Origin: a bacterium HR28
GTDB lineage: Bacteria; Chloroflexota; Chloroflexia; Thermomicrobiales; Thermomicrobiaceae
DNA length: 64,000 nucleotides
NCBI GenBank assembly: GCA_002898255.1
Contig: BEIE01000002.1
Coordinates: 558,001-622,000 of the forward strand
Reading direction: 5' to 3'
A program made the position numbers and the translations under genes. This document shows positions 1 through 64,000 of this stretch, one piece after another. A model generated the notes under the pieces. That model was not told where the DNA came from. It searched no databases and worked only from the letters and a program-made list of their open reading frames with translations. How positions within the stretch are numbered: position 1 is the first letter of the stretch; every line of letters starts with the position of its first letter.

Positions 1-812
1 CCTGTCACAATCCGTTCGACGGACGAACCCGCGATGCGCACGACTGCACCTGATGTACCGAAGCAAATCTGGTTGCCCTCTGGCCCGGCGAGACAAGGAC
101 CAGAACCACCATTTCCTGCTTCGGCGACATAGATTGTGCCGTCCGATGCCACCGCGATGCCCCGGGGATTATGGAGACTGCTCGCGAGCGTCTCCAATGA
201 GCGTGCGCGGAGTAGTTCTGCACCGAGCAAACCAAGCATCACGTCCTGGCGCTCCGGTGCTGCCCCGGGATGGAGTTCGAACCGGGCGCGCTCAAAGTAT
301 TGGACCGTTATGCCGTGGTCAAGAAATGCCTCGCTCAGCGGATAGCCGAAGAGAGATACACCACCGGATTCCTCCCAGAAGGATTGGAAAGCACCAGAAA
401 CATTGTGACCGGTCGCCGGAAAGAAGCGTGCATCAGATCGGGGCTCGGTCGGCTGGAACGCCGGTAAGGAGCTCCAGCCGGCAGAATATTCAGCACCGAT
501 CCGCCCCAAGAGGACGTCGTGCTGAGAAGGAGCAGCGTTCGGGTGCCATTCGAAGCGAGCACGCTCGAAGTACTGGACGACGGTGCCCTCTTCAGTCATT
601 TCGTTGCTCATCGGATAGCCAAAGATGGGCAAGCCACCGAAGTCGTTCCAGAAAGCGAGGAAGCCGTGGCAGATCTGATAGCCCGTTTCAGGAAATTCAC
701 GACATGGAATCGTATCGTTTGCGGCGTTGGTCACGCGTGGACTCACGAGCGTGACCGCAAGGAGAACGGCGAGTGTGAAAAGGAGAAGCCGGTGAGTGAG
801 GCGTTCGAACAT
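1..812 (-). CDS. Secreted FGYP-repeat / ScyD-like protein, 5' part (cut by window edge)
   Basis: Reading leftward from an ATG at 812, an open frame runs off the window edge, so only about 270 N-terminal residues are visible. It opens with a signal peptide (hydrophobic LLLFTLAVLLAVTLV, then a cleavable VTNAA). Two copies of a roughly 50-residue module follow. Each begins FPETG/FPATG, has a Trp-containing middle and FGYP, and ends QYFERARFE. The visible C-terminal part reads LHNPRGIAVASDGTIYVAEAG, the opening of ScyD/ScyE- or NHL-type beta-propellers. An AAAGGA ribosome site lies 9 bases before the ATG. The FGYP modules are common in secreted Chloroflexota proteins; their ligand is unknown to me. 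The protein is probably exported. A propeller-type C-terminus is inferred from its first strands only. Confidence 0.8.
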   Translation of the reverse strand, partial: MFERLTHRLLLFTLAVLLAVTLVSPRVTNAANDTIPCREFPETGYQICHGFLAFWNDFGGLPIFGYPMSNEMTEEGTVVQYFERARFEWHPNAAPSQHDVLLGRIGAEYSAGWSSLPAFQPTEPRSDARFFPATGHNVSGAFQSFWEESGGVSLFGYPLSEAFLDHGITVQYFERARFELHPGAAPERQDVMLGLLGAELLRARSLETLASSLHNPRGIAVASDGTIYVAEAGNGGSGPCLAGPEGNQICFGTSGAVVRIAGSSVERIVT

Positions 813-1246
813 GTTGGGACGTCCTTTCTTCCATTGCCTGTCGTTTCTCACAATCGGAGTGTGGCGCGATGATCGCACCCCGGTTCATTTCCAAGCCATA
901 GTGAACCCCCTCATAGTCCGGACACTGTGTCGAAGGGTACTGCTGGTGAGGTGGATGCCGGTAATCAGTTCTTTTTCAGAACGTAACGAGTTCATCGCAC
1001 AAGTTTGCTAGCCGCGACGAGCATGCACACTGAGACACGTTCCGGTGGCGATATTCCTGAAGGCAATACAGGCATACATGTCGGGAGGGATCAACGTGCT
1101 GCCTTGGATCGCGATATCACTCGTGGATGGGATCACGGGCGAACGATGAAGATCGTGCATGCTGCTGTCGGCTTGGTCCCTGTGACGGCGTGGATGATGA
1201 CGGAGCGCATCTCGGGAGCAATCGAGTCGGTGTCTGTCATGGCAGG
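813..1246. other. Intergenic, no gene seen
   Basis: Between the start of the secreted protein and the terminator of the first alcohol dehydrogenase I see no supported coding frame. It should hold the promoter of the secreted protein, but I could not identify convincing -35/-10 boxes. Confidence 0.5.
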
Positions 1247-1289
1247 CAAAAAAGATCGGGGCAACTCGGGTATCCGAGCCACCCCGATC
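1247..1289 (-). terminator. Rho-independent terminator after first alcohol dehydrogenase
   Basis: GATCGGGG (1254-1261) pairs with CCCCGATC (1282-1289), with an inner CTCGG/CCGAG pair. Read leftward, the stem is followed by six T (1253-1248). It lies about 85 bases beyond the dehydrogenase stop. Confidence 0.8.
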
Positions 1290-1374
1290 GAGGGCCGGGT
1301 CACCTCGCGAGGAGTGTGCATGGTTGGAAGCTGGCGGAGATTGCTCCGCGATCCGCCAGTGTCAGGCGGCGTGC

Positions 1375-2493
1375 TCAGTGATCGAAGAGCAGCACGCCGC
1401 GGATAACGCGTCCTTCGACGACGTCGCGATATCCCTCGTTGATCTGCTCGAGCTTATAGGTCTTCGTGACGAGTTCGTCGAGCTTGAGTTTGCCCATCCG
1501 ATAGAGTTCAAGGAAGCGCGGGATATCGACCTTTGGATTGGAATGTCCGTAGATGGTTCCCACGATCTCCTTGGCGAGGAGCATGAACTCACGGGGGGTC
1601 ACATCGATGTGGTCCATGCCGCGGCCGGAGGCGCCAACGATGACGGTGCGACCGGCCTTGCGCGTGACTTGGGTTGCGAGGCCCACGTGCTCCGGCTTAA
1701 CGTGGTCGAGGGTGAGGAGCACCTTGTCGCAACCAACACCGTTGGTAATCTCCATGATACGCTGATAGACATCCTCGCGCGTGGCATCAATGGTATGTGT
1801 GGCGCCGAATTCCTTGGCCTTTTCCAGCTTCCACGCGACTCGGTCAACAGCAATCACTCGGACTGCGCCGGCGAGGACTGCACCCTGCACCGCGTTCATG
1901 CCCACGCCGCCGACCCCGATCACAGCGACCGTATCACCGGGACGGACGCCACCGCGGAACATCGCAGCGCCGGCTCCGGTCGGGACAGCGCAGGCGACGA
2001 GGCAGGCCTTGTCGAGTGGGATGTCGGGATCGATCTTGACGACGGCGTCGGTCGGCGCGACTGTCCACTCGCTGAAACAACCGATCATCGCGAACTGGCC
2101 GACGTCCTGGCCGTCCTTGGTGTGGAGACGGAAGGTGCCGTCAAGTTGGGCCCCGAGCGTCACGTTCGCGCCGCGATCGCAGAGGACGGGGATCCCGCTC
2201 AAGCACCACCGGCACTTGCCGCAAGGCGGGATGAAGGTCAAGATGACGTGGTCCCCCGGCTGGAAGTCGGTCACACCGGGGCCGACCTTCTCGACGATAC
2301 CGGCTCCTTCATGGCCAGCAACGATCGGGTATCGACCCGGGCTGTCACCGGTTGCAAAGTACCAGTCGGAGTGGCAGAGACCAGTTGCGACGAGCTTAAT
2401 CAGGAGCTCGCCTTGCTTGGGCTCGTCGAGTTCGAGTTCCTCAATCTCGAAGTGTTGTGTCGGCCCCCAGAGAACGGCTGCGCGGGTCTTCAC
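1375..2493 (-). CDS. Mycofactocin-associated NDMA-type zinc alcohol dehydrogenase, copy 1
   Basis: A 372-residue medium-chain dehydrogenase of the class whose tightly held nicotinamide is reoxidised through mycofactocin (NDMA in vitro). Catalytic zinc ligands are visible at Cys40, His61-Glu62 and Cys168. The structural zinc knuckle is Cys91/94/97/105 and the Rossmann motif GVGGVG lies at 193-198, with Asp217 placed for the NAD ribose. The start is GTG preceded by AAAGGGGG, the same ribosome site used by the two paralogues at 5.0-6.0 and 9.7-10.8 kb. Its neighbours are mftD and the mftABCF operon, which supports dependence on mycofactocin. The sequence diverges from the other two copies along its whole length, so it has not shared their gene conversion. 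The alcohol substrate is unknown. Confidence 0.9.
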   Translation of the reverse strand: MKTRAAVLWGPTQHFEIEELELDEPKQGELLIKLVATGLCHSDWYFATGDSPGRYPIVAGHEGAGIVEKVGPGVTDFQPGDHVILTFIPPCGKCRWCLSGIPVLCDRGANVTLGAQLDGTFRLHTKDGQDVGQFAMIGCFSEWTVAPTDAVVKIDPDIPLDKACLVACAVPTGAGAAMFRGGVRPGDTVAVIGVGGVGMNAVQGAVLAGAVRVIAVDRVAWKLEKAKEFGATHTIDATREDVYQRIMEITNGVGCDKVLLTLDHVKPEHVGLATQVTRKAGRTVIVGASGRGMDHIDVTPREFMLLAKEIVGTIYGHSNPKVDIPRFLELYRMGKLKLDELVTKTYKLEQINEGYRDVVEGRVIRGVLLFDH

Positions 2494-3092
2494 CGAGGCC
2501 CCCTTTCTGCCCCCACGAGCGCGGCTGGTTCGGCGCAGCAGGTGAGCACGGTCACGTTCTATACTAGGCGTACGGTAACATCAGTTCTGAAGTGTCGTCA
2601 ATGGAAGTGTTCATAATAACGGAACAACGGGGATCGTTCTGCGTGATTCCCACTGCAGCGGCGAGATGGGCGTTGGCCCCGCGGTGGATGTTCACCGGCG
2701 TAGACCAATCATTCCGGTTTGGTCCTGAAGATGGGGGCAAGCGCTCGGTTGGTTGTTCTCGCGTGTTGGTCTAGTTCTTGGCTCTGCGCTCGCATCCTGT
2801 TGAGTTCGTGGGACGCAACGAAGAACCTCTGCCAGACTCTCTTCTGCGGAGACAGCCTCGGCTTCTGTCTCGTCGAGGTCGTCATCATCCGCTCATGGGT
2901 AAGGAGCTGATGAGTCGGTGCTGGTATGACCGGGCCGACAAGGTGCTGCAGTGTTTCTGGTCATCGTAGAGACGATGCAACAGGGTGGGGGGCTCCGGAT
3001 CACGGCTTTTCGGACGAGTTTGGAGCCTGAAGCAGTGCCCCATTAGAGCAGAGAGACGAGAAAGCGGGTGCTTGTGTGGAGAGGGAGGGGGC
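2494..3092. other. Intergenic, no gene seen
   Basis: Six hundred bases between mftD and the first alcohol dehydrogenase. Short frames exist but lack ribosome sites and recognisable protein character. TATAGA near 2556 on the minus strand could be a -10 box for the dehydrogenase, but no matching -35 is present. Confidence 0.4.
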
Positions 3093-3124
3093 GAGCCCCG
3101 GCCCCGAGTGGGGGACCGGGGCTC
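3093..3124 (-). terminator. GC-rich hairpin directly after mftD
   Basis: GAGCCCCGG (3093-3101) pairs with CCGGGGCTC (3116-3124), enclosing CCCC-GAGT-GGGG. It begins one base past the mftD stop. There is no T-run, so it may act as a transcript 3' end or stabiliser rather than a classical terminator. Confidence 0.5.
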
Positions 3125-3125
3125 A

Positions 3126-4355
3126 TTAGACAGGGAGCGGGTGAGCGCTCGGCTCCCGGCAGCGCCAGTGGGCGACGGAACTTGCTGGGCCGGCGATGAA
3201 GCCGGGTGGGATCACGAGGTCGCTTGGGCAGAGTTCATGGATGGAAGACTTGCCGATGCCGAGAAGGGTCTCGTCGATACCACTGCGGAGCAGTTCCAGC
3301 ACGTTGCGGACACCGGCTTCTCCGTTGGCGGCGAGCCCCCAAAGGTAGGCGCGACCGATCAGGACAGCACGCGCCCCCAGAGCAAGCGCTTTGACGACAT
3401 CGCTCCCGCGGCGGATGCCGCCATCCAGGAGAATCTCGAGGCGGTCGCCAACGGCCTCGACGATCGTGGGGAGGACGCGAATCGAGGCCGGAGCACCGTC
3501 GAGGTTGTTCCCACCGTGGTTAGACACGGAAATGGCGTCTGCGCCGATCTCGGCTGCACGCCGAGCGTCGTCTGGATGCAGGATACCTTTCAGGATGAAA
3601 GGACCGTCCCACTGCTCGCGCAGCCAAGCGATATCGGACCAGGTTGGGGGCGGTGTCTGCATCCATTCGAAGTACGCCTCGAAGAAAGTAGGCGGTCGCT
3701 GCCCCGGAAGCGCGAGGTTCGGCACGGTGAGATCGGGCAACTTCCTGCGCTTGAGGTACTCCCACAGCCAACCGGGACGGGACAGGGCTTCGGGAGCGAG
3801 CTTGAGCATATTGCGGAGCGTGAGGCGGTCGGGAATGAAGGGGCTACCCCAATCGCGGCGAGTGGCAAAGGACCAATCGAGCGTGACGACAATCCCCTTA
3901 GCACCGGCAGCCTTGGCGCGTTCCAGGATGGCGCGGATGCGATCGCGTGTGCCCAGCCAATAGATCTGGAAGAAGGTACGCGGATTGGCAGCGACGACCT
4001 CTTCCAGCGGCTTACTGGCAAACGAACTGAGGATCATGATCGTGCCGGCTGCGGCTGCGGCACGAGCGACAGCGACCTCGGCATCCGGGTGGATCGCCTG
4101 CACACCGGTCGGCGAGATGAGCACCGGGAGGGAAATCTCGAACCCGAGGACCGTCGTCGCAAGATGACGCTGTGTGGGTGCGGCGGCGACACGCGGGATG
4201 AAGCCGAGTTCGGCGAAGGCCGCAACATTGTCGCTCAGGGTGACCCCGCGCTCACTCCCCGCGAGGATGGCTGCGTAGACTGACGGGGGAAGTCGCTTCT
4301 TCGCACGACGTTGAGCCTCAGCGACCGACTCAAACCATTCACGAGTGCTCGCCAT
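3126..4355 (-). CDS. mftD: Mycofactocin-associated FMN-dependent dehydrogenase MftD
   Basis: A 409-residue member of the L-lactate dehydrogenase/glycolate oxidase (FMN TIM-barrel) family, in the branch that travels with mycofactocin. The flavin/catalytic segment reads SNHGGNNLDGAPAS; the active-site His is kept, while the Arg usual in lactate oxidases is replaced by Asn. The later LLDGGIRRGSDVVKALALGA segment is the usual FMN phosphate site. I chose the ATG at 4355 because GGAGGAG sits 3-7 bases upstream; an upstream extension to 4478 is Cys/Arg-rich and unlike the family. The substrate of MftD is not established. Co-location with mftABCF and three NDMA-type dehydrogenases supports a role in mycofactocin-linked redox. 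Confidence 0.87.
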   Translation of the reverse strand: MASTREWFESVAEAQRRAKKRLPPSVYAAILAGSERGVTLSDNVAAFAELGFIPRVAAAPTQRHLATTVLGFEISLPVLISPTGVQAIHPDAEVAVARAAAAAGTIMILSSFASKPLEEVVAANPRTFFQIYWLGTRDRIRAILERAKAAGAKGIVVTLDWSFATRRDWGSPFIPDRLTLRNMLKLAPEALSRPGWLWEYLKRRKLPDLTVPNLALPGQRPPTFFEAYFEWMQTPPPTWSDIAWLREQWDGPFILKGILHPDDARRAAEIGADAISVSNHGGNNLDGAPASIRVLPTIVEAVGDRLEILLDGGIRRGSDVVKALALGARAVLIGRAYLWGLAANGEAGVRNVLELLRSGIDETLLGIGKSSIHELCPSDLVIPPGFIAGPASSVAHWRCREPSAHPLPV

Positions 4356-4793
4356 TGCTCCTCCTGCATCGACAAAATGCTTAGTAATCCCGACGCAGCA
4401 GCGACACCGGCTGCACCGGCAGCTGAATGCGGTGGCACACGGGCACCGCGTCAACGAGTTGCCATAATGGTTGTACATGACGTGCGACAGCCTTGAGGGC
4501 GACCATCGGGAGACAGTGCGACTGCGGCGCTGGTGCAGTCCAAACCGTCGCGCGATCGTTTCGTGAGGACGTCGGTGTAGCGCGCGGCGCGCGTACCGGG
4601 AGGCACCAGACTGGGGTCAAGCAACAGGGGTGTCGTGGGCTCGTTCGCCGCGTACGACGGTGACCACGCTGGCTGGTCCCGACATCTGGGAGTGGGTTGG
4701 TCGAGCTACCCTGGCCGATGAGTCGCCCCTGACCTCTGAGCGATGCACTGCCGACGGGGTAGTCAGTCGAGCCGACCCCTGCCCGACAACAGG
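4356..4793. other. Intergenic, no gene seen
   Basis: Lies between mftD and the second alcohol dehydrogenase. Frames here lack ribosome sites and family resemblance. It presumably holds the mftD promoter, which I could not place. Confidence 0.4.
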
Positions 4794-4825
4794 GAGCTCC
4801 ACTGGGCGACTGCCCAGTGGAGCTC
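4794..4825 (-). terminator. Perfect 14-bp hairpin after second alcohol dehydrogenase
   Basis: GAGCTCCACTGGGC (4794-4807) and GCCCAGTGGAGCTC (4812-4825) are exact reverse complements around a GACT loop, 40 bases beyond the dehydrogenase stop. No T-run follows in either direction. Confidence 0.55.
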
Positions 4826-4858
4826 GGTAGGAGGATTAGCAAAGAACCGACCACGAGA

Positions 4859-5425
4859 TGTCGGTTAGTCGAAGAGGATGACACCGCGGATCACACGTCC
4901 TTCCAGGAGGTCGGCGTAGCCCTGGTTGATCTCATCGAGGCGGTAGGTCTTGGTGACCAATTCGTCGAGCTTGAGGCGGCCGGCGCGGTAGAGCTGGAGG
5001 AGGTAGGGGAAGTCAACGCGGGGATTGACGTGGCCGTAGAGGGTTCCGACGACCTCCTTCCCAAGGAGCACCAAGTCGGCCGGCGGAACCTTCATGGAGT
5101 CGGTAGCAATTGGTGCCAGACCGACCACGACGCAGCGTCCGGCTTTGCGGGTAGCGCGGTAGGCGATGCCGATGTGCTCGGGCTCGACGTGGCCGATTGT
5201 GACGATGGTCTTATCGGCGCCGACGCCGTTGGTGAGGTCGAGGATGCGCTGGACGGGGTCCTCGTACTGGGCGTTGATGGTGTGGGTTGCGCCGAATTCC
5301 TGGGCGGCTTCGAGCTTCCAGGGGACGATATCGACGGCGATGACCTTGGAGGCGCCGGCGAGGGCGGCGCCCTGGACGGCGTTCATGCCCACGCCGCCAA
5401 GCCCAAACACGGCCACCACTTCACC
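4859..5425. repeat. 567-bp direct repeat, copy A (gene conversion tract)
   Basis: Matches 9649-10215 at constant offset 4790, with a single difference (G at 4943, A at 9733). It covers the C-terminal half of the dehydrogenase and six bases past the stop. Identity ends abruptly at 5425, within the codons just before VVAVFGLGG. Confidence 0.95.
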
Positions 5426-5980
5426 GGCCCGGACCTCACCGCGCTTGGCGGCGGCACCGACACCTGTGGGCACGCAACAAGAGACCAAACAGGCGCGGTC
5501 GAGTGGAATATCGGGGTCGATCTTCACGATCGCGTCGGCCGGGGCGACTGTGTACTCGCTGAAGCAGCCGATCATGGCGAACTGGCCGACTTCTTGGCCG
5601 TCCTTCGTGCGGAGGCGGAAGGTGCCGTCGAGCTGAGCACCGATGGTCGCACCGGCGCCTCGGTCGCAGAGGACAGGGAGACCGGTGAGGCACCACCGGC
5701 ACTTTCCACAGGGCGGGATAAAGGTGAGGAGCACATGGTCGCCAGGCTGAACTTCAGTGACACCGGGGCCGACCTTCTCAACGATGCCGGCGCCCTCGTG
5801 GCCGGGGACAATGGGGTAGCGGGCAGGGTGATCGCCGGTGGCGAAGTGCCAGTCAGAGTGACAGATGCCGGTAGCAACCATTTTGACGAGGACTTCTCCA
5901 GCCTTGGGTTCATCCAGTTCCAATTCTTCAACACTAAACGTCTTGGTGGGACCATGCAGCACGGCTGCCCGCGTCTTCAT
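4865..5980 (-). CDS. Mycofactocin-associated NDMA-type zinc alcohol dehydrogenase, copy 2
   Basis: A 371-residue zinc alcohol dehydrogenase with the same layout as copy 1: CHSDW and GHEGAG for catalytic zinc, CGKCRWCLTGLPVLC for structural zinc, and GLGGVGMNAVQGAALAGA as the cofactor fold. It starts at ATG 5980, five bases after AAAGGGGG, and is read from a near-consensus promoter at 6062-6090 that is divergent from the mftA promoter. From 4859 to 5425 it is identical to copy 3 except for one base, while the N-terminal half is diverged. This is the copy physically paired with mftA, so shared regulation is plausible. The substrate is unknown. Confidence 0.9.
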   Translation of the reverse strand: MKTRAAVLHGPTKTFSVEELELDEPKAGEVLVKMVATGICHSDWHFATGDHPARYPIVPGHEGAGIVEKVGPGVTEVQPGDHVLLTFIPPCGKCRWCLTGLPVLCDRGAGATIGAQLDGTFRLRTKDGQEVGQFAMIGCFSEYTVAPADAIVKIDPDIPLDRACLVSCCVPTGVGAAAKRGEVRAGEVVAVFGLGGVGMNAVQGAALAGASKVIAVDIVPWKLEAAQEFGATHTINAQYEDPVQRILDLTNGVGADKTIVTIGHVEPEHIGIAYRATRKAGRCVVVGLAPIATDSMKVPPADLVLLGKEVVGTLYGHVNPRVDFPYLLQLYRAGRLKLDELVTKTYRLDEINQGYADLLEGRVIRGVILFD

Positions 5981-6061
5981 AGGCTCCCCCTTTCACAACA
6001 TCTCCGACCGACCAGAATCCTCTCGTTGACTGTTAGGTGAGAGAGAACTATTTCCATTCAA

Positions 6062-6090
6062 AGTATAGCAGATAATCGAATGGCTGTCAA
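6062..6090 (-). promoter_or_regulatory. Consensus promoter of second alcohol dehydrogenase
   Basis: On the minus strand TTGACA (6090-6085), a 17-base spacer and TATACT (6067-6062) match the housekeeping sigma consensus almost perfectly. The expected transcript starts near 6055, leaving a leader of about 75 bases. Confidence 0.88.
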
Positions 6091-6168
6091 CCCTTCCGTG
6101 GACGGGCGAGAAGGGGATTCACCGACATAGGTTCCGGGTAAATAGAGACTTTCCTCGGAAGACGAGCG

Positions 6169-6197
6169 TTGACACCTTCGAGACGTCTGGATATACT
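6169..6197 (+). promoter_or_regulatory. Consensus promoter of mftABCF
   Basis: TTGACA (6169-6174), a 17-base spacer and TATACT (6192-6197). It has the same strength and hexamers as the divergent dehydrogenase promoter 80 bases away, so the precursor operon and one dehydrogenase share a promoter region. Confidence 0.9.
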
Positions 6198-6209
6198 CCG
6201 GCTGACATT

Positions 6210-6223
6210 CCGAACATGTTGGG
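6210..6223. promoter_or_regulatory. Possible operator over the mftA transcription start
   Basis: CCGAACATGTTGGG is a near-palindrome with an AACATGTT core, placed 12 bases past the -10 box, where a bound repressor would block transcription. mftR-type TetR regulators control such loci elsewhere, but none is encoded in this window. Only the palindrome and its position are observed. Confidence 0.35.
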
Positions 6224-6258
6224 TGGTTAAGGAAATGCGGGGAGAAGGGAGCGGAACA

Positions 6259-6417
6259 ATGGAGCCGATGGTGGAGACGCTGGTGGAGGAGCCGGAGGCG
6301 GTGGTCGAGGAGCAGCCGGCTGCGACGCTCTCGACCGAGACAGAGGAGTCGGCCGAGCAGCTGGTGGAGATGCTGCTCGCGGAGATCACGATCGATGGCA
6401 TGTGCGGGGTGTACTGA
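6259..6417 (+). CDS. mftA: Mycofactocin precursor peptide MftA
   Basis: A 52-residue ribosomal peptide ending IDGMCGVY, the signature C-terminus of mycofactocin precursors. The final Val-Tyr pair is decarboxylated and cross-linked by MftC and becomes the redox cofactor core after proteolysis. The leader is very acidic (runs of Glu) with a LVEMLLAEI segment just before the core, as expected for binding MftB. The ATG at 6259 has GGGAG seven bases upstream. An earlier in-frame TTG at 6169 overlaps the -35 box and cannot be the start. It is the first gene of the operon and its stop overlaps the start of mftB. Confidence 0.97.
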
Positions 6418-6692
6418 TCGAGCCGGTGCGCTGGGAGAACCGCACGAAGCTTGCGCGGACTGCGGCGCTCCGACCGGAGCCGTTTGGGGCGCTGGCCTAC
6501 ACCTACCATGAGCGCCGGTTATTCTTCATCCCGCCCTGGCTTGTTCCCTTTGTCGAGGGTACTGGGAGTGAGACGATCGCCGAGGTGGCGCAGCGCCTGC
6601 GGGCAGCGGGCGTCTTGCCGGAGGACGCGGTAGAAAAGATCCTGCCGCTCCTGGAGGGGCTGCGTCGCAGGGGGGTCATCGATGTGGACTGA
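6402..6692 (+). CDS. mftB: Mycofactocin peptide chaperone MftB
   Basis: A 96-residue protein with the [20 protein letters not shown] segment typical of MftB, followed by a small helical domain ending [14 protein letters not shown], of the PqqD-like peptide-binding type. It hands MftA to the radical SAM enzyme MftC. The start is uncertain: GTG 6402 lies inside the end of mftA, and GTG 6426 would start just after the mftA stop. Either implies translational coupling. Its own stop overlaps the mftC ATG by 11 bases. Confidence 0.92.
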
Positions 6693-7779
6693 CGTGCTGC
6701 GCCGCGGGTTGAATGCGCCGATCTGCTTGACTTGGGAAATCACCTACGCCTGTAACTTCAACTGTGTGCACTGTTTGTCCTCCTCCGGTAAGCGCGCGCC
6801 CGATGAATTGACGACGGAAGAAGCCAAGCGGCTGATCGATGAGTGGGCAGCATTGCGGGTGTTCTATATCAATGTCGGGGGTGGAGAGCCGCTTCTTCGC
6901 CCTGACTTCTTCGAGCTGATGGAGTATGCAATCGCGCGCGGGATCGGTGTGAAGTTCAGTACCAATGGGAGCCTGATCGACGAGTCTGTCGCAGACTGGA
7001 TCGTGCGTACACCGTATCTCGACGTCCAGATCAGTCTCGATGGAGTGACGCCAGAGGTAAACGACGCGATCCGGGGTGCAGGATCGTATGCGTTGGCGCG
7101 GCGAGCGATGGAGCTCCTGGCAGCCCGCCGGTTCCCCTTTAAGATCAATGTGGTGTTGACGCGACGGAACTTCGAGCAGCTCGAGGACTTCTACGCGCTC
7201 GCCAAGTCGTATGGAGCACAACTCCGGGTAACACGCCTGCGACCGTCAGGGCGCGGGCGCGAGGTGTGGCATGAACTCCGCTTGACCCGAGCCCAGAGCC
7301 ACCAACTGTACAGTTGGCTCGTGAATCATCCAGATGTGCTGACGGGAGACTCATTCTTCCATCTCTCGGCGCTTGGGCGGCCGCTGGAAGGGCTTAACCT
7401 CTGCGGAGCCGGTCGGATTGTCTGTTGTGTCGATCCGCGCGGTGACGTCTATGCCTGCCCCTTCGTTCTGACTGAGGAGTTCAAGGCAGGGAACGTCCGC
7501 GAGCGCTCGTTCACTGAGATCTGGCGTGATTCGCCGCTTTTCCGGCGGCTACGTGAGTGGGAGGCTGGCTCGACCTGCCAAGCGTGCTCTGCGTATTCCC
7601 GCTGCCAGAGCGGGTGCTTCGCGGTGAAGTACTTCACCGGAACGCCGCTGGATGCGCCAGATCCCGAGTGCGTCTTTGCGCCCGAGACTGGACCGACCGA
7701 TATCGTTCTGCCGCTGCGTTTGCATCCGCGTCCGGTGCGGAGCCCACGGCGGGTAGCAGTCACGCCGGCAGCGCAGTGA
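6682..7779 (+). CDS. mftC: Mycofactocin radical SAM maturase MftC
   Basis: A 365-residue radical SAM/SPASM enzyme. The SAM cluster motif is Cys24-x3-Cys28-x2-Cys31 (ACNFNCVHC), followed by [11 protein letters not shown]. The C-terminal SPASM domain shows [17 protein letters not shown] and the [14 protein letters not shown] cluster for auxiliary iron-sulfur centres. MftC oxidatively decarboxylates the MftA C-terminal Tyr and forms the Val-Tyr cross-link. The ATG at 6682 is inside the end of mftB, so translation is coupled. The MftE peptidase that should act next is not encoded in this window. Confidence 0.95.
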
Positions 7780-7849
7780 CGTGCGCAGTCATCCAAGGTG
7801 AGGAGCGGGACACTCACTGCCCTCCGACTTCGGTCGGCTCAAGTGAGCG

Positions 7850-9439
7850 GTGAGGGGCAGCAAGTCATCCGTGACAGTCCGCAGCCAAGGTGACGGAGAA
7901 GCACCACAGTCGCATCGCGACGGCCCGGTGGCTATCACGGCCCGTTGTTTCGTCGATCCTACCGCGCGCTGCCTCGCCCAAGGCGAGGCGGTGTGGATTG
8001 TGGCAGAACGACCACTCCGCGCATGGCGAGTACATCCCAAGGTTGGCCGCCTGCTCGAAGCGCTCCGGGCGAATCCAGACGTGGAGCAGGCGTTGCGGAC
8101 TGTTCCAGGACTGCGCCGCGAGATGGCGCTGGAGCTCCTGGAGCGGTTCGCCGATGAGGGACTTGTGCGCTTGGAGTGGAGCGTTCCGGAGGAAGTGTTG
8201 CCACCAGTAACCGTCGTGATCCCCGTGCGAAACCGGCCGCGGCAGCTCCAGGCATGTCTGGCCGCGCTGGAGCGGCTGGACTATCCGCGTGATCGGCTGG
8301 AGGTTCTTGTCATCGATGACGCTTCGACGGACGAAACACCAGAGCGCGCTGCGGCGTGGTGCGGGCGGCTCCCCCTGCGCGTGATCCGCATGCCAGTGCG
8401 CGTGGGAGCGGCTGAGTGTCGCAACCAAGGGGCTGCAGCGGCACAAGGGGAGATCGTCGCCTTCACCGATAGCGACTGTCTGCCGCATCCGCGCTGGTTG
8501 CGAGAACTCGTTGTGGAGTTTGTCCGCCCGAGCGTGGCAGCGGTGGGGGGTGCCGTCCTGCCGGCGGATGAACAGAGCTGGCTTGATCGGTACGAAGCGG
8601 TGCAATCGCCGTTGACACATGGGCCAGTACCGGCCCGGGTGCGGCCGCGCGGTGCAGTGCCGTATCTGGCAACAGCGAACGTGCTGATGCGGCGACGAGT
8701 CCTGCTCGAGTTAGGTGGCTTCGCGCGTATCCATCCTGGTGAGGATGTGGATCTCATTTGGCGGCTCTGCGAGCAGGGCTGGCGAGTGCTGTACCGTCCA
8801 AGTGGTGTGGTCTACCACGATCACCGTGACCGACTCTGGCCGTTCTTGCGTCGTCGAGCGGCCTACGCGACGTCGGAAGTTGTGCTTGTCGAGCGACATC
8901 CTGCCTACCGGCATGTGCTCACTCTCCCACTTGCCCTGCTGATGAGCGTAGGTTGGGCCCTGTCTAGCTGGCGTCGTGGACGATGGCTCCCGGTGCTCGC
9001 GCTGCTGCCAATACTGGCAGAGCTGGTGAGTGCGATGAGGAGCGTACGGCGCGCGGGAGCACCAATTGGTACCGGGCGTCTCTTACAAGGGGAACTCCGG
9101 GGAACGGCAGCGGCAGTCTATTGGGTGGGAAGAACAGTAAGTCGATATTACAGCTGGGCAGCGCTGATCACAGGAGTGCTAGCGCGGCGCAGGAGCGTGG
9201 GCCAGTGGCTGCTTGCCCTGGTGGTGATGAGTCTTACCGGAACAGCAGTGGTCGATTATGTCCGCAAGCGACCGCGTCTTGATCTGGTCCGCTTCGTTCT
9301 CGCGCACATACTTGACGATCTTGCGAACAATGCAGGGCTTCTGGCTGGCTGCCTACGCTACCGAACAGTGCGTCCCGTGCTTGTCGCGCTTTCGTTCTAC
9401 TGGCCACGTGGGGCGCCACGCCGGGAGCGGAGCCGTTAG
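7850..9439 (+). CDS. mftF: Mycofactocin glycosyltransferase MftF
   Basis: Up to 529 residues. The N-terminal part (FVDPTARCLAQGEAVWI onward, to about residue 110) is the PqqD-like extension of MftF. A GT2 domain follows, with VTVVIPVRNRP, the DxD-type FTDSDCLPHP and the later GEDVDLIWRL. The C-terminal third has several hydrophobic segments (LTLPLALLMSVGWAL, WLPVLALLPILAELV, WLLALVVMSLTGTAV), so it is membrane-bound. MftF adds the oligoglucose chain to premycofactocin in mycobacteria. The start is uncertain: GTG 7850 or GTG 7871, neither with a strong ribosome site. It follows mftC after 70 bases in the same operon. Confidence 0.88.
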   Translation: MRGSKSSVTVRSQGDGEAPQSHRDGPVAITARCFVDPTARCLAQGEAVWIVAERPLRAWRVHPKVGRLLEALRANPDVEQALRTVPGLRREMALELLERFADEGLVRLEWSVPEEVLPPVTVVIPVRNRPRQLQACLAALERLDYPRDRLEVLVIDDASTDETPERAAAWCGRLPLRVIRMPVRVGAAECRNQGAAAAQGEIVAFTDSDCLPHPRWLRELVVEFVRPSVAAVGGAVLPADEQSWLDRYEAVQSPLTHGPVPARVRPRGAVPYLATANVLMRRRVLLELGGFARIHPGEDVDLIWRLCEQGWRVLYRPSGVVYHDHRDRLWPFLRRRAAYATSEVVLVERHPAYRHVLTLPLALLMSVGWALSSWRRGRWLPVLALLPILAELVSAMRSVRRAGAPIGTGRLLQGELRGTAAAVYWVGRTVSRYYSWAALITGVLARRRSVGQWLLALVVMSLTGTAVVDYVRKRPRLDLVRFVLAHILDDLANNAGLLAGCLRYRTVRPVLVALSFYWPRGAPRRERSR

Positions 9440-9583
9440 GTCACGGGTACCGAGTTCACGGGCCGTCGGCGCAGGTTCGTCCTGGCCAACACGCGAAGCT
9501 TGTGTGGAACCGACTTCGAGCATCCCGTGGTTCTGCTCGGTCAGGACTGGGGGCGGCGGATTACTCTGTGCGCTCCCTATTGT

Positions 9584-9636
9584 GCCGTGGCGTCGCGCCA
9601 GCCCGCGAGACCGCGGGGAAGGTGCAACGCCACGGC
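9584..9636. terminator. Bipartite hairpin between mftF and third alcohol dehydrogenase
   Basis: GCCGTGGCGT (9584-9593) pairs with ACGCCACGGC (9627-9636), enclosing a second stem CCCGCG-AGAC-CGCGGG. It lies between two convergent genes and could end transcripts from either side. It lacks a T-run. Confidence 0.5.
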
Positions 9637-9648
9637 CCATCACCGGAG

Positions 9649-10215
9649 TGTCGGTTAGTCGAAGAGGATGACACCGCGGATCACACGTCCTTCCAGGAGG
9701 TCGGCGTAGCCCTGGTTGATCTCATCGAGGCGATAGGTCTTGGTGACCAATTCGTCGAGCTTGAGGCGGCCGGCGCGGTAGAGCTGGAGGAGGTAGGGGA
9801 AGTCAACGCGGGGATTGACGTGGCCGTAGAGGGTTCCGACGACCTCCTTCCCAAGGAGCACCAAGTCGGCCGGCGGAACCTTCATGGAGTCGGTAGCAAT
9901 TGGTGCCAGACCGACCACGACGCAGCGTCCGGCTTTGCGGGTAGCGCGGTAGGCGATGCCGATGTGCTCGGGCTCGACGTGGCCGATTGTGACGATGGTC
10001 TTATCGGCGCCGACGCCGTTGGTGAGGTCGAGGATGCGCTGGACGGGGTCCTCGTACTGGGCGTTGATGGTGTGGGTTGCGCCGAATTCCTGGGCGGCTT
10101 CGAGCTTCCAGGGGACGATATCGACGGCGATGACCTTGGAGGCGCCGGCGAGGGCGGCGCCCTGGACGGCGTTCATGCCCACGCCGCCAAGCCCAAACAC
10201 GGCCACCACTTCACC
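9649..10215. repeat. 567-bp direct repeat, copy B (gene conversion tract)
   Basis: Second copy of the tract at 4859-5425, differing only at 9733. Flanking sequence on both sides is clearly diverged. Confidence 0.95.
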
Positions 10216-10770
10216 AGGGCGCACTTCGGCACGCTTCGTGGCGGCACCAAATCCTGTCGGAACGCAACAGGCGACAAGACATGCCTTGTCCAGTGGGATA
10301 TCCGGCTCGACGCGGATGAGTGTCTCGACAGGAGCTACAATATACTCGCTAAAGCACCCAATGCCAGCAAGCTGTCCGACGTCCCGTCCATCCACAGTAT
10401 GGAGCCGAAAAGTCCCGTCGAGCAGTGCACCACCGGTGATGTTCGCGCCACGATCACAAAGGACAGGGAGACCGGTGAGGCACCACCGGCACTTGCCGCA
10501 CGAGGGAATGAACGTCAAGATGACATGGTCACCAAGCTGAACTTCAGTGACACCGGGGCCGACCTTCTCAACGATGCCAGCGCCCTCGTGACCTGTCACA
10601 ATGGGATAGTTGGTTGTGAAGTCGCCGGTGGCGAAGTGCCAATCGGAGTGGCACATGCCGGTTGCCACCATCTTGACTAGGACCTCTCCGGCTTTCGGCT
10701 CGTCAAGTTCGAGTTCTTCCACCTGGAACTGCCGAGTGGGCCCATACAAGACAGCAGCACGGGTCTTCAT
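9655..10770 (-). CDS. Mycofactocin-associated NDMA-type zinc alcohol dehydrogenase, copy 3
   Basis: A 371-residue paralogue of copies 1 and 2, with catalytic (CHSDW, GHEGAG) and structural (CGKCRWCLTGLPVLC) zinc motifs and the GLGGVG cofactor fold. I place the start at ATG 10770, preceded by AAAGGGGG; an extension to 10872 would run through the promoter. The C-terminal half is identical to copy 2 in DNA over 567 bp except one base. The N-terminal, substrate-facing half differs (for example FTTNYPIVTG against HPARYPIVPG). It is convergent with mftF and has its own promoter, so it can be expressed apart from copy 2. Confidence 0.9.
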   Translation of the reverse strand: MKTRAAVLYGPTRQFQVEELELDEPKAGEVLVKMVATGMCHSDWHFATGDFTTNYPIVTGHEGAGIVEKVGPGVTEVQLGDHVILTFIPSCGKCRWCLTGLPVLCDRGANITGGALLDGTFRLHTVDGRDVGQLAGIGCFSEYIVAPVETLIRVEPDIPLDKACLVACCVPTGFGAATKRAEVRPGEVVAVFGLGGVGMNAVQGAALAGASKVIAVDIVPWKLEAAQEFGATHTINAQYEDPVQRILDLTNGVGADKTIVTIGHVEPEHIGIAYRATRKAGRCVVVGLAPIATDSMKVPPADLVLLGKEVVGTLYGHVNPRVDFPYLLQLYRAGRLKLDELVTKTYRLDEINQGYADLLEGRVIRGVILFD

Positions 10771-10842
10771 GTGTCCCCCTTTGCCCATAGCCGCATACCA
10801 ACCTGCTCGAGATATGGATCCGACGAAGGAGACTTCTTCAGC

Positions 10843-10872
10843 ACTATAGCATCGGAAAACCGAAGCTGTCAA
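10843..10872 (-). promoter_or_regulatory. Promoter of third alcohol dehydrogenase
   Basis: Minus strand TTGACA (10872-10867), an 18-base spacer and TATAGT (10848-10843). The expected start is near 10836, giving a leader of about 65 bases. Confidence 0.8.
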
Positions 10873-11470
10873 TCATGTCTTGGAGGGATCGCCTCGAAGC
10901 CTGGGATACCCACAGTTGGTATATGCTCCATTGACGTCACAGCGAGGGCATCCTCACGTGTGGTTTGCCCGTGTGACCGCTGATGGTTGTGCTGGGGCTG
11001 TGGTATTTCCAGTCTCACAAACTGTTACGCCTGCGGAGTCCTTGGCGACAGGTACTCCTCCTTGGCAAGGTGAAGCGCACGGATACGTGCGGCACCAATG
11101 GCGTACCGGACACAGGGAGAAGAACCCTCCATGGATGTCCGCTTGGTCTGCCACTCGCTGAGTGCACCCCGCAGGCAGGGTGATTGGGCTGTCTCCTGTT
11201 GCAGCTGCGTGGCAACCTGGGATCCTTGGGCCATAGGAAACACAGCTCGACTGAACCACTGTGCTTGCCTACCCGGCAGGAGAAGGAAGATCAGATGAGC
11301 TCCTCGTGGCAGGGAATGCAGGAGATTCTGGCATGATGCGGCGGCTTCCTCGCAGAATGAGAGCGTTGTCCGGAGAATCTTTGGCGCTCATCTTGCGCCC
11401 GGGCACTTCCGCAACGCTATAGTTGCTATCGGGCTGGCGAATGACGTTGCAGAGGACCGGAGGAGAGGCA
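10873..11470. other. Intergenic, no gene seen
   Basis: No supported frame. It contains the upstream region of the CDGSH-Rieske gene; TATAGT near 11415 could be a -10 box but the -35 side is weak. Confidence 0.4.
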
Positions 11471-12070
11471 GTGAGCGAGGTTCGGATCACGGTTCGGCAG
11501 AATGGTCCCTACTACGTCCAAGGCCGAGTTATTCTGGTTGACCACGAGGGAAACGAGATTCCCTACGAAGGTGAAGAACTCTGGCTGTGTCGCTGTGGTG
11601 GCTCATCCAAGAAGCCGTTCTGTGACGGGACGCATAAGCGGATCGGCTTTCGTGGTGACCTTGGAGTAGAGGTGCGTCGGCGCAAAAGTGAAGTGTCAGG
11701 CGAAGGCAGGGCGGCGAGCATGGCGATGACCGTGGGGGAGCGTCACGAGAACACAGATTTCGTCGCCGTCATGCCTCTGGCCGAGGTGCCGGAGGCTAAG
11801 ATCGTCCGCTTTGAAGTTGACGGTGAGCCCCGCATTCTCGTGCGCTATGGCGACCGGCTGTACGCCGTGTATGGAATCTGTACCCACGAGGAAGCTGAAC
11901 TGGCCGAGGGTGATCTCGAGGACGGGATTGTGTATTGCCCATTGCATGGGTCAGGGTTCGAGCTCGCTACCGGACGTGTCGTCTCACTCCCAGCGACAGA
12001 ACCGCTGCCGGTGTACGAGGTGCAAGTCCGCGACGGCATGGTGTACGTGTCGCGGCAGCCGCGGAGATGA
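11471..12070 (+). CDS. CDGSH iron-sulfur domain fused to Rieske ferredoxin domain
   Basis: A 199-residue fusion of two small [2Fe-2S] domains. Residues about 15-60 carry the CDGSH signature CRCGGSSKKPFCDGTH (three Cys, one His). Residues about 95-195 carry a Rieske domain with CTH-x16-CPLH, the two Cys and two His for the second cluster. The start GTG 11471 follows AGGAG by five bases. It is probably a cytosolic electron carrier. A ferredoxin-reductase-like flavoprotein at 14.3-15.5 kb is a possible but unproven partner. The two motifs are complete, so both clusters should form. Confidence 0.85.
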   Translation: MSEVRITVRQNGPYYVQGRVILVDHEGNEIPYEGEELWLCRCGGSSKKPFCDGTHKRIGFRGDLGVEVRRRKSEVSGEGRAASMAMTVGERHENTDFVAVMPLAEVPEAKIVRFEVDGEPRILVRYGDRLYAVYGICTHEEAELAEGDLEDGIVYCPLHGSGFELATGRVVSLPATEPLPVYEVQVRDGMVYVSRQPRR

Positions 12071-12156
12071 GCGAAGACACAGTGGCAGCCAAGTTGCCCC
12101 GCATCTCGGCCTGGTTTAAGGAACTAGGCAACAAGTTGCTGTCCGCTGCTTTTTAG
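12067..12156 (+). CDS. Candidate 29-residue peptide overlapping the CDGSH-Rieske stop
   Basis: ATG 12067 shares ATGA with the stop of the preceding gene, the classic arrangement for translational coupling. The predicted product begins MSEDTVAAKLPRISAWFKEL and ends in a hydrophobic LLSAAF, consistent with a short amphipathic helix. I recognise no family. It could be chance, since only 29 codons are open. Confidence 0.3.
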   Translation: MSEDTVAAKLPRISAWFKELGNKLLSAAF

Positions 12157-12287
12157 CCTGTTCTGCCTCGGTCGGCGTGAGGGGGCTTTGCTGGGCGTGC
12201 TGTTCTAGAAGGTGGCTAGAGACCTGCCAACTCCTGCTGCCCAAAGGTGATCACAAGCTCCCCGCTGCAAGACGTAACGACGGCAGA

Positions 12288-13898
12288 TTAGAAACTGCCG
12301 CCGGAAGCTGCGCTACCACTTGAGGCGCCACCGCCATCGCCGCTTGTATCGCTTGTTCGACTGGACGAACCAGACAGGAGGGTCCTTTCCACAGTCTTCC
12401 AGAATTCGTACAACAGGAGATCACCTTCGTTATCCGATAATGATTGGTCGTTCTCGAGCCAGATCGGCACGTACCCGCGCAGATGTGCTGTGCGGAGATG
12501 AACGTCAAGGTCTTTGCGGATGCCGAGCGCGATCGCGTACGGGAGCAGCCGGTCGAGGTCCAGAGTAGCGATTCGTTGGCATGTTGCTTGCTTCACTCCC
12601 CTTACGAACCCGTGCCAGCGCATCGCTTCCTCCTTGCCCTGGCTCGTAGTCTCATGGAGCGAGTCAGCGACAACAAGCCACAGAAGGCCACTCGGAAGAA
12701 GCGCAAGAACGCCGATCCCACCGGACGGGGTCTCTGCAAGCAAAAAGATCGCCAGAGCAAGGATGCCGAGCAGTAGACCGATCACGCCGGGAATCAAGAA
12801 AGCGATGCGTTGACGGCGAATGTTCGGATCGAACCAACCGCGGCGAATGAGTTCGGCACGGATCGCCTGTTGAGCGCGAGGCCAGTTTTCCCAAAGGGCG
12901 GAGCGTAGAGCCTGTACGGCCACTGGCATCTGTCCGGCAAGCGGCTTGAGGCTGTCCCAGACCACACGCTCAAAGTCCGATTGGACAACCTGTGGATCCC
13001 GAAGAGCGATATGGACCAGCGGCTCGGCCGCAGCGTCTGGGAACTTTCGATGGACCGGGGCTCGTGAGCGACTCGGTAGCGTCTCGGGAACGGGCTGGAG
13101 GCTCAGCGCACCACGCCGTGCGAGATCAAAGAACGTCGCGATCATCAAGTCAAAGATGACTCGTCCCTGGACAAGTGCTCCGGCGAGCGCTGGCGAGAGA
13201 TCACTTGGCGGCTCAGTCGTTGCCAGAGGAGGAGACCGCCGTGCGGGTCGTGGAATCCTCATCCACAACACGGCTCCCCAAGCCAGAACAGCGACGGTGG
13301 CAACGAACCAGATCAGGTTGAGGTTCTGATGCGCGAGGGTGTCAGCCATGCGCTGGAACCAATTCCGCTGCTGGGGTGGGGGACCGACCGTAAGGTTCCG
13401 GTGAATTGCATCGAGACCCACAGCAATACCTGCCGCAAGCCGACCCTCGCGCAGCGCTGGGAGCATCTCTGCGGCAATCCGATCGAGCTCGCGCTGGCTA
13501 AGAACACCGCTGCGCACGTGTGCCTCGCCAGCGACAATCGCAAAGTGGCCGTGCCGCGGATCGTTTGGCTGAAGATTGAAGAGCAGCACCACGCCATCGC
13601 GTGCTCCCGGTGCGGACTGGATGCTCCAAGCATCCATGAGCGCCCGGGCATCAGCCACGGTCTCCTCGAAGGACGCATCATGGAGCCGCAGATAGACGAC
13701 GATTGGTGCACCGACCTGGTTGATGGCCGCGGCGCGCCGCTCAAGATCGGTGATCTCAGCTGGTGTCAAGACAGCTGCCCGATCATAGACGTATCGTCCA
13801 GGTTGAGGAGAGCCGAAGTCGTTCGCTCCGCGTGCTACCGACGGGAAGGGGATCACTACTCCAAGGAGGAGGATCAGGCCAAGAAACCAGCGACGCAC
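12288..13898 (-). CDS. TPM-domain membrane protein
   Basis: A 536-residue protein. It begins with a signal peptide (WFLGLILLLGVVIPFPSVARG), then a TPM (formerly DUF477) domain at about 30-170, with YVYDRAAVLTPAEITDLERR and DGVVLLFNLQPND. A transmembrane helix follows (LIWFVATVAVLAWGAVLW), then a cytoplasmic stretch and a second pair of membrane segments near 375-415. The tail is a low-complexity Gly/Ser run ending SGGSF, as in many TPM and DUF2207 membrane proteins. TPM domains are linked to membrane quality control and photosystem repair in other organisms; the role here is unknown. It stands alone, with no operon partner. Confidence 0.8.
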   Translation of the reverse strand: MRRWFLGLILLLGVVIPFPSVARGANDFGSPQPGRYVYDRAAVLTPAEITDLERRAAAINQVGAPIVVYLRLHDASFEETVADARALMDAWSIQSAPGARDGVVLLFNLQPNDPRHGHFAIVAGEAHVRSGVLSQRELDRIAAEMLPALREGRLAAGIAVGLDAIHRNLTVGPPPQQRNWFQRMADTLAHQNLNLIWFVATVAVLAWGAVLWMRIPRPARRSPPLATTEPPSDLSPALAGALVQGRVIFDLMIATFFDLARRGALSLQPVPETLPSRSRAPVHRKFPDAAAEPLVHIALRDPQVVQSDFERVVWDSLKPLAGQMPVAVQALRSALWENWPRAQQAIRAELIRRGWFDPNIRRQRIAFLIPGVIGLLLGILALAIFLLAETPSGGIGVLALLPSGLLWLVVADSLHETTSQGKEEAMRWHGFVRGVKQATCQRIATLDLDRLLPYAIALGIRKDLDVHLRTAHLRGYVPIWLENDQSLSDNEGDLLLYEFWKTVERTLLSGSSSRTSDTSGDGGGASSGSAASGGSF

Positions 13899-14286
13899 TG
13901 CTCACCTCAAGCGACTCCGTACACACCCAATGAAGTATCGACCGCGATCTTCCTTGAGTCAACAAGGAACACTTTCTTCACAACCACTGTGCTGCTGACC
14001 GCAAACCACGGGTAGTCTCCATCACCTAACCGTCGTCTTCCATTGGCGGAGGACGCAGGCCGTCAGTTGAGCGTCACCCAACATTGTTGGGAACGTGCGA
14101 CAATGTTCTTCCGGCGTGGAGGATGCAAGATCTCCCCCGCCCGAGTCTCCCTGCTAGGGCATACTGTGGGCATCGTCTGCTGCGGACTTCCTCGGAGAAG
14201 GGGGCCCTCGTCCAGGAGGTAGCGCCGGGAACAACTGCGGTGAGTGCTGCGGAACACACTGGTGCTCCACAACTAGGGGTCGTGTC
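13899..14286. other. Divergent intergenic, no gene seen
   Basis: Upstream region shared by the TPM gene and the FAD reductase. A 15-base palindrome, CCCAACATTGTTGGG, sits near 14077-14091 and could be an operator. No confident promoter boxes. Confidence 0.35.
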
Positions 14287-15501
14287 ATGCCTGAGACGTG
14301 CTTGGTCATCGGTGCCGGAGTTGCAGCGTTCGGCTTTGCCAATGCGATTCGCGATGCTGGATACCAGGGACGAGTGGTTATCGTCGGGGCAGAAGAGTTC
14401 CCCCCGTATGAGCGTCCTCCGCTGTCAAAGGCGTATCTCCTTGGGAAGAAGCACGAGGATGATTTGATCTATCGACCACTGTCGTTCTACGAGGAACGTG
14501 GGATCACGCTTGTGCTCGGTGAACGGATTGCCACTCTCGACCTTCAGGCGCGCTCAGCGCAGGCGGAGAGTGGAAAGACCTACCATTTCGATCAGCTGGT
14601 GCTGGCAACGGGAGCAAATCCTATCCGGTTACCGATACCAGGAGCTGAACTCCCTGGCGTGCGCGTCCTCCGGTCGATGGCTGACGCGCGAGCGTTACGC
14701 GATGACCTCCACCGCGTTGAGCGGGTATTAGTGATTGGGGGTGGGTTCATTGGCTGTGAGGTCGCAGCAAGCGCCCGGACGTTGGGGAAGCAGGTGACGC
14801 TGGTCGAGACGATGCCAGTGCTGCTTGGACGAGCGCTGGGTGAGCAGATCGGGAGCGCAATCGCCCGTGTGCACGAGCGCCGCGGTGTTGTCCTGCGCTT
14901 GGGCCGGCGGGTCGAAGCGCTGGAAGGGCGGGCGCGGGTGGAACGCGCCATTCTGGACGACGGAACGGTGCTCCCGTGTGACCTTGTGGTGGTTGGAATT
15001 GGAGTTCGGCCAGCCCTGCCGGCCATCGACGGCGAGCTCGAGATTGACAACGGCGTGGTGGTTGATGCGACCTGTGCCGCGAGCGCTCCAGGTGTCTGGG
15101 CGGCTGGAGACGTGGCACGTTGGTGGCATCCAACGATCCAGCGAGCCATTCGGGTGGAACACTACGACAACGCACTGGCAATGGGAGCGGCCGTTGCCAA
15201 GGCAGTGGCAGGACAGCCAGAGCCATATGCTCCAGTGCCATCGTTCTGGTCGGATCAATATGACCTGACTATTCAATACTACGGTTATCCTGTGGAATGG
15301 GATGAGATCATCGTCCGAGGCGATCTCGACCAGCCGGCCTTCACGGCTTTCTACTTGGCCAGTGGTCGGATTTTTGGTGCGGTAATCGTGGGGCGGCCCA
15401 AGGATATGCGGCCGGCACGCCGACTCGTTGAGCGGTTGGCGCAGGTCGACCGAGCAGTGTTGAGTGATCCAGAGGTCGACCTGCGCACGCTCCTTTCTTG
15501 A
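14287..15501 (+). CDS. FAD-dependent ferredoxin/rubredoxin reductase-like protein
   Basis: A 404-residue two-dinucleotide-fold flavoprotein. The FAD site is VIGAGVAAFG near the N-terminus, followed by the ERPPLSKAYL segment typical of putidaredoxin/ferredoxin reductases. The NAD(P)H site is VLVIGGGFIGCEVA near residue 150. GVWAAGDVARWWHP is the second FAD contact. The C-terminal domain (FWSDQYDLTIQYYG onward) is the reductase-type dimer/partner domain. It likely passes electrons from NAD(P)H to a [2Fe-2S] carrier. The CDGSH-Rieske protein upstream is an attractive acceptor but is not in the same transcript. Confidence 0.85.
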   Translation: MPETCLVIGAGVAAFGFANAIRDAGYQGRVVIVGAEEFPPYERPPLSKAYLLGKKHEDDLIYRPLSFYEERGITLVLGERIATLDLQARSAQAESGKTYHFDQLVLATGANPIRLPIPGAELPGVRVLRSMADARALRDDLHRVERVLVIGGGFIGCEVAASARTLGKQVTLVETMPVLLGRALGEQIGSAIARVHERRGVVLRLGRRVEALEGRARVERAILDDGTVLPCDLVVVGIGVRPALPAIDGELEIDNGVVVDATCAASAPGVWAAGDVARWWHPTIQRAIRVEHYDNALAMGAAVAKAVAGQPEPYAPVPSFWSDQYDLTIQYYGYPVEWDEIIVRGDLDQPAFTAFYLASGRIFGAVIVGRPKDMRPARRLVERLAQVDRAVLSDPEVDLRTLLS

Positions 15502-15522
15502 CGCTGGAGAAGGTCGACGAAT

Positions 15523-15861
15523 CTAACGTGTGACCGGTAGACCGGTGCGTGTCCAGGCGATCATGCCGCCGGCGAGATTGGCGACACGGGTAAAGCCTGC
15601 CTGTTGAAGGATCATAGTGGCGTAAGCGCTCCGGTTGCCGCTCCGGCAGACAAGAATAAGTTCCCGATTCGGGTCGAGCTCGCTCAGACGGGCAGGGAGC
15701 TCGTCGAGCGGAACGAGGCGCGCTCCGGGAATGTGCCCGGCTCGCCATTCATGGGGCTCGCGCACATCGATGATGAGGGCTCCTGACTGCTGGCGAGCAT
15801 GCGCTTCGGCTGGCGTGACTTCTGGTACACGAAACCGACTAAGCAGACGACCAAGCACCAT
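15523..15861 (-). CDS. Single-domain rhodanese
   Basis: A 112-residue rhodanese with the persulfide-carrying Cys in the loop VCRSGNRSA. Other rhodanese landmarks are LIIDVREPHEWRAGHIPGA and the closing LAGGMIAWTRTGLPV. The ATG at 15861 has GGGAG just upstream; longer versions lack support. It is the last gene of the leftward sulfur operon and probably carries sulfane sulfur between the operon's enzymes and cell thiols. Confidence 0.88.
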   Translation of the reverse strand: MVLGRLLSRFRVPEVTPAEAHARQQSGALIIDVREPHEWRAGHIPGARLVPLDELPARLSELDPNRELILVCRSGNRSAYATMILQQAGFTRVANLAGGMIAWTRTGLPVTR

Positions 15862-15983
15862 CTTCTCCCTTCCAAACAGGGCGCACGAAGCGACACGAGC
15901 GTAGTAACCCTGGGTAGAGCATTGCCGCCGCGGGGGCAAGGCCCAGGCCTGACCTTACCCCACGGCCGTACAGTCAAGGCTCG

Positions 15984-17378
15984 TTACACGGCGACTGCAG
16001 CTCCGCGCGTGACCGGATAGCCAGCTCCACGCCAGGCGTCCATACCACCCTCCACCGACCAGACGTGTTCGAATCCATGGGCCTGGAGCAGACTTCCAGC
16101 CAAGACACTACGCGCACCAGCCCCACAGACAAGGACAACCGGACGAGTTGGATCCAAGGAGGCGAGCTCGTTCGGTAGCCGATAGAAGGGGATGTGCCGT
16201 GCCCCAGCGATGTGTCCCTCGACCCATTCAGATGGCTCGCGGACATCAACGAGTTGGAGGAGCGGCTCGTTCTCCAGCCATTCGGCCAGCTTCTGAACGG
16301 TAAGCAGTGCGAGCGTTTGGTACGGGTAGCCAGCACGCTCCCAAGCCGGCATTCCTCCGGCCAGGTAACCGATGACTTGGTCATAGCCGATCACGGCCAG
16401 CATCTGGACGGCGAGACGAGCTTCCTCCTCGCGCTCCACAATCAGAACCAGCGGTCGATCGGGTGGCACAACGAGGCCGACACGGTTCTGGAACTGGCCG
16501 CCATCCAGGGCAACCGAGATGGCCCCTGGGACGTGGCTGGCGGCAAATGCTGCTGGCGAGCGAATATCGAGGAGAACCGCACCAGCTTGCTGCAGTTCGC
16601 GCACTCGCGCTGGAGCCAGTGGCGTGGCCGAGCCGATCCGCGGAGGCTCCGCGCCACGATTGAGCTCAACAATTCGCGCCAGGTTTGGTGGGCGCTCCGG
16701 CAAGTTCTCATTCATGAAGCGGACGAAGGCCGCGCGGTCACGAATCTGTAAAGCGCGGTTATGGCGCTGCTCAAAACCGATCGTGGTACCGGTCATCCGA
16801 TTGTTCACGCGGCCACAGAGCGATCCAGCCACATGACCAGGGAAAACGAGCGTTCCGGGTGGGAGTTGGAGCAGACGCTGGTGGAGGGAATCGAACAGCG
16901 CCGCTGCACCTTCAAATCCGTCGATGGCCAGGTCAGGGCGAGCGACATCGCCGACGAAGAGGGTATCACCAGTCAGGACCAGCCACGGTTCCGGACCCCG
17001 CGAGCGGTCGATGACGGCGATGACGATATGCTCGGGACGGTGCCCCGGCGTGTGGATGGCACGCAGCACGACCTCACCAAGCTCGAGCTCGTCACCGTCG
17101 CGAAGCGGGAGGTGCGGATAGGCAGCGCCGGCTAGCGCTGATACTGCAATTGTGGCACCGGTTGCAGCAGCCAGCTGGTGATGGCCGGAGACGTGATCGG
17201 CGTGATTATGCGTCTCAACGATGTAGCGCAGCTGCAGTCCCTCGCGCTGGAGTACGTCGAGGATCTCCTCGACCATGTCGATGCGCGGATCGACGACGGC
17301 AGCCAGGCCGGCATCGTTGGAACCGACAATGTACGCGGCACAGCCGATATCGGTACGCAGGATCTGGTGAAAGAACAT
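15984..17378 (-). CDS. Persulfide dioxygenase-like MBL protein with two rhodanese domains
   Basis: 464 residues. The N-terminal metallo-beta-lactamase domain has THNHADHVSGH (His57, His59, Asp61, His62), GH-containing HTPGH, LTGDTLFVGDVARPDL and FPGHVAGS, the pattern of ETHE1/Blh persulfide dioxygenases. Two rhodanese domains follow, at about 260-355 and 370-460. The first has VEREEE where the Cys loop should be and is probably inactive. The second has VCGAGARS with the Cys. This resembles CstB, which oxidises persulfide and transfers thiosulfate sulfur. The ATG at 17378 is preceded by GGGGG. It lies 12 bases after the DUF302 gene. Confidence 0.88.
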   Translation of the reverse strand: MFFHQILRTDIGCAAYIVGSNDAGLAAVVDPRIDMVEEILDVLQREGLQLRYIVETHNHADHVSGHHQLAAATGATIAVSALAGAAYPHLPLRDGDELELGEVVLRAIHTPGHRPEHIVIAVIDRSRGPEPWLVLTGDTLFVGDVARPDLAIDGFEGAAALFDSLHQRLLQLPPGTLVFPGHVAGSLCGRVNNRMTGTTIGFEQRHNRALQIRDRAAFVRFMNENLPERPPNLARIVELNRGAEPPRIGSATPLAPARVRELQQAGAVLLDIRSPAAFAASHVPGAISVALDGGQFQNRVGLVVPPDRPLVLIVEREEEARLAVQMLAVIGYDQVIGYLAGGMPAWERAGYPYQTLALLTVQKLAEWLENEPLLQLVDVREPSEWVEGHIAGARHIPFYRLPNELASLDPTRPVVLVCGAGARSVLAGSLLQAHGFEHVWSVEGGMDAWRGAGYPVTRGAAVAV

Positions 17379-17390
17379 CGGGGTCCCCCT

Positions 17391-17792
17391 TCACGATATC
17401 TCGAGTGACTGGAGCGCACGTTGGAGTCGAGCCCGTGCCTCGGCAGCGAGTTCGTCGAGGGCGGGATTCCCGACGATGCCGAGCATGGCTTTGGGGTCAG
17501 CAATCTCCACGCGGGTCTTGCCATCCACCTCGCGGACGACGACATTGCAGGGGAGGAGTAGGCCAACCTCTCGCTCCGTCTCAAGCGCTCGGTGAGCAAG
17601 AGGTGGATTGCAGGCACCGAGGATGACGTACCGTTCCATGTCGAGACCGAGCTTCTGGCGCAGCGTCTCTTTGACGTCGATCGTGGTCAGAACGCCAAAG
17701 CCCTCCGCTTTGAGTGCGTCCTGCACTTTGGCCAACACTTCATCGAATGGCTGATCGAGATCAACGCCGAAACCGTAGCGGCCCGTGAACAT
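17391..17792 (-). CDS. DUF302 family protein
   Basis: A 133-residue DUF302 protein. Landmarks are FDEVLAKVQDALKAEGFGVLTTIDVKETL, then ACNPPLAHRALETEREVGLLLPCNVVV. The two Cys (in GACNPP and LLPCN) are typical of this family, whose members accompany sulfur-oxidation and reactive-sulfur operons. I chose ATG 17792 because AAGGAG lies eight bases upstream; longer frames overlap the FmdB-type gene. The biochemical role is not established. Confidence 0.85.
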   Translation of the reverse strand: MFTGRYGFGVDLDQPFDEVLAKVQDALKAEGFGVLTTIDVKETLRQKLGLDMERYVILGACNPPLAHRALETEREVGLLLPCNVVVREVDGKTRVEIADPKAMLGIVGNPALDELAAEARARLQRALQSLEIS

Positions 17793-17871
17793 TGTGTTGT
17801 CTCCTTTCTCCGTGTGATCCTGCTCGTCTTGCCTCTGAGCGAGCCCACGGCTCGCTTTACCAGCGGATTGC

Positions 17872-18066
17872 TCAGCCGCCGCCGGTCGAGCAGCTGGCAC
17901 TCGTACTCGTGGCACCTGCCGAGTGGGTGGCAAAGGCGGAAAGCAGCCGCTCGGTCTCCTCGGCACCGCAGTTGGGGCAGACGACCGGCTGAGCGGTCTG
18001 GGAGAGCCGGACAAGCTTCTCGAAGCGATAGCCACAGCGTTGGCAACGATACTCATAGATCGGCAC
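17872..18066 (-). CDS. FmdB-type zinc ribbon protein
   Basis: A 64-residue protein starting [15 protein letters not shown] after a GTG at 18066, with a second pair CPNCG; four Cys form one zinc ribbon. The C-terminus is a Ser/Thr/Gly-rich tail containing one extra Cys (SASCSTGGG). GGAGG lies eight bases before the start. It follows the ArsR gene by five bases. Such ribbons often sit in regulatory or sulfur operons; no activity is assigned. Confidence 0.85.
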
Positions 18067-18071
18067 CGATC

Positions 18072-18425
18072 TCACCTCCGTTCACTGAGAACCGACTCGG
18101 CGAGCTCTCCCTGGCGGAGCAGCTGATCGAGCAAGAGCGAGCGGGTCAGGTGACAGGCCTCCAGGATGCGAGGATCGGTCAGCGAGTAGTGCATCTCGGT
18201 TCCTACGCGCTGGGCATGGACAAGACCACGCTGACGGAGCACCGCGAGATGCTGGCTGATCTTGGCCTGCCGCTGCCCGGTGGCCTGGGCGAGCTCCTTG
18301 ACCGCCTTTGGCCCCTCACCGAGGAGCTCAATCAGCTCGATACGGGTTGGATCGGCGAGCACCTGGCAGAGCATCGCCTGGAGGCGATAGAGCTCGCGTC
18401 GGCGCTCGCGTTCATCGAGATGCAA
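18072..18425 (-). CDS. ArsR-family transcriptional regulator of the sulfur operon
   Basis: 117 residues with the winged-helix pattern [48 protein letters not shown]. It contains two Cys, Cys20 before the DNA-binding domain and Cys91 in the last helix. Their placement differs from BigR/SqrR, where the first Cys follows the DPTR-like segment, but a thiol switch between them is possible. The start is TTG 18425 with AAGGAGG upstream. As first gene of the operon, with an operator-like palindrome in its promoter, it probably represses its own operon until reactive sulfur appears. Confidence 0.85.
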
Positions 18426-18453
18426 GAGACGTCCCTCCTTTCGGACGTTACTG

Positions 18454-18471
18454 TATTCGAATGCGCGAATA
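18454..18471. promoter_or_regulatory. ArsR-type operator of the sulfur operon
   Basis: TATTCG-AATGCG-CGAATA is a perfect 6-6-6 inverted repeat, 29 bases before the arsR start and touching the -10 box. The geometry fits ArsR/SmtB dimers. Confidence 0.65.
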
Positions 18472-18499
18472 TTCTAATGCCTGGAGGGCCATTGTGCAA
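18471..18499 (-). promoter_or_regulatory. Promoter of the sulfur operon
   Basis: Minus strand TTGCAC (18499-18494), a 17-base spacer and TAGAAT (18476-18471). The -35 is weak and the -10 is good; the adjoining palindrome supports a regulated promoter. Confidence 0.6.
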
Positions 18500-19148
18500 G
18501 GGGATGCCAGTTACGTGCAGGAGACGCGTTGATCGAGAGCAAAGGCGCTACGGAGCGTTGTGCGTCATCGTGGTTCGATCGGAAGAAGGACGATGCGTGC
18601 GTCACCTGGAGCGTGGAATAGCGCGCAGTGATTGCAGATGAGAGACAGAGGGGGGCTGGCATGGAATCGCGGCCTGCAAATGACGAGAGATCCTCATGCT
18701 GTATCGGGCCGTGACACGTGATTGCACGGCGAGGAGGTGCGCCCCTTCGCCTTACACGAGGAGCTACCTTTTGGTGTCAATCAGGCATACCAGGACGCTG
18801 AGGTACCCATACACACCTCATCGGTAGCGGATGATCCTGTCCAGTCCATCCCGCAGGCTGGTCATCCTGAAGGACGAACGGTCGTGCTGCAGTGTGCTCC
18901 TCTGGAGATGCTCGGGTACCGTTAACACTGTTGAGGACGGGGTGGGCGACATCTCCGGTAGGGAGAGCGAGGGCGGGCGGGGAAAGTGGCAGGGCCGTGC
19001 GCTCCTGAGGAGCCGAAGGACCTGTGGTGGCGCCGGTGCAGAGGCGAACGGGCACCGCGTGCCCGAGCGCGGAGTTTGCTGCTTCTTTCTTCGCTGGAAT
19101 GGTGGGTGCAGGACGTCGACTCCCATGTGGGCGCGGGTGCTTCTCGCG
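18500..19148. other. Intergenic, no gene seen
   Basis: About 650 bases between the sulfur operon and the 3' end of the demethylase gene. No supported frame or clear terminator. Confidence 0.4.
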
Positions 19149-20321
19149 TTAGGCTTTCACGCGCCGCTTCTCCGGATCGACAAAGGGAATCGGGACGACC
19201 TGGGCGGCACGCCAGCCCTCAGCCGTCAGTACCTCAAGCTCGCTCCCCGGTTGTGCGTGTGAGAAGGGAATGCGCGCGAACCCAATAACCCGGCCGACCT
19301 GTGGAGACCAGCAAGCTGATGTGACGCGACCAATCGGTTCGCGTCCGCCCGGCAGGCGGACAGGGAGCGGCTCGAGCAGCAGACCGTCCCGCAGATCGGT
19401 CGGTGGATCGCCGGTGAGGATGAACCCGACCACCTTGCACTGAGGTCCTTCGCTGGCGATCTGTATCAGTGCCTCGCGTCCGACGAACTGTGGCTTCCGG
19501 AGATTGACCATCCACTCGTAGCCGGTCAGCTCGTAGGGATTCGTCTCCAGCGTTATATCGATGCCGTAGGAGAAGATACCGGCCTCAATGCGGCGAATGT
19601 GGCTTGGTGCTGCGACGCGTAGACCGAAGGGTTTCCCCACGGTTAAAAGATGTTCCCAGAAACGTGGACCAGAGTGGCTTCCATTGAGCGGCATCAACTC
19701 GTAGCCAAGTTCACCGGAGAAGCCAGTTCGCGTGACCACCACATCGAACTCGTCGATACGCGTGCACGCAACGCGATAGTAAGGGAGCTCCGCGAGGGAT
19801 GGGCCGGCAAGCGCTGCGATGACCTCGCGGGCGCGTGGCCCACGGATCTGCAGCGGGGCGGTGTCTACTGGCCGAATAGTGACATCGAGTTGTGTCGCTG
19901 CAGCGAGTGCGCGAAGCCAGAGCAGGAGGTCGCTGTCTGAGGGCATGAGCCAGAAAATGTCCTCGGCGAGGCGAACAACGACCGGATCGTTGACGATGCC
20001 CCCGTGCTGGTCGGTGACGAAGACATAGCGGCATTCACCGACCGGACACCGGGTCAGATCGCGGGTCGTTGCCCAATCGAGGAGTGCGAGCGCGTCGGGC
20101 CCTCTGACCTCGATCGGGATTTCGGTGCCGATATCCCAGAGGACGACGCCGTGGACGAGTGCCCAGTACTCGTCGAGCGGGTCAGTATAGAGGGCAGGCA
20201 AGAGGCGACGATGGAAGACCGCATAGGCGCGGGGCTGGGAGCGGGAGGATGCAGAAAAGTAGAGCGAGGTCCTCGTGCGGAGGGAGCGGAGAACGGGAAG
20301 TGTTGGGAGAGGATTGTCCAT
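19149..20321 (-). CDS. DmdA/GcvT-family folate-dependent methyltransferase
   Basis: 390 residues of the aminomethyltransferase fold. Segments match DMSP demethylase more closely than glycine-cleavage T protein as I recall them: GECRYVFVTDQHGGIVNDPVVV, then IFWLMPSDSDLLLWLRAL, and RRIEAGIFSYGIDITLETNP. The GcvT catalytic Asp (in IDD) is Asn here (VNDP), as in DmdA. The reaction would be methyl transfer from a sulfonium or ammonium donor to tetrahydrofolate. The start ATG 20321 has GGAG seven bases upstream. It is divergent from an operon holding a transporter, acyl-CoA ligase and MetY fusion. The substrate is inferred only, and other methylated donors are possible. Confidence 0.7.
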   Translation of the reverse strand: MDNPLPTLPVLRSLRTRTSLYFSASSRSQPRAYAVFHRRLLPALYTDPLDEYWALVHGVVLWDIGTEIPIEVRGPDALALLDWATTRDLTRCPVGECRYVFVTDQHGGIVNDPVVVRLAEDIFWLMPSDSDLLLWLRALAAATQLDVTIRPVDTAPLQIRGPRAREVIAALAGPSLAELPYYRVACTRIDEFDVVVTRTGFSGELGYELMPLNGSHSGPRFWEHLLTVGKPFGLRVAAPSHIRRIEAGIFSYGIDITLETNPYELTGYEWMVNLRKPQFVGREALIQIASEGPQCKVVGFILTGDPPTDLRDGLLLEPLPVRLPGGREPIGRVTSACWSPQVGRVIGFARIPFSHAQPGSELEVLTAEGWRAAQVVPIPFVDPEKRRVKA

Positions 20322-20884
20322 CAGCGAGCTCCTCTGGGTACCAACGAAGCTACGGTGAGAGCACAGCAAAACAATTGTGGCAGAGGATCCGGTCGGTCGC
20401 AGGTCGCTGACCACGCGACCAGACGTGAGGAAGGTGTGGTTGAGCGGGCAGGGGTTCATCTTGGGTGCGTCACATGGTAGACCTTGACGGCTAGGGCGAC
20501 ATGTGGTACCGATATGCGTCGCCAGAAGCGGTTGGCGGTCTTGTGCATGGTTGATGCCGACAGCGATGCGAGATAACCGACGTGTGAATCGCCACCATCC
20601 CTATCAGGTTGCCCCGTGCCCGACGATGAACGGCGTCTTTGCGCTTTGGCCTCGAATCTGTGAGTGTTCCCGCTGAACAACTAAGACCCCCGCTTGACAG
20701 CGGCTGAACTTGCGTTCCATGTGAGTTAGGTCGCATGGCGGGGAAGCCACGATCAATGTCGGAGAGCAACACGCATTATCCAGACAGCGTTCAATCTGTG
20801 GGGTGATCGAAAGACCCGCCGAACAGGTGGCTGACAGAGGGTACTGGAGGGAATCGCGTATTTTCTGCCGAAGGGGGAAGGGAG
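20322..20884. other. Divergent intergenic between demethylase and transporter operon
   Basis: About 560 bases with no supported gene. It must hold both promoters; candidate boxes are weak, so none is called. Confidence 0.4.
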
Positions 20885-22234
20885 ATGGCAACAGCGGTTG
20901 AGCGAAACCGAAGATACCTGGCGTTTGTGATCGGTGCCTCGACGGTCGGTTCAGCGATCGAGTGGTACGACTTTTATATCTTTGGGAGTCTGGCGGCGAT
21001 CCTGGCGACACACTTCTTCGCCAAGGACCATCCAGTCGCGGCGCTGCTCAATACGATCGCGATCTTCACGGTTGGGTTCCTGTTCCGTCCGCTCGGAGCG
21101 ATTGTGTTCGGCTGGTATGGGGACAAGATCGGACGAAAGCGGGTGTTCATCCTCACGTTGCTCGGGATGGGACTGGGCACGGCGCTGATCGGCGTGATTC
21201 CGAGCTATACGACCATCGGGGTTCTCGCACCGATTCTGGTCTTCATACTGCGAGTGATCCAGGGGCTCAGCGTCGGCGGTGAGTGGGGCGGCGCGCTGAC
21301 CTATGTGGCGGAGCATGCGCCGGACGGTAAGCGCGGTCTCTATACAGGGCTCTTAAGCCCGGCGGCGATCTACGGACTGCTCATCTCCTTCATCGTGGTG
21401 CTGAGCGTGCGGACGGCCCTCGGTGAGGAGACGTTCCGGGCCTGGGGTTGGCGGATTCCCTTCCTGTTGTCACTCGTGCTGGTGCTGATCTCACTGTATG
21501 TGCGGCTACGGTTGCAGGAAACCCCGATGTTTGCGGAACTCAAGGCCCGTCGGGCAGTGGTGAAGAACCCGCTCAAAGTGACCTTTACCGGTGAGAACTT
21601 GCGGCGGGTGCTGATCGCCGCGGCAGTGTCCTTCGGGCAAGCAGTCGCCTGGTACACGGCGATCTTTTGGGCGCTCTTCTTCCTGCAGACGGCACAGAAG
21701 CTTGACTTGATTACCACTTACAAAATTCTGCTCCCCGGATTGATCCTGGCGCCGGTGCTGCACGTGTTGATGGGTTGGCTTTCCGATTCGATCGGCCGCA
21801 AGCCGATCGTGCTGACCGGCTTTGCCCTGGCAATCGTTGGGTTCTACCCACTCTATACACTGCTTGGGCGGTTTGCTCAGAAGGACAACCTGCAGTACTG
21901 GCCGGCGGCCTTCACGGTGATCGTGATGATGCTGATCCCCGCGATGGTCTGGGGACCGCTTCCGGCACTGCTTGCGGAATACTTCCCGACACAGGTGCGC
22001 TATACCTCGCTTGGTGTGGTGCAGAACGCGGCGAACGGTTGGGGCGGCGGCCTGGTGCCGTACGTGACGACCTGGATTCAGACCGCGACGGGGAACTTGA
22101 TGTGGGCACTCGTCTACCCGATCGCCTTGCCGCTGCTCGGACTGATCGTTGGACTGCTCTTCTTGCCGGAGACGGCACGTCACCGGCTGTGGGAGCAGCC
22201 AGGACCGGCGATGGCAGCCGGGGACGGGGAATAA
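20885..22234 (+). CDS. MHS-family MFS transporter
   Basis: 449 residues, twelve hydrophobic segments. The N-terminus GSAIEWYDFYIFGS and the loop FGWYGDKIGRKRVF, together with RVIQGLSVGGEWGGA, identify the metabolite:H+ symporter branch of the MFS (ProP, KgtP, ShiA relatives). MHS members import organic acids, betaines and similar compatible solutes, so a betaine-like substrate such as DMSP or a dicarboxylate would fit. The ATG at 20885 follows a purine-rich GGGGGAAGGGAG site. It is the first gene of a four-gene rightward operon ending at a terminator near 26850. Confidence 0.87.
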   Translation: MATAVERNRRYLAFVIGASTVGSAIEWYDFYIFGSLAAILATHFFAKDHPVAALLNTIAIFTVGFLFRPLGAIVFGWYGDKIGRKRVFILTLLGMGLGTALIGVIPSYTTIGVLAPILVFILRVIQGLSVGGEWGGALTYVAEHAPDGKRGLYTGLLSPAAIYGLLISFIVVLSVRTALGEETFRAWGWRIPFLLSLVLVLISLYVRLRLQETPMFAELKARRAVVKNPLKVTFTGENLRRVLIAAAVSFGQAVAWYTAIFWALFFLQTAQKLDLITTYKILLPGLILAPVLHVLMGWLSDSIGRKPIVLTGFALAIVGFYPLYTLLGRFAQKDNLQYWPAAFTVIVMMLIPAMVWGPLPALLAEYFPTQVRYTSLGVVQNAANGWGGGLVPYVTTWIQTATGNLMWALVYPIALPLLGLIVGLLFLPETARHRLWEQPGPAMAAGDGE

Positions 22235-22327
22235 GTCAGGATACTCGCGCGGTATCATCCGGTGAGGAGCATAGACAGCTCCTCACCGGTGTTGCCTCTT
22301 GAGTCTCAGCCAGAAAGGGGGAAAGGC

Positions 22328-24010
22328 ATGCAGATTGAGACCAAGCCCCTCTTCCAGCAACTCTGGTCACGGCCACAGTGGGAAGGATTGCCACCGTACC
22401 GCTCGCTCCTCACACCCCTCATGCTGCTGGAGCGGACGCTGCACGTCTTTCCCGAGAAGGTGGGGGTAGTGGACGGTGATCGGCGATTGACGTACCGAGA
22501 GTTCGGGGCGCGGGTGTATCGCCTGGCGAGTGCACTGCGCGGGCGCGGGCTCGAGGTGGGTGATCGGGTGGCGGTGCTGTGCCGCAATAGCCTCGAGGCG
22601 CTGGAGGCGCACTTCGCTGTGCCACAGATGGGCGGTATTCTGGTGCCGATCAACGTGCGGCTGACGAGCGAGGAGATCCGCTACATCCTCGACCACTCTG
22701 GTGCCCGGGCGCTGATCTTAGACGGAGCACTGAGCGGGCTGGTCGAGCCGATCCGGGAGGCGTTGCCAGAACTCCGCCTCATCATTTGGACCGACATCGA
22801 CAGTCGGCATGGTGAGGGAGCGCCTGAGCAGCCCGCGTTTGCCGATGTGACGTACGAGGACCTGCTGCGCGAAGGATCACCGGAGCCATCAGTGTATCCG
22901 CTGCGGGATGAAGAAGAAGTCCTCAGTATCAACTACACGAGTGGTACGACGGGCCGACCGAAGGGTGTTATGGTCACCCATCGGGGAGCCTATCTCAACG
23001 CGTTGGGGGAGATCATCGAAGCGCGCCTGGTGCCGGAGAGCGCCTATCTGTGGACGCTCCCGATGTTCCACTGCAACGGCTGGTACTTCCCCTACGCCGT
23101 GACAGGGATCGGGGCGACGCATGTGGTGATCCCGAAGGTGGAGCCGGCACGGATTTTCCAGCTGATCGAGTCGGAAGGGGTGACGCACTTCTGTGGGGCA
23201 CCGACCGTGCTGATCATGCTCCTCCAGGGACGACCGAGCCCGGACTACCGCTTCCCACGCCCGCTGACCGTGTTGACGGCAGCGGCACCGCCCGCACCAG
23301 CGACGATCGCACAGATGGAGGCGATGGGAGCACAGATCATCCATGTGTACGGACTGACCGAGACCTATGGCCCACATACTGTCTGCGAGTGGCACAGCGA
23401 GTGGGACGAGCTCCCGCTCGAGGAGCGGGCACGGTTGAAGGCGCGCCAGGGCGTGGGGTACATCCACGCGCCGGAACTCCGCGTGGTCGACGAGGAGATG
23501 CGTGACGTGCCAGACGATGGGCAGACGCTTGGCGAGGTCGTGATGCGCGGGAACAACGTGATGAAGGGCTACTACCGCGACGAGGCAGCGACAGCCAAGG
23601 CGTTTGCAGGTGGCTGGTTCCATTCAGGAGACCTGGCAGTTGTGCACCCAGACGGGTACATCGAGCTGCGTGACCGGAAGAAGGACATCATCATCAGCGG
23701 TGGGGAGAACATCTCGACCATTGAGGTGGAACGAGCACTCTACCAGCACCCGGCGGTGCTTGAGTGCGCCGTCATTGGCATCCCGGATGAGAAGTGGGGT
23801 GAGGTACCCAAGGCATTCGTAGTGCTGAAGCCGGGCATGCAGGCGACGCCGGAGGAGCTGATCGCCTTTTGCCGAGAGCGCCTGGCACACTTTAAGTGCC
23901 CGAAGCGGGTCGAGCTGGTGGAAAGTCTGCCCAAGACCTCAACGGGCAAGATCCAGAAGTTTGTCCTGCGCGAGCGGGAGTGGGCCGGATACGAGAAGCG
24001 GATCCACTGA
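22328..24010 (+). CDS. Acyl-CoA synthetase, DmdB-like
   Basis: 560 residues of the AMP-forming acyl-CoA ligase family. It has NYTSGTTGRPKGVMVTHRG (ATP loop), LPMFHCNGW, VYGLTETYG, GGWFHSGDLAV and the C-terminal catalytic Lys in PKTSTGKIQKF. The MFHCNGW form is shared with medium-chain ligases including the methylmercaptopropionate ligase group (DmdB). I used ATG 22328 because AAAGGGGGAAAGG precedes it; a longer frame from 22262 lacks support. It follows the transporter by 93 bases and precedes the MetY fusion by 21. The acid substrate is not determined by sequence. Confidence 0.83.
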   Translation: MQIETKPLFQQLWSRPQWEGLPPYRSLLTPLMLLERTLHVFPEKVGVVDGDRRLTYREFGARVYRLASALRGRGLEVGDRVAVLCRNSLEALEAHFAVPQMGGILVPINVRLTSEEIRYILDHSGARALILDGALSGLVEPIREALPELRLIIWTDIDSRHGEGAPEQPAFADVTYEDLLREGSPEPSVYPLRDEEEVLSINYTSGTTGRPKGVMVTHRGAYLNALGEIIEARLVPESAYLWTLPMFHCNGWYFPYAVTGIGATHVVIPKVEPARIFQLIESEGVTHFCGAPTVLIMLLQGRPSPDYRFPRPLTVLTAAAPPAPATIAQMEAMGAQIIHVYGLTETYGPHTVCEWHSEWDELPLEERARLKARQGVGYIHAPELRVVDEEMRDVPDDGQTLGEVVMRGNNVMKGYYRDEAATAKAFAGGWFHSGDLAVVHPDGYIELRDRKKDIIISGGENISTIEVERALYQHPAVLECAVIGIPDEKWGEVPKAFVVLKPGMQATPEELIAFCRERLAHFKCPKRVELVESLPKTSTGKIQKFVLREREWAGYEKRIH

Positions 24011-25915
<1,905 letters not shown>

Positions 25916-25956
25916 GCGCGACTGATCGGCCGCGTGACAGCGGAAGGAGATGACCA

Positions 25957-26751
25957 ATGACCGCGATAGAGCTCGGAACGTATCGGCATGTTCTGTCCGA
26001 GGTTCGGGATGGAATCGCGGTCGTGACAATGAACCGGCCGGAGAAGCGGAATGCTCTGTCTGTCGAGCATATGGAGGAGCTGACGGAGGTCTTCCAACGG
26101 ATCGGGCAGGAACCGGAGATTGCGGTCGCGATTCTTCGGGGAGCTGGGCCTGTCTTCTGTGCTGGACACGACCTGAATGAACTGGCGACCTGTGACGCGC
26201 GGACGGCTCGGCAGATTTTCCAGACGTGCACCACGTTGATGCAGACGATCCGTTCTATCCCGCAGCCCGTGATCGCGCAGGTGCACGGAGTGGCAACGGC
26301 GGCCGGCTTCCAGCTGGCGGCCACCTGTGACCTGATTGTCGCAGCGGCTGGCACACGCTTTCAGACTCCGGGTGTCAAGATCGGGCTCTTCTGCTCAACC
26401 CCCATGGTCGCGGTGAGTCGCGTGCTTCCACCCAAGAAGACCTTGGAGCTTCTCCTGACGGGCGAACCGATCACTGCCGAAGAAGCGGCCCAGCTGGGGA
26501 TGGTGAACCGGGTCGTACCACTGGAGGAGCTGGAGAAGGCGACCTGGGAATTGGCGGAGAAGATCCGGTCGGCAAGTCGCTATGTGGTGGGGATTGGCAA
26601 GCAGGCGTTCTACCGGCAGCTGGAACTCCCGGAGCACCTGGCCTACGCCTACGCGATGGAAGTGATGGCGCTGAACGCGCTGGCGGAGGATGCGCGGGAA
26701 GGGATCTGCGCCTTCCTTGAGAAGCGCCAGCCGGAGTGGCGCAACGCGTGA
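25957..26751 (+). CDS. ECHDC3-like enoyl-CoA hydratase/isomerase homologue
   Basis: 264 residues of the crotonase fold. The oxyanion segments are CAGHDLNELA and HGVATAAGFQLAA. The two catalytic Glu of true enoyl-CoA hydratases are absent: the first is Gln (GFQLAATCDL), and the second lies in PGVKIGLFCSTP, where no acid is present. These are the features of the ECHDC3 branch. It may hydrolyse, isomerise or bind acyl-CoA rather than hydrate it. GGAG lies seven bases before ATG 25957. It is the last gene of the operon. Confidence 0.85.
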   Translation: MTAIELGTYRHVLSEVRDGIAVVTMNRPEKRNALSVEHMEELTEVFQRIGQEPEIAVAILRGAGPVFCAGHDLNELATCDARTARQIFQTCTTLMQTIRSIPQPVIAQVHGVATAAGFQLAATCDLIVAAAGTRFQTPGVKIGLFCSTPMVAVSRVLPPKKTLELLLTGEPITAEEAAQLGMVNRVVPLEELEKATWELAEKIRSASRYVVGIGKQAFYRQLELPEHLAYAYAMEVMALNALAEDAREGICAFLEKRQPEWRNA

Positions 26752-26826
26752 AAGCGTGCCGTCGTGCCAGGGGAGAGCTGCCAAGGCGACAAGACACGCT
26801 GAGCTGCCACAAGATCCGCCTCTTCA

Positions 26827-26866
26827 CTCCAGGCGACCCGGTGTGGTCGCCTGGAGCATCCTTTTT
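26827..26866 (+). terminator. Rho-independent terminator of the transporter-MetY operon
   Basis: CTCCAGGCGACC (26827-26838) pairs perfectly with GGTCGCCTGGAG (26845-26856) around a six-base loop, followed by TTTTT at 26862-26866. Confidence 0.93.
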
Positions 26867-27575
26867 CAGGAAACACGCCGGTGGCCGGGGCGGTAGCAGA
26901 GGCTTGTCAAGAGACCGTCGGAGGCGCCCTGTGTCGGAGTTGGCGAGTGCGCCGGGTAACCCTTGAGGAACGCTGGAGTGGCGTGCCGCTGATGTTCGGT
27001 CGCCCCATCCCTCGATACGGGGGAGCTCTCGCACGTTGTGCTGGACAACAGCACAGGTGTGATGCTGTACCTCTCTTCGGTGGCATAGTGGGTACCAGCT
27101 GGAGGAGCCAGGTCTGCCATGCCTCCTGTGCGGCACGACGCGATGTGTCACGCTCTCCGTGTGTTCGGTGTCTTTCGCCTCGTGCGTCTTCGTCGGTAGA
27201 GTTGCTCGTCCGCCGGGCCACACAGAAGATGCCTGAATTCCGCTGTGGGGCGTTGAGGACATCGCCTGCCGCGCTCGGAAATGCGGAAGACGAACGACGG
27301 CATCGGCTGTAGGTATTCCTCCGCGCCTTGCTGATTGGGAAAACCATCTGGGCGGAACCTCGTCGTTCCGCTTTTCTCGTAGGACAGTGGGCCGGCTGAC
27401 AGGGATGCCAATGACGCAGGGCTCACTGGACGGCCTGGTGAGACGAACAGCCGTCGTCTCATCTGCCCTCGGAGAGCCCGCGTAGCGTGTCGTGAACAAG
27501 GGTCGTGCCGCTGTCGCTCTGCGGAGAGTAAGCGGCCGCAGGATGACGTCGCGTGGTGGTTGGCCTCGAGGGGGT
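26867..27575. other. Intergenic, no gene seen
   Basis: About 700 bases after the terminator with no supported coding frame or repeat. It may hold decayed sequence, but I recognise no remnant. Confidence 0.4.
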
Positions 27576-27604
27576 TGACAGCGAGGCACGGAGAGGTTAG
27601 ACTG
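27576..27604 (+). promoter_or_regulatory. Promoter of the hypothetical-DUF4388 gene group
   Basis: TTGACA (27576-27581), a 17-base spacer and TAGACT (27599-27604). Confidence 0.7.
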
Positions 27605-27742
27605 GTCGCGTACGTACTGGTGTACATTCACACTTCGGCGCAGCGCAGTGCTTTGGGACAAAAGGCCTAGGGCCCCAGCGGGCGCCGGAGCCGAGAATAG
27701 GAGTGAAGCGATTCCGCGAGACTCAGTTGAGGAGTTGGCGCC

Positions 27743-27997
27743 GTGGTGCTGGGGGAAAAGGATTTGGGAATCTGGCCCGTCACGATATTCCGCGATCCTT
27801 GCAGTGCGAGTGAGCGGCCGCGCTGGGTGGCTGTGGCGTGTGAGCCGACGCAGCTTCCGCGGGAGGCTGCCAACTCGTGCTTGGTGCTGCAGTACTGGCG
27901 GAAGCAGCTCCATTGCCCTCCGGTGGCGGAGGGAGAGACCCCAGATGCAGCCTTAGCGAATCTCCTGGCGGCGCTGAATGGGGGGCGGGAAGGCTGA
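27743..27997 (+). CDS. Hypothetical 84-residue protein
   Basis: GTG 27743 follows GGAG by eight bases. The product contains PVTIFRDP, then RWVAVACEP, and ends with TPDAALANLLAALNGG, which resembles the C-terminal helix of small HicB-like or antitoxin-like proteins, though not closely enough to name. A consensus-like promoter lies 140 bases upstream, and the next gene starts 30 bases downstream with a good ribosome site, so it is probably the first gene of a short operon. No function assigned. Confidence 0.55.
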   Translation: MVLGEKDLGIWPVTIFRDPCSASERPRWVAVACEPTQLPREAANSCLVLQYWRKQLHCPPVAEGETPDAALANLLAALNGGREG

Positions 27998-28027
27998 GTT
28001 ACTCAGCCACGCGAGGAGGGTGGAGCC

Positions 28028-28384
28028 ATGAGTGACTACCGTGAAGCAGTGGCGATCGTTCTCAACGCAGTGCGCTCCGCTGGTCTCCCGTTGACTGGCT
28101 GGTGTCTTGAGCGTGACCGCGTGCACTTTCTCCTCGCAGGGGGAAAGGATGTCGCAATACCGTTGGAGCGACTGCTTGGGGGGTCACCAAGCACGGTGGT
28201 TGCAGAGCTCCTCAATGCGATCGGCTGGCGGACGACGCCGGTCACGGTACGTCCGATGGAGGAGATCGTTGAGTTGGCGCCACAGCAGCTGGCGCGCCTG
28301 CGGTTTCTGCACTGGTTGGTGAGCACGGGTCGGTTGCTCGGAGATACCGAGCGGCCACAAGCTGAATACGCAACGGCATCCTGA
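28028..28384 (+). CDS. Hypothetical 118-residue protein
   Basis: ATG 28028 follows GGAGG by eight bases. The protein is soluble, with a leading helix (YREAVAIVLNAVRSAGLPL), a DRVHFLLAGGKDVAIPLERLL segment and a final helix LARLRFLHWLVSTGRLLG. I recognise no family. It sits second in a group of four that ends with a DUF4388 protein, which suggests a signalling or regulatory context only by association. Confidence 0.6.
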   Translation: MSDYREAVAIVLNAVRSAGLPLTGWCLERDRVHFLLAGGKDVAIPLERLLGGSPSTVVAELLNAIGWRTTPVTVRPMEEIVELAPQQLARLRFLHWLVSTGRLLGDTERPQAEYATAS

Positions 28385-28415
28385 TGAGGCTGCCTCTCGA
28401 ACACCCATTGCCTGT

Positions 28416-28883
28416 ATGCTAGTGGGGGTGCAGAGGGGCGGGGAGCGGTTGAGCGAACGTGCACACCAGGAGCAGCGCTTCTCGGTCGATCCAGAAGTCG
28501 AGCGTCTGCGGCGCGAGGTGCGGCGTGCGCTGGAGTCACTCTCCGAACGTGCCCCGTGTCGAATCTTTCCCGTGCCAGCGCGGCTTCTGTCGCTCCGCAC
28601 GGTACACGAGATTCAGCGTTGGATCGTGATCGTGGGGGAGCCGGAGTGGCTGCGCGGCTTGGCGACGATGCGCAGGCGGCTCATGGAGCTCCCAGAGATC
28701 CTCAGTTGCCGAATCGAACGGATCGATGGGCATTCGGTACACGTTGCGCTCATGACGACAGGGCTCGAGCGGGAGGTCGTGCGTGCGCTCATCGAGCGAC
28801 GGCTGAGAGAGAGCGGTTGTCCTGCGCCGTTCGAGCTCGTCGCACGCGGGAAAGTGGCGCAGGACGATGCCGATCTACGGTGA
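28416..28883 (+). CDS. Hypothetical protein of up to 155 residues
   Basis: An open frame with Arg/Glu-rich helices (VDPEVERLRREVRRALESLSERAP) followed by an alpha/beta segment (HEIQRWIVIVGEPEWLRGLATMRRRLMELPEI) and a DGHSVHVALMTTGLE strand pair. The start is uncertain: ATG 28416, GTG 28428 or TTG 28449 (GGGGAG three bases upstream of the last). Its 3' end overlaps the DUF4388 gene by 17 bases, so the two are probably co-translated. No family recognised. Confidence 0.6.
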   Translation: MLVGVQRGGERLSERAHQEQRFSVDPEVERLRREVRRALESLSERAPCRIFPVPARLLSLRTVHEIQRWIVIVGEPEWLRGLATMRRRLMELPEILSCRIERIDGHSVHVALMTTGLEREVVRALIERRLRESGCPAPFELVARGKVAQDDADLR

Positions 28884-29547
28884 TCTGAGCGACCTGCCCT
28901 TGCATCTCCTCCTGCAGGCATTGACGCGTGCCGGCCAGACGGGTCGGCTCGTGCTCCGGACGCATACTGAAGAGGTGACACTCCTGTTAGATCGCGGGCG
29001 GGTCGCGGCTGTATCCAGTAGCGATGTGCAGCTGCGTATCGGGCAGATCCTGCTGCAGTTGGGCGAGATCAGCGAGGATCAGCTCGAGCAGGCACTGGCG
29101 CTGCAGGCGGTGGCACCAGGACGACGGCTTGGGGAGCTCCTGGTGCAACTGGGATTTGTGACGCACCAACAAGTGAAACGTGCCCTCGCGAACCAATTCG
29201 AAGAGGTACTGGTCCGGGTGTTGACGGCGCCGGACGCAACGTTCGCCTTTCTTCCTGAGCCGGTACTCCTCCCCAGCGACGAAACAGTGCTTGAGGATGC
29301 ACCAATGACAAAGCTCATCCTTAACGCAATCCGCCGGGCAGATGAGGCCGCTGCACCGATCGCGCTGGTGAGCCAGGTTCTCGATCGCTCAGTGCTGGAT
29401 CGGCTCACTCCCGAGGAGCGCGAGGTCCTGATTGCACTCTTGGAAGGGAGCCAGACGGTTCGGCAGGTGGTGCAGGCCACCGGGCTCAGCGGCTCCCGCG
29501 TGCGGGAGATCGTGGAACGATTGCGAACGCTCGGACTGGTGCGTTGA
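28867..29547 (+). CDS. DUF4388 (PATAN-like) protein with C-terminal winged helix
   Basis: 226 residues. The N-terminal DUF4388 domain reads GDLSDLPLHLLLQALTRAGQTGRLVLR followed by EVTLLLDRGRVAAVSS. A middle part with IGQILLQLGEISEDQLEQALALQ and LGELLVQLGFVTHQQVKRAL has the repeat seen in MshEN domains. The C-terminus (LTPEEREVLIALLEGSQTVRQVVQATGLSGSRVREIVERLRTLGLV) is a winged-helix fold. DUF4388 proteins occur in two-component and motility signalling; the partner is unknown. A second DUF4388 protein lies at 38.5-39.6 kb. Confidence 0.8.
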   Translation: MPIYGDLSDLPLHLLLQALTRAGQTGRLVLRTHTEEVTLLLDRGRVAAVSSSDVQLRIGQILLQLGEISEDQLEQALALQAVAPGRRLGELLVQLGFVTHQQVKRALANQFEEVLVRVLTAPDATFAFLPEPVLLPSDETVLEDAPMTKLILNAIRRADEAAAPIALVSQVLDRSVLDRLTPEEREVLIALLEGSQTVRQVVQATGLSGSRVREIVERLRTLGLVR

Positions 29548-29816
29548 GCGGGTCGATCGCGCTGCCTTGGCGGTGTCTCGGCCTGTCGGAGCCTGAGGTC
29601 GCTTTCTGTGCTCCTGTGATATGACCCTGGGCAGCATTCCTCGCCTACGCCCGACTGCATCGCTGCTGTGTGCGCTGTGCTGTCGCAGTCGGAGGAGCGG
29701 CTGAGGCGAGAGAAGAACCTTTCGCCACAGTGCGGAGGGAGCGCAGCGGCGAGACATGTGACGGTCAGGAAGTGCTCCGGTGAGACGCGTCTCTCTCCTA
29801 AGACCGTCACCTTCTC

Positions 29817-31163
29817 CTATCCACGCAAGAGCACGACCCCAAGGAGGCACGCACCGGCGCGCTCGAGCTGCTCTTTTGCCTGCTGGGCGGCCGTACGCGG
29901 TGTCACGCCGCTACGGATGACCAGCAGGACTCCCTCGGCGAGGCCGGCGAGGGCGAGCGCGTCACCGTAGCGCGGGAGTGGAGCGGTGTGGAAGATCACG
30001 CGATCTCCCAGTTCGCGGAGAAGCGTGAGGCGTTCACTGGTCAACGGCCGACTAAAAAGGTCGGCAGGATTGGTGCCTGCTGGAAGCTGACCAGCAGGAA
30101 GGAGGCGCAGCTCGGCAAGCGACGTTCCATACACGGGTGCTGGTCGCTGGTCCGAGTTTACGAGCCATTCGGCGAGGCCGAGCGAGACAGTCTCCGTTGC
30201 CAGTGTATGCAGCGAGGGATGACGGAGGTCTGCGTCGACGAGGAGGACACGCTCACCAGCGACAGCCGAGGCGGCGGCTAGGTTTGCGGCCACGCTCGCG
30301 GAGTCAGTGGAGCTCCGGCCAACGCCACAGATGAGGATCGTGCGAGGGGAAAGGATCGATCCGTTGGATCGACGAAGGACAGCCCGCAGGGTGCGATAGG
30401 CCTCGGCCGCTGGTGAGAGCGGTGCTTCGACAACAATCAGGTCCGCCATGTTCTCCTCCACGCGTGATGAACGCCGGTTCCGAAATCCAGGAACTTCGGC
30501 CACAACTGGGAGCCCCAGCGCACGTGATGTCTCGCGCGCCGTGCGGAGGACATCCTCGAAGTATTCGATACCAAAGGTCACAAGGACACCAAAAACGAGG
30601 CCGAGCACGAGCCCCGCGGCCGTGTTCAAACGTGTCCGTGGGCCGACCGGGGTGCTGGGTGGTGATGGGGTGTCGAGCTTCACGACGGCGACTGTCCCTT
30701 GGATGCGCTGACCGAAGGGATCGCGGAACTGCTCGAGGATGCGCTGGTTTTCGGCAATGGATTGGGCGACAAAGGCATCGGCAAGGGCGTTTGCCACCCG
30801 TGCGGCCCGTTCAGGATCGGTATCAGTCACCACGAGCTGGACCACATTACTGTCCTGGTTTCGGGCAAGGGCAAGGCTCCCAAGCACATGGCCAGGGTCG
30901 TCGTTGAGGCCAGCTTGGTGCAATGCGCGGGCAACAAAGTCACCGCTGCGTATCAAGTCCTGGTAGGAAGCGAGCCGATTCTTCGCGTAGAGGTCGAGCC
31001 AGTAGTCAGGCGGTTGAGCAACAGCCATGAGCCGAACGCTGACCTGGTAGGTGGGTGGTTGGGTGCGACTGTAGCCATAAGCGACCACGGCTGCTGCCAG
31101 CCCGGCCAATAGGACAATCCACCAGCGACGGAGGACGATTGCCAGGTATTCCTCAGGACGCAC
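29817..31163 (-). CDS. Wzz-type chain-length protein fused to BY-kinase-like ATPase
   Basis: 448 residues. The N-terminal Wzz domain has a membrane helix (WWIVLLAGLAAAVVAYGY), a long periplasmic part, and a second helix (AAGLVLGLVFGVLVTFGIEYF). The cytoplasmic domain is CpsD/CapB-like: EAYRTLRAVL and a Walker A' VLLVDADLRHPSLH. The Walker A is degenerate: GVGRSSTDSAS lacks the P-loop Lys. The protein ends at LLGVVLLRG without a Tyr-rich tail. It probably regulates polysaccharide length without being an active tyrosine kinase. GTG 31163 has AAGGA six bases upstream and overlaps the preceding Wzz gene by 11 bases. Confidence 0.82.
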   Translation of the reverse strand: MRPEEYLAIVLRRWWIVLLAGLAAAVVAYGYSRTQPPTYQVSVRLMAVAQPPDYWLDLYAKNRLASYQDLIRSGDFVARALHQAGLNDDPGHVLGSLALARNQDSNVVQLVVTDTDPERAARVANALADAFVAQSIAENQRILEQFRDPFGQRIQGTVAVVKLDTPSPPSTPVGPRTRLNTAAGLVLGLVFGVLVTFGIEYFEDVLRTARETSRALGLPVVAEVPGFRNRRSSRVEENMADLIVVEAPLSPAAEAYRTLRAVLRRSNGSILSPRTILICGVGRSSTDSASVAANLAAASAVAGERVLLVDADLRHPSLHTLATETVSLGLAEWLVNSDQRPAPVYGTSLAELRLLPAGQLPAGTNPADLFSRPLTSERLTLLRELGDRVIFHTAPLPRYGDALALAGLAEGVLLVIRSGVTPRTAAQQAKEQLERAGACLLGVVLLRG

Positions 31164-31863
31164 GGCGTTTCCTTCCGGACGACATTGGGACAACCGCGAG
31201 GACAGGGAGGCCGAGCGCGCGCCGGATGTCTTCCGGTGAGTGCAAGGTATCGGCGAGGTAATCGGCTAGGAAGGCAAGGAAGATTCCGACCGCAAGCGCG
31301 AGAACAAGCTGGATTGCCCAGATCAGGCGAGTGCGGGTGATATCCGCGACGGCGCCGTTGGGCGCCTCAATCACTTGGACAATCACCTCCCGTTGCGGAT
31401 CGGAGAAACCGAAGTACTGCGTGCCACGGTCGCGGAGGCGTTCGACCGCCGCTGTGGCGATCGCCACGGCTCGCGATGCTTCTGGAGAAGTGACCGTCAG
31501 GAGGAGTGCACGGTTGCGTCGCGTCACCGTGATACTCCCCTGTACTTCGCCTGGTTCGACTGGGGTGCCCAGAAGTTCGCTCGCCCGCTGGGCAACGTCG
31601 CTGGCAAAGACGTTGCCGCGAACTACCTCGGTGAAGTCATCAACTGTATATTCGTTTGTCAAGTAAAGATAGTACTCGTCGTAGCGGTAAACATCGCTGG
31701 GGGCGTCTTGCGGCAGGCGGGTGACGATGACAGCGGCACTGGCGGTGTAGTGCGGCCGGTACTGGAGCGCTTGGACGAGGATGGCGAGGAAGGCGAGACC
31801 GGGGACGAGCGCCACCAGCCAGCGGCGACGCCAAAGGACGGCGAGGTACGCTCTCAGTTCCAC
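31153..31863 (-). CDS. Wzz-family chain-length determinant
   Basis: 236 residues. Membrane helices at both ends (WLVALVPGLAFLAILVQAL and LIWAIQLVLALAVGIFLAFL) enclose a periplasmic domain with YTASAAVIVTRLP and TVTSPEASRAVAIATAAVERL, the pattern of Wzz proteins. The cytoplasmic tail SPEDIRRALGLPVLAVVPM is the segment that normally contacts the BY-kinase, here supplied by the next gene. GTG start with AGAGGAGG about ten bases upstream. It overlaps both neighbours, so it is part of one operon. Confidence 0.83.
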   Translation of the reverse strand: MELRAYLAVLWRRRWLVALVPGLAFLAILVQALQYRPHYTASAAVIVTRLPQDAPSDVYRYDEYYLYLTNEYTVDDFTEVVRGNVFASDVAQRASELLGTPVEPGEVQGSITVTRRNRALLLTVTSPEASRAVAIATAAVERLRDRGTQYFGFSDPQREVIVQVIEAPNGAVADITRTRLIWAIQLVLALAVGIFLAFLADYLADTLHSPEDIRRALGLPVLAVVPMSSGRKRRAS

Positions 31864-32990
31864 GGGGCGAAGACCTCCTCTCTTCGGCGAGCGACGCCCT
31901 TGGCGGCGAGTTGCGCTTCCACAAAGGCCATGAACTCTGTCCGGAAGCGTTCTGGGCGAAAGCGCTCAGCATGGGCTCGGATGGTCACGGGATCGAAGTG
32001 CAGGTGGTCGAAGCGGCGGAGCGCCGCAAGGAGCGACTCGACGGTCTGCTCGGGGAAAAGAAGGCCGGTCACGCCATCGATAACCGTCTCAAGGGCGCCA
32101 CCACGGGCCAGCGCGATGGCGGGGCGACCAGCGGCTTGCACTTCGACCTGAGCGATGCCGAAATCGTCCTCAGCTGGGAAAATCGCCGCTCGGCAACGGG
32201 CGTAGAGTGCGAACTTCTCGTCGTCGGAAACGCTCCCCAGAAACTGGACGGTCGGTCCAGCCAGGCGCTCCAAGGCAGGGCGGGCGCGACCGTCACCGAC
32301 GATCTTGAGCGGCAGGCGTAAGGCGTTCGCTGCCTCGATGACAAGGTCGAGACGCTTGTAGTGAACAAGCCGGGAGACGACGAGGAAATAATCGCCGACT
32401 TCTTCGGGAGGGACGATGTGCGCGCGGTCGACCGCGACCGGTGGATGGATGACTGTCGAGTCGCGTCCCCAGAAGCGCCGGACACGGTCTGCGACTGCGC
32501 GGGAGTTGACAGCAATCGCATCAATCCGCTGCGCTGTGCGACGATCCCACCGGCGAAGCCAGGCCATGAATGGTGGAAGGAGACGCTGGAGCAGGGGAGG
32601 GAGCTCTTCGCGGGCCGCGTACTCTGGGAAGTTCCAGGCAAAGCGCATCGGGCTGTGGCAGTAGCAGATGTGGAGCGTGCCGGCAGGGACACGCACGGCC
32701 TTGGCGAAAGCACTCGAGGAGCTGATGACAAGATCGACCTGGTTCAGGCGGAGTTGTGAGAAGGCGAGCGGATAGAGCGGAAGGTAGAGCTGATGGCGAC
32801 GGTGGATACCGGGCAGGTGCTGGAGCCACGTCGTGCGGATATTCCAGGAACGATAGAAGCTAGGAAGTTGCTCCGGGGCATACATCGAGGTGTAGACGGG
32901 CGCATCCGGAAAGAGTTCGTGGAGGATCTCGAGGACACGCTCGGCACCACCGTATTGGTTCAAGTAGTCGTGAACGATCGCGACCCGCAC
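31854..32990 (-). CDS. GT4-type glycosyltransferase
   Basis: 378 residues (from GTG 32990) of the GT-B fold. The N-terminus VRVAIVHDYLNQYGGAERVLEIL is the acceptor domain, and the donor site includes FLVVSRLVHYKRLDLVIEAAN, IVGDG and EDDFGIAQVEVQAAGRPAIALARGGALETV. It resembles WbaZ/mannosyltransferases of exopolysaccharide operons. GGAG lies six bases before the chosen GTG; an extension to 33029 is possible. Cytosolic or membrane-associated; adds a sugar to lipid-linked repeat units. The sugar is not predictable here. Confidence 0.85.
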   Translation of the reverse strand: MRVAIVHDYLNQYGGAERVLEILHELFPDAPVYTSMYAPEQLPSFYRSWNIRTTWLQHLPGIHRRHQLYLPLYPLAFSQLRLNQVDLVISSSSAFAKAVRVPAGTLHICYCHSPMRFAWNFPEYAAREELPPLLQRLLPPFMAWLRRWDRRTAQRIDAIAVNSRAVADRVRRFWGRDSTVIHPPVAVDRAHIVPPEEVGDYFLVVSRLVHYKRLDLVIEAANALRLPLKIVGDGRARPALERLAGPTVQFLGSVSDDEKFALYARCRAAIFPAEDDFGIAQVEVQAAGRPAIALARGGALETVIDGVTGLLFPEQTVESLLAALRRFDHLHFDPVTIRAHAERFRPERFRTEFMAFVEAQLAAKGVARRREEVFAPWN

Positions 32991-33065
32991 GATGCGCTCC
33001 ACCTCCAACCCTAGCCCATGATAGCGCATGGAGCATAGGGCAGAGGTGAGCGCAGTCTCTCCAGG

Positions 33066-33248
33066 TCAGGCGAGGGGATCCGGCTGATCAGAGACCCAGG
33101 TGCCGAGACGGACAATGGTCCTACCGAGTCGGAGACGCCAATTGCGCGGGGACGGTGGTAGAGCAGCTGCTCGTCGGTGAGCAGCGGCGGCGGATTCAAA
33201 GTCTTGTCTTCGAAGGGTGGCGAGCCGTTCATCTATCCACGGGGTCAT
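33066..33248 (-). CDS. Small basic protein, 60 residues
   Basis: ATG 33248 follows GGAG by five bases. The product begins TPWIDERLATLRRQDFESA and ends NWRLRLGRTIVRLGTWVS, a Leu/Arg amphipathic helix seen in small proteins of unknown function in high-GC bacteria. It lies between the acetyltransferase and the glycosyltransferase on the same strand. Function unknown. Confidence 0.5.
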   Translation of the reverse strand: MTPWIDERLATLRRQDFESAAAAHRRAAALPPSPRNWRLRLGRTIVRLGTWVSDQPDPLA

Positions 33249-33609
33249 GGAAGCTCCTTCCGCCGAGCTCGTCACCCTTTGGCGAGCCAGGCTCGTATTC
33301 CGCAACTCGCACAAGTGTACCACTCGCCATGTGCTCACTTGGGGACTATTCCGGAACCTCCTGCTGCTCAGTGGGAGAAATGCAACCTTCGACGCTCGGT
33401 GAACATGTGTTCGTCTGAGGCTTCTTTGCGCGGTGCACGCTGGTCATGGAGTCCGTTTACCCAGTCACCATGGCGGCGGTGAACACCAGTGCTCGGACCT
33501 GGATGGAGCTCTGTCGCGGGGTTGCGTCTGGAGGTGGACGTGTGGCCTGAAGGACGGCCGAGATGACTCGCACGGCTCTTGGGACCGTGGTCCAAAGTTG
33601 AGAGGGCTG
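33249..33609. other. Intergenic, no gene seen
   Basis: About 360 bases between the small ORF and the acetyltransferase; no supported frame. Confidence 0.4.
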
Positions 33610-34173
33610 CTACTCCACGAACGTGTAGCGCATGACAGGGCGTGTTGGGCTCTGGCGCGCTACTTCAACGAATCCCAGTTCCCGAAGAACCCGTGCGAGA
33701 CCAAGGCAGAGCTGTGTCGGCGGGAGATGCCCCTCATGATCGATCGGGTAGGCTTCAACCGCCGGTGCACCGGCAGCCTGGGCGTAGGCGAGGGCGCCAC
33801 GGAGGAGGGGACGTAGGAGTCCACGACCGCGGTATGCGCGGGCAATGTAGAGGCAGACCAGGGACCACACCGGTGTCTGATCAATAGCGGCACGTTGACG
33901 CGAACGTGCCAGGCGGGGGTAGAAACTACGCGGGCCGAGTGCGCACCAGGCAACGGGTTCGTTGTCCAGGTATCCCAGAATACCGGGAGGTGGGCCAGCG
34001 ACGACGCGCTGGTGGAGGAGAGTCCGGCGCTCGGCAGGTGAGCGCTGTTGAAACTCTCGCCCGGTCAGCCAGTACCAAGTGCACCAGCAGTTGCTGAATG
34101 CGCCGTTCGGTCCGAACAGCCGCTCGAGGTCGTCCCAACGTTCAGGGGTGACAGGAACAATACGAAGATCCAT
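33610..34173 (-). CDS. GNAT-family N-acetyltransferase
   Basis: 187 residues. The acetyl-CoA loop is YRGRGLLRPLLRGALAYA, after the strand VWSLVCLYIA. The N-terminal part has a CWCTWYWLTGREF segment and the C-terminus ends LRELGFVEVARQSPTRPVMRYTF, typical of a subgroup of GNAT proteins of unknown substrate. ATG 34173 is chosen, with a weak ribosome site (GTG 34176 is an alternative). It follows the sugar-phosphate transferase by 17 bases, so it is probably in the exopolysaccharide transcript. Confidence 0.8.
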   Translation of the reverse strand: MDLRIVPVTPERWDDLERLFGPNGAFSNCWCTWYWLTGREFQQRSPAERRTLLHQRVVAGPPPGILGYLDNEPVAWCALGPRSFYPRLARSRQRAAIDQTPVWSLVCLYIARAYRGRGLLRPLLRGALAYAQAAGAPAVEAYPIDHEGHLPPTQLCLGLARVLRELGFVEVARQSPTRPVMRYTFVE

Positions 34174-34190
34174 CACAATCTTCAGCCCGA

Positions 34191-35720
34191 CTAATAGGCA
34201 CCACGACCGGTTAAGACGACCGGGACAGTCCGCAGGATGACTTTGAGATCAAGCCAGGGGGACCAGTTTTCGACGTAATAGAGATCCAGGCGAACCATCT
34301 CGTCAAAGGTGAGGTCGCTGCGCCCGTTGACCTGCCAGAGACCGGTGAGCCCTGGAGTGACAAGCAGGCGTTGCAGGTGCCAGTCCTGGTATTCGGCCAC
34401 CTCTTCTGGGACGGGTGGGCGCGGACCGACGACGCTCATCTCGCCCTTAAGGACGTTGAAGAACTGCGGGAGCTCGTCGAGGCTTGTGCGGCGGAGAAAC
34501 CGTCCGACGCGGGTCACGCGGGGATCATCACGCAGTTTGAAGAGCAGGGCGCTGCGTCCAGTTGCGCGCCGCAGAGCCTCCTGCTGTCGGTCGGCTCCGT
34601 CGACCATGGAGCGGAACTTGTAGAGGGTGAACGGCTTCCCACCCTTACCGATACGGGTCTGGCGGAAGAAGACTGGGCCGGGTGAGTCGAGCTTAATCGC
34701 AAGAGCAATGAGCAGCATAAGGGGGGCAGCGAGGACAAGGACTGTCGTGGCGATGGCGATATCCATCGAGCGCTTGATCCACCAGTTCCAGCCCTGGAGG
34801 CGACTCTCCTTGATGCCGATGAGTGGGAGGCCGGCAACTTCGCTGATCTGGACGCGGTCAAGTGCGAGTTCAAAGAGATCAGGGACAAGGGAGAAAGCGA
34901 TGTCCAGCTCGCGACACTGCTCGACCACTTCCAAGACCCGGTCGTGATGTGCGGGTGGGAGCGCGACGATCACCTCATCGACCTGCGTCGAGCGGAACCG
35001 GTCGACTGCCTCGTCCAAGGTGCCGAGATAAGGAGGCTGGACGACGCCGCGCTCAGTGCCGAGCGCGAGAGGCTCGAGAGGAGGCTCGAGATCGATATAG
35101 CCGAGTACACGGTAACCGAGTCGTGGATGGTTGTAGAGATACTGCATGATGCGGCGAGCGGCTGGCCCGGAGCCGATGACCACCACCCGGTCGACTCCCC
35201 GTTCATGGGCCCAGAGCCAGGCACGAATCCAGCGCCCCACAAGCCGTTGCGTGACCAGCAGTCCAATCGCGAGGATCCACGCGTAGATGAAAATCAGACG
35301 GGAAGGGGAGAAGCGAGAGAGGAAGCTATACAGGATGACGAGTGCCATCGCCGTCGTCACCCCGCTGGCGATAATCGAGGCCTCGTCCAGAAAACTGGTC
35401 CAGCGGGGTAGCCGGTAGAGGCCGCGGAGTGTCAGGATGACCAGCGCCAGCCCGACGAAGAGTGCCGTTCGGCCAAGAAACGCACTGAACGGCTGAACAA
35501 AGGAAGCTGGAATGTCACCGCCGAGTTCCCAACCGTACCGGACTTGATAGGCGAGCCAGAAGGCGAGTGCGAGGAGTGCACCGTCAAGTGCCGCTTGACC
35601 GACACGGGGGAACCATGTCCGACGCCGGGAGCGTCGTCGTCGGGGGGTCGCTCCCTCGCTCGTTCGCACCGCCAATCCCGACTCCCTTTCGCCGTGCGTT
35701 GCCGCCGTGTCGTTGTCCAT
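34191..35720 (-). CDS. Undecaprenyl-phosphate sugar phosphotransferase (exopolysaccharide initiator)
   Basis: 509 residues. Four N-terminal membrane segments (from [20 protein letters not shown]) are followed by a CoA-binding-like domain with [18 protein letters not shown] fifth membrane helix ([24 protein letters not shown]) and the catalytic bacterial sugar transferase domain complete it, with [36 protein letters not shown] and GPRPPVPEE. This is the WbaP/WcaJ class, which loads the first sugar onto the lipid carrier. ATG 35720 has GGGGGA upstream; an N-terminal extension to 36062 is unlike the family. First gene of the leftward cluster. Confidence 0.9.
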
Positions 35721-35753
35721 CGTGTCCCCCAGGCAACGCGCTGCTCGGGCGGT

Positions 35754-35759
35754 AGTATA
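35754..35759 (-). promoter_or_regulatory. Possible -10 box of the exopolysaccharide cluster
   Basis: TATACT on the minus strand, 34 bases before the first start codon. No good -35 hexamer is present at the proper distance, so an activator or alternative sigma may be involved. Confidence 0.35.
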
Positions 35760-36580
35760 GCCGATGCCGTCGGTCGGCCAGGACCAGCTGGCGAGCTTCG
35801 CTTGGATCGCTCCTGCGTACTGGCTGGCGTGTGATGTCCGGGTGGGTTTTGGGCGCCATGTCGCTTCGGCAGCAGCGATCCAGGGCCCTTCTTTGCATCG
35901 CGGAGTTGCTTGTTCCGCACGTCCCTTTTCGGACGCGGGACAGGGCCTCTTCCACTGAGAGGGAAGAGGGGGGCCTTCTAGGACCCCCCCCCTCCTTTGT
36001 TGAGTGACACGGCAGGGCTTTCCGACCGCGCCTCCATGCCGTGTGAACAGGGCACTCTGCATGTTCTGTCGATGGTCTCTCGTGTGGCGAACTCGGGTCA
36101 GTCGACCAGCAGAACGGGAGCACTCCGAGAGCAGGCTGCGACGGTGAGCCTGCTTGCGTCCGGGTGAGACGTCCTAGAGCGGCTTCAGCCGGCGCCCAGA
36201 TGGAGGGTGTGGGCCATCCTACCGGAGAAGGCGAAAAACCCTCACTGCGGGGCGCGGTTGTCCGGCATTGCCCGACGTGTCGCAATGGACGGCAAGGTGG
36301 GTGCACCTGGCCAAGGAGCGCTCGTCAAGCGTCTTACGCAGAGGGGCGGAGCAAACCGCTGAGAGCTCGGACCGGAACATGCCCGGTCACACAAAAGACG
36401 CTGCGAGTAACAGATTGAGCCGCTGCGGCGAACTGGTGGTTTTGCGCAGGTAGCCCAGCGAAATGGAACACCGGGTAGCGTGTCACAATCGGTCACCAGC
36501 AGGGCGTAGGAGTGCACGGGGAGCGGTGTAGGATTGACCGGGAGCGTGCCAGAAACAGGCGAGAAGACGAGGAGCGGAGG
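35760..36580. other. Divergent intergenic with a G/C-run hairpin
   Basis: About 820 bases without a supported gene. GAGGGGGG (35966-35973) can pair with CCCCCCTC (35987-35994); the C-run is nine long. It may be a transcript end for leftward readthrough or simply low-complexity sequence. Confidence 0.35.
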
Positions 36581-37486
36581 ATGGAACGACTCTGGGCGCC
36601 GTGGCGGTTGCGGTACGTCGAGGGAGAAGTGCGGCACCGCGGGTGCATCTTCTGCGAGAAACCGGCAGCTGGTGACGATGTACGCGAACTGATCTTGCTC
36701 CGGGGAGCACGGGCCTACCTTATCATGAATCTTTTTCCGTATAATACCGGCCACGCGATGGCCGTGCCCTTTCAGCACGTGGCGGACCTTGCTGAGCTCG
36801 ACCGGGAGACAACGGCGGAACTGTTCGAGTTGGTGACGTGGCTTACGGTCGCCCAGCGGCGTGCGCTGCGCTGCGATGGGTTTAACGTGGGACTGAATCT
36901 GGGAGCCGTTGCTGGTGCAGGGATTAGCGATCACCTGCATGTGCACATTGTGCCGCGGTGGCAAGGTGATGCGAATTTCATGCCGATCCTTGCCAACACG
37001 ATGGTGATTCCAGAACTCATCCCGGTGACCTACGCGAAGTTACGTGCGGAATTAGAGGTTTCCAGCTTTGGGCGTGCCGAGGGCGTTGTGCCGCAGGCGG
37101 GAGCAATCGTCTGGCTACCTGACGAGGGGAAACTGGCCCTGCGGCGAGCTGCCGATGGCACGATTGTTCTGCCGAAAGGGCACATTGAGCCGGGCGAGGC
37201 TGCGTATCGAGCGGCGCTCCGCGAAGTTGCAGAAGAGCTGGGGCTAGTGGGGGAGGTCATTGGCTGGGGCGGGGTCTTAGAGTTCGCTGCCGGGGGGCGT
37301 CCGCGCCGCGTAGCGTATCTCCTCGTGCAGGCACGGCCAGGTGCTGATTTCGAGCGGCATTTGGGTCATGACACGCTCCTGTTCGAGCCGAGTGAGGCAG
37401 TCGAAGCATTGACGCATGAAGACGCGCGTACGCTGGTTATTGAGACTCTCCGCCGGATCGGGATACCCGTCGTGACGCGGCGATGA
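36581..37486 (+). CDS. HIT-domain / Nudix hydrolase fusion
   Basis: 301 residues joining two nucleotide-hydrolase families. Residues 1-160 are a HIT domain of the Ap4A phosphorylase type, with a CIFC metal pair, FPYNTGHAMAVP and the HIT motif HLHVHIVP (His118, His120, His122). Residues 170-300 are a Nudix domain with a complete box (Gly199 to Gly220: G-x5-E-x7-REVAEELG). Both families cleave dinucleoside polyphosphates such as Ap4A, so the fusion may process such alarmones in two steps. ATG 36581 has AGGAG six bases upstream. Its stop overlaps the next ATG by four bases. Confidence 0.9.
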   Translation: MERLWAPWRLRYVEGEVRHRGCIFCEKPAAGDDVRELILLRGARAYLIMNLFPYNTGHAMAVPFQHVADLAELDRETTAELFELVTWLTVAQRRALRCDGFNVGLNLGAVAGAGISDHLHVHIVPRWQGDANFMPILANTMVIPELIPVTYAKLRAELEVSSFGRAEGVVPQAGAIVWLPDEGKLALRRAADGTIVLPKGHIEPGEAAYRAALREVAEELGLVGEVIGWGGVLEFAAGGRPRRVAYLLVQARPGADFERHLGHDTLLFEPSEAVEALTHEDARTLVIETLRRIGIPVVTRR

Positions 37487-38502
37487 GGAAGCGGTTTGTC
37501 GTCGCGAGCATAGTGTTGGCGTTCCTGTTCACGTTGGCGCTGCCGCTCAGTCGGTCAGGAGCGGTGGCGCCGGCGGTATGCATCGCGGCAGGGGATTCGC
37601 TGGCAGCGGGGGTGGGCAGTACGCTGCCGCGGGAACGCAGCGCGGCGGCGATCCTCTGCCAGTGGAGCGGGGAGTTCTTCGGAGAGCGGACGGAGTTGGT
37701 GAGTATCGCTGTCCCTGGAGAGCGAACCAGCTCCTTCCTCACTGAAGGCCAGCTTGGCCGGTTGCGCGAAACCGTGGAAGCAGCGCAGCGGCAGAGGAGC
37801 ACAATCCGCTTCGTCCTGGTGAGCTTGGGCGGGAACGATCTTCTGGCTCTCCAGAACACGAACGAGAGTGAGCGAGACCGTGCCTTCGCGGAGTTCCAGA
37901 TGAACCTTGGCGAAGCGCTCGCGGCGATCCGTCGGACCGTTGGTGAGGTGCCGCTCTTGGTGCTGACACTGTACGACCCAACCGAGGGGGATCCGGCAGC
38001 CGAGCGTAGCGAAAGCTGGTGGGTGGCGCGGTTCAATAGCGAACTCCGTGCCCAGGCGAGCGCAGTGGGGGCGTCGGTGGTCGACCTGGAGAATCCGTTC
38101 CGCGGACACAGCGCGGAGTGGACCTGGTGGCCGGTCGATGTGCATCCGACGAACGAGGGCTATGAGGCGATTGCACGGCAGGCCTGGAAAGCGCTCGGGT
38201 GGGATCGGGAGGCGCCGCAAGTCCGGATCGAGCGACCGCAGGATGGGGAGCAGGTGGATCGTCGGTACCTTACCGTCCGGGCACAGGTGACGGATGCGGG
38301 TGGAGTTGAACGTGTGAGCATGTGGGTGGATGGCCAGGAAGTCGGTACGCTCGATCCATTGTCCGAGCGCGATGAGTGGATCACACTGTGGGAGACACCA
38401 TGGCCGATGGCGGGGCCGCCGATCACCCTGGAAGTGCGAGCGGAGGATCGCGCGGGAAACGAAGGGCGTGCAGCGGTCCGGTTGGAGCGTTTCCGTGAGT
38501 GA
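37483..38502 (+). CDS. Secreted SGNH hydrolase with C-terminal Ig-like domain
   Basis: 339 residues. A signal peptide (VVASIVLAFLFTLALPLSRSGA) precedes an SGNH/GDSL esterase domain with GDSL (Ser39), GGND and DVHPTNEG (Asp and His), so the catalytic residues are all present. The last 100 residues (APQVRIERPQDGEQVDRRYLT onward) look like a bacterial Ig-like beta-sandwich. Probably exported and active on cell-surface esters. Translationally coupled to the HIT-Nudix gene (ATGA overlap) and overlapping the DUF4388 gene downstream. Confidence 0.87.
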   Translation: MRKRFVVASIVLAFLFTLALPLSRSGAVAPAVCIAAGDSLAAGVGSTLPRERSAAAILCQWSGEFFGERTELVSIAVPGERTSSFLTEGQLGRLRETVEAAQRQRSTIRFVLVSLGGNDLLALQNTNESERDRAFAEFQMNLGEALAAIRRTVGEVPLLVLTLYDPTEGDPAAERSESWWVARFNSELRAQASAVGASVVDLENPFRGHSAEWTWWPVDVHPTNEGYEAIARQAWKALGWDREAPQVRIERPQDGEQVDRRYLTVRAQVTDAGGVERVSMWVDGQEVGTLDPLSERDEWITLWETPWPMAGPPITLEVRAEDRAGNEGRAAVRLERFRE

Positions 38503-39646
38503 GACGAGGCCCGATCCAACGGTAGAGAACACGGTGTATGACACGCCGGACTTGGAAGGGCGGTTGGGAGCGTTCACGCTCTCCGACCTCTTGCAGATGC
38601 TCGGTTACACGCACAAGACAGGGACACTCACCCTGATCCAGGGCTGGAACACACGGACAATCACTTTCGAGCAGGGGCGGATCACCTATGTAGCAGCGGG
38701 ATCGCGTCTGCCGACATTACCGGAGCTTTTGGTGCGTGCCGGCAGAGTGCAGGCGCGTAAGCTGGAAGAGCTGAGCGCAGAAGAGTCGGACGAGGGGCGG
38801 TTACTTGCCCGGTTGGTGCGCGAGGAGAAAATAACACCGGAAGATATCCAGCGGTGCCGGGAGCAGCAGCTCGAGATTGCCATCTACACGCTGTTCCTTT
38901 GGCGGAACTGCCGTTTCGCATTCCGCGCGAATGTCTGCCAGTACGAGGACGGTATTCCGATCACGGTCGACAGTCTCCAGCTTGTCCTGGAGGGAACGCG
39001 CCGCGTCGACGAGTGGATCCAGCTCAGCCCGGTGATTCCCTCTGTCTCGATGATCTTCCGGAAGCGTGGGCCGGTGCGACCGTTGCCAGTGGAGTTGGCA
39101 ACGATTTACGAGCTCGTGGACGGGCAACGCGATGTAGCGACGATTGCACGCGAAGCCGGATGGACACAGTTTGAGACAGCGCGAGCACTCTACCAGCTGC
39201 ACCAGCTGGGCATGGTCGAGGCGGTTCCGCCGAACCGAGCCAAGATCATCGAGCTCTTCACACTAGCCGTGGAATCGATCTACCTCAAGCTTGTCCTCTA
39301 TGACTATCCGCGGGTTGCGCTGGAGTTTGAGCAGCAGCTGAATCGCTTTGCGCGGCAGCACGGGTTGCGGGTGCGCATGGCTGCCGGACGCGTGATTAAG
39401 ACAGACCGTGAGACGCGGTTGAGCTCAACCGAGCTGATCGACCTGTACAAGCTGTTCATTGCGATCCAGAACAACAAGTTTCAGAAACTGTTCGACCCGA
39501 CGATCGCGCGAGGGTTGATGGAGGGGCTTTACCGACACGTCGATCCGGAGCTGCAGCAGATGCTCCGGATGTACGAGTTCTACCAGATTGAAGGTCTCTT
39601 CCCGCGCCGGGCGCAGCGACCTGTCGAACAGCGCCTCGAGCAGTGA
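38495..39646 (+). CDS. DUF4388 domain protein
   Basis: 383 residues. The DUF4388 domain (LEGRLGAFTLSDLLQMLGYTHKTGTLTL, then TRTITFEQGRITYVA) is followed by a helical region (REEKITPEDIQRCREQQLEIAIYTLFLW), a winged-helix-like part (LATIYELVDGQRDVATIAREAGW) and a C-terminal helical domain of unknown type. GTG 38495 follows GGAG by seven bases and lies inside the end of the SGNH gene. The shared DUF4388 plus winged-helix layout recalls the protein at 28.9-29.5 kb. Role probably regulatory; partner unknown. Confidence 0.8.
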   Translation: MSETRPDPTVENTVYDTPDLEGRLGAFTLSDLLQMLGYTHKTGTLTLIQGWNTRTITFEQGRITYVAAGSRLPTLPELLVRAGRVQARKLEELSAEESDEGRLLARLVREEKITPEDIQRCREQQLEIAIYTLFLWRNCRFAFRANVCQYEDGIPITVDSLQLVLEGTRRVDEWIQLSPVIPSVSMIFRKRGPVRPLPVELATIYELVDGQRDVATIAREAGWTQFETARALYQLHQLGMVEAVPPNRAKIIELFTLAVESIYLKLVLYDYPRVALEFEQQLNRFARQHGLRVRMAAGRVIKTDRETRLSSTELIDLYKLFIAIQNNKFQKLFDPTIARGLMEGLYRHVDPELQQMLRMYEFYQIEGLFPRRAQRPVEQRLEQ

Positions 39647-39671
39647 GAACGCACCACACGCACAGGAGATT

Positions 39672-40883
39672 TCACGCTCTCCGTCCTGGGTAGATCTCGA
39701 GTGCGGCGGCGAGCAGGGATGCGGCGTGCTCGAGAACAGGCTCGGGCTGCACGAGGGCGAGACGGACAGCCCGATGTCCACAGCCAGGAGTAGCATAGAA
39801 GCCGCTCAGGGGAGCGACCATAACAGTTTCGCCACCGAGCGCGAAGTCGGTGAGAAGCCACGCGGCAAAGCGCTCTGCGTCATCAACGGGGAGTTCGGCG
39901 ACAAGGTAGAGTGCACCAGCTGGCGGGATAGGACGAACGCCGGGGATCTGCCGCAACGCGGCGAGCATCGTGTCACGACGCCGGCGGTAGGTTGTGACGA
40001 CCTCGGCGACGTAGGTCTCTGGCGCATCGAGCGCGGCAATGGCGGCGAGTTGTGCGACGAGGGGAAGCGAGAGACGAAGCTCGGCCAGCGATGCCGCCGC
40101 GGCGATGACGTCGCGATTTCGGCTAATCAGAGCGCCGATGCGAAGCCCGCACGCGTTGAAGCGCTTGGAAATACTGTCAATGACGATGGCATGGCCGTCG
40201 AGCCCGGGCATTTCCAGCGCGCTGGGCGCGCGTGTACCGCTGAAGACGAGCTCGCGGTATGTCTCGTCACTGTAGAAGAACAGGTTGTACTCGATCGCCA
40301 GCTCGGCGAGAGCCTGAAAGGCTGCGCGATCGTACAGTGTCCCAGTGGGATTAGAGGGACTACAGAGAAGAATGCCTCGCGTGCGCGGGGAAATGTGTGT
40401 ACGGATGGCCTCGGGGGAGATCGGACCATAGCGGTCAGGGCTGGGTACTGGCACGAGTTCGACGCCGGCGGCGGTCAGAATGCCTTGGTAGGGTGCATAG
40501 AACGGCTCGGGCACGAGCACCTGGTCGCCGGGATCTGTGGTGGCGAGGATGGCAAGCCAGAGTGCTTCGCTCGCCCCACCGGTCACGACGACCTCCTCCG
40601 GGCTGATCGACAGGCCAACCCGTTGGTAGTACCGCACCCAGGCAGCAATGAGTTCGGGAATCCCGCGTGACGGGGTATAGGTCGGTCGCTGACCGGCTGC
40701 CGCCGCGATTGCAGCACTGACGCCAGGTGGGGGAGGGAGATCGGGTTGGCCGATGTTGAGATGAATCACGCGGATACCGCGCGCTTTGGCTGCATCGGCG
40801 AGGGGAACAAGACCGCGAATCGGAGATGGCGGAATCGCTTGCGCGCGGGTCGAGACGTTCGGTGCGACCGTTCGCTGGACCAT
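39672..40883 (-). CDS. Fold-type I aminotransferase (class I/II)
   Basis: 403 residues. It has IHLNIGQPDLPPP, YTPSRGIPELI, CSPSNPTGTLYDRA, FYSDETYRELVFSG and the PLP lysine in DSISKRFNACGLRIGAL. These are hallmarks of the aspartate/aromatic aminotransferase group. ATG 40883 is chosen for GGGGAGG four bases upstream. The substrate is not predictable. It is divergent from the radical SAM selenoprotein with 260 bases between, and could share regulation. It is not linked to the T-box or lysX. Confidence 0.87.
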   Translation of the reverse strand: MVQRTVAPNVSTRAQAIPPSPIRGLVPLADAAKARGIRVIHLNIGQPDLPPPPGVSAAIAAAAGQRPTYTPSRGIPELIAAWVRYYQRVGLSISPEEVVVTGGASEALWLAILATTDPGDQVLVPEPFYAPYQGILTAAGVELVPVPSPDRYGPISPEAIRTHISPRTRGILLCSPSNPTGTLYDRAAFQALAELAIEYNLFFYSDETYRELVFSGTRAPSALEMPGLDGHAIVIDSISKRFNACGLRIGALISRNRDVIAAAASLAELRLSLPLVAQLAAIAALDAPETYVAEVVTTYRRRRDTMLAALRQIPGVRPIPPAGALYLVAELPVDDAERFAAWLLTDFALGGETVMVAPLSGFYATPGCGHRAVRLALVQPEPVLEHAASLLAAALEIYPGRRA

Positions 40884-41144
40884 TGTGCCTCCCCCCACCC
40901 AACGACACGTACGGCCCACCAGTTTAGCACTCGCGTGCGGCGTAGCGCGAGCGTCTTTTCGAGATACCGGAACGGCAGAGGGTAGAACACTCGTGAAATC
41001 AGGGAGAAGAGGAGCGCAGCAGCCACGTTGCCAGGTATTGGCGTACCATGGGCTGGGAGGGAGAGCTGGCAGAGAGCATCACCGGGGCAGCGCCGCGTGC
41101 TACGCTTGCAGACGATAGCGGTCTATCCCGCGGAGGGTGATCCG

Positions 41145-42617
41145 GTGAGTGTTCGAGCGGAGGTCGCGGACACGACAGGGCGCGACCTGCACGAGCCAGG
41201 TGCGATTCTCTTGCTGTCCTGCTACGAGCTCGGCCATCAGCCGCTGAGCCTCGCCATGCCGCTTGCCTACTTGCGAGAAGCGGGATACCAACCGCTGGCA
41301 ATTGACACGGCGGTGCAGGAGCTCCCGGCGGCAGCGATCAAGCAAGCGAGGCTGGTGGCCATCTCCGTCCCGATGCACACTGCCCTCCGTCTGGGTGTTG
41401 GACTTGGCGAGCGCATCCGGGCCGTGAATCCTGGGGTGCACCTCTGCTACTACGGCCTGTACGCCTGGTTAAACCGTGACTATCTCTTGCGGGAACTCGC
41501 CGACAGCGTGATCGGTGGTGAGATCGAGGTGCCCCTCTTAGGGCTTGCTCAGGCACTGGAGCGTGGTGGGCCGGTCACAGTGCCCGGGGTTGTGACGCGA
41601 GAGCAGTCGTCTGCGCCAGCGCTCGTCCGCGTCAGTTTTCCGGTTCCGGCTCGCGACGTTCTGCCACCACCGCGCCACTACGCGCATCTGATCATCGATG
41701 GCCAGGTCGTGCCGGCAGGATACACAGAAGCAACCCGTGGGTGTCATCATACCTGCGCACATTGCCCCGTCGTGCCGGTCTACCGTGGACGGTTCTTTGC
41801 CATCCCACGCCAGGTGGTCCTGGCGGATATCCGGCAGCAGGTGGCCACCGGTGTCCGGCACATCACCTTTGGTGATCCTGACTTCTTGAATGGGCCGACA
41901 CATAGCCTGCGCATCTGCCGTGCGTTGCACGAGGAGTTCCCTGATGTTACCTTTGATTTCACAACGCGGATCGAGCATATCGTCCGACATCGGGACCTGA
42001 TGCCGGAGTTCCGGCGGCTGGGCTGCGTTTTCGTCGTCTCGGCAGTAGAGCTCCTCAGCGAGCGAGCACTCAAGGCGATCCGGAAGGGCCACTCACGGGT
42101 AGACGTTCTTGAAGCGCTTCGCGTCTGCGACAACGCGGGCATCGCGCTACGGCCGTCGCTCTTGCCGTTCACGCCGTGGACAACCCTCGAGGACTACCTG
42201 GAGCTTCTGGAGTTCATTGAGGAAGAGGAGCTCATCGAGCACGTCGATCCGGTCCATCTTTCCATTCGCTTGCTCATTCCGCCCGGCTCGGCACTGCTGG
42301 AGGTCCCAGAACTTCGGCCCTACTTGGGACCGCTGGATGAGGCGAACTTCACCTATACCTGGCGGCATCCCGACCCGCGGATGGACGAGTTCCAGCAGGC
42401 TGTCGCCGAGCTTGCGGAGCGGGCGACGCGGGAGGGCTGGGATCCCTACACCACCTTTGCGGCGGTGCGCGCACTGGCCTGGGAGACTGCTGGAAAGCAG
42501 CCACCCAGTGAGCCGCCGCGGCGTCGACGAAAGCGACCGGCACCGCCGCGGCTCACCGAATCGTGGTTCTGCTGAGCGGAGCCGCTCGCGGACCCGGTGG
42601 GTCCCGCAGAATCCTAA
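41145..42617 (+). CDS. CUAEP-tail radical SAM selenoprotein (B12-binding type), UGA read as Sec
   Basis: Conceptual length 490 residues with selenocysteine at 477. The N-terminal part (about 20-140) resembles a cobalamin-binding-type domain. The radical SAM core has Cys200-x3-Cys204-x2-Cys207 (RGCHHTCAHC), then TFGDPDFLNG. Read conventionally it would stop at TGA 42573 after WFC. The bases continue in frame as TGC-TGA-GCG-GAG-CCG, that is Cys-Sec-Ala-Glu-Pro, the tail that names the CUAEP/CCAEP radical SAM family, then ten more residues to TAA 42615. A SECIS-like hairpin follows the UGA. GTG 41145 has GGAGG eight bases upstream. The reaction is unknown. Confidence 0.82.
42588..42607 (+). promoter_or_regulatory. 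Bacterial SECIS-like hairpin after the UGA codon
   Basis: GCGGACCC (42588-42595) pairs with GGGTCCCGC (42599-42607) with one bulged C, leaving a GGT loop. The loop begins 21 bases past the UGA and has G in its first two positions, in line with bacterial SECIS rules. Confidence 0.65.
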
Positions 42618-42630
42618 GGAGGATCGCAAG

Positions 42631-43941
42631 TCAACGAAGCGAGTGATCATGTCCACTCGCCTTGTAGGCGAGCGGGATGAGCAGGAGCGATGCGATCAGC
42701 GCGGTGAACGCGAGGGCGAGAAAAAGTGAAGTGCCGGTGACGAGACCAGGAACAAGTCCCCCGAGGATTCCGCCAACCGAGCCAACACCGTTGACGATGC
42801 CCACAGCGATTGCGGCCTGTGACCCACCGGCTTCGGCGGCTGCGACGCCGACGATTAACGACTCCGCGGCGTAGAGGGTGATACCGAGCGCGAGCAGGAC
42901 GAGCGCGATCAGCCACCAACGCTGGGTCCGTGCCGCAACAGGGAAGAGAAGAAGGGCCACGGTACAGCCGAGCAAGGCAAAGACAGCAGGCCGGACGCGG
43001 TGTCCCCCAAAGAGCCGATCCGAGATCGTGCCAGCGAGGAGTGGGCCGGCCAGGCCGGCGAGCCCCAGGAGTCCGGCGATCGCTGTGGCGGCACCGGCAT
43101 CGAGAGATGGCAAGGCGTCACGGACAAGTACTGGTGCCCAGAAGACTGTCGCATAGATGACCGGCTTGAGGAGAAAATCAGCACCGCTCAGGAGCCAAAG
43201 CGGACGGCTGCGGAGGAGCACGAAGGGTTGTCTCTTGCTGGCTCGAACCTGCCGGCCTGCCTGATCCGGTGCGAACCAGGCGCGCAGCCACAGTGCGTAG
43301 GCGACGGCGACGAGGAGTGCGATCGTCGCGCCCGCCAGCGGTGCGGCACGCCACTGGCCGATGACCGAGTAAGCGAACCAGCCGAGAAGGACGGGAGCAG
43401 CGAGCGCACCGAAGGCATAGCTCGTGCTGAGGATCCCGAATGCGACGCCACGCCGGTGCGGTGGGGTATGTTGTGCGACATCACTGCAGACCGCGGCCCA
43501 GCCGGTGGCTTGTGCTGTGCCCTGGAGGAGGAGTGCGACGAGGAGAAACCAGGGTGCAGACGCTGTAGCAAAGAGCAGAGAAGCTCCGCACGCGATACCA
43601 AGCCCCAGGACAACGAGTCGACGTGGGCCGATGCGGTCAGTCAGTGCGCCGGCCACGAACTGACCGGCGGCGTAGACGGCGAGGAAGAGCCCATCGGCAA
43701 GCCCAAGGAAAGCGCGCGAAAGCGCAAGAGATGGATCGGCAAGCAGGCCGAGTTTGCTCGCGGCGAAGGCGAGTCGCGGAAAGTAGAAGGCAGCGTAGGC
43801 GAGCCAGCTCGCAGCGAGGATATGGTTGGGACCAACTCCACCCCAGGCGAGCCCCTGTTCGCCTGGGGATCCCTTGGGGCGCCGATGTGGCGTGTTGTCA
43901 AGAGTGTTCGTTCCACGCCGTGTAATCGTGCAGAACGGCAC
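42631..43941 (-). CDS. MFS transporter
   Basis: 436 residues with about twelve hydrophobic segments. The loop 2-3 motif is GALTDRIGPRRLVVLGLG and the C-half counterpart is GTISDRLFGGHRVRPAVF, the general pattern of sugar-phosphate/organic-anion MFS permeases. The N-terminus has about 30 extra polar residues before the first helix. GTG 43941 has GGAGG five bases upstream. It is convergent with the selenoprotein, 13 bases apart. The substrate is unknown. Confidence 0.83.
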   Translation of the reverse strand: MPFCTITRRGTNTLDNTPHRRPKGSPGEQGLAWGGVGPNHILAASWLAYAAFYFPRLAFAASKLGLLADPSLALSRAFLGLADGLFLAVYAAGQFVAGALTDRIGPRRLVVLGLGIACGASLLFATASAPWFLLVALLLQGTAQATGWAAVCSDVAQHTPPHRRGVAFGILSTSYAFGALAAPVLLGWFAYSVIGQWRAAPLAGATIALLVAVAYALWLRAWFAPDQAGRQVRASKRQPFVLLRSRPLWLLSGADFLLKPVIYATVFWAPVLVRDALPSLDAGAATAIAGLLGLAGLAGPLLAGTISDRLFGGHRVRPAVFALLGCTVALLLFPVAARTQRWWLIALVLLALGITLYAAESLIVGVAAAEAGGSQAAIAVGIVNGVGSVGGILGGLVPGLVTGTSLFLALAFTALIASLLLIPLAYKASGHDHSLR

Positions 43942-44543
43942 AGGATCCTCCCACTCCGGGCCTGTACGGTAACCGATGGCATGGCTGTTCTCAAGCGGGA
44001 GAACGCCTGGCGATCAACTGCTCGCTGCCAGTACGCGGCGATGGCTCACCGCGCGTTCAGCCACCTGGCTGGCGGAGTCGTCGTTCTTGTCTCGATTGGG
44101 TGGGAACGTGCGACGGCCCATGAAGTCTTGTGAGACCAAGCAGCCTCTCGTGTTCCCCTGCCTGAGTTTGACAACTTCTCTCGCTGATCGGTGGTTCACA
44201 GTCAACAGAACGGTGTACAGAGGCGCTCAGGCGAGAGGGGATGTTTCCACGGACGGGGCCGACAGCATCACGGGCCAGCTTCTTGACACTTTCGGCAATC
44301 CGCGGCGAGTGGTGAAGTGTGCGAACTGATGCGGCCGTCTCTTTGTTTCTCTTTGCGCCAGTGCGTTCAGCGGCGGAATCGACCGCAAACGCTTCTCACA
44401 GATGAACATCATGCAAGGGGTGTAGCAGCTCTGTACCGGGCGGGATGAGCGCGGCCAGTGTGCAACTGGGGCAGGACGGCGGGGTAAGGAGCTCGGTACA
44501 CTCCTCACTGGCAGAATGGTTCTGCTGGGGGCATGGATCCACA
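43942..44543. other. Intergenic, no gene seen
   Basis: About 600 bases between the MFS gene start and the ASCH gene; no supported frame and no clear promoter. Confidence 0.4.
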
Positions 44544-44951
44544 ATGGACGAAGAACGGCGGCGTGGTGAGGAACCCGAGGAGCGCATCCCAGAGCGCTCG
44601 TTAATCGTGCGTGAGCCCTGGGCCTCATACATTGTTCAGGGGCGGAAGACCTGGGAAGTCCGACGCTACCCGACGCGGGTCCGCGGGCGGATCGGAATCG
44701 TGAGCCCGCGTGGGTTAATCGGGGCGGTTCGCCTGGTTCGTGTGCTCGGACCATTCTCGGTGGAGGAGCTCCTGGAGGAGATCGAGCGGCATCTTGCACC
44801 CGAGGAGTTTCTGCGGGAGTACGCGCAGGAACGACCGCTTTGGGTGTGGGAGCTCGAGGAGGCAGAAGAGTTCGAGGAGCCCTACGAGGTCGAACGAGCA
44901 GGGGGACCTCGGATCTGGGTGCTCCGCCGGTCGGTGCGGCGGCGCGATTAG
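44544..44951 (+). CDS. ASCH-domain protein
   Basis: 135 residues. The ASCH beta-barrel begins RSLIVREPWASYIVQGRKTWEVRRYPT, with the RGRIGIVSPRGLIGAVRLV strand pair; it ends with an acidic helix region and RIWVLRRSVRR. ASCH domains bind RNA, and one (E. coli YqfB) removes acetyl from N4-acetylcytidine. ATG 44544 lacks a strong ribosome site. Its 3' end overlaps the end of the GNAT-ABC gene by four bases, tail to tail. Function here not established. Confidence 0.8.
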   Translation: MDEERRRGEEPEERIPERSLIVREPWASYIVQGRKTWEVRRYPTRVRGRIGIVSPRGLIGAVRLVRVLGPFSVEELLEEIERHLAPEEFLREYAQERPLWVWELEEAEEFEEPYEVERAGGPRIWVLRRSVRRRD

Positions 44952-46825
44952 TGAGGAGAGCCGACCTGGACGATTCCCCCATACCCGACCACCAGCACGC
45001 GGTCGGGTTCGAGGGCCGTAACCACCTCCGGGCGGTGCGTCGCGATTACAGCAGTGATTGCAAGTCGGCGGAGCAGCGTTGCAACCTTGCGTGCAACGCG
45101 TGCCGCGAGCGCTGGATCAAGGTGGGCAGCGAACTCGTCGATCAGCACCAGATTCGGGCGCTCGGCGAGCAGTAAGGCGAGGCGTGCCCGCTCGCGTTGG
45201 CCGGTCGAGAGTTCGCTCGGCAGGGCCCGCCAGAGAACGGCATCGCTGAGCCCGACTGCGTTCAGGAGTTCCATGGCGGCGACGACATCCCCAGTAGCCT
45301 CGACAATACGCTGGAGGAGTGGCTCGCGACCCCACTGCGGCTCGAGTTCACCAGGCAGCAGAGCGGCTGGACTAACGTTCTGCGGGATACGGATCAAGCC
45401 AGCGTCAGGACGAAAACGCGTGCCGCGCTGACCGCTCGCAGCTCCCCAAAGAAGGCGTAAGAGGGTCGTTTTGCCAGCGCCTGAGGCACCGATCAACACA
45501 ACGAGCTCGCGTGGCTGGATGTCGAGATCAAGGTGGCGCAGTACGACGGTCTCGACGACGCGTCGTTCGACGCCGAAGGCGCGGAGCACTGCTTGCAGTT
45601 CTGGATCGAGGCGCGCCACGTCCAGTGACCGGCGGTACGCTTTGCGGACGTGGAGCAGCTGGATCGGTCCGGCCAAGGGGTCGGCCGGCTCGAGCGTTGG
45701 GCGATAGAGATGGCCGCGGTGGTGCAAAGCGGCCGGATCGGTGGTCAGGAAGCGCTGGATAGCAGCCTCGGCCTCGGGAACAAGGCCCCGGAAGAGCACT
45801 GGGCGACCGGACGCAGTATCCCAGAGGTAACGAAAGCCGGCTCGCTCAAAGAAGGGGTTATAGCGAGCCATCATGGCGACTGTCTCGACGATGACCTTGC
45901 TGCGACGCATTTCTGGGATGTGCCGCTCGCTGACCCAGCGCAGAGCAGCCGAAACGAGGGTGTGTCCAAGCCCTTCGCCACGGTAATCCGGGTGGATAAC
46001 GACACGGGCGATGCGCGCAGCGCGCGTGTCGCACTCAGCGAGAGCGTGTTCCTCCGCTGTGGCCCACGCCACGTCGGGGGGAAGTTCTGGGTGTTGCCGA
46101 CGGAGATCGCGGTAGAGACGCTCTGGCCAGTAGGTCGGTTCGAACCAGTCTGCCGGGAAGACAAGACGGCGGATGTGACGGATCAAGGTTCCATCAGGAA
46201 GGCGCCGGTGCATGATAGGAAGCGGGGGATCGATCCGGACGTACCCGATAATGCTCGGCTCGTAGGGCTCGCGGTCGAGGAGCTCCGCGATGAGGAAGCG
46301 GCTTGCGCGCGTGCTCCCGAGTACCTCGCTGAACCGCATAGGATGCCGACAGACTGGACAGAGTGGCCGGGTGTTGGCGTCAATCGTCGTCTCGTCGTCG
46401 GGACACGTCCAGCGGGCAACGAACTCATGCTCACTCGCGTAGTGCGATTGCTCAAGCTCCACGATGGCGAGGAAGTCGGACTCGCGCGCCGCCTCACGGA
46501 ACCGAAGACGGTAGCTGGCAAGTGCCTCACCCGTGAGCGGTGAACGGCGTTCAAACGTGGTTTCGTCCTGCCAGAGAGGCCAGATAGGAAGAAGAGTCCC
46601 ATCTTCGGTCGGCCGCCACAGGGCATAGTCCTGGAATCCAGGAGAGTCGTTCGTCTGGTCGACGAACGAAGCGACGAGTTGTTCGCCGGGCTGGAACCAC
46701 TGAGCAACGGTGCCGATCATGGGCAGGGTGCGTTCATCCTCACCGTTGGTCACAGCGAGGCGCCCGTACCAGCGATAGCGCCAGCGCTCGACAAGGGATT
46801 GTGTGACCCAAACTACTTGCTGCAT
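44948..46825 (-). CDS. GNAT acetyltransferase fused to ABC-type ATPase (COG2401-like)
   Basis: About 625 residues. The N-terminal half has a possible zinc finger (WTCPDDE with LCPVCRHPM) and a GNAT domain with the acetyl-CoA loop YRGEGLGHTLV near residue 285. The C-terminal third is an ABC ATPase: Walker A GASGAGKTT near 446, signature LSTGQRERARLAL, Walker B NLVLIDEFAAHLDP. There are no membrane segments, so it is not a transporter. This is the layout of COG2401 proteins, whose role is unknown. ATG 46825 has AAGGA eight bases upstream; ATG 46834 is an alternative. Confidence 0.85.
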   Translation of the reverse strand: MQQVVWVTQSLVERWRYRWYGRLAVTNGEDERTLPMIGTVAQWFQPGEQLVASFVDQTNDSPGFQDYALWRPTEDGTLLPIWPLWQDETTFERRSPLTGEALASYRLRFREAARESDFLAIVELEQSHYASEHEFVARWTCPDDETTIDANTRPLCPVCRHPMRFSEVLGSTRASRFLIAELLDREPYEPSIIGYVRIDPPLPIMHRRLPDGTLIRHIRRLVFPADWFEPTYWPERLYRDLRRQHPELPPDVAWATAEEHALAECDTRAARIARVVIHPDYRGEGLGHTLVSAALRWVSERHIPEMRRSKVIVETVAMMARYNPFFERAGFRYLWDTASGRPVLFRGLVPEAEAAIQRFLTTDPAALHHRGHLYRPTLEPADPLAGPIQLLHVRKAYRRSLDVARLDPELQAVLRAFGVERRVVETVVLRHLDLDIQPRELVVLIGASGAGKTTLLRLLWGAASGQRGTRFRPDAGLIRIPQNVSPAALLPGELEPQWGREPLLQRIVEATGDVVAAMELLNAVGLSDAVLWRALPSELSTGQRERARLALLLAERPNLVLIDEFAAHLDPALAARVARKVATLLRRLAITAVIATHRPEVVTALEPDRVLVVGYGGIVQVGSPH

Positions 46826-47131
46826 GCGTGCCATCCTTGCGAGTGCTCGAGCATCGGTGCAATCGGCTACGCGATGAGGATGCGGGCGCGCCGCGGCTTC
46901 AGATGATAGTCGAGGATTGTACGCACCGCGCGACGACTCTTCACGGCTGGCCGTGTGCCGTGACGCGCCAAGAGCCCCGGCGAGGATGCGCTCCCAGCCA
47001 AGCGACTCCCGTTCGTCTGGAGCCGCTTCGCGCGACGTGCCCTCGGTGGGGCAGGACGGGAGAGCGTTGCTGGCGGGAAATCGGGGTACCAGCGAGACGC
47101 TGAGCGTATGCCAAGTGGATGACAGGCTAGC
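46826..47131. other. Intergenic, no gene seen
   Basis: About 300 bases upstream of the GNAT-ABC gene; no supported frame or promoter call. Confidence 0.4.
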
Positions 47132-47170
47132 GAGCTCGGTGGCAACGCAGCGGACGTCACCACCGAGCTC
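47132..47170 (-). terminator. Hairpin after the leftward ThDP enzyme
   Basis: GAGCTCGGTGG (47132-47142) pairs with CCACCGAGCTC (47160-47170), starting eight bases past the stop codon; no T-run follows. Confidence 0.5.
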
Positions 47171-47178
47171 CGACTGTC

Positions 47179-48948
47179 TTAGGGCCTGGCGAGGATGACA
47201 TCGAGCACGGCTGACTGGCCGTCTCGGACGTGGGCGAGTGCACGCCGCAGCGCGGGGAGGATCTGATCCGGTTCCTCAACGCGCTCGCCGTATGCATCGA
47301 CCGACTGAGCGAGGAGATCAAAGCGTGGGGTGGGCGCGAGTTCGATACCGACGAACTCGCCGGTCTTGACGGAGTATCCCTCCGGATATGCTGCGACGAG
47401 TGGGCGCTTGGTGGCGTTATAACAGGCGTTGTTCACAATTACGATGAGGATGGGTGCCTTGGCCTGCCGTGCGATCCACAGACTCGCCTCGGGGACGCCG
47501 AAAAGGAAGGAGCCGTCGCCGATCAAGCCGAGCACGGTGCGGTCCGGAGCGGCCAGCTTGGCTCCGATTGCCGCGCCGAGCCCCCAGCCGAGACCAGATC
47601 CCCCGCTCTGGTACCAGCTTCCGTAGGTTGTGGACTGGATCTGGCAGAAGAGCGGGACCTGGCTGGTGATCGCCTCATCGATGACAAGGAGGTCCGGGTT
47701 TTCGCGCCGGAATTCCTCGAGGCAGTAGCCAAGCCATTCGACGGTGATCGGGCGCGTGGTGGACTGCGCAGCGGCGCGTTGCCGCCACTCGGCACGTCGG
47801 GCGGCCGAGGCTGCGGCGAGACGCTGACGGCGCTCTTCGATACGGCGACGGTCTGCTTCGGTCAGCAGATCGCGGGCGGCAGCGGCAAGAGCCGGCAGGG
47901 CTGCGCCGGTATCGGCACGGATTGGGAGATCAACCGGGAAGCTCCACAGCGGGATGCGCTCCTTGACAGGATCCAGGTCGATCTGGATGACCGTGGCATC
48001 TGCGGGGAGCGGTGTTCGCGTTGGGATGTATGGCACATCGTGGTCAAGGATCAGGACAACGTCGGCTTCAGCAAGGCCATGCTCAAGTCCATAGTTGTAG
48101 CCCTGGTGCAGGGGGTGGTCAGCTGGGAAGTTGGCGCGTGTCCGCCACTCGACGACCGGAAGGGCAAGGAGTTCGGCGAGTTCGATGAGCCCGTCCCAGC
48201 CAGCGCGAGAGCGGCCGCTTGCGGCGGTAAGGACCAGCGGTCGCTCGGCGCGGACGAGGAGCTCGGCGGCCTGGCGGAGAAGGTCAGGATCGCCAGCACC
48301 AAGGCGAGTGGGCGGAAAGCGGCGGGGATCGGGGATACGCACGCGCTCGACGCGCTCCATGATCACTTCACGCGGCAAGGTGAGATAGACCGGGCCAGGA
48401 GGATCGCTCTCCGCAATCTGGTAGGCGCGGGTGACGACCTCGCCGACTTGGTCAGGACGACGGAGTTCATAGTCCCACTTCACGTAGTTTCGGACGATGC
48501 CGTGCTGATCGAGCTGCTCCTGCAGCCAATGGATGTAGCCGTCGCGGGTTCCACGAACGCTGGGGTCGGTGGTATAGGGGGCGCGTCCAGCACTGAGGAG
48601 GACGGCGGCGCGGCCACGCTGGGCGTTATGCACCATCGCGCCCAGGTTCTGTGTCCCGACATCAACATGGACAAGGACGGCTTGTGGACGGCCAGAGACG
48701 GCGTAGTAGCCGTGCGCGGCCGCGAGTGCTGGAACCTCAAAGGGGCAAAGGACGACTTCTGGTGCTGGTTGCCCAAGTGCGCGGCGCTTGGCGATCGCTT
48801 CTTGGATCGGGAAGGTATCGGTGCCGGGGTTGAGGAAGAGGTAGGAGACGCCGTGCGCGAGCAGGGCCTCGACGTACGCTTCTGCGATCTCGACATTATG
48901 GAGTTCGCGTGTTCCTGGTGCCGGGGCCACTTCGACCCGTTCAGCCAT
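47179..48948 (-). CDS. Thiamine-diphosphate-dependent enzyme, acetolactate-synthase-like
   Basis: 589 residues with the three ThDP-enzyme domains. The N-terminal pyrimidine-binding part has LFLNPGTDTFPIQEA and the activating Glu in LCPFEVPALAAAHGYY. The central domain is the usual FAD/nucleotide-fold remnant. The C-terminal diphosphate-binding motif is IGDGSFLFGVPEASLWIARQAKAPILIVIVNN. The family covers acetolactate synthases, benzoylformate and other decarboxylases; the exact reaction cannot be read here. ATG 48948 has GGGAGG six bases upstream; ATG 48969 is less supported. It is divergent from a second ThDP enzyme 325 bases away. Confidence 0.85.
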   Translation of the reverse strand: MAERVEVAPAPGTRELHNVEIAEAYVEALLAHGVSYLFLNPGTDTFPIQEAIAKRRALGQPAPEVVLCPFEVPALAAAHGYYAVSGRPQAVLVHVDVGTQNLGAMVHNAQRGRAAVLLSAGRAPYTTDPSVRGTRDGYIHWLQEQLDQHGIVRNYVKWDYELRRPDQVGEVVTRAYQIAESDPPGPVYLTLPREVIMERVERVRIPDPRRFPPTRLGAGDPDLLRQAAELLVRAERPLVLTAASGRSRAGWDGLIELAELLALPVVEWRTRANFPADHPLHQGYNYGLEHGLAEADVVLILDHDVPYIPTRTPLPADATVIQIDLDPVKERIPLWSFPVDLPIRADTGAALPALAAAARDLLTEADRRRIEERRQRLAAASAARRAEWRQRAAAQSTTRPITVEWLGYCLEEFRRENPDLLVIDEAITSQVPLFCQIQSTTYGSWYQSGGSGLGWGLGAAIGAKLAAPDRTVLGLIGDGSFLFGVPEASLWIARQAKAPILIVIVNNACYNATKRPLVAAYPEGYSVKTGEFVGIELAPTPRFDLLAQSVDAYGERVEEPDQILPALRRALAHVRDGQSAVLDVILARP

Positions 48949-49273
48949 CTGAACCCTCCCGTGACTCATGCCGTCTCGTGGCGCGCCAAGTGTACGGCTC
49001 GGCGAGCTCGGCGACGAGTCAGTCGTTCGGCCATCTGGAACTACTGAAAGCCGGCGCAGAAAAGGCCGAGGAAGCACTCGGTGATCAGTACGTCTTGTTC
49101 ACCGCCGTGGATCGCTTCGAGGGGGCATGTTCTGGTAACAGGGGCGTTTGTCTGCAAGATAGCGGGATGGACTGTGGCGTGAATTGCGTGACACGTTGCA
49201 GCTTCTTGGACCGATCGGAGTCTTCCGCTCGGTTACAATGCGGCTGTCGTCGTGCCGAGGAGGGAGGGGTACA
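48949..49273. other. Divergent intergenic between two ThDP enzymes
   Basis: About 325 bases; TACAAT near 49232 could be a -10 box for the rightward gene, without a clear -35. No operator recognised. Confidence 0.35.
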
Positions 49274-50896
49274 ATGCCGAGCGTCGCGGAGGTGGTAGCA
49301 CAGGAACTCCGGTCGGCCGGAGTGGACCGGGCGTTTGGGCTGCCGGGCGGCGAGGTGTTAGTCCTCCTGGATGCCTTGCGGCGGGCCGGAATCTCTTTCA
49401 CCCTTTGCCGGCATGAGGCGGTCGCCGGAACAGCAGCGGCAGTTTACGGTAAACTCCGCCGAACAGCTGGAGTGGCCGTCGCGACGTTGGGGCCGGGTGC
49501 GGCCAACCTGATGCTGCCGCTGGCCAATGCCTGGCTGGACCGCGAACCGCTATTGGCCATCACTGCCGATCTCCCAGTGAGCTGGCCAGTGAGCCACACG
49601 CACCAGCGCCTGCCCCTCCACGAGGTGTACCGTCCGATTGTCAAGCATGTAGAGGCGGTCACGCCGCTCGACCCGCAGTCTGCGGTGCAGCGGGCTCTTT
49701 GGGCCTGCACCAGCGAACCACAGGGGCCGGCGTACCTCACGCTCTCGGCTGAAGATGCGGTGCAGCCGGCATCGTTGCTCCACGAGGGTGGACACCCCAC
49801 AGCCCCAGTATTGACTGGGCAGGAGGAGAACGCCCGCCGTGCCGCGCACGAGCTCGCCCAACGACTGGCCGCCGCCGAACGACCGCTGGTCATTGTCGGG
49901 CTTGGTGTGCGGCCGGAGCGGGCACCACTGCTCCGACAGTGGCTGCGGTCGTGGCGGTTGCCCGTAGCGGTGACCCCGAAGGTCAAGGGCCTTATCGATG
50001 AGCAGGACGAGGCGACTGACTTCGTCGGCGTGGTCGGTGGCATGGCGATTGATGACCTGATGATGGAGGCGGTTCAGCGGGCTGACCTGATTGTCGGGTT
50101 TGGCTTCGATCCGGTCGAGGTGGACAAGACCTGGCATGCCCACTTGCCGATTGTCTGGGTGCTGGAGTCGGAGCAGGCTGCTGGGGTGTTGCCACGACGG
50201 GATGTGCTCCTGGTTGATCAGGGAGCGTTGTTGGTAGCGCTGGACGAGCTCGCGCCACCACGCGTCTGGGAGCGGCCGTTCCGGGACATTCAGGTGGAGC
50301 GGCAGGCGATTGCGGCCGGCCGGAGTCGAGCGCCGGCGCAAGGACTGGCGCCAGTGCGGATCGTTTCAGTGTTCGCGAACGTTCTGCCGCCGGAGACGAT
50401 CGTCACCACCGATGTCGGTTCACACAAGTATCTGTTTGGTCAGTTCTGGCCGAGTCGGTACCCGGAAACGTTTTGGATGTCGAATGGGCTCTCGGGGATG
50501 GGGTATGGGTTGGCGGCGGCGATCGGAGCGAAGTTGGCACGGCCGGAGGTACCAGTTCTGGCAGCACTCGGGGACGGCGGTTTCTCGATGGTCTGCCAGG
50601 AGCTCGAGACGGCGCGGCGGGTGGGCGCGCCGGTGATGGTGCTGGTCATCGCTGACCGATCGTACTCGCTGATCCGGATCGGGCAGGAGAATCGTGGGCT
50701 GCCGCGCTACGGGGTCGATTTTGAGCCGATCGATAGCGTGCTGGTGGCACGGGCGTGCGGGTGCGAGGGAATGGTTGCACGCACGGCAGAGGAGTTGGCA
50801 GTAGCAGCGGAGCAGGCGCTGGTCGCTACCCGAGCAGGAGTGCCGTTTGTGATTGAGGTGCCGCTTGATGCTGAAGCCTACCGGCCGATCGTGTAG
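49274..50896 (+). CDS. Thiamine-diphosphate-dependent enzyme, second copy of the pair
   Basis: 540 residues. It has AFGLPGGEVLVLLDALR, the RHEAVAGTAAA Glu segment, a central domain, and the cofactor motif LGDGGFSMVCQELETARRVGAPVMVLVIAD; Asp occupies the second metal-ligand position where Asn is usual. It is clearly ilvB/decarboxylase-like but not a standard acetolactate synthase pair, since no small subunit is nearby. ATG 49274 follows GGGAGGGG. Whether the two divergent enzymes act on related substrates is open. Confidence 0.85.
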   Translation: MPSVAEVVAQELRSAGVDRAFGLPGGEVLVLLDALRRAGISFTLCRHEAVAGTAAAVYGKLRRTAGVAVATLGPGAANLMLPLANAWLDREPLLAITADLPVSWPVSHTHQRLPLHEVYRPIVKHVEAVTPLDPQSAVQRALWACTSEPQGPAYLTLSAEDAVQPASLLHEGGHPTAPVLTGQEENARRAAHELAQRLAAAERPLVIVGLGVRPERAPLLRQWLRSWRLPVAVTPKVKGLIDEQDEATDFVGVVGGMAIDDLMMEAVQRADLIVGFGFDPVEVDKTWHAHLPIVWVLESEQAAGVLPRRDVLLVDQGALLVALDELAPPRVWERPFRDIQVERQAIAAGRSRAPAQGLAPVRIVSVFANVLPPETIVTTDVGSHKYLFGQFWPSRYPETFWMSNGLSGMGYGLAAAIGAKLARPEVPVLAALGDGGFSMVCQELETARRVGAPVMVLVIADRSYSLIRIGQENRGLPRYGVDFEPIDSVLVARACGCEGMVARTAEELAVAAEQALVATRAGVPFVIEVPLDAEAYRPIV

Positions 50897-51373
50897 TGCG
50901 ATGGACGATGCGTCTTGGCCAAGGTGAGCGTTTGCCAAAATCCGCTGGTTGCTTCAAGCCTGGTATTCGGGGAAGACAGCACAGTCTGCTACAGAGACGG
51001 GCACTGCCATTGCGGCCGTAGAAGGCACAATGATGGAGGTTGTTGGAGCGCTACTCGTAGCACGCGCCCGGGCGTCAAGGATTGTCGGCCAACCAGACGT
51101 CAGTGTTGGTCGGCCGCTGATTCTTTGGCTGCGTCACGTGGTCAGGCGACCGGCGTCTGGGGGGACAGACTGCGGCGTGCCGTGACATTTGCGGTTGCTG
51201 CTCCGTGAAGGACGAGAGCGTGTCGTTCAGAGCGCTTGCCCAGTGTGGGTGTGAGCAACTGTGTCCCGCGAGGACTTGGGCGTCCCATCCCATTGCGAGG
51301 GCCGAGCGCGGCGATCGGTGCAGTGCTGTCGGTCGCGTTGCGTGCCCGAGTTCGTTGCCTGCAGTACTCGGGC
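50897..51373. other. Intergenic, no gene seen
   Basis: About 480 bases between the ThDP gene and the T-box promoter, without a supported frame. Confidence 0.4.
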
Positions 51374-51402
51374 TAGACAACGGCCCCTCTCTCGTGTAGG
51401 CT
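51374..51402 (+). promoter_or_regulatory. Promoter of the T-box leader
   Basis: TAGACA (51374-51379), a 17-base spacer and TAGGCT (51397-51402). The transcript would begin about 51409, at the 5' edge of the T-box leader. Confidence 0.6.
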
Positions 51403-51408
51403 GAAAAG

Positions 51409-51695
51409 GTGACAACGGAGTGCCGCAAAGGCGGCGAAGAGGAGAGTACCTGGCGGGATCGGTCCAGCGAGCCGCGGGTGGTGGAAAGGCGGCCCGTTAC
51501 TGCCAGGGAAGAAGGCCTTGGAGCTGCGTCCCGAGCCGCGCTTGGCGCGCGGGGTAGGCGACGACGGTGGCCCCCGTTATCGGGCCGCACTCGGCCAAGT
51601 GCCGAGTGGTTGAGGCCGCGACCCGTGAGGGCGCGGCAAAGCGGGGTGGTACCGCGAGACGGCACCGCTCGCCCCCGCGAGGGCGAGCGGTTTTT
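51409..51695 (+). promoter_or_regulatory. T-box riboswitch (leader of lysX), probably lysine-specific
   Basis: A complete T-box leader. Stem I contains AGAGTA on its 5' side and the helix CCTGGC/GCCAGG. The antiterminator bulge lies in GGGGTGGTACCGCG (51643-51656), the classic T-box sequence that pairs with the tRNA acceptor end. A terminator follows: CCGCTCGCCC (51665-51674) with GGGCGAGCGG (51681-51690) and TTTTT. The specifier loop reads GAAGAAG (51508-51514), which offers AAG (Lys), GAA (Glu) or AGA (Arg); lysX downstream favours AAG. Uncharged tRNA would stabilise the antiterminator and allow transcription. Confidence 0.9.
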
Positions 51696-52089
51696 GCTTG
51701 TGAGGCGCGGAATGGAAGAAGCGCGCGAGGACATGGAGCCAATCATTGCCCCAGGAGTTGCGGGAAGGGGCATGCAGCAGTGGTACACCGAGGTGTGTGC
51801 CACTGTGAGGTGGCACACACCTCGGCTGGCGCGCCGCCTCGCGTTGCGATCTATCCCCACCGCCTGCACCTCGCTCTTGGCACCACCAACCCCTGTACTC
51901 CAGTCGCATGGTGTGCTCTCTCCAATGGAGCTACTCCCTCGTCAGCGGGTGACGCGCGAGCTCCGGCTCCGCACGACGCACGGAGCCCAACCGCACAAAC
52001 GTGGGCCAAAACGCCTCGCCTGAGCAGCAGGCGCACGTTTCCCTGCCCAGTGCGGTCGGTCGAGTGTTGTCGGGAGCTGGAGGATACTC
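51696..52089. other. Long untranslated stretch between T-box terminator and lysX, with a 16-bp hairpin
   Basis: No gene supported; no LysW-like frame is present. CCGAGGTGTGTGCCAC (51788-51803) and GTGGCACACACCTCGG (51810-51825) are perfect complements around TGTGAG. It may be a second control or processing point, as no T-run follows. Confidence 0.55.
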
Positions 52090-52974
52090 GTGGAGCGTCT
52101 ACGTGTCGGTGTCGTTTACGGTCTTTTGCGAGCTGAAGAGCGCCTCTTGATCGCAGCCCTTGAACAACGTGGCGCAGTGGTCGAGCGTCTCTTAGACCGG
52201 CAGCTGCGACTCGACTTGAGCACCCCGCCGCCACGCTACGACGTGGTGATCGAGCGCTCGGTCAGCCAGCTCCGTGGGTTGCACGTCGCGAGCGTTTTCG
52301 AGGCCTGGGGCGTACCGGTCGTCAATCCGACTCGCATCCTGGAGATCTGCAATGACAAACTGCGGACAACTGCGCTCTTGGCAGCGGCCGGGATTCCACA
52401 GCCGCGGGTCGTGGTTGCCTTCAGCCCAGAGGAAGCTCTGGCTGCTGCGGAGCAACTGGGCTATCCGGTGGTGATCAAGCCGCCACTGGGGTCATGGGGA
52501 CGGCTGTTGGCACGCGTCCACAGTCGGCGCGCTGCCGAGGAGCTCCTGCGGCACAAGCGGGCACTCGGTGGGTTCCATCACGGGACGATTTACGTCCAGG
52601 AATGGGTGCCGAAGCCGGGGCGTGATATTCGTGCCTTCGTGGTCGGCGAGGAGACGATCTGTGCCATCTACCGCACCTCGAGTCACTGGGTGACGAACAC
52701 GGCACGCGGCGGTCGGGCTTCCAACTGCCCGGTGACGCCGGAACTTGCCGAGCTCTGTGGGCGCGTGGCACGTGCCTTGGGAGGCGGCGTGCTAGCGGTG
52801 GACGTGCTGGAACACCCAGAACGAGGGCTTTTGGTCAACGAGGTCAACGCGACGATGGAGTTTCGCAACTCGATTGCGCCGACCGGAGTTGACATCCCGG
52901 GACGCGTGGCCGACTACGTGCTGGCCGTGGCACGCGCGGGCCAGGCGACCTCGCTGGTCGCGGCGCGGGGGTAG
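52090..52974 (+). CDS. lysX: LysX: ATP-grasp ligase of the amino-carrier lysine pathway
   Basis: 294 residues of the RimK/LysX ATP-grasp family. Landmarks are the leading KxGxV-like RVGVVYGLL, the nucleotide segment [39 protein letters not shown] and the C-terminal [21 protein letters not shown], close to the NEVNHTMEF motif of LysX. LysX joins alpha-aminoadipate (or glutamate, in ArgX) to the carrier protein LysW. LysW, LysY, LysZ and others are not in the window. GTG 52090 has GGAGG six bases upstream. The T-box upstream indicates amino-acid-starvation control, in line with lysine or arginine synthesis. Confidence 0.85.
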
Positions 52975-53730
52975 AGAGCAGAGGGGCGGTCGCACTGGGT
53001 GGGCACGCAACAGCGTTTGCTCCGGCGCAGACCTGCCAAAGAATCATGCAAGGGACGGCATGGTTGGGGAGAGCACGCCGCGATATGCCTCCAGGCTGGA
53101 GACTGCCCACCGCGATCAGGATAGTGCAAGAGCACGAACTGCGGCTGGCTGAGCGCGGCGTCATGGCAGTGCATCCTGTCGACGTCGATGCGGTGCACGG
53201 GAAATCAGGACGGCGCTTGGGAGCCGTCGTCAGCACTCGGCGAGGGTGTGTGCACCTGGGTTGAGAGCGCTTTTCTGCACAGCTGCTCCTAATTCTGATT
53301 CCACGCCGCTGATGATCCACCAACTATGGAACAGCGTCTTGTCCATCTCGCAGCGTGACGCCCAAGGAGCTTTCCCGGGCTGCCGGTTCCTTCAACAACA
53401 TCGGGTTGGTCGCCCGTGGTGAGAGGATCCCTGCTGGGACCGAGGGAGTCCCCGAGAGGGCGTGATGGTGCAACCACGAGGTGCCCTCCTGTTGGAGTGA
53501 CCTGCCGGATGAGTAGGCCTTGCGAGCCAGAGATGGCGGTCTCCCGCTTCAGCGGCGCGGGAAAAGCGCAACCACGGAGAGTGAGCAGAGGGTTTGAGCA
53601 ACTGGCCTTTCGCGCGGCGTGCATGCGGGGCCAAAGAAGAGACGGAATCGGCCGGGTGGTGAGAGTGAACCTGGTTGGTTCTGCAGCCTGGCCACGTACG
53701 AAGCTAGCCTGATACAGAGCCGGCTGATTG
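52975..53730. other. Intergenic, no gene seen
   Basis: About 750 bases after lysX; frames lack ribosome sites or recognisable sequence. No terminator identified. Confidence 0.4.
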
Positions 53731-53759
53731 TTGACAGGGGAGCAAGAATACACTAGGCT
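53731..53759 (+). promoter_or_regulatory. Promoter of the TM2-like gene
   Basis: TTGACA (53731-53736), a 17-base spacer and TAGGCT (53754-53759), the same -10 form as at the T-box leader. Confidence 0.6.
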
Positions 53760-53812
53760 TGCCACGACCATTGGCCAAGCTTTCAGGAGCACTCCTGTGG
53801 GAGGAGGGCGTC

Positions 53813-54316
53813 ATGGAGCGGCTCGGTGAATTACCGGAACCGGAGGGTGGGACGCTCGGCGCAGGTGGACCGGTTGGGCAACCATTGTCGTCGCTGCCGC
53901 GGCGTGACGTCGATGTGGAGACGACTGGCTGGATCGCACTCGCGCTGGAGGCGATCTTTGGCTGGTTTGGAATCCTCGGTGTGGGGCACGCCTATGTCGG
54001 CCGACTCGCATTAGGGATCGGACTCTTCTTTGGCTGGCTGCTTATACTGGGCCTTCTCGGCGTCCTAACTTCTGTGACGTTTGGGATCGCGCTCTGCCTC
54101 ACGGTTCCCGTTTGGGTTGCAGTGCCGGTGGTCTCGGGATTGCTGGCCCGGCGGTACGCGTTAGCCTATCAGCTGACTGGGAGCTGGGGGCGGGCGCTGG
54201 CCTATGGTGGCATCGGCTGCCTGGGCCTGATCCTCTTGACGTGTGTTGGGGTGGTTGTTCTTACCCTCTTCTTTGGATCGATAGGGGCGTTACTCAGTGC
54301 AGCCGGACAGCAGTAG
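53813..54316 (+). CDS. TM2-like small membrane protein
   Basis: 167 residues. An acidic, Pro/Gly-rich N-terminus (about 45 residues) precedes a TM2-like core, FGWFGILGVGHAYVGRLALGIG, then three or four further membrane segments (LILGLLGVLTSVTFG, LCLTVPVWVAVPVVSGLL, GIGCLGLILLTCVGVVVLTLFFG). ATG 53813 follows GGAGGAGGG. TM2 proteins have no agreed activity in bacteria. Stands alone. Confidence 0.7.
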   Translation: MERLGELPEPEGGTLGAGGPVGQPLSSLPRRDVDVETTGWIALALEAIFGWFGILGVGHAYVGRLALGIGLFFGWLLILGLLGVLTSVTFGIALCLTVPVWVAVPVVSGLLARRYALAYQLTGSWGRALAYGGIGCLGLILLTCVGVVVLTLFFGSIGALLSAAGQQ

Positions 54317-55288
54317 ACCCATTGTGTGCCGGAGAAGCGTGGTTGCGTAGGGCGCGCGTCAGGGACAGCGTGAGCGAATGAGGAATGCCCCTTTTGGAGC
54401 TCGCGTCGGACGGTTGGGCACAGACCTTCGGTCTGCACCAGCAATGTCTGTGAGCATGCTGCAGGTGGAGCCGAGTTGCCCGGCTGGAATGTCGCGCATC
54501 CCAGTCACAGGCAGGGCACGCCTGTATTCAACCTCCACTGGTTTTCCGGGAGCATGCCCGTCGCCACGGTGCGAGCGGACAGTCGCCTGACCTACAAGAA
54601 GCCGACCGTACTTGAGAGACGCGTAGCGACAGAAGAGCTGACCCCGACAGGAATATCAACCGACGTGCGACCCGGAGCGACACTGTTTGGGAACAAGAGT
54701 CCCGCCCATGCGGCGTGGCGTGGTGGAGCTTGCCCGTCGGTCAGGAGGTCAGCACGGCAGCGCAGTTTCCCCAACGCGTTGGTGGAGTGGTGCCCGTGTC
54801 CGGTGAAGGTATCGCCCCTGTCGTCGGGGCGCGATGAACCGTGCCTGCGAGTGTTGGGAATTTGATTGCGCCCGATGGCTGGTATCCACCTCTGCTGGGA
54901 ATGCGTGGTGGGCGGGTCAGGTCAAGCGGTGGATACTGTTGACTCGCCTCTCGACCGAGGGTTCACAGTGGTGACCAATCGCCCTTCTGTTGCGGATCTC
55001 CCACGCCCAAAGGGCGTGCAGGCATGGCGCCCCGACACGATTGCGGGCGCTATCAATGGTGTCTCGACAAAATTGCAGGCTCTGTGGATGGCGCCATCCC
55101 TGCTGCTGCGGACAGCGTTTGCGTCCTCGGAGTGTGACTCTCGCTTCCGATAGCTCGCTGGGGTGGTCCATCAGCCGGAAACAGGGCCGATGGAGTGCAA
55201 CCGAGCAATCGGCGTGCATCTGCTGCGGATCTGGTTGGCCATCCGCCGCCTGGTTGTGCTTCACACCCTCTTGGCGTAGCGACCGTCC
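54317..55288. other. Intergenic, no gene seen
   Basis: About 970 bases between the TM2-like gene and the 3' end of the large helicase. Several short frames, none with both a ribosome site and protein character. Confidence 0.4.
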
Positions 55289-58200
55289 TTAACTCGCTGA
55301 GCCGAAGACGTCTGGATACTCCCGAAACTGTTCGAGCAACGGCCGATCGTAGCGCAGCACGATCACGCGGTAGCCCTGGGCAATCAGTGCACGGCGTGTC
55401 CGCTCATCCAGCCGGCTGACGTCTGGCTGGTCGTGGTGTGGGCCGTCAACGAAGACGAGCACGTTTGGCTTATAGAAGAAATCAGCACGGCAGCGTGGCT
55501 CCTCAATCATCTTCTGGGGGCCGTCTGGCAGGCGCAGACCGTGCTGGTACAGCTGCTCGATCACCGCGCGCTCGAGTGACGACTCACAGTGGGCGAGCAG
55601 CCAGTCGCGGTGCTCCTCGGCCGATCGTGTGTCGTGTCGCCGTTCTACCCGGCACAGGGCGAGTTGCTCAAGCAGCTCGCGGACGGCGAAGCGATTCAGA
55701 AACCGCAAGTCACGGGCTGAGCCGTACGTGAGGAGGCATTCCGAGCAGGCGTCATCACAGTCTGGCTTGTCAGTCTCCGGGGTAAAGTGGCAGAGACGGA
55801 GGGCCTCTTTCGCCACTTCAGCTAGTGCATCCGGTTCCTCCACCAGGCGCCGCAAAACACCGAGTCCACCCTCGGCTGCTTCAATAAAGAGGAGTGCCAG
55901 GTGCTCCCCGCTCCCGACTTCTTCTGTCCCGAGCTCGGTCTCCTCGAGTTGGAAGACTTGACCAAGCCCGCGATGCAGTGCCACCCGGAGCGTCGTTCGG
56001 ATGACCGGATTGTCACGCAGCGTGGGGTCGAGCAAGCGGAGGAGGAGCAGAGTGCGAGTCTCCTGGACACCGAGAAGAAGTCGCCTGGCGTGCTCTGCCC
56101 TCCTTGGTTGTCGACTTTTCGCCGAGCTGACGCTCTCCTGATCGATCACCTCACCGCTCGCCAGGTCGACAACAAATCCGTCCGCCTGATCACTGCGCCA
56201 ACCGCGGTTGAGGGTCAGGAGTGTGGCTGCGGGGGCATAGCGGAGCTCGCAGAGCGTCGTCCCGTCTGGAGCGCGGACATCGGCGGTGATGACGCGGTGG
56301 CCAGAGGGGAGCGGCGCAAAGCGGAACGTGACTTGGCGGTTATATCCGCGCAGCTGGCGCTCCTCTTCATTGCAGGTGATGCGCTCGCGGCGGGCCAAGC
56401 GGACGTTCGGCATTTCCAGGAGGGAGATGTACTCGACGGCGCTCCCGGCCAATTCGTGCCCACAGCTCGGACACACGTCCTCGTGTGATTCAGCCCAGGC
56501 CGCGCAACGACGACAGAGCTTGCGCTGCTGGACTCGCTCCTCGAGAGACCCCGCGCCGATGGGGACGATGAAACGATCGAACTGCCACTTGGTCCCCTCG
56601 TGGTAGACGGTGTTGCCCGGTGCAAACTCGGTAACCGCCAGATAGCGCGGCCGAGCGATAAACTCTCCATCGCCGCGCGGAACCCAGGCCCGAACCGGTA
56701 GAGCGGGAAAGTTATAGCCGGGCAGGAACTCTTCGGTTGCCAGGTAGCGGTAGGGGTAAAAGTCACTCTCCTCACGGGCGACCTCAATCTGGAGCAGGAG
56801 ATTGCGCTGGCGGAGGGCCTCCTTCTGCTGACGCTCAGCTGCCTCCTGCTCGTCGCGGCGCCGTGCCGTGTGCAGCTTGCGCGACGCTTCCTCCAGCTGG
56901 GCAGTAGCAGCGCGATACAGCTCGCGCCAACGCTCGAAGGCACGGTCGAACCGCTCCGGTGCCGAGTCGAGCAACTGCTCGAGCCAGCGCTCCGAAAACC
57001 ACCCGGTCTTGTCGAGAGCGGCCCGATCCTCGTCGGTCAGTATGCGCTGGATCCGCTGGCAAAGGCGCTGGCGCTGTGCCGGCGAGAGCTGGAGTTGGGC
57101 CTGCACTGACTCGCGGAGCGGGTAGTTCGGGAGGTCGATATCAAGGACACTCTCCACCGAGTCACGGAGGGTCAGACCCGTCTCAGAGAGCCACTCAGCG
57201 AGGAGGTGGGTCCGGAGCAGCGACTCGTTCGCCAGGTCGAGCCGCGGAGCGCGGACAGCGCCAGCGACCATCTCCTCGCGGTGACGGAAGAAATATTGGT
57301 CGTGCCCGTGAGAGGCGCCACAGAAGGTCAGGATGAGCCCAGGTTGGCCCTGGCGTCCGGCGCGTCCACTGCGCTGCGCATAGTTGGCAGGGGTCGGTGG
57401 CACGTTACGTAGGTGGACCAGGTCCAGATCGGCGATGTCAATCCCGAGCTCCATCGTGGGTGAGCAGACGAGGTAGGGAAGACGACGCCCGAGCCCCCGA
57501 TCGGCCTGGTCTTCGGGAGACCAGCGGAAGCGACGCTCGCGCCGCACACGCTCCCCGGGAGCGACGACCTGGGCGGTGTGCTCGCGGGCCTCAAGCGCAG
57601 CCAGTTCCTGGGCCGCCTCACGGTAGAAGCGCTGGAAGAACGCGTTGGCGCGTCGCTCTTCCTCGCTCAGCTGGGCGCGCTCGCGGACCGGGTCAACCAC
57701 AGGGGTACCGTCGCCGCGACACCAGAGGAGTGCGGTATGGCAAAGCTGGACTGCGATGGTGCCATCTGGTCGCTCCGTCCGCGTGATGAGCCCCCAGCGA
57801 GCCAAGGAGTCGAGAAGCAGAGGCATGAGTTCGCTGTAGGCTGCGGCGTCGAGGTTGAGTTCTCGGCTCAGGAAGCGTCCCAGCGGCGTCCGTTGGGAGA
57901 GACTGCGCACATCTTCGTCATCGTCACTCGGTGCGGGCCAGACGAAGGTGGTGGCCCGGCGCAGACTCGTCTGGCTGGGGTCGAGCCCCCAGAACTCGTT
58001 CAGGTTTGCTTCCGCGCGCTTCCGCAGATTGCGCTGCTTGTCCTCATCACAGAGCAGTGGAGCATCGATGGCCAGGGCGCGGCGGAAGTGGTCAAGGATG
58101 GCGCGGAGCAGCTGTTCCCGCCGTGCCGCAGGGATTCTGGCCAACCAAGGGATGTCCTGCCATTTGTCCTCTTGGGCTGCCAGCTCGGCCAGGCCCTTGT

Positions 58201-60355
58201 AATCGATACGCAACAAGCCAACATCCTCAAGGTTGGGGAGGGCGACGCGCCAGCCGCGGCGGAGGTCTTCGTACAGGCGGTATTCGGTGAGGTCGCGGAA
58301 GCAGTGCCGGGCGTCACGGGCTGCTGGCGCCTGGGGGTCAAGGCCGCTGGTTTTGGCGTAGTCGTCGAGTTTGAGCCCCATATGCCGCACGACGGCATCG
58401 GCGACCTGGTCGAAGGTGAGCGGGCTGTGCTCTTGCAGCGCTGCGTGGAGTGCTGAACGCAGGACAGCGACGTGGATGAAATCGTTGAAGTGGCCCGCTT
58501 GCAGCGAAGCGTCCTGACGGCTATCGGTGAAGGTCAAGAGCTTGTCCCGGCCACCGAGTGCGCGAGCATGGCGGAGTAAGGAGACAGCCAGCACTGTGGT
58601 GGCCGAGCTACGGCCCTCGCTCGCGAGGTAGGTGAGGCGTTGGTATTCCCCTTCGCGGCGTCCGTACCAGGTGCCGCAGAACAGGCAGAGCCAGAAGCGT
58701 TCAGTCTGGAGCCAGGCGGCGTAGGCTCCGTCGCTGGCGCCTTCTGCGAGGCGGCCATCAGGGAAGACCCAAACCTGTTGCGGGACGCGGTTGCGCCAGG
58801 TGCGGCGCAGCTGGCCGTAGGCGTCCCGCCAGTCGTCAGGTAAGCGCTCCAGCGACCATTCGGGAACGGAGTCGGCGAGGACGAGATAGCCGGGGAGGGC
58901 CTCGCCGTCCTCGAGCGGGAGGCCGGGCGGATAGGGCTCGAGGCGATCGTCGCGGACGAGGACGCGGTAGTACTCCTGGCCACAGGATCGGCAGAAGGCG
59001 AGCGGGAGGCGGAGGACACCGCCGCTGGCGCGTGGTTCGGTGGCAAAGCGGCGCTGGGCAGCCGGCTCGAGGGTAGCGTAGAGGGGATGGCTTTGGGAGA
59101 TGAACTGGTGGAGCTTAAAAGCGAACACTGGCTGGCCGTCGGGCCCACGCAGTTGGCTGGCAAGCTCCAGGAGCTCCTGGAGGCGCGCGCGGCACAACTG
59201 GGGATCCGTGCCAGTCAGCTCAGCCAGCTCGGTGGCGACGCTACTGAGTGTCCGTGGCGTACGGCGACGCAACGAGCCGTCGGGCTGGAACTCCACACCG
59301 AGAGCGCGCTCAAGCCAGCACGCCAGGGGGTGAGCACGGAGCGCCTCAACCTCGGTGGGGAGCGGCGCGGTCAGCGCTTGAGCGAGTGCAGCGGGCGAGG
59401 GATCGCCGCCAATGGTCACCGGCTCGAGCGTCTCCTCGATGATATTGTCAGGTTGGATGGGGTGACCAAAGAAGCGGGAGGCGAAGTCGGCAACTGCCTG
59501 GCGGCGTTCGGCGGCAGTGGCATCGCGGTGAGCGACGAGCGTGGCACTGGTCCCGACGTGGATGACGTGTGGACGATCCAAGCGGGCACGCAGGCGGCGG
59601 ACGAGGAGGGCAACGTCAGCACCCTGACGACCGCGATAGGTGTGGAGTTCGTCGAAGACGAGGAAGAACGGGGAGCGGGCCTCTGGTCGGGGTGCGACGA
59701 GTGGGGCGTCCTCGGGCCGGTCGAGGAAGAGCTCGGCCATGACGTAGTTCGTGAGGATGAGGTGTGGCGGGTTGCGGCGGATCTCCTCGCGCTCCTCGTT
59801 TGGAGTTTCGCCGGTATAGCGGGCGAAGCGGAGCGGGAAGGGGCGTCCCGTGCGCGTTTCATAGCGCTGACGGAGCTCGGTGAGCGCGTGGAACTGCGAG
59901 TTGACAAGGGCGTTCATTGGGTAGACGACGAGAGCGAGCGGGCCAGGCTCATCGGGGTAGCGTACGGTGCAGTCGATGATAGGGATGAAGTAGCAGAAAC
60001 TCTTTCCGGAGCCGGTGCCAGACGTCACGACGACGCTCTGGCCGGATTGGACGGCACGAATCGCCTCGACCTGGTGGGTGAAGAGGCGGAAGGGAGCGCC
60101 GTCAGGGCGGCGGAAGATCTCGGCAGTGGTGGGGTGCAAGAGGCCCTGGCGGGCCAGCTCGTCGACGGTGGCGTCGCGGCGGTAGGCGGGGGAGAGTTGG
60201 ACGAGTGGCTCGGGCCAGAGGTGCTGGACATCACCGAGGAGGCGGTGGATCTCTGCTTGGATGCGTGGGTCACGGGCGAGGACAAAGGCACTGATGAAGT
60301 CCTGGTAGTCCTGAAGGACGCGGCGATGGAGTTCGAACACAGACGACATCGACAC
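55289..60355 (-). CDS. Large DEAD/DEAH helicase with DUF1998 zinc region and C-terminal nuclease domain
   Basis: 1,688 residues. Superfamily 2 helicase motifs: Q-like TH in LFTHQVEAIRA, Walker A GTGSGKS (113-119), DELH with FFLVFDELHTYRG, SAT in HVGTSATL, and the second domain ending CSPTMELGIDIADL and YAQRSGRAGR. Zinc-finger pairs follow (CRRCAAWAESHEDVCPSCG), then a DUF1998 region with four Cys around DCDDACSECLLTYGS. The last 90 residues are a Vsr/DUF559-type nuclease fold (RADFFYKPNVLVFVDGPHH, then GYRVIVLRYD). This recalls DISARM DrmA/DrmB and Druantia DruE but in one chain. Start GTG 60355 or ATG 60349. Confidence 0.87.
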   Translation of the reverse strand: MSMSSVFELHRRVLQDYQDFISAFVLARDPRIQAEIHRLLGDVQHLWPEPLVQLSPAYRRDATVDELARQGLLHPTTAEIFRRPDGAPFRLFTHQVEAIRAVQSGQSVVVTSGTGSGKSFCYFIPIIDCTVRYPDEPGPLALVVYPMNALVNSQFHALTELRQRYETRTGRPFPLRFARYTGETPNEEREEIRRNPPHLILTNYVMAELFLDRPEDAPLVAPRPEARSPFFLVFDELHTYRGRQGADVALLVRRLRARLDRPHVIHVGTSATLVAHRDATAAERRQAVADFASRFFGHPIQPDNIIEETLEPVTIGGDPSPAALAQALTAPLPTEVEALRAHPLACWLERALGVEFQPDGSLRRRTPRTLSSVATELAELTGTDPQLCRARLQELLELASQLRGPDGQPVFAFKLHQFISQSHPLYATLEPAAQRRFATEPRASGGVLRLPLAFCRSCGQEYYRVLVRDDRLEPYPPGLPLEDGEALPGYLVLADSVPEWSLERLPDDWRDAYGQLRRTWRNRVPQQVWVFPDGRLAEGASDGAYAAWLQTERFWLCLFCGTWYGRREGEYQRLTYLASEGRSSATTVLAVSLLRHARALGGRDKLLTFTDSRQDASLQAGHFNDFIHVAVLRSALHAALQEHSPLTFDQVADAVVRHMGLKLDDYAKTSGLDPQAPAARDARHCFRDLTEYRLYEDLRRGWRVALPNLEDVGLLRIDYKGLAELAAQEDKWQDIPWLARIPAARREQLLRAILDHFRRALAIDAPLLCDEDKQRNLRKRAEANLNEFWGLDPSQTSLRRATTFVWPAPSDDDEDVRSLSQRTPLGRFLSRELNLDAAAYSELMPLLLDSLARWGLITRTERPDGTIAVQLCHTALLWCRGDGTPVVDPVRERAQLSEEERRANAFFQRFYREAAQELAALEAREHTAQVVAPGERVRRERRFRWSPEDQADRGLGRRLPYLVCSPTMELGIDIADLDLVHLRNVPPTPANYAQRSGRAGRQGQPGLILTFCGASHGHDQYFFRHREEMVAGAVRAPRLDLANESLLRTHLLAEWLSETGLTLRDSVESVLDIDLPNYPLRESVQAQLQLSPAQRQRLCQRIQRILTDEDRAALDKTGWFSERWLEQLLDSAPERFDRAFERWRELYRAATAQLEEASRKLHTARRRDEQEAAERQQKEALRQRNLLLQIEVAREESDFYPYRYLATEEFLPGYNFPALPVRAWVPRGDGEFIARPRYLAVTEFAPGNTVYHEGTKWQFDRFIVPIGAGSLEERVQQRKLCRRCAAWAESHEDVCPSCGHELAGSAVEYISLLEMPNVRLARRERITCNEEERQLRGYNRQVTFRFAPLPSGHRVITADVRAPDGTTLCELRYAPAATLLTLNRGWRSDQADGFVVDLASGEVIDQESVSSAKSRQPRRAEHARRLLLGVQETRTLLLLRLLDPTLRDNPVIRTTLRVALHRGLGQVFQLEETELGTEEVGSGEHLALLFIEAAEGGLGVLRRLVEEPDALAEVAKEALRLCHFTPETDKPDCDDACSECLLTYGSARDLRFLNRFAVRELLEQLALCRVERRHDTRSAEEHRDWLLAHCESSLERAVIEQLYQHGLRLPDGPQKMIEEPRCRADFFYKPNVLVFVDGPHHDQPDVSRLDERTRRALIAQGYRVIVLRYDRPLLEQFREYPDVFGSAS

Positions 60356-60404
60356 GAACCCTCCGGCGAAGAGCGCACCATCGAGCTACAGAAGAAGGGA
60401 AGAG

Positions 60405-60424
60405 CGGGAACACAGGTGTTCCCG
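60405..60424. promoter_or_regulatory. Perfect palindrome in the helicase leader
   Basis: CGGGAACACAGGTGTTCCCG: two exact 9-base arms with a two-base centre, about 20-40 bases downstream of the expected transcription start. It could be an operator or a leader hairpin. Confidence 0.55.
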
Positions 60425-60450
60425 TCGAACTGGGATGGTTTTCATGGGGC

Positions 60451-60479
60451 AGTATAGTGACTGGTCAAAGCGTTGTCTA
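60451..60479 (-). promoter_or_regulatory. Promoter of the helicase gene
   Basis: Minus strand TAGACA (60479-60474), a 17-base spacer and TATACT (60456-60451). Leader of about 90 bases to the start. Confidence 0.75.
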
Positions 60480-60993
60480 TGCAGGGCAGAGGAAACAGGA
60501 GGATTGGTCGGTAAGCGTCTTGGGGCGGAACTGCAAGTTGGGGAGGGGCGTGGGCAAGTATTGTGCGGCTGAAGGAGTATGCTGCAGCGGTGGGGTAGGC
60601 CCCCGGTCGAGAGAGGATGCCGTAGGTGACGCGTGACTCGGAGTGGGTGACGCGGTCGTGTCATTGAGCTCGTTTGGTGGTTTGGGGCGAACCGCACTAT
60701 TGCGGAGCATGCGTCGCTCAGGAGGGACGCTCAACGGAATGACCTTGCTCGCGGCTCAGTAGCCGGAAGGAGCTTGGTGGTCAAGTCGAGGGCGAGTCCC
60801 TTCAGAGATGAGGTCAGGTCTTGGTCTCCATGATGAGTGCGGTGAGGAGCCTCATGGATGGAGTGGAACGGTGCGCGTAAGCACGCTTGTGGCGCTGGTT
60901 CAGAAAGAGCGCAGGTGAACGGGGAGCCTGGGCTGGGGTGGAAAGTACTGGTGGTTCTCTGGGGGCAACGGCCCCTCCTGATCTACATCGCTG
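60480..60993. other. Intergenic, no gene seen
   Basis: About 510 bases between the helicase promoter and the small leftward gene; no supported frame. Confidence 0.4.
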
Positions 60994-61305
60994 TCAAGAA
61001 GGGACCCGATACACTGTGTCGCCAATCCGTACCATTTTGGGGTCGGGTTGACCACTCGCGGAAAGAGTGCCATCGGCGCATCGATATCGGTGGACGACGG
61101 CAACTTTGTGATCCCCGTCAAACAACCGCACCACTTCTGACCATGTGCAGTAGAATGGGTGTTGAGGGTTCTGGACGTGCCGGCTGCGCTTCACCTGTTC
61201 TATGAGTTCACCACGTTCGTATCGCTCTTCGAGCCCTGACTCGCGAAAGATGCGGCGCAGCTCGCAGGGATCGACGATGACCTCGCGGACGGGAGACATT
61301 TCCAT
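60994..61305 (-). CDS. Hypothetical 103-residue protein of the defence region
   Basis: Product begins MEMSPVREVIVDPCELRRIF. It contains a helical segment (ESGLEERYERGELIEQVKRS), a YCTWSEVVRLFDGDHKVAVVHRY strand pair and a DGTLSASGQPDPKMVRIGDTVYRV ending, a pattern I associate with small conserved proteins of unknown function. Two starts are possible: ATG 61305, with AAAGGGA ten bases upstream, or ATG 61299. The first overlaps the ATG of the rightward gene at 61304, so the two genes are head to head with shared bases. Function unknown. Confidence 0.6.
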   Translation of the reverse strand: MEMSPVREVIVDPCELRRIFRESGLEERYERGELIEQVKRSRHVQNPQHPFYCTWSEVVRLFDGDHKVAVVHRYRCADGTLSASGQPDPKMVRIGDTVYRVPS

Positions 61306-61591
61306 GGATGAGCGTCCCTTTCTTGAGCAGGTCCGCCAGCTGATCGCGGAGTTTCTTGCCGGGCAGCGTCCCTTCGCGGAGCTCGTGACGGGCATTGTCT
61401 TGCCAGGGTGGGAGGCACAGCAGCTCGGGCCAGCGGCTGATGACGTGGTCGCTGAAGTCGAGGCTCTGGCTGTTTGGCGGAGCGAGTGGGTCCTCGATGA
61501 GGAGGAGATGCGCGCCGCACTGCGAGCGCTTCTTGAGCGGGTCGAGCGTTCCCTCGATGCGGGTGCTGCATCAGTCCCTCTCGGTCGGTGA
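61304..61591 (+). CDS. Hypothetical 95-residue protein of the defence region
   Basis: ATG 61304 follows GGGAG by eight bases. The product is an acidic, mostly helical protein: DERPFLEQVRQLIAEFLAGQRPF, then LVTGIVLPGWEAQQL, and MRAALRALLERVERSLDAG at the end. No family recognised. It is divergent from and overlapping the 103-residue gene. A 9-bp stem (CTCGGTCGG/CCGACCGAG, 61580-61611) covers its stop codon and may end its transcript. Confidence 0.55.
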   Translation: MDERPFLEQVRQLIAEFLAGQRPFAELVTGIVLPGWEAQQLGPAADDVVAEVEALAVWRSEWVLDEEEMRAALRALLERVERSLDAGAASVPLGR

Positions 61592-61611
61592 GTTGAGGAG
61601 TGCCGACCGAG
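61580..61611 (+). terminator. Hairpin spanning the stop of the 95-residue gene
   Basis: CTCGGTCGG (61580-61588) pairs with CCGACCGAG (61603-61611); the TGA stop lies in the loop. No T-run. Confidence 0.4.
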
Positions 61612-62698
61612 CTCAACCCATGATCGACCTGCTGGTACCTCGACTGCGTAGATCTGGGGTCGGGCGTCTGTAACCCTTCTGACAGCTGCTGACACGCTTC
61701 GATCATGACGACGCACCCCTATTGCTGGAAGCCGACACCGCTTCTGCTCTTGTGTTAATTGTACTCGACGCGTCCGTACGCGGCTACCTTGAGGTTGTTC
61801 TTGGGCAACTAGGGGAGAGGAAACGGGTGTGGTCGCCGCGTGTGCTGGCACCTGCGGGGATTGTTCAGTCCGGATGGTGCTGCCTGGCCGCTCCTGCCCC
61901 GGGTCTACAGGGTCGAGCTGCCGTTGGCGGGAGCTGCAGCGTCGGGGATTCTCAGCGACTGCTCCTGGGGCGATCTCGGCCTATCGGTGGCCTCTGGAGG
62001 GACTATCCCTCGCGGGCAGCGCGGTGTGCGGTCGGGCGGTCAGGGGGAAGGTATCGGTGCCGAGTTCTACGGTGCTCCTCAGGGAGGGAGCGTCGTGGAA
62101 ACGCGGGCGCTGGACGAGGAGACACGCAGACTGCCGACGAGGAGCGTGACGATGATGAATGTCTGAATGTCATGAGTCGGGAATCCGCGCTTTCCTGTCC
62201 GCCGTGGGCGCGCCAAGCAGTGGTTCAGCTTTTTCGTTCTCGTAGCTCGGCTTTCGCCGGTGCTGCCTTTGTGCCGGGCGAGCGGGAACTTGCGGTCGTG
62301 CAAACTGGGCAGCGGCCGAGGGTCGGCTGCTTGCGTGTCCTGGTGAGTGGCGGTGTTCCAGGGAACGGCAGATGACCGCTGTCCGAGCGTGGTGGCATGG
62401 TACAGGACACGGCTTTCCGAATGTGACCAGAGGAACTCTGATGAGCGACGAGTGCCCGGGAGGATAGCGGCGCTGGCAGTGTCGTGCCGGACTGCACGTT
62501 GCAGCGGAAGCTGAGTTGCTGGACAGGGCGGCGCAACTGTGCCAGACCGTGCCCCTGGGGATCGCGTGGCCGAGAAGACGGTCGCAACACAGGTCGGAGG
62601 TCAAGGGGCGTGCGCCAGCCTGGAGGAGCCAAGGCCGGTGTGGGCGCCGTGTCAGGTGCTGGCGCTGGAGGAGGGCTGCGGGACGATCACCAGGCTAC
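61612..62698. other. Intergenic, no gene seen
   Basis: About 1.1 kb between the small genes and the methylase 3' end. Frames on both strands have unusual composition and no ribosome sites; possibly remnants of other genes of the island, but no family is recognisable. Confidence 0.4.
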
Positions 62699-64000
62699 TT
62701 ACTCGGCAGCAGTGGTGGGGCGCTCCTGGTGTCGCTGCCGGTCATCACCGGGTGGGGGATCGAGCGGCGAGCGGTAGGGTTCGCCGAGCGTCTGTGCCGT
62801 CACCAGGGCGTCGAAGGCGGTGAGGACGAGGCGGGCGGTGCGGTACTCGCCATAGGCCCGTTCCTCGTTGTTCCGCAGAACCGGGAAACTCTGCAAGACG
62901 TACTCGACGTCGCTGCGTTCCAGGCCGTAGAGAAGGCAGAAGGCGGCGTCGAGCTCAGCCCGGAGCTGGGCGCGGCGCTCCGGTATCCAGCGGAACGGTG
63001 GGCCGTCGTCGCCGAGGTCACGGGCAAAGGGAGCCAGATCCCAGGCGGTGTAGACGAGTTCGAGGACTCGTGGTCGGATCCATTCGGCCAGCGTCTGACC
63101 GGGAGCCCAGGGGCAAGGCTGGGCGTATATCGAAGGCGGCAGGACGGGAAGTTGTTTGAAGATGTGGAACTTCAGATGGGTTCCGCCGACCTTCTGTCTG
63201 GCTACATAGTCGACCGAGAGTGAGTTGAGGCTTGCGATCAAACAAAGTGCTGCTTGAGGTGTAGCTTCCAGGGGAAACATGAGCAGATAAGTATCCCCCA
63301 CCGCTACGCTGGGGATGACGGTGGCGATGACGGTACGCTCGTTCGTGGCGTTGGTTATATCTCGCCAGCCGAGGAGCCAGCCGCGCTCCCAGCGGCCTGT
63401 GAGGCGAGCGTTGACTTCCTCTTCGGCCACCCAGTAGCGCGGTAAGACCACGAGCTCCGGGTCGGCTTTGGCCTGCGCGGTGAGTTCCACCGCGTCGTCC
63501 CATGTCCGCGGCCGCGTGGCCAGCCAGGGCGGGCCGCCCGAGTCCGGCGCACTCCCCCAGCGACCAGGGCCACCGTAGCTCGCCCAGCGGTGGTCGAACT
63601 GGTGGGCCAGCTTGGCCTCATAGAGGGGCAGGTAGCGCTCCTCGCCCCGGACAAAGGTGTTCCCGACCAGGCGAAAGCCGGCGGCCTCAAGCTGCGTCCG
63701 CGTGCGGAAGAGATGAGAGTCGTTGGCCATATGGAACATTGCGAAGAAACTGACGCCCCACGGGTTCTGCTCCTCTGGTCTCTCGCGGAGGAGGACGGGC
63801 ACACGGCGGTAGATGGCCCGGGTCAGCTCGGCGTCACGGCGGCTGCGGAAGACGGGGCAGGTGCGGGTGTTCGGGTTGATGAGGGCGAAGTCTTCCCGAC
63901 TGAGCGTGAACGTGCGTTCTGGGTGGCGGAGCTGGTCGGCCCGGTGGAGGAAGAAGGCGAAGCGCGGCGGCTCCGGGTGGTCACGGGCCGTCAGCGTGAG
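62699..64000 (-). CDS. Eco57I-type adenine DNA methylase / type IIG-like protein, C-terminal 433 residues
   Basis: The gene enters from the right edge; its start and catalytic NPPY region are outside the window. The visible part includes FTLSREDFALINPNTRTCPVFRSRRDAELTRAIYRRVPVLL, the signature of target-recognition regions of Eco57I/PglX-like methylases. A long recognition domain follows (WAVEEEVNARLTGRW, LIASLNSLSVDYVARQKVGGTHLKFHIFKQLPVLPP), then a helical end. In such systems the methylase marks self DNA. It is on the same strand as the helicase, upstream of it, and the two probably belong to one defence system. Confidence 0.83.
   Translation of the reverse strand, partial: LTLTARDHPEPPRFAFFLHRADQLRHPERTFTLSREDFALINPNTRTCPVFRSRRDAELTRAIYRRVPVLLRERPEEQNPWGVSFFAMFHMANDSHLFRTRTQLEAAGFRLVGNTFVRGEERYLPLYEAKLAHQFDHRWASYGGPGRWGSAPDSGGPPWLATRPRTWDDAVELTAQAKADPELVVLPRYWVAEEEVNARLTGRWERGWLLGWRDITNATNERTVIATVIPSVAVGDTYLLMFPLEATPQAALCLIASLNSLSVDYVARQKVGGTHLKFHIFKQLPVLPPSIYAQPCPWAPGQTLAEWIRPRVLELVYTAWDLAPFARDLGDDGPPFRWIPERRAQLRAELDAAFCLLYGLERSDVEYVLQSFPVLRNNEERAYGEYRTARLVLTAFDALVTAQTLGEPYRSPLDPPPGDDRQRHQERPTTAAE

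What the first reader, a model, noticed from the sequence alone, without database searches (positions are those of the whole stretch)
42560..42617. UGA-encoded selenocysteine in a CUAEP tail of a radical SAM protein
The apparent stop TGA at 42573 follows TGC and is followed in frame by GCG GAG CCG, giving Cys-Sec-Ala-Glu-Pro and then ten more codons before TAA at 42615. The protein upstream is a radical SAM enzyme with a cobalamin-binding-type N-terminus, and CUAEP/CCAEP is the defining tail of one such family. A standard gene finder would truncate it before its key residues. What the Cys-Sec pair does is unknown.
Basis: partly seen in the sequence, partly recalled or inferred. Interest (0 to 1): 0.85.

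Follow-up and report, generated by a model that had tools for sequence, protein, structure and literature searches.

The report
Selenocysteine-tailed radical SAM enzyme (CUAEP)
A heat-loving bacterium reads one UGA 'stop' codon near the end of an enzyme gene as the rare amino acid selenocysteine; the enzyme family is already named in databases, but here it is tied to a kin enzyme that builds an arsenic antibiotic and to a set of partner genes, which makes its unknown job testable.

Summary
The UGA at 42573-42575 lies in frame in ...WFC-UGA-AEP..., followed by ten more codons and TAA at 42615-42617. It is almost certainly selenocysteine. In 57 of 80 homologous loci (several phyla) UGA sits at exactly this column; in the other 23 it is TGC/TGT. 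A hairpin 20 nt downstream fits the bacterial SECIS model and covaries in UGA members, but is mostly lost in Cys members. The genome holds selA, selB, selC and selD. The family is not new: NCBIfam NF040546 'CUAEP/CCAEP-tail radical SAM (seleno)protein' scores 766 bits, cut-off 500, and the T. roseum orthologue bears that name, though its CDS stops at the UGA. New here: (1) the Cys-Sec pair aligns with the Cys-Cys of the RCCLKC tail of ArsL, the arsinothricin enzyme; (2) the gene adjoins or co-occurs with a YggX-type protein, an ATP-grasp amino-acid ligase and a formyltransferase. Best mechanism (inferred, ~0.4): an ArsL-like enzyme whose flexible Cys-Sec tail holds a thiophilic substrate for a SAM-derived radical. 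Substrate unknown.

The parts
41145..42617 (+). CUAEP-tail radical SAM selenoprotein gene (GTG start predicted; 490 aa with Sec477); mechanical ORF to the UGA is 41028-42575
   Evidence: ORF, read-through translation, NF040546 766.5 bits, PF04055; start inferred from GGAGGG spacing and family HMM start
41742..41765 (+). Radical SAM motif CxxxCxxC (C180, C184, C187 in alignment A3 numbering), ligands of the [4Fe-4S] cluster
   Evidence: invariant in 49 members and in three ArsL/RCCLKC proteins
42570..42584 (+). Cys-Sec-Ala-Glu-Pro motif (TGC TGA GCG GAG CCG)
42573..42575 (+). UGA codon read as selenocysteine
   Evidence: UGA in 57 and TGC/TGT in 23 of 80 homologous loci at this column; sel genes in genome
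42590..42604 (+). bSECIS hairpin GGACCC-GGU-GGGUCC, loop 20 nt after the UGA, G at the loop start
   Evidence: -9.1 kcal/mol for this stem-loop; covariation in homologues; mostly lost in Cys homologues
42615..42617 (+). True stop codon TAA
42631..43941 (-). Convergent MFS transporter, neighbour shared by Thermomicrobium loci only
   Evidence: PF07690; recurs in 5 loci incl. window; also in T. roseum
39672..40919 (-). Divergent PLP aminotransferase upstream, lineage-specific neighbour
   Evidence: PRK07568 488.6 bits, PF00155; also next to the T. roseum orthologue

Best explanation
SHOWN by comparative sequence: the UGA at 42573 is a selenocysteine codon decoded with a SECIS hairpin just downstream, in a member of the known CUAEP/CCAEP radical SAM family; many relatives use Cys at the same place. 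INFERRED (about 0.4): the enzyme works like ArsL. A radical SAM [4Fe-4S] cluster bound by C180/C184/C187 cleaves SAM to a carbon radical (in ArsL the 3-amino-3-carboxypropyl group), and the adjacent Cys-Sec pair on a flexible C-terminal tail swings in to hold a thiophilic substrate (As(III) or a comparable soft element or thiol compound) and present it to that radical. The product would be an unusual amino acid that an ATP-grasp amino-acid ligase joins to another amino acid and a formyltransferase formylates, while the YggX-type protein supplies iron to, or shields, the Fe-S cluster. Sec instead of Cys would give a lower pKa and tighter binding of soft metal(loid)s.
For: Sec: UGA/Cys alternation at one column in 57/23 loci; covarying hairpin, 86.3% of cells paired vs 73.2% shuffled, 65 double-sided changes vs 23.8 +/- 7.2, slid controls 6-13; bSECIS criteria met in 45/56 UGA members but 2/23 Cys members and 8% of all TGAs in the window; at least 7 U/C switches on the tree; sel genes complete. 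ArsL kinship: NF040542 326 bits, 32-37% identity to RCCLKC proteins, CU aligned with CC of RCCLKC, 54 residues invariant in both groups. ArsL makes hydroxyarsinothricin from As(III) (PMC8552651). Module: YggX upstream in 28 loci, ATP-grasp nearby in 32, formyltransferase in 26; YggX co-occurs (65 of 92 CUAEP genomes, 10 of 308 others, p 7e-42, not corrected for phylogeny); within one family of 23 genomes the two gene sets coincide exactly (9 and 9). In the window's own genome the three partners sit together on another contig.
Against: No direct evidence of Se in the protein. No arsenic genes recur beside CUAEP genes, unlike the ArsL clusters. The score against the ArsL model is below its cut-off (326 vs 450). 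The module's ATP-grasp is only about 25% identical to the one in ArsL clusters, so the parallel may be convergent. In Thermomicrobium the enzyme gene is apart from the module, and 27 CUAEP genomes lack YggX. The tail is weakly modelled (mean pLDDT 71 for 451-460, 35 for 461-470) and no coordinates were available to measure its reach.
Confidence: 0.85

Rival explanations
1. The Cys-Sec pair is a redox couple, as in the C-terminal Cys-Sec of mammalian thioredoxin reductase: it forms a selenenylsulfide and delivers electrons or a hydrogen atom to the reaction or resets the enzyme.
For: Vicinal Cys-Sec on a flexible C-terminal tail; Cys replaces Sec freely in homologues, usual for redox Sec; YggX (oxidative damage protection) partner.
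Against: The nearest kin with a matching tandem Cys (RCCLKC) is an enzyme acting on As(III), where a substrate-holding role is more natural (own knowledge of Yao et al. 2024, cited in PMC12159101).
Confidence: 0.3
2. The Cys and Sec are ligands of an iron-sulfur cluster (an auxiliary cluster, or capping of the unique iron of the radical SAM cluster in a resting state).
For: Tandem cysteines as Fe-S ligands are discussed for Dph1-Dph2 (PMC11048331).
Against: Only two further ligands in the tail; free Sec/Cys exchange is unusual for cluster ligands; no other family-wide Cys cluster among invariant residues.
Confidence: 0.15
3. The UGA is an ordinary stop and the protein ends ...WFC; the downstream AEP codons are remnants.
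For: RefSeq ends the T. roseum protein there.
Against: UGA aligned with Cys codons and synonymous conservation after it, covarying hairpin, complete Sec machinery.
Confidence: 0.02
4. The YggX, ATP-grasp and formyltransferase genes are only frequent neighbours in Chloroflexota and have no functional tie to the enzyme.
For: In Planctomycetota and Nitrospirota a DUF169 gene follows instead; 27 CUAEP genomes lack YggX; the co-occurrence statistic ignores phylogeny.
Against: Co-occurrence within one family of 23 genomes is exact, and it holds in genomes where the genes are not adjacent.
Confidence: 0.25

Closest known systems
NCBIfam NF040546 rSAM_CUAEP, CUAEP/CCAEP-tail radical SAM (seleno)protein
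   Same: Scores 766.5 bits over a cut-off of 500 across the full model including the tail
   Different: Nothing; the window's protein is a plain member
ArsL, arsinothricin biosynthesis radical SAM protein (NF040542, RCCLKC tail)
   Same: Homologous over about 400 residues, same CxxxCxxC, tandem Cys at the C-terminus aligned with Cys-Sec; both kinds of locus can hold an ATP-grasp protein
   Different: Below the ArsL cut-off, about 50-residue insert before the tail, AEP in place of LKC, no arsM/arsQ beside it, Sec form exists
AprD4 radical SAM diol dehydratase (PDB 6fd2)
   Same: Best fold match, TM 0.70, with an N-terminal cobalamin-type Rossmann domain
   Different: 20% identity; known chemistry on an aminoglycoside; no Cys-Sec tail known
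Other radical SAM selenoproteins (TIGR04167, NF045646 TrsS; listed in PMC13188914)
   Same: Radical SAM proteins with Sec
   Different: Different families and motifs; CUAEP/NF040546 is not named in that review's text

Membership tests
NF040546 CUAEP/CCAEP radical SAM family | Score above the curated cut-off (500 bits) | tested here: met
   766.5 bits, model 1-467 of 468
NF040546 CUAEP/CCAEP radical SAM family | C-terminal C-[U/C]-A-E-P tail | tested here: met
   TGC TGA GCG GAG CCG at 42570-42584
Bacterial selenoprotein | In-frame UGA aligned with Cys in homologues | tested here: met
   57 UGA, 23 TGC/TGT in 80 loci
Bacterial selenoprotein | bSECIS: stem 4-16 bp, loop 3-9 nt with G in first two places, 16-37 nt from UGA, MFE at most -7.5 | tested here: met
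   6 bp, loop GGU, 20 nt, -9.1 kcal/mol; criteria from PMC13188914; covariation
Bacterial selenoprotein | selA, selB, selC, selD in the genome | tested here: met
Bacterial selenoprotein | Se present in the protein | not testable with these tools
   needs mass spectrometry or 75Se labelling
ArsL (NF040542) | Score above cut-off (450 bits) | tested here: not met
   326.1 bits
ArsL (NF040542) | RCCLKC tail | tested here: not met
   tail is CUAEP; only the tandem Cys/Sec aligns
ArsL (NF040542) | arsM/arsQ or other ars genes adjacent | tested here: not met
   no recurrent ars genes in 80 loci; none next to the window gene
ArsL (NF040542) | ACP transfer to As(III) | not testable with these tools
   needs enzyme assay
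Cobalamin-dependent radical SAM | B12-binding domain by sequence | tested here: not met
   no Pfam B12-binding hit; DxHxxG only in 3 of 80 rows, outside the conserved part
Cobalamin-dependent radical SAM | N-terminal B12-type Rossmann fold | tested here: met
   AF2 model pLDDT 92; fold matches AprD4, OxsB, TsrM

The most novel reading that the evidence does not exclude
A selenocysteine-dependent, ArsL-like radical SAM enzyme, spread over many bacterial phyla, that together with an ATP-grasp ligase, a formyltransferase and a YggX protein makes an undescribed formylated dipeptide containing an organo-arsenic (or other soft-element) amino acid.
Probability: 0.2. Interest if true: 0.85.

Novelty: new member of a known kind. 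Interest (0 to 1): 0.5.

Why it matters
The gene is truncated before its key residue even in a record that names the family, so annotation and expression studies would use a protein without its motif. The family is large (486 candidate stretches encoding relatives in one scan) and I found no paper naming it in the held library. The ArsL tail match and the partner module turn 'unknown function' into a defined assay: which soft substrate, which SAM fragment, and what the ligase and formyltransferase do to the product.

Tried and rejected
Rfam gathering scan of the window found no SECIS family; bacterial SECIS elements are too varied for that. The single-sequence fold was only weakly better than shuffles (z -1.53), so I used covariation instead. 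SelB presence does not separate UGA from Cys genomes, because selB is common in the phylum (306 of 400 over cut-off). Window neighbours (aminotransferase, MFS) were considered as pathway genes, but they are neighbours only in Thermomicrobium. Orthology of the ATP-grasp protein with that of ArsL clusters was tested and not supported (about 25% identity). Papers on CUAEP or RCCLKC: none in the library; two NCBI selenoprotein papers (PMC9879109, PMC12013261) are not held. A first model from six sequences was poor (pLDDT 72) and was replaced by one from 49.

Full report
Observation. The sequence at 42560-42617 is as described: TGC (42570) TGA (42573) GCG GAG CCG, ten further codons, TAA (42615). 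The frame upstream is open from 41028; I place the start at GTG 41145 behind GGAGGG, giving 490 residues with Sec at 477.

The UGA is selenocysteine. A search of bacterial and archaeal genomes with an alignment of six members returned 80 loci (486 relatives in all), from Chloroflexota/Thermomicrobiota, Planctomycetota, Nitrospirota, Methylomirabilota/Rokubacteria, Gemmatimonadota, Acidobacteriota and others. All 80 carry W-F-C-[U/C]-A-E-P; 57 have UGA at the column (one, L072, is cut off just after it) and 23 have TGC or TGT. The search patterns included the peptide WFCCAEP, so the tail's presence is partly selected for; a second pattern (SCYELGHQ) was independent of it, and a family HMM search of 400 whole genomes, which does not depend on the tail, gives the same picture: 92 over cut-off, most with one in-frame TGA, the rest with none. 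The codons after the UGA vary at third positions while Ala-Glu-Pro is kept. The protein tree needs at least seven changes between the two states.

SECIS. All UGA members keep a stem-loop at fixed spacing with an invariant G in the loop (52 of 52 distinct sequences). On 51 distinct sequences, 86.3% of cells pair against 73.2% in shuffles; 65 cells change on both sides against 23.8 +/- 7.2; sliding the partner by one to three columns drops this to 6-13. Cys members pair only 3.3 of 7 positions on average against 6.1. Under the published bSECIS criteria (PMC13188914) 45 of 56 UGA members pass, 2 of 23 Cys members, and 8% of all TGAs in this GC-rich window. So a hairpin alone is weak evidence; its conservation, covariation and loss are strong. 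A few Cys members (Thermogemmatispora L060, L061, L068) retain hairpin remnants, as expected of recent Sec-to-Cys changes.

Machinery. The window's genome has selC (73.1 bits, tRNA-SeC by ARAGORN), selB, selA (548.6 bits) and selD, which itself has an in-frame TGA.

Family. The protein scores 766.5 bits against NF040546 (cut-off 500) and next best 326 bits against NF040542, ArsL (cut-off 450). The T. roseum orthologue is already named 'CUAEP/CCAEP-tail radical SAM protein', but its CDS ends at the UGA. The kind is therefore known; this is a further member. An AlphaFold model (pLDDT 92) matches AprD4 best (TM 0.70), then cobalamin radical SAM enzymes. The N-terminal domain has that fold, but the sequence evidence for cobalamin binding is absent.

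What it probably does. [quoted passage not shown] PMC12159101). From my own knowledge of Yao et al. 2024 (JACS, cited in PMC12159101; not held here), ArsL's RCCLKC tail is needed for arsenite binding. Aligned with three RCCLKC proteins, the Cys-Sec pair falls on their Cys-Cys, and 54 residues invariant in a sample of this family are identical in all three. That is the ground for a substrate-holding tail. It is inference; a redox role is the main rival.

Partners. In 28 loci the gene upstream is a YggX-type protein (NF003817, PF04362), in 26 a formyltransferase lies divergent beyond it, and in 32 an ATP-grasp protein with an L-amino-acid ligase C-terminal domain (PF18603) lies nearby; in Nitrospirota and Planctomycetota a DUF169 gene follows. 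In Thermomicrobium the enzyme gene stands apart, but the genome has ATP-grasp, YggX and formyltransferase side by side on contig C7. Over 400 genomes of the phylum, 65 of 92 with the enzyme have YggX, against 10 of 308 without (p 7e-42 by Fisher, uncorrected for phylogeny). Within family f3 (23 genomes, two genera with mixed state) the sets coincide exactly, 9 and 9. ArsL-type clusters on Alicyclobacillus and Pantoea plasmids also hold an ATP-grasp protein and an MFS transporter, but that ATP-grasp is only about 25% identical.

Verdict. Recoded UGA: about 0.97. Family member: about 0.99. ArsL-like substrate-holding mechanism: about 0.4. Module functionally tied to the enzyme: about 0.75. The claim as found is right but already catalogued; the interest lies in the tail homology and the partner genes.

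Noticed in passing
G000:C7 (L127:8455-11084): ATP-grasp, YggX-type and formyltransferase genes side by side, the same trio that flanks CUAEP genes in other Chloroflexota; in this genome far from the enzyme gene.
   Followed up: partly
L058, L060, L061, L066, L068 tails: Thermogemmatispora members, which use Cys instead of Sec, have a longer tail with an extra Cys-Cys near the end (for example ...SSDCCGVGH), possibly making up for the lost Sec.
   Followed up: no
L009:3053-4422 (G000:C4): An integrase-like gene follows directly on selC (tRNA-Sec), suggesting an integrated element at that tRNA.
   Followed up: no
L014 (G000:C1:1068420-1069352): selD of the same genome has one in-frame TGA, so SelD is probably a selenoprotein too.
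   Followed up: no
L139:5989-7425: The T. roseum DSM 5159 CDS WP_012643191.1 carries the CUAEP family name but is ended at the UGA, so the record lacks the motif it is named for.
   Followed up: yes
G340:C4:135145-136533 (L040): One Ktedonobacteria-type member shows an in-frame TAG shortly after the Sec TGA (WFC-TGA-AEPA-TAG), a very short tail.
   Followed up: no
L046 and L049; G174:C2 and C35: Thermomicrobium sp. CFH 73360 carries the gene twice on different scaffolds; duplication or assembly artefact.
   Followed up: no
L141, L142: RCCLKC-tail (ArsL-type) clusters on Alicyclobacillus and Pantoea plasmids include an ATP-grasp protein, an MFS transporter and a GTP-binding protein, more than the three-gene arsQML cluster first described.
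   Followed up: partly
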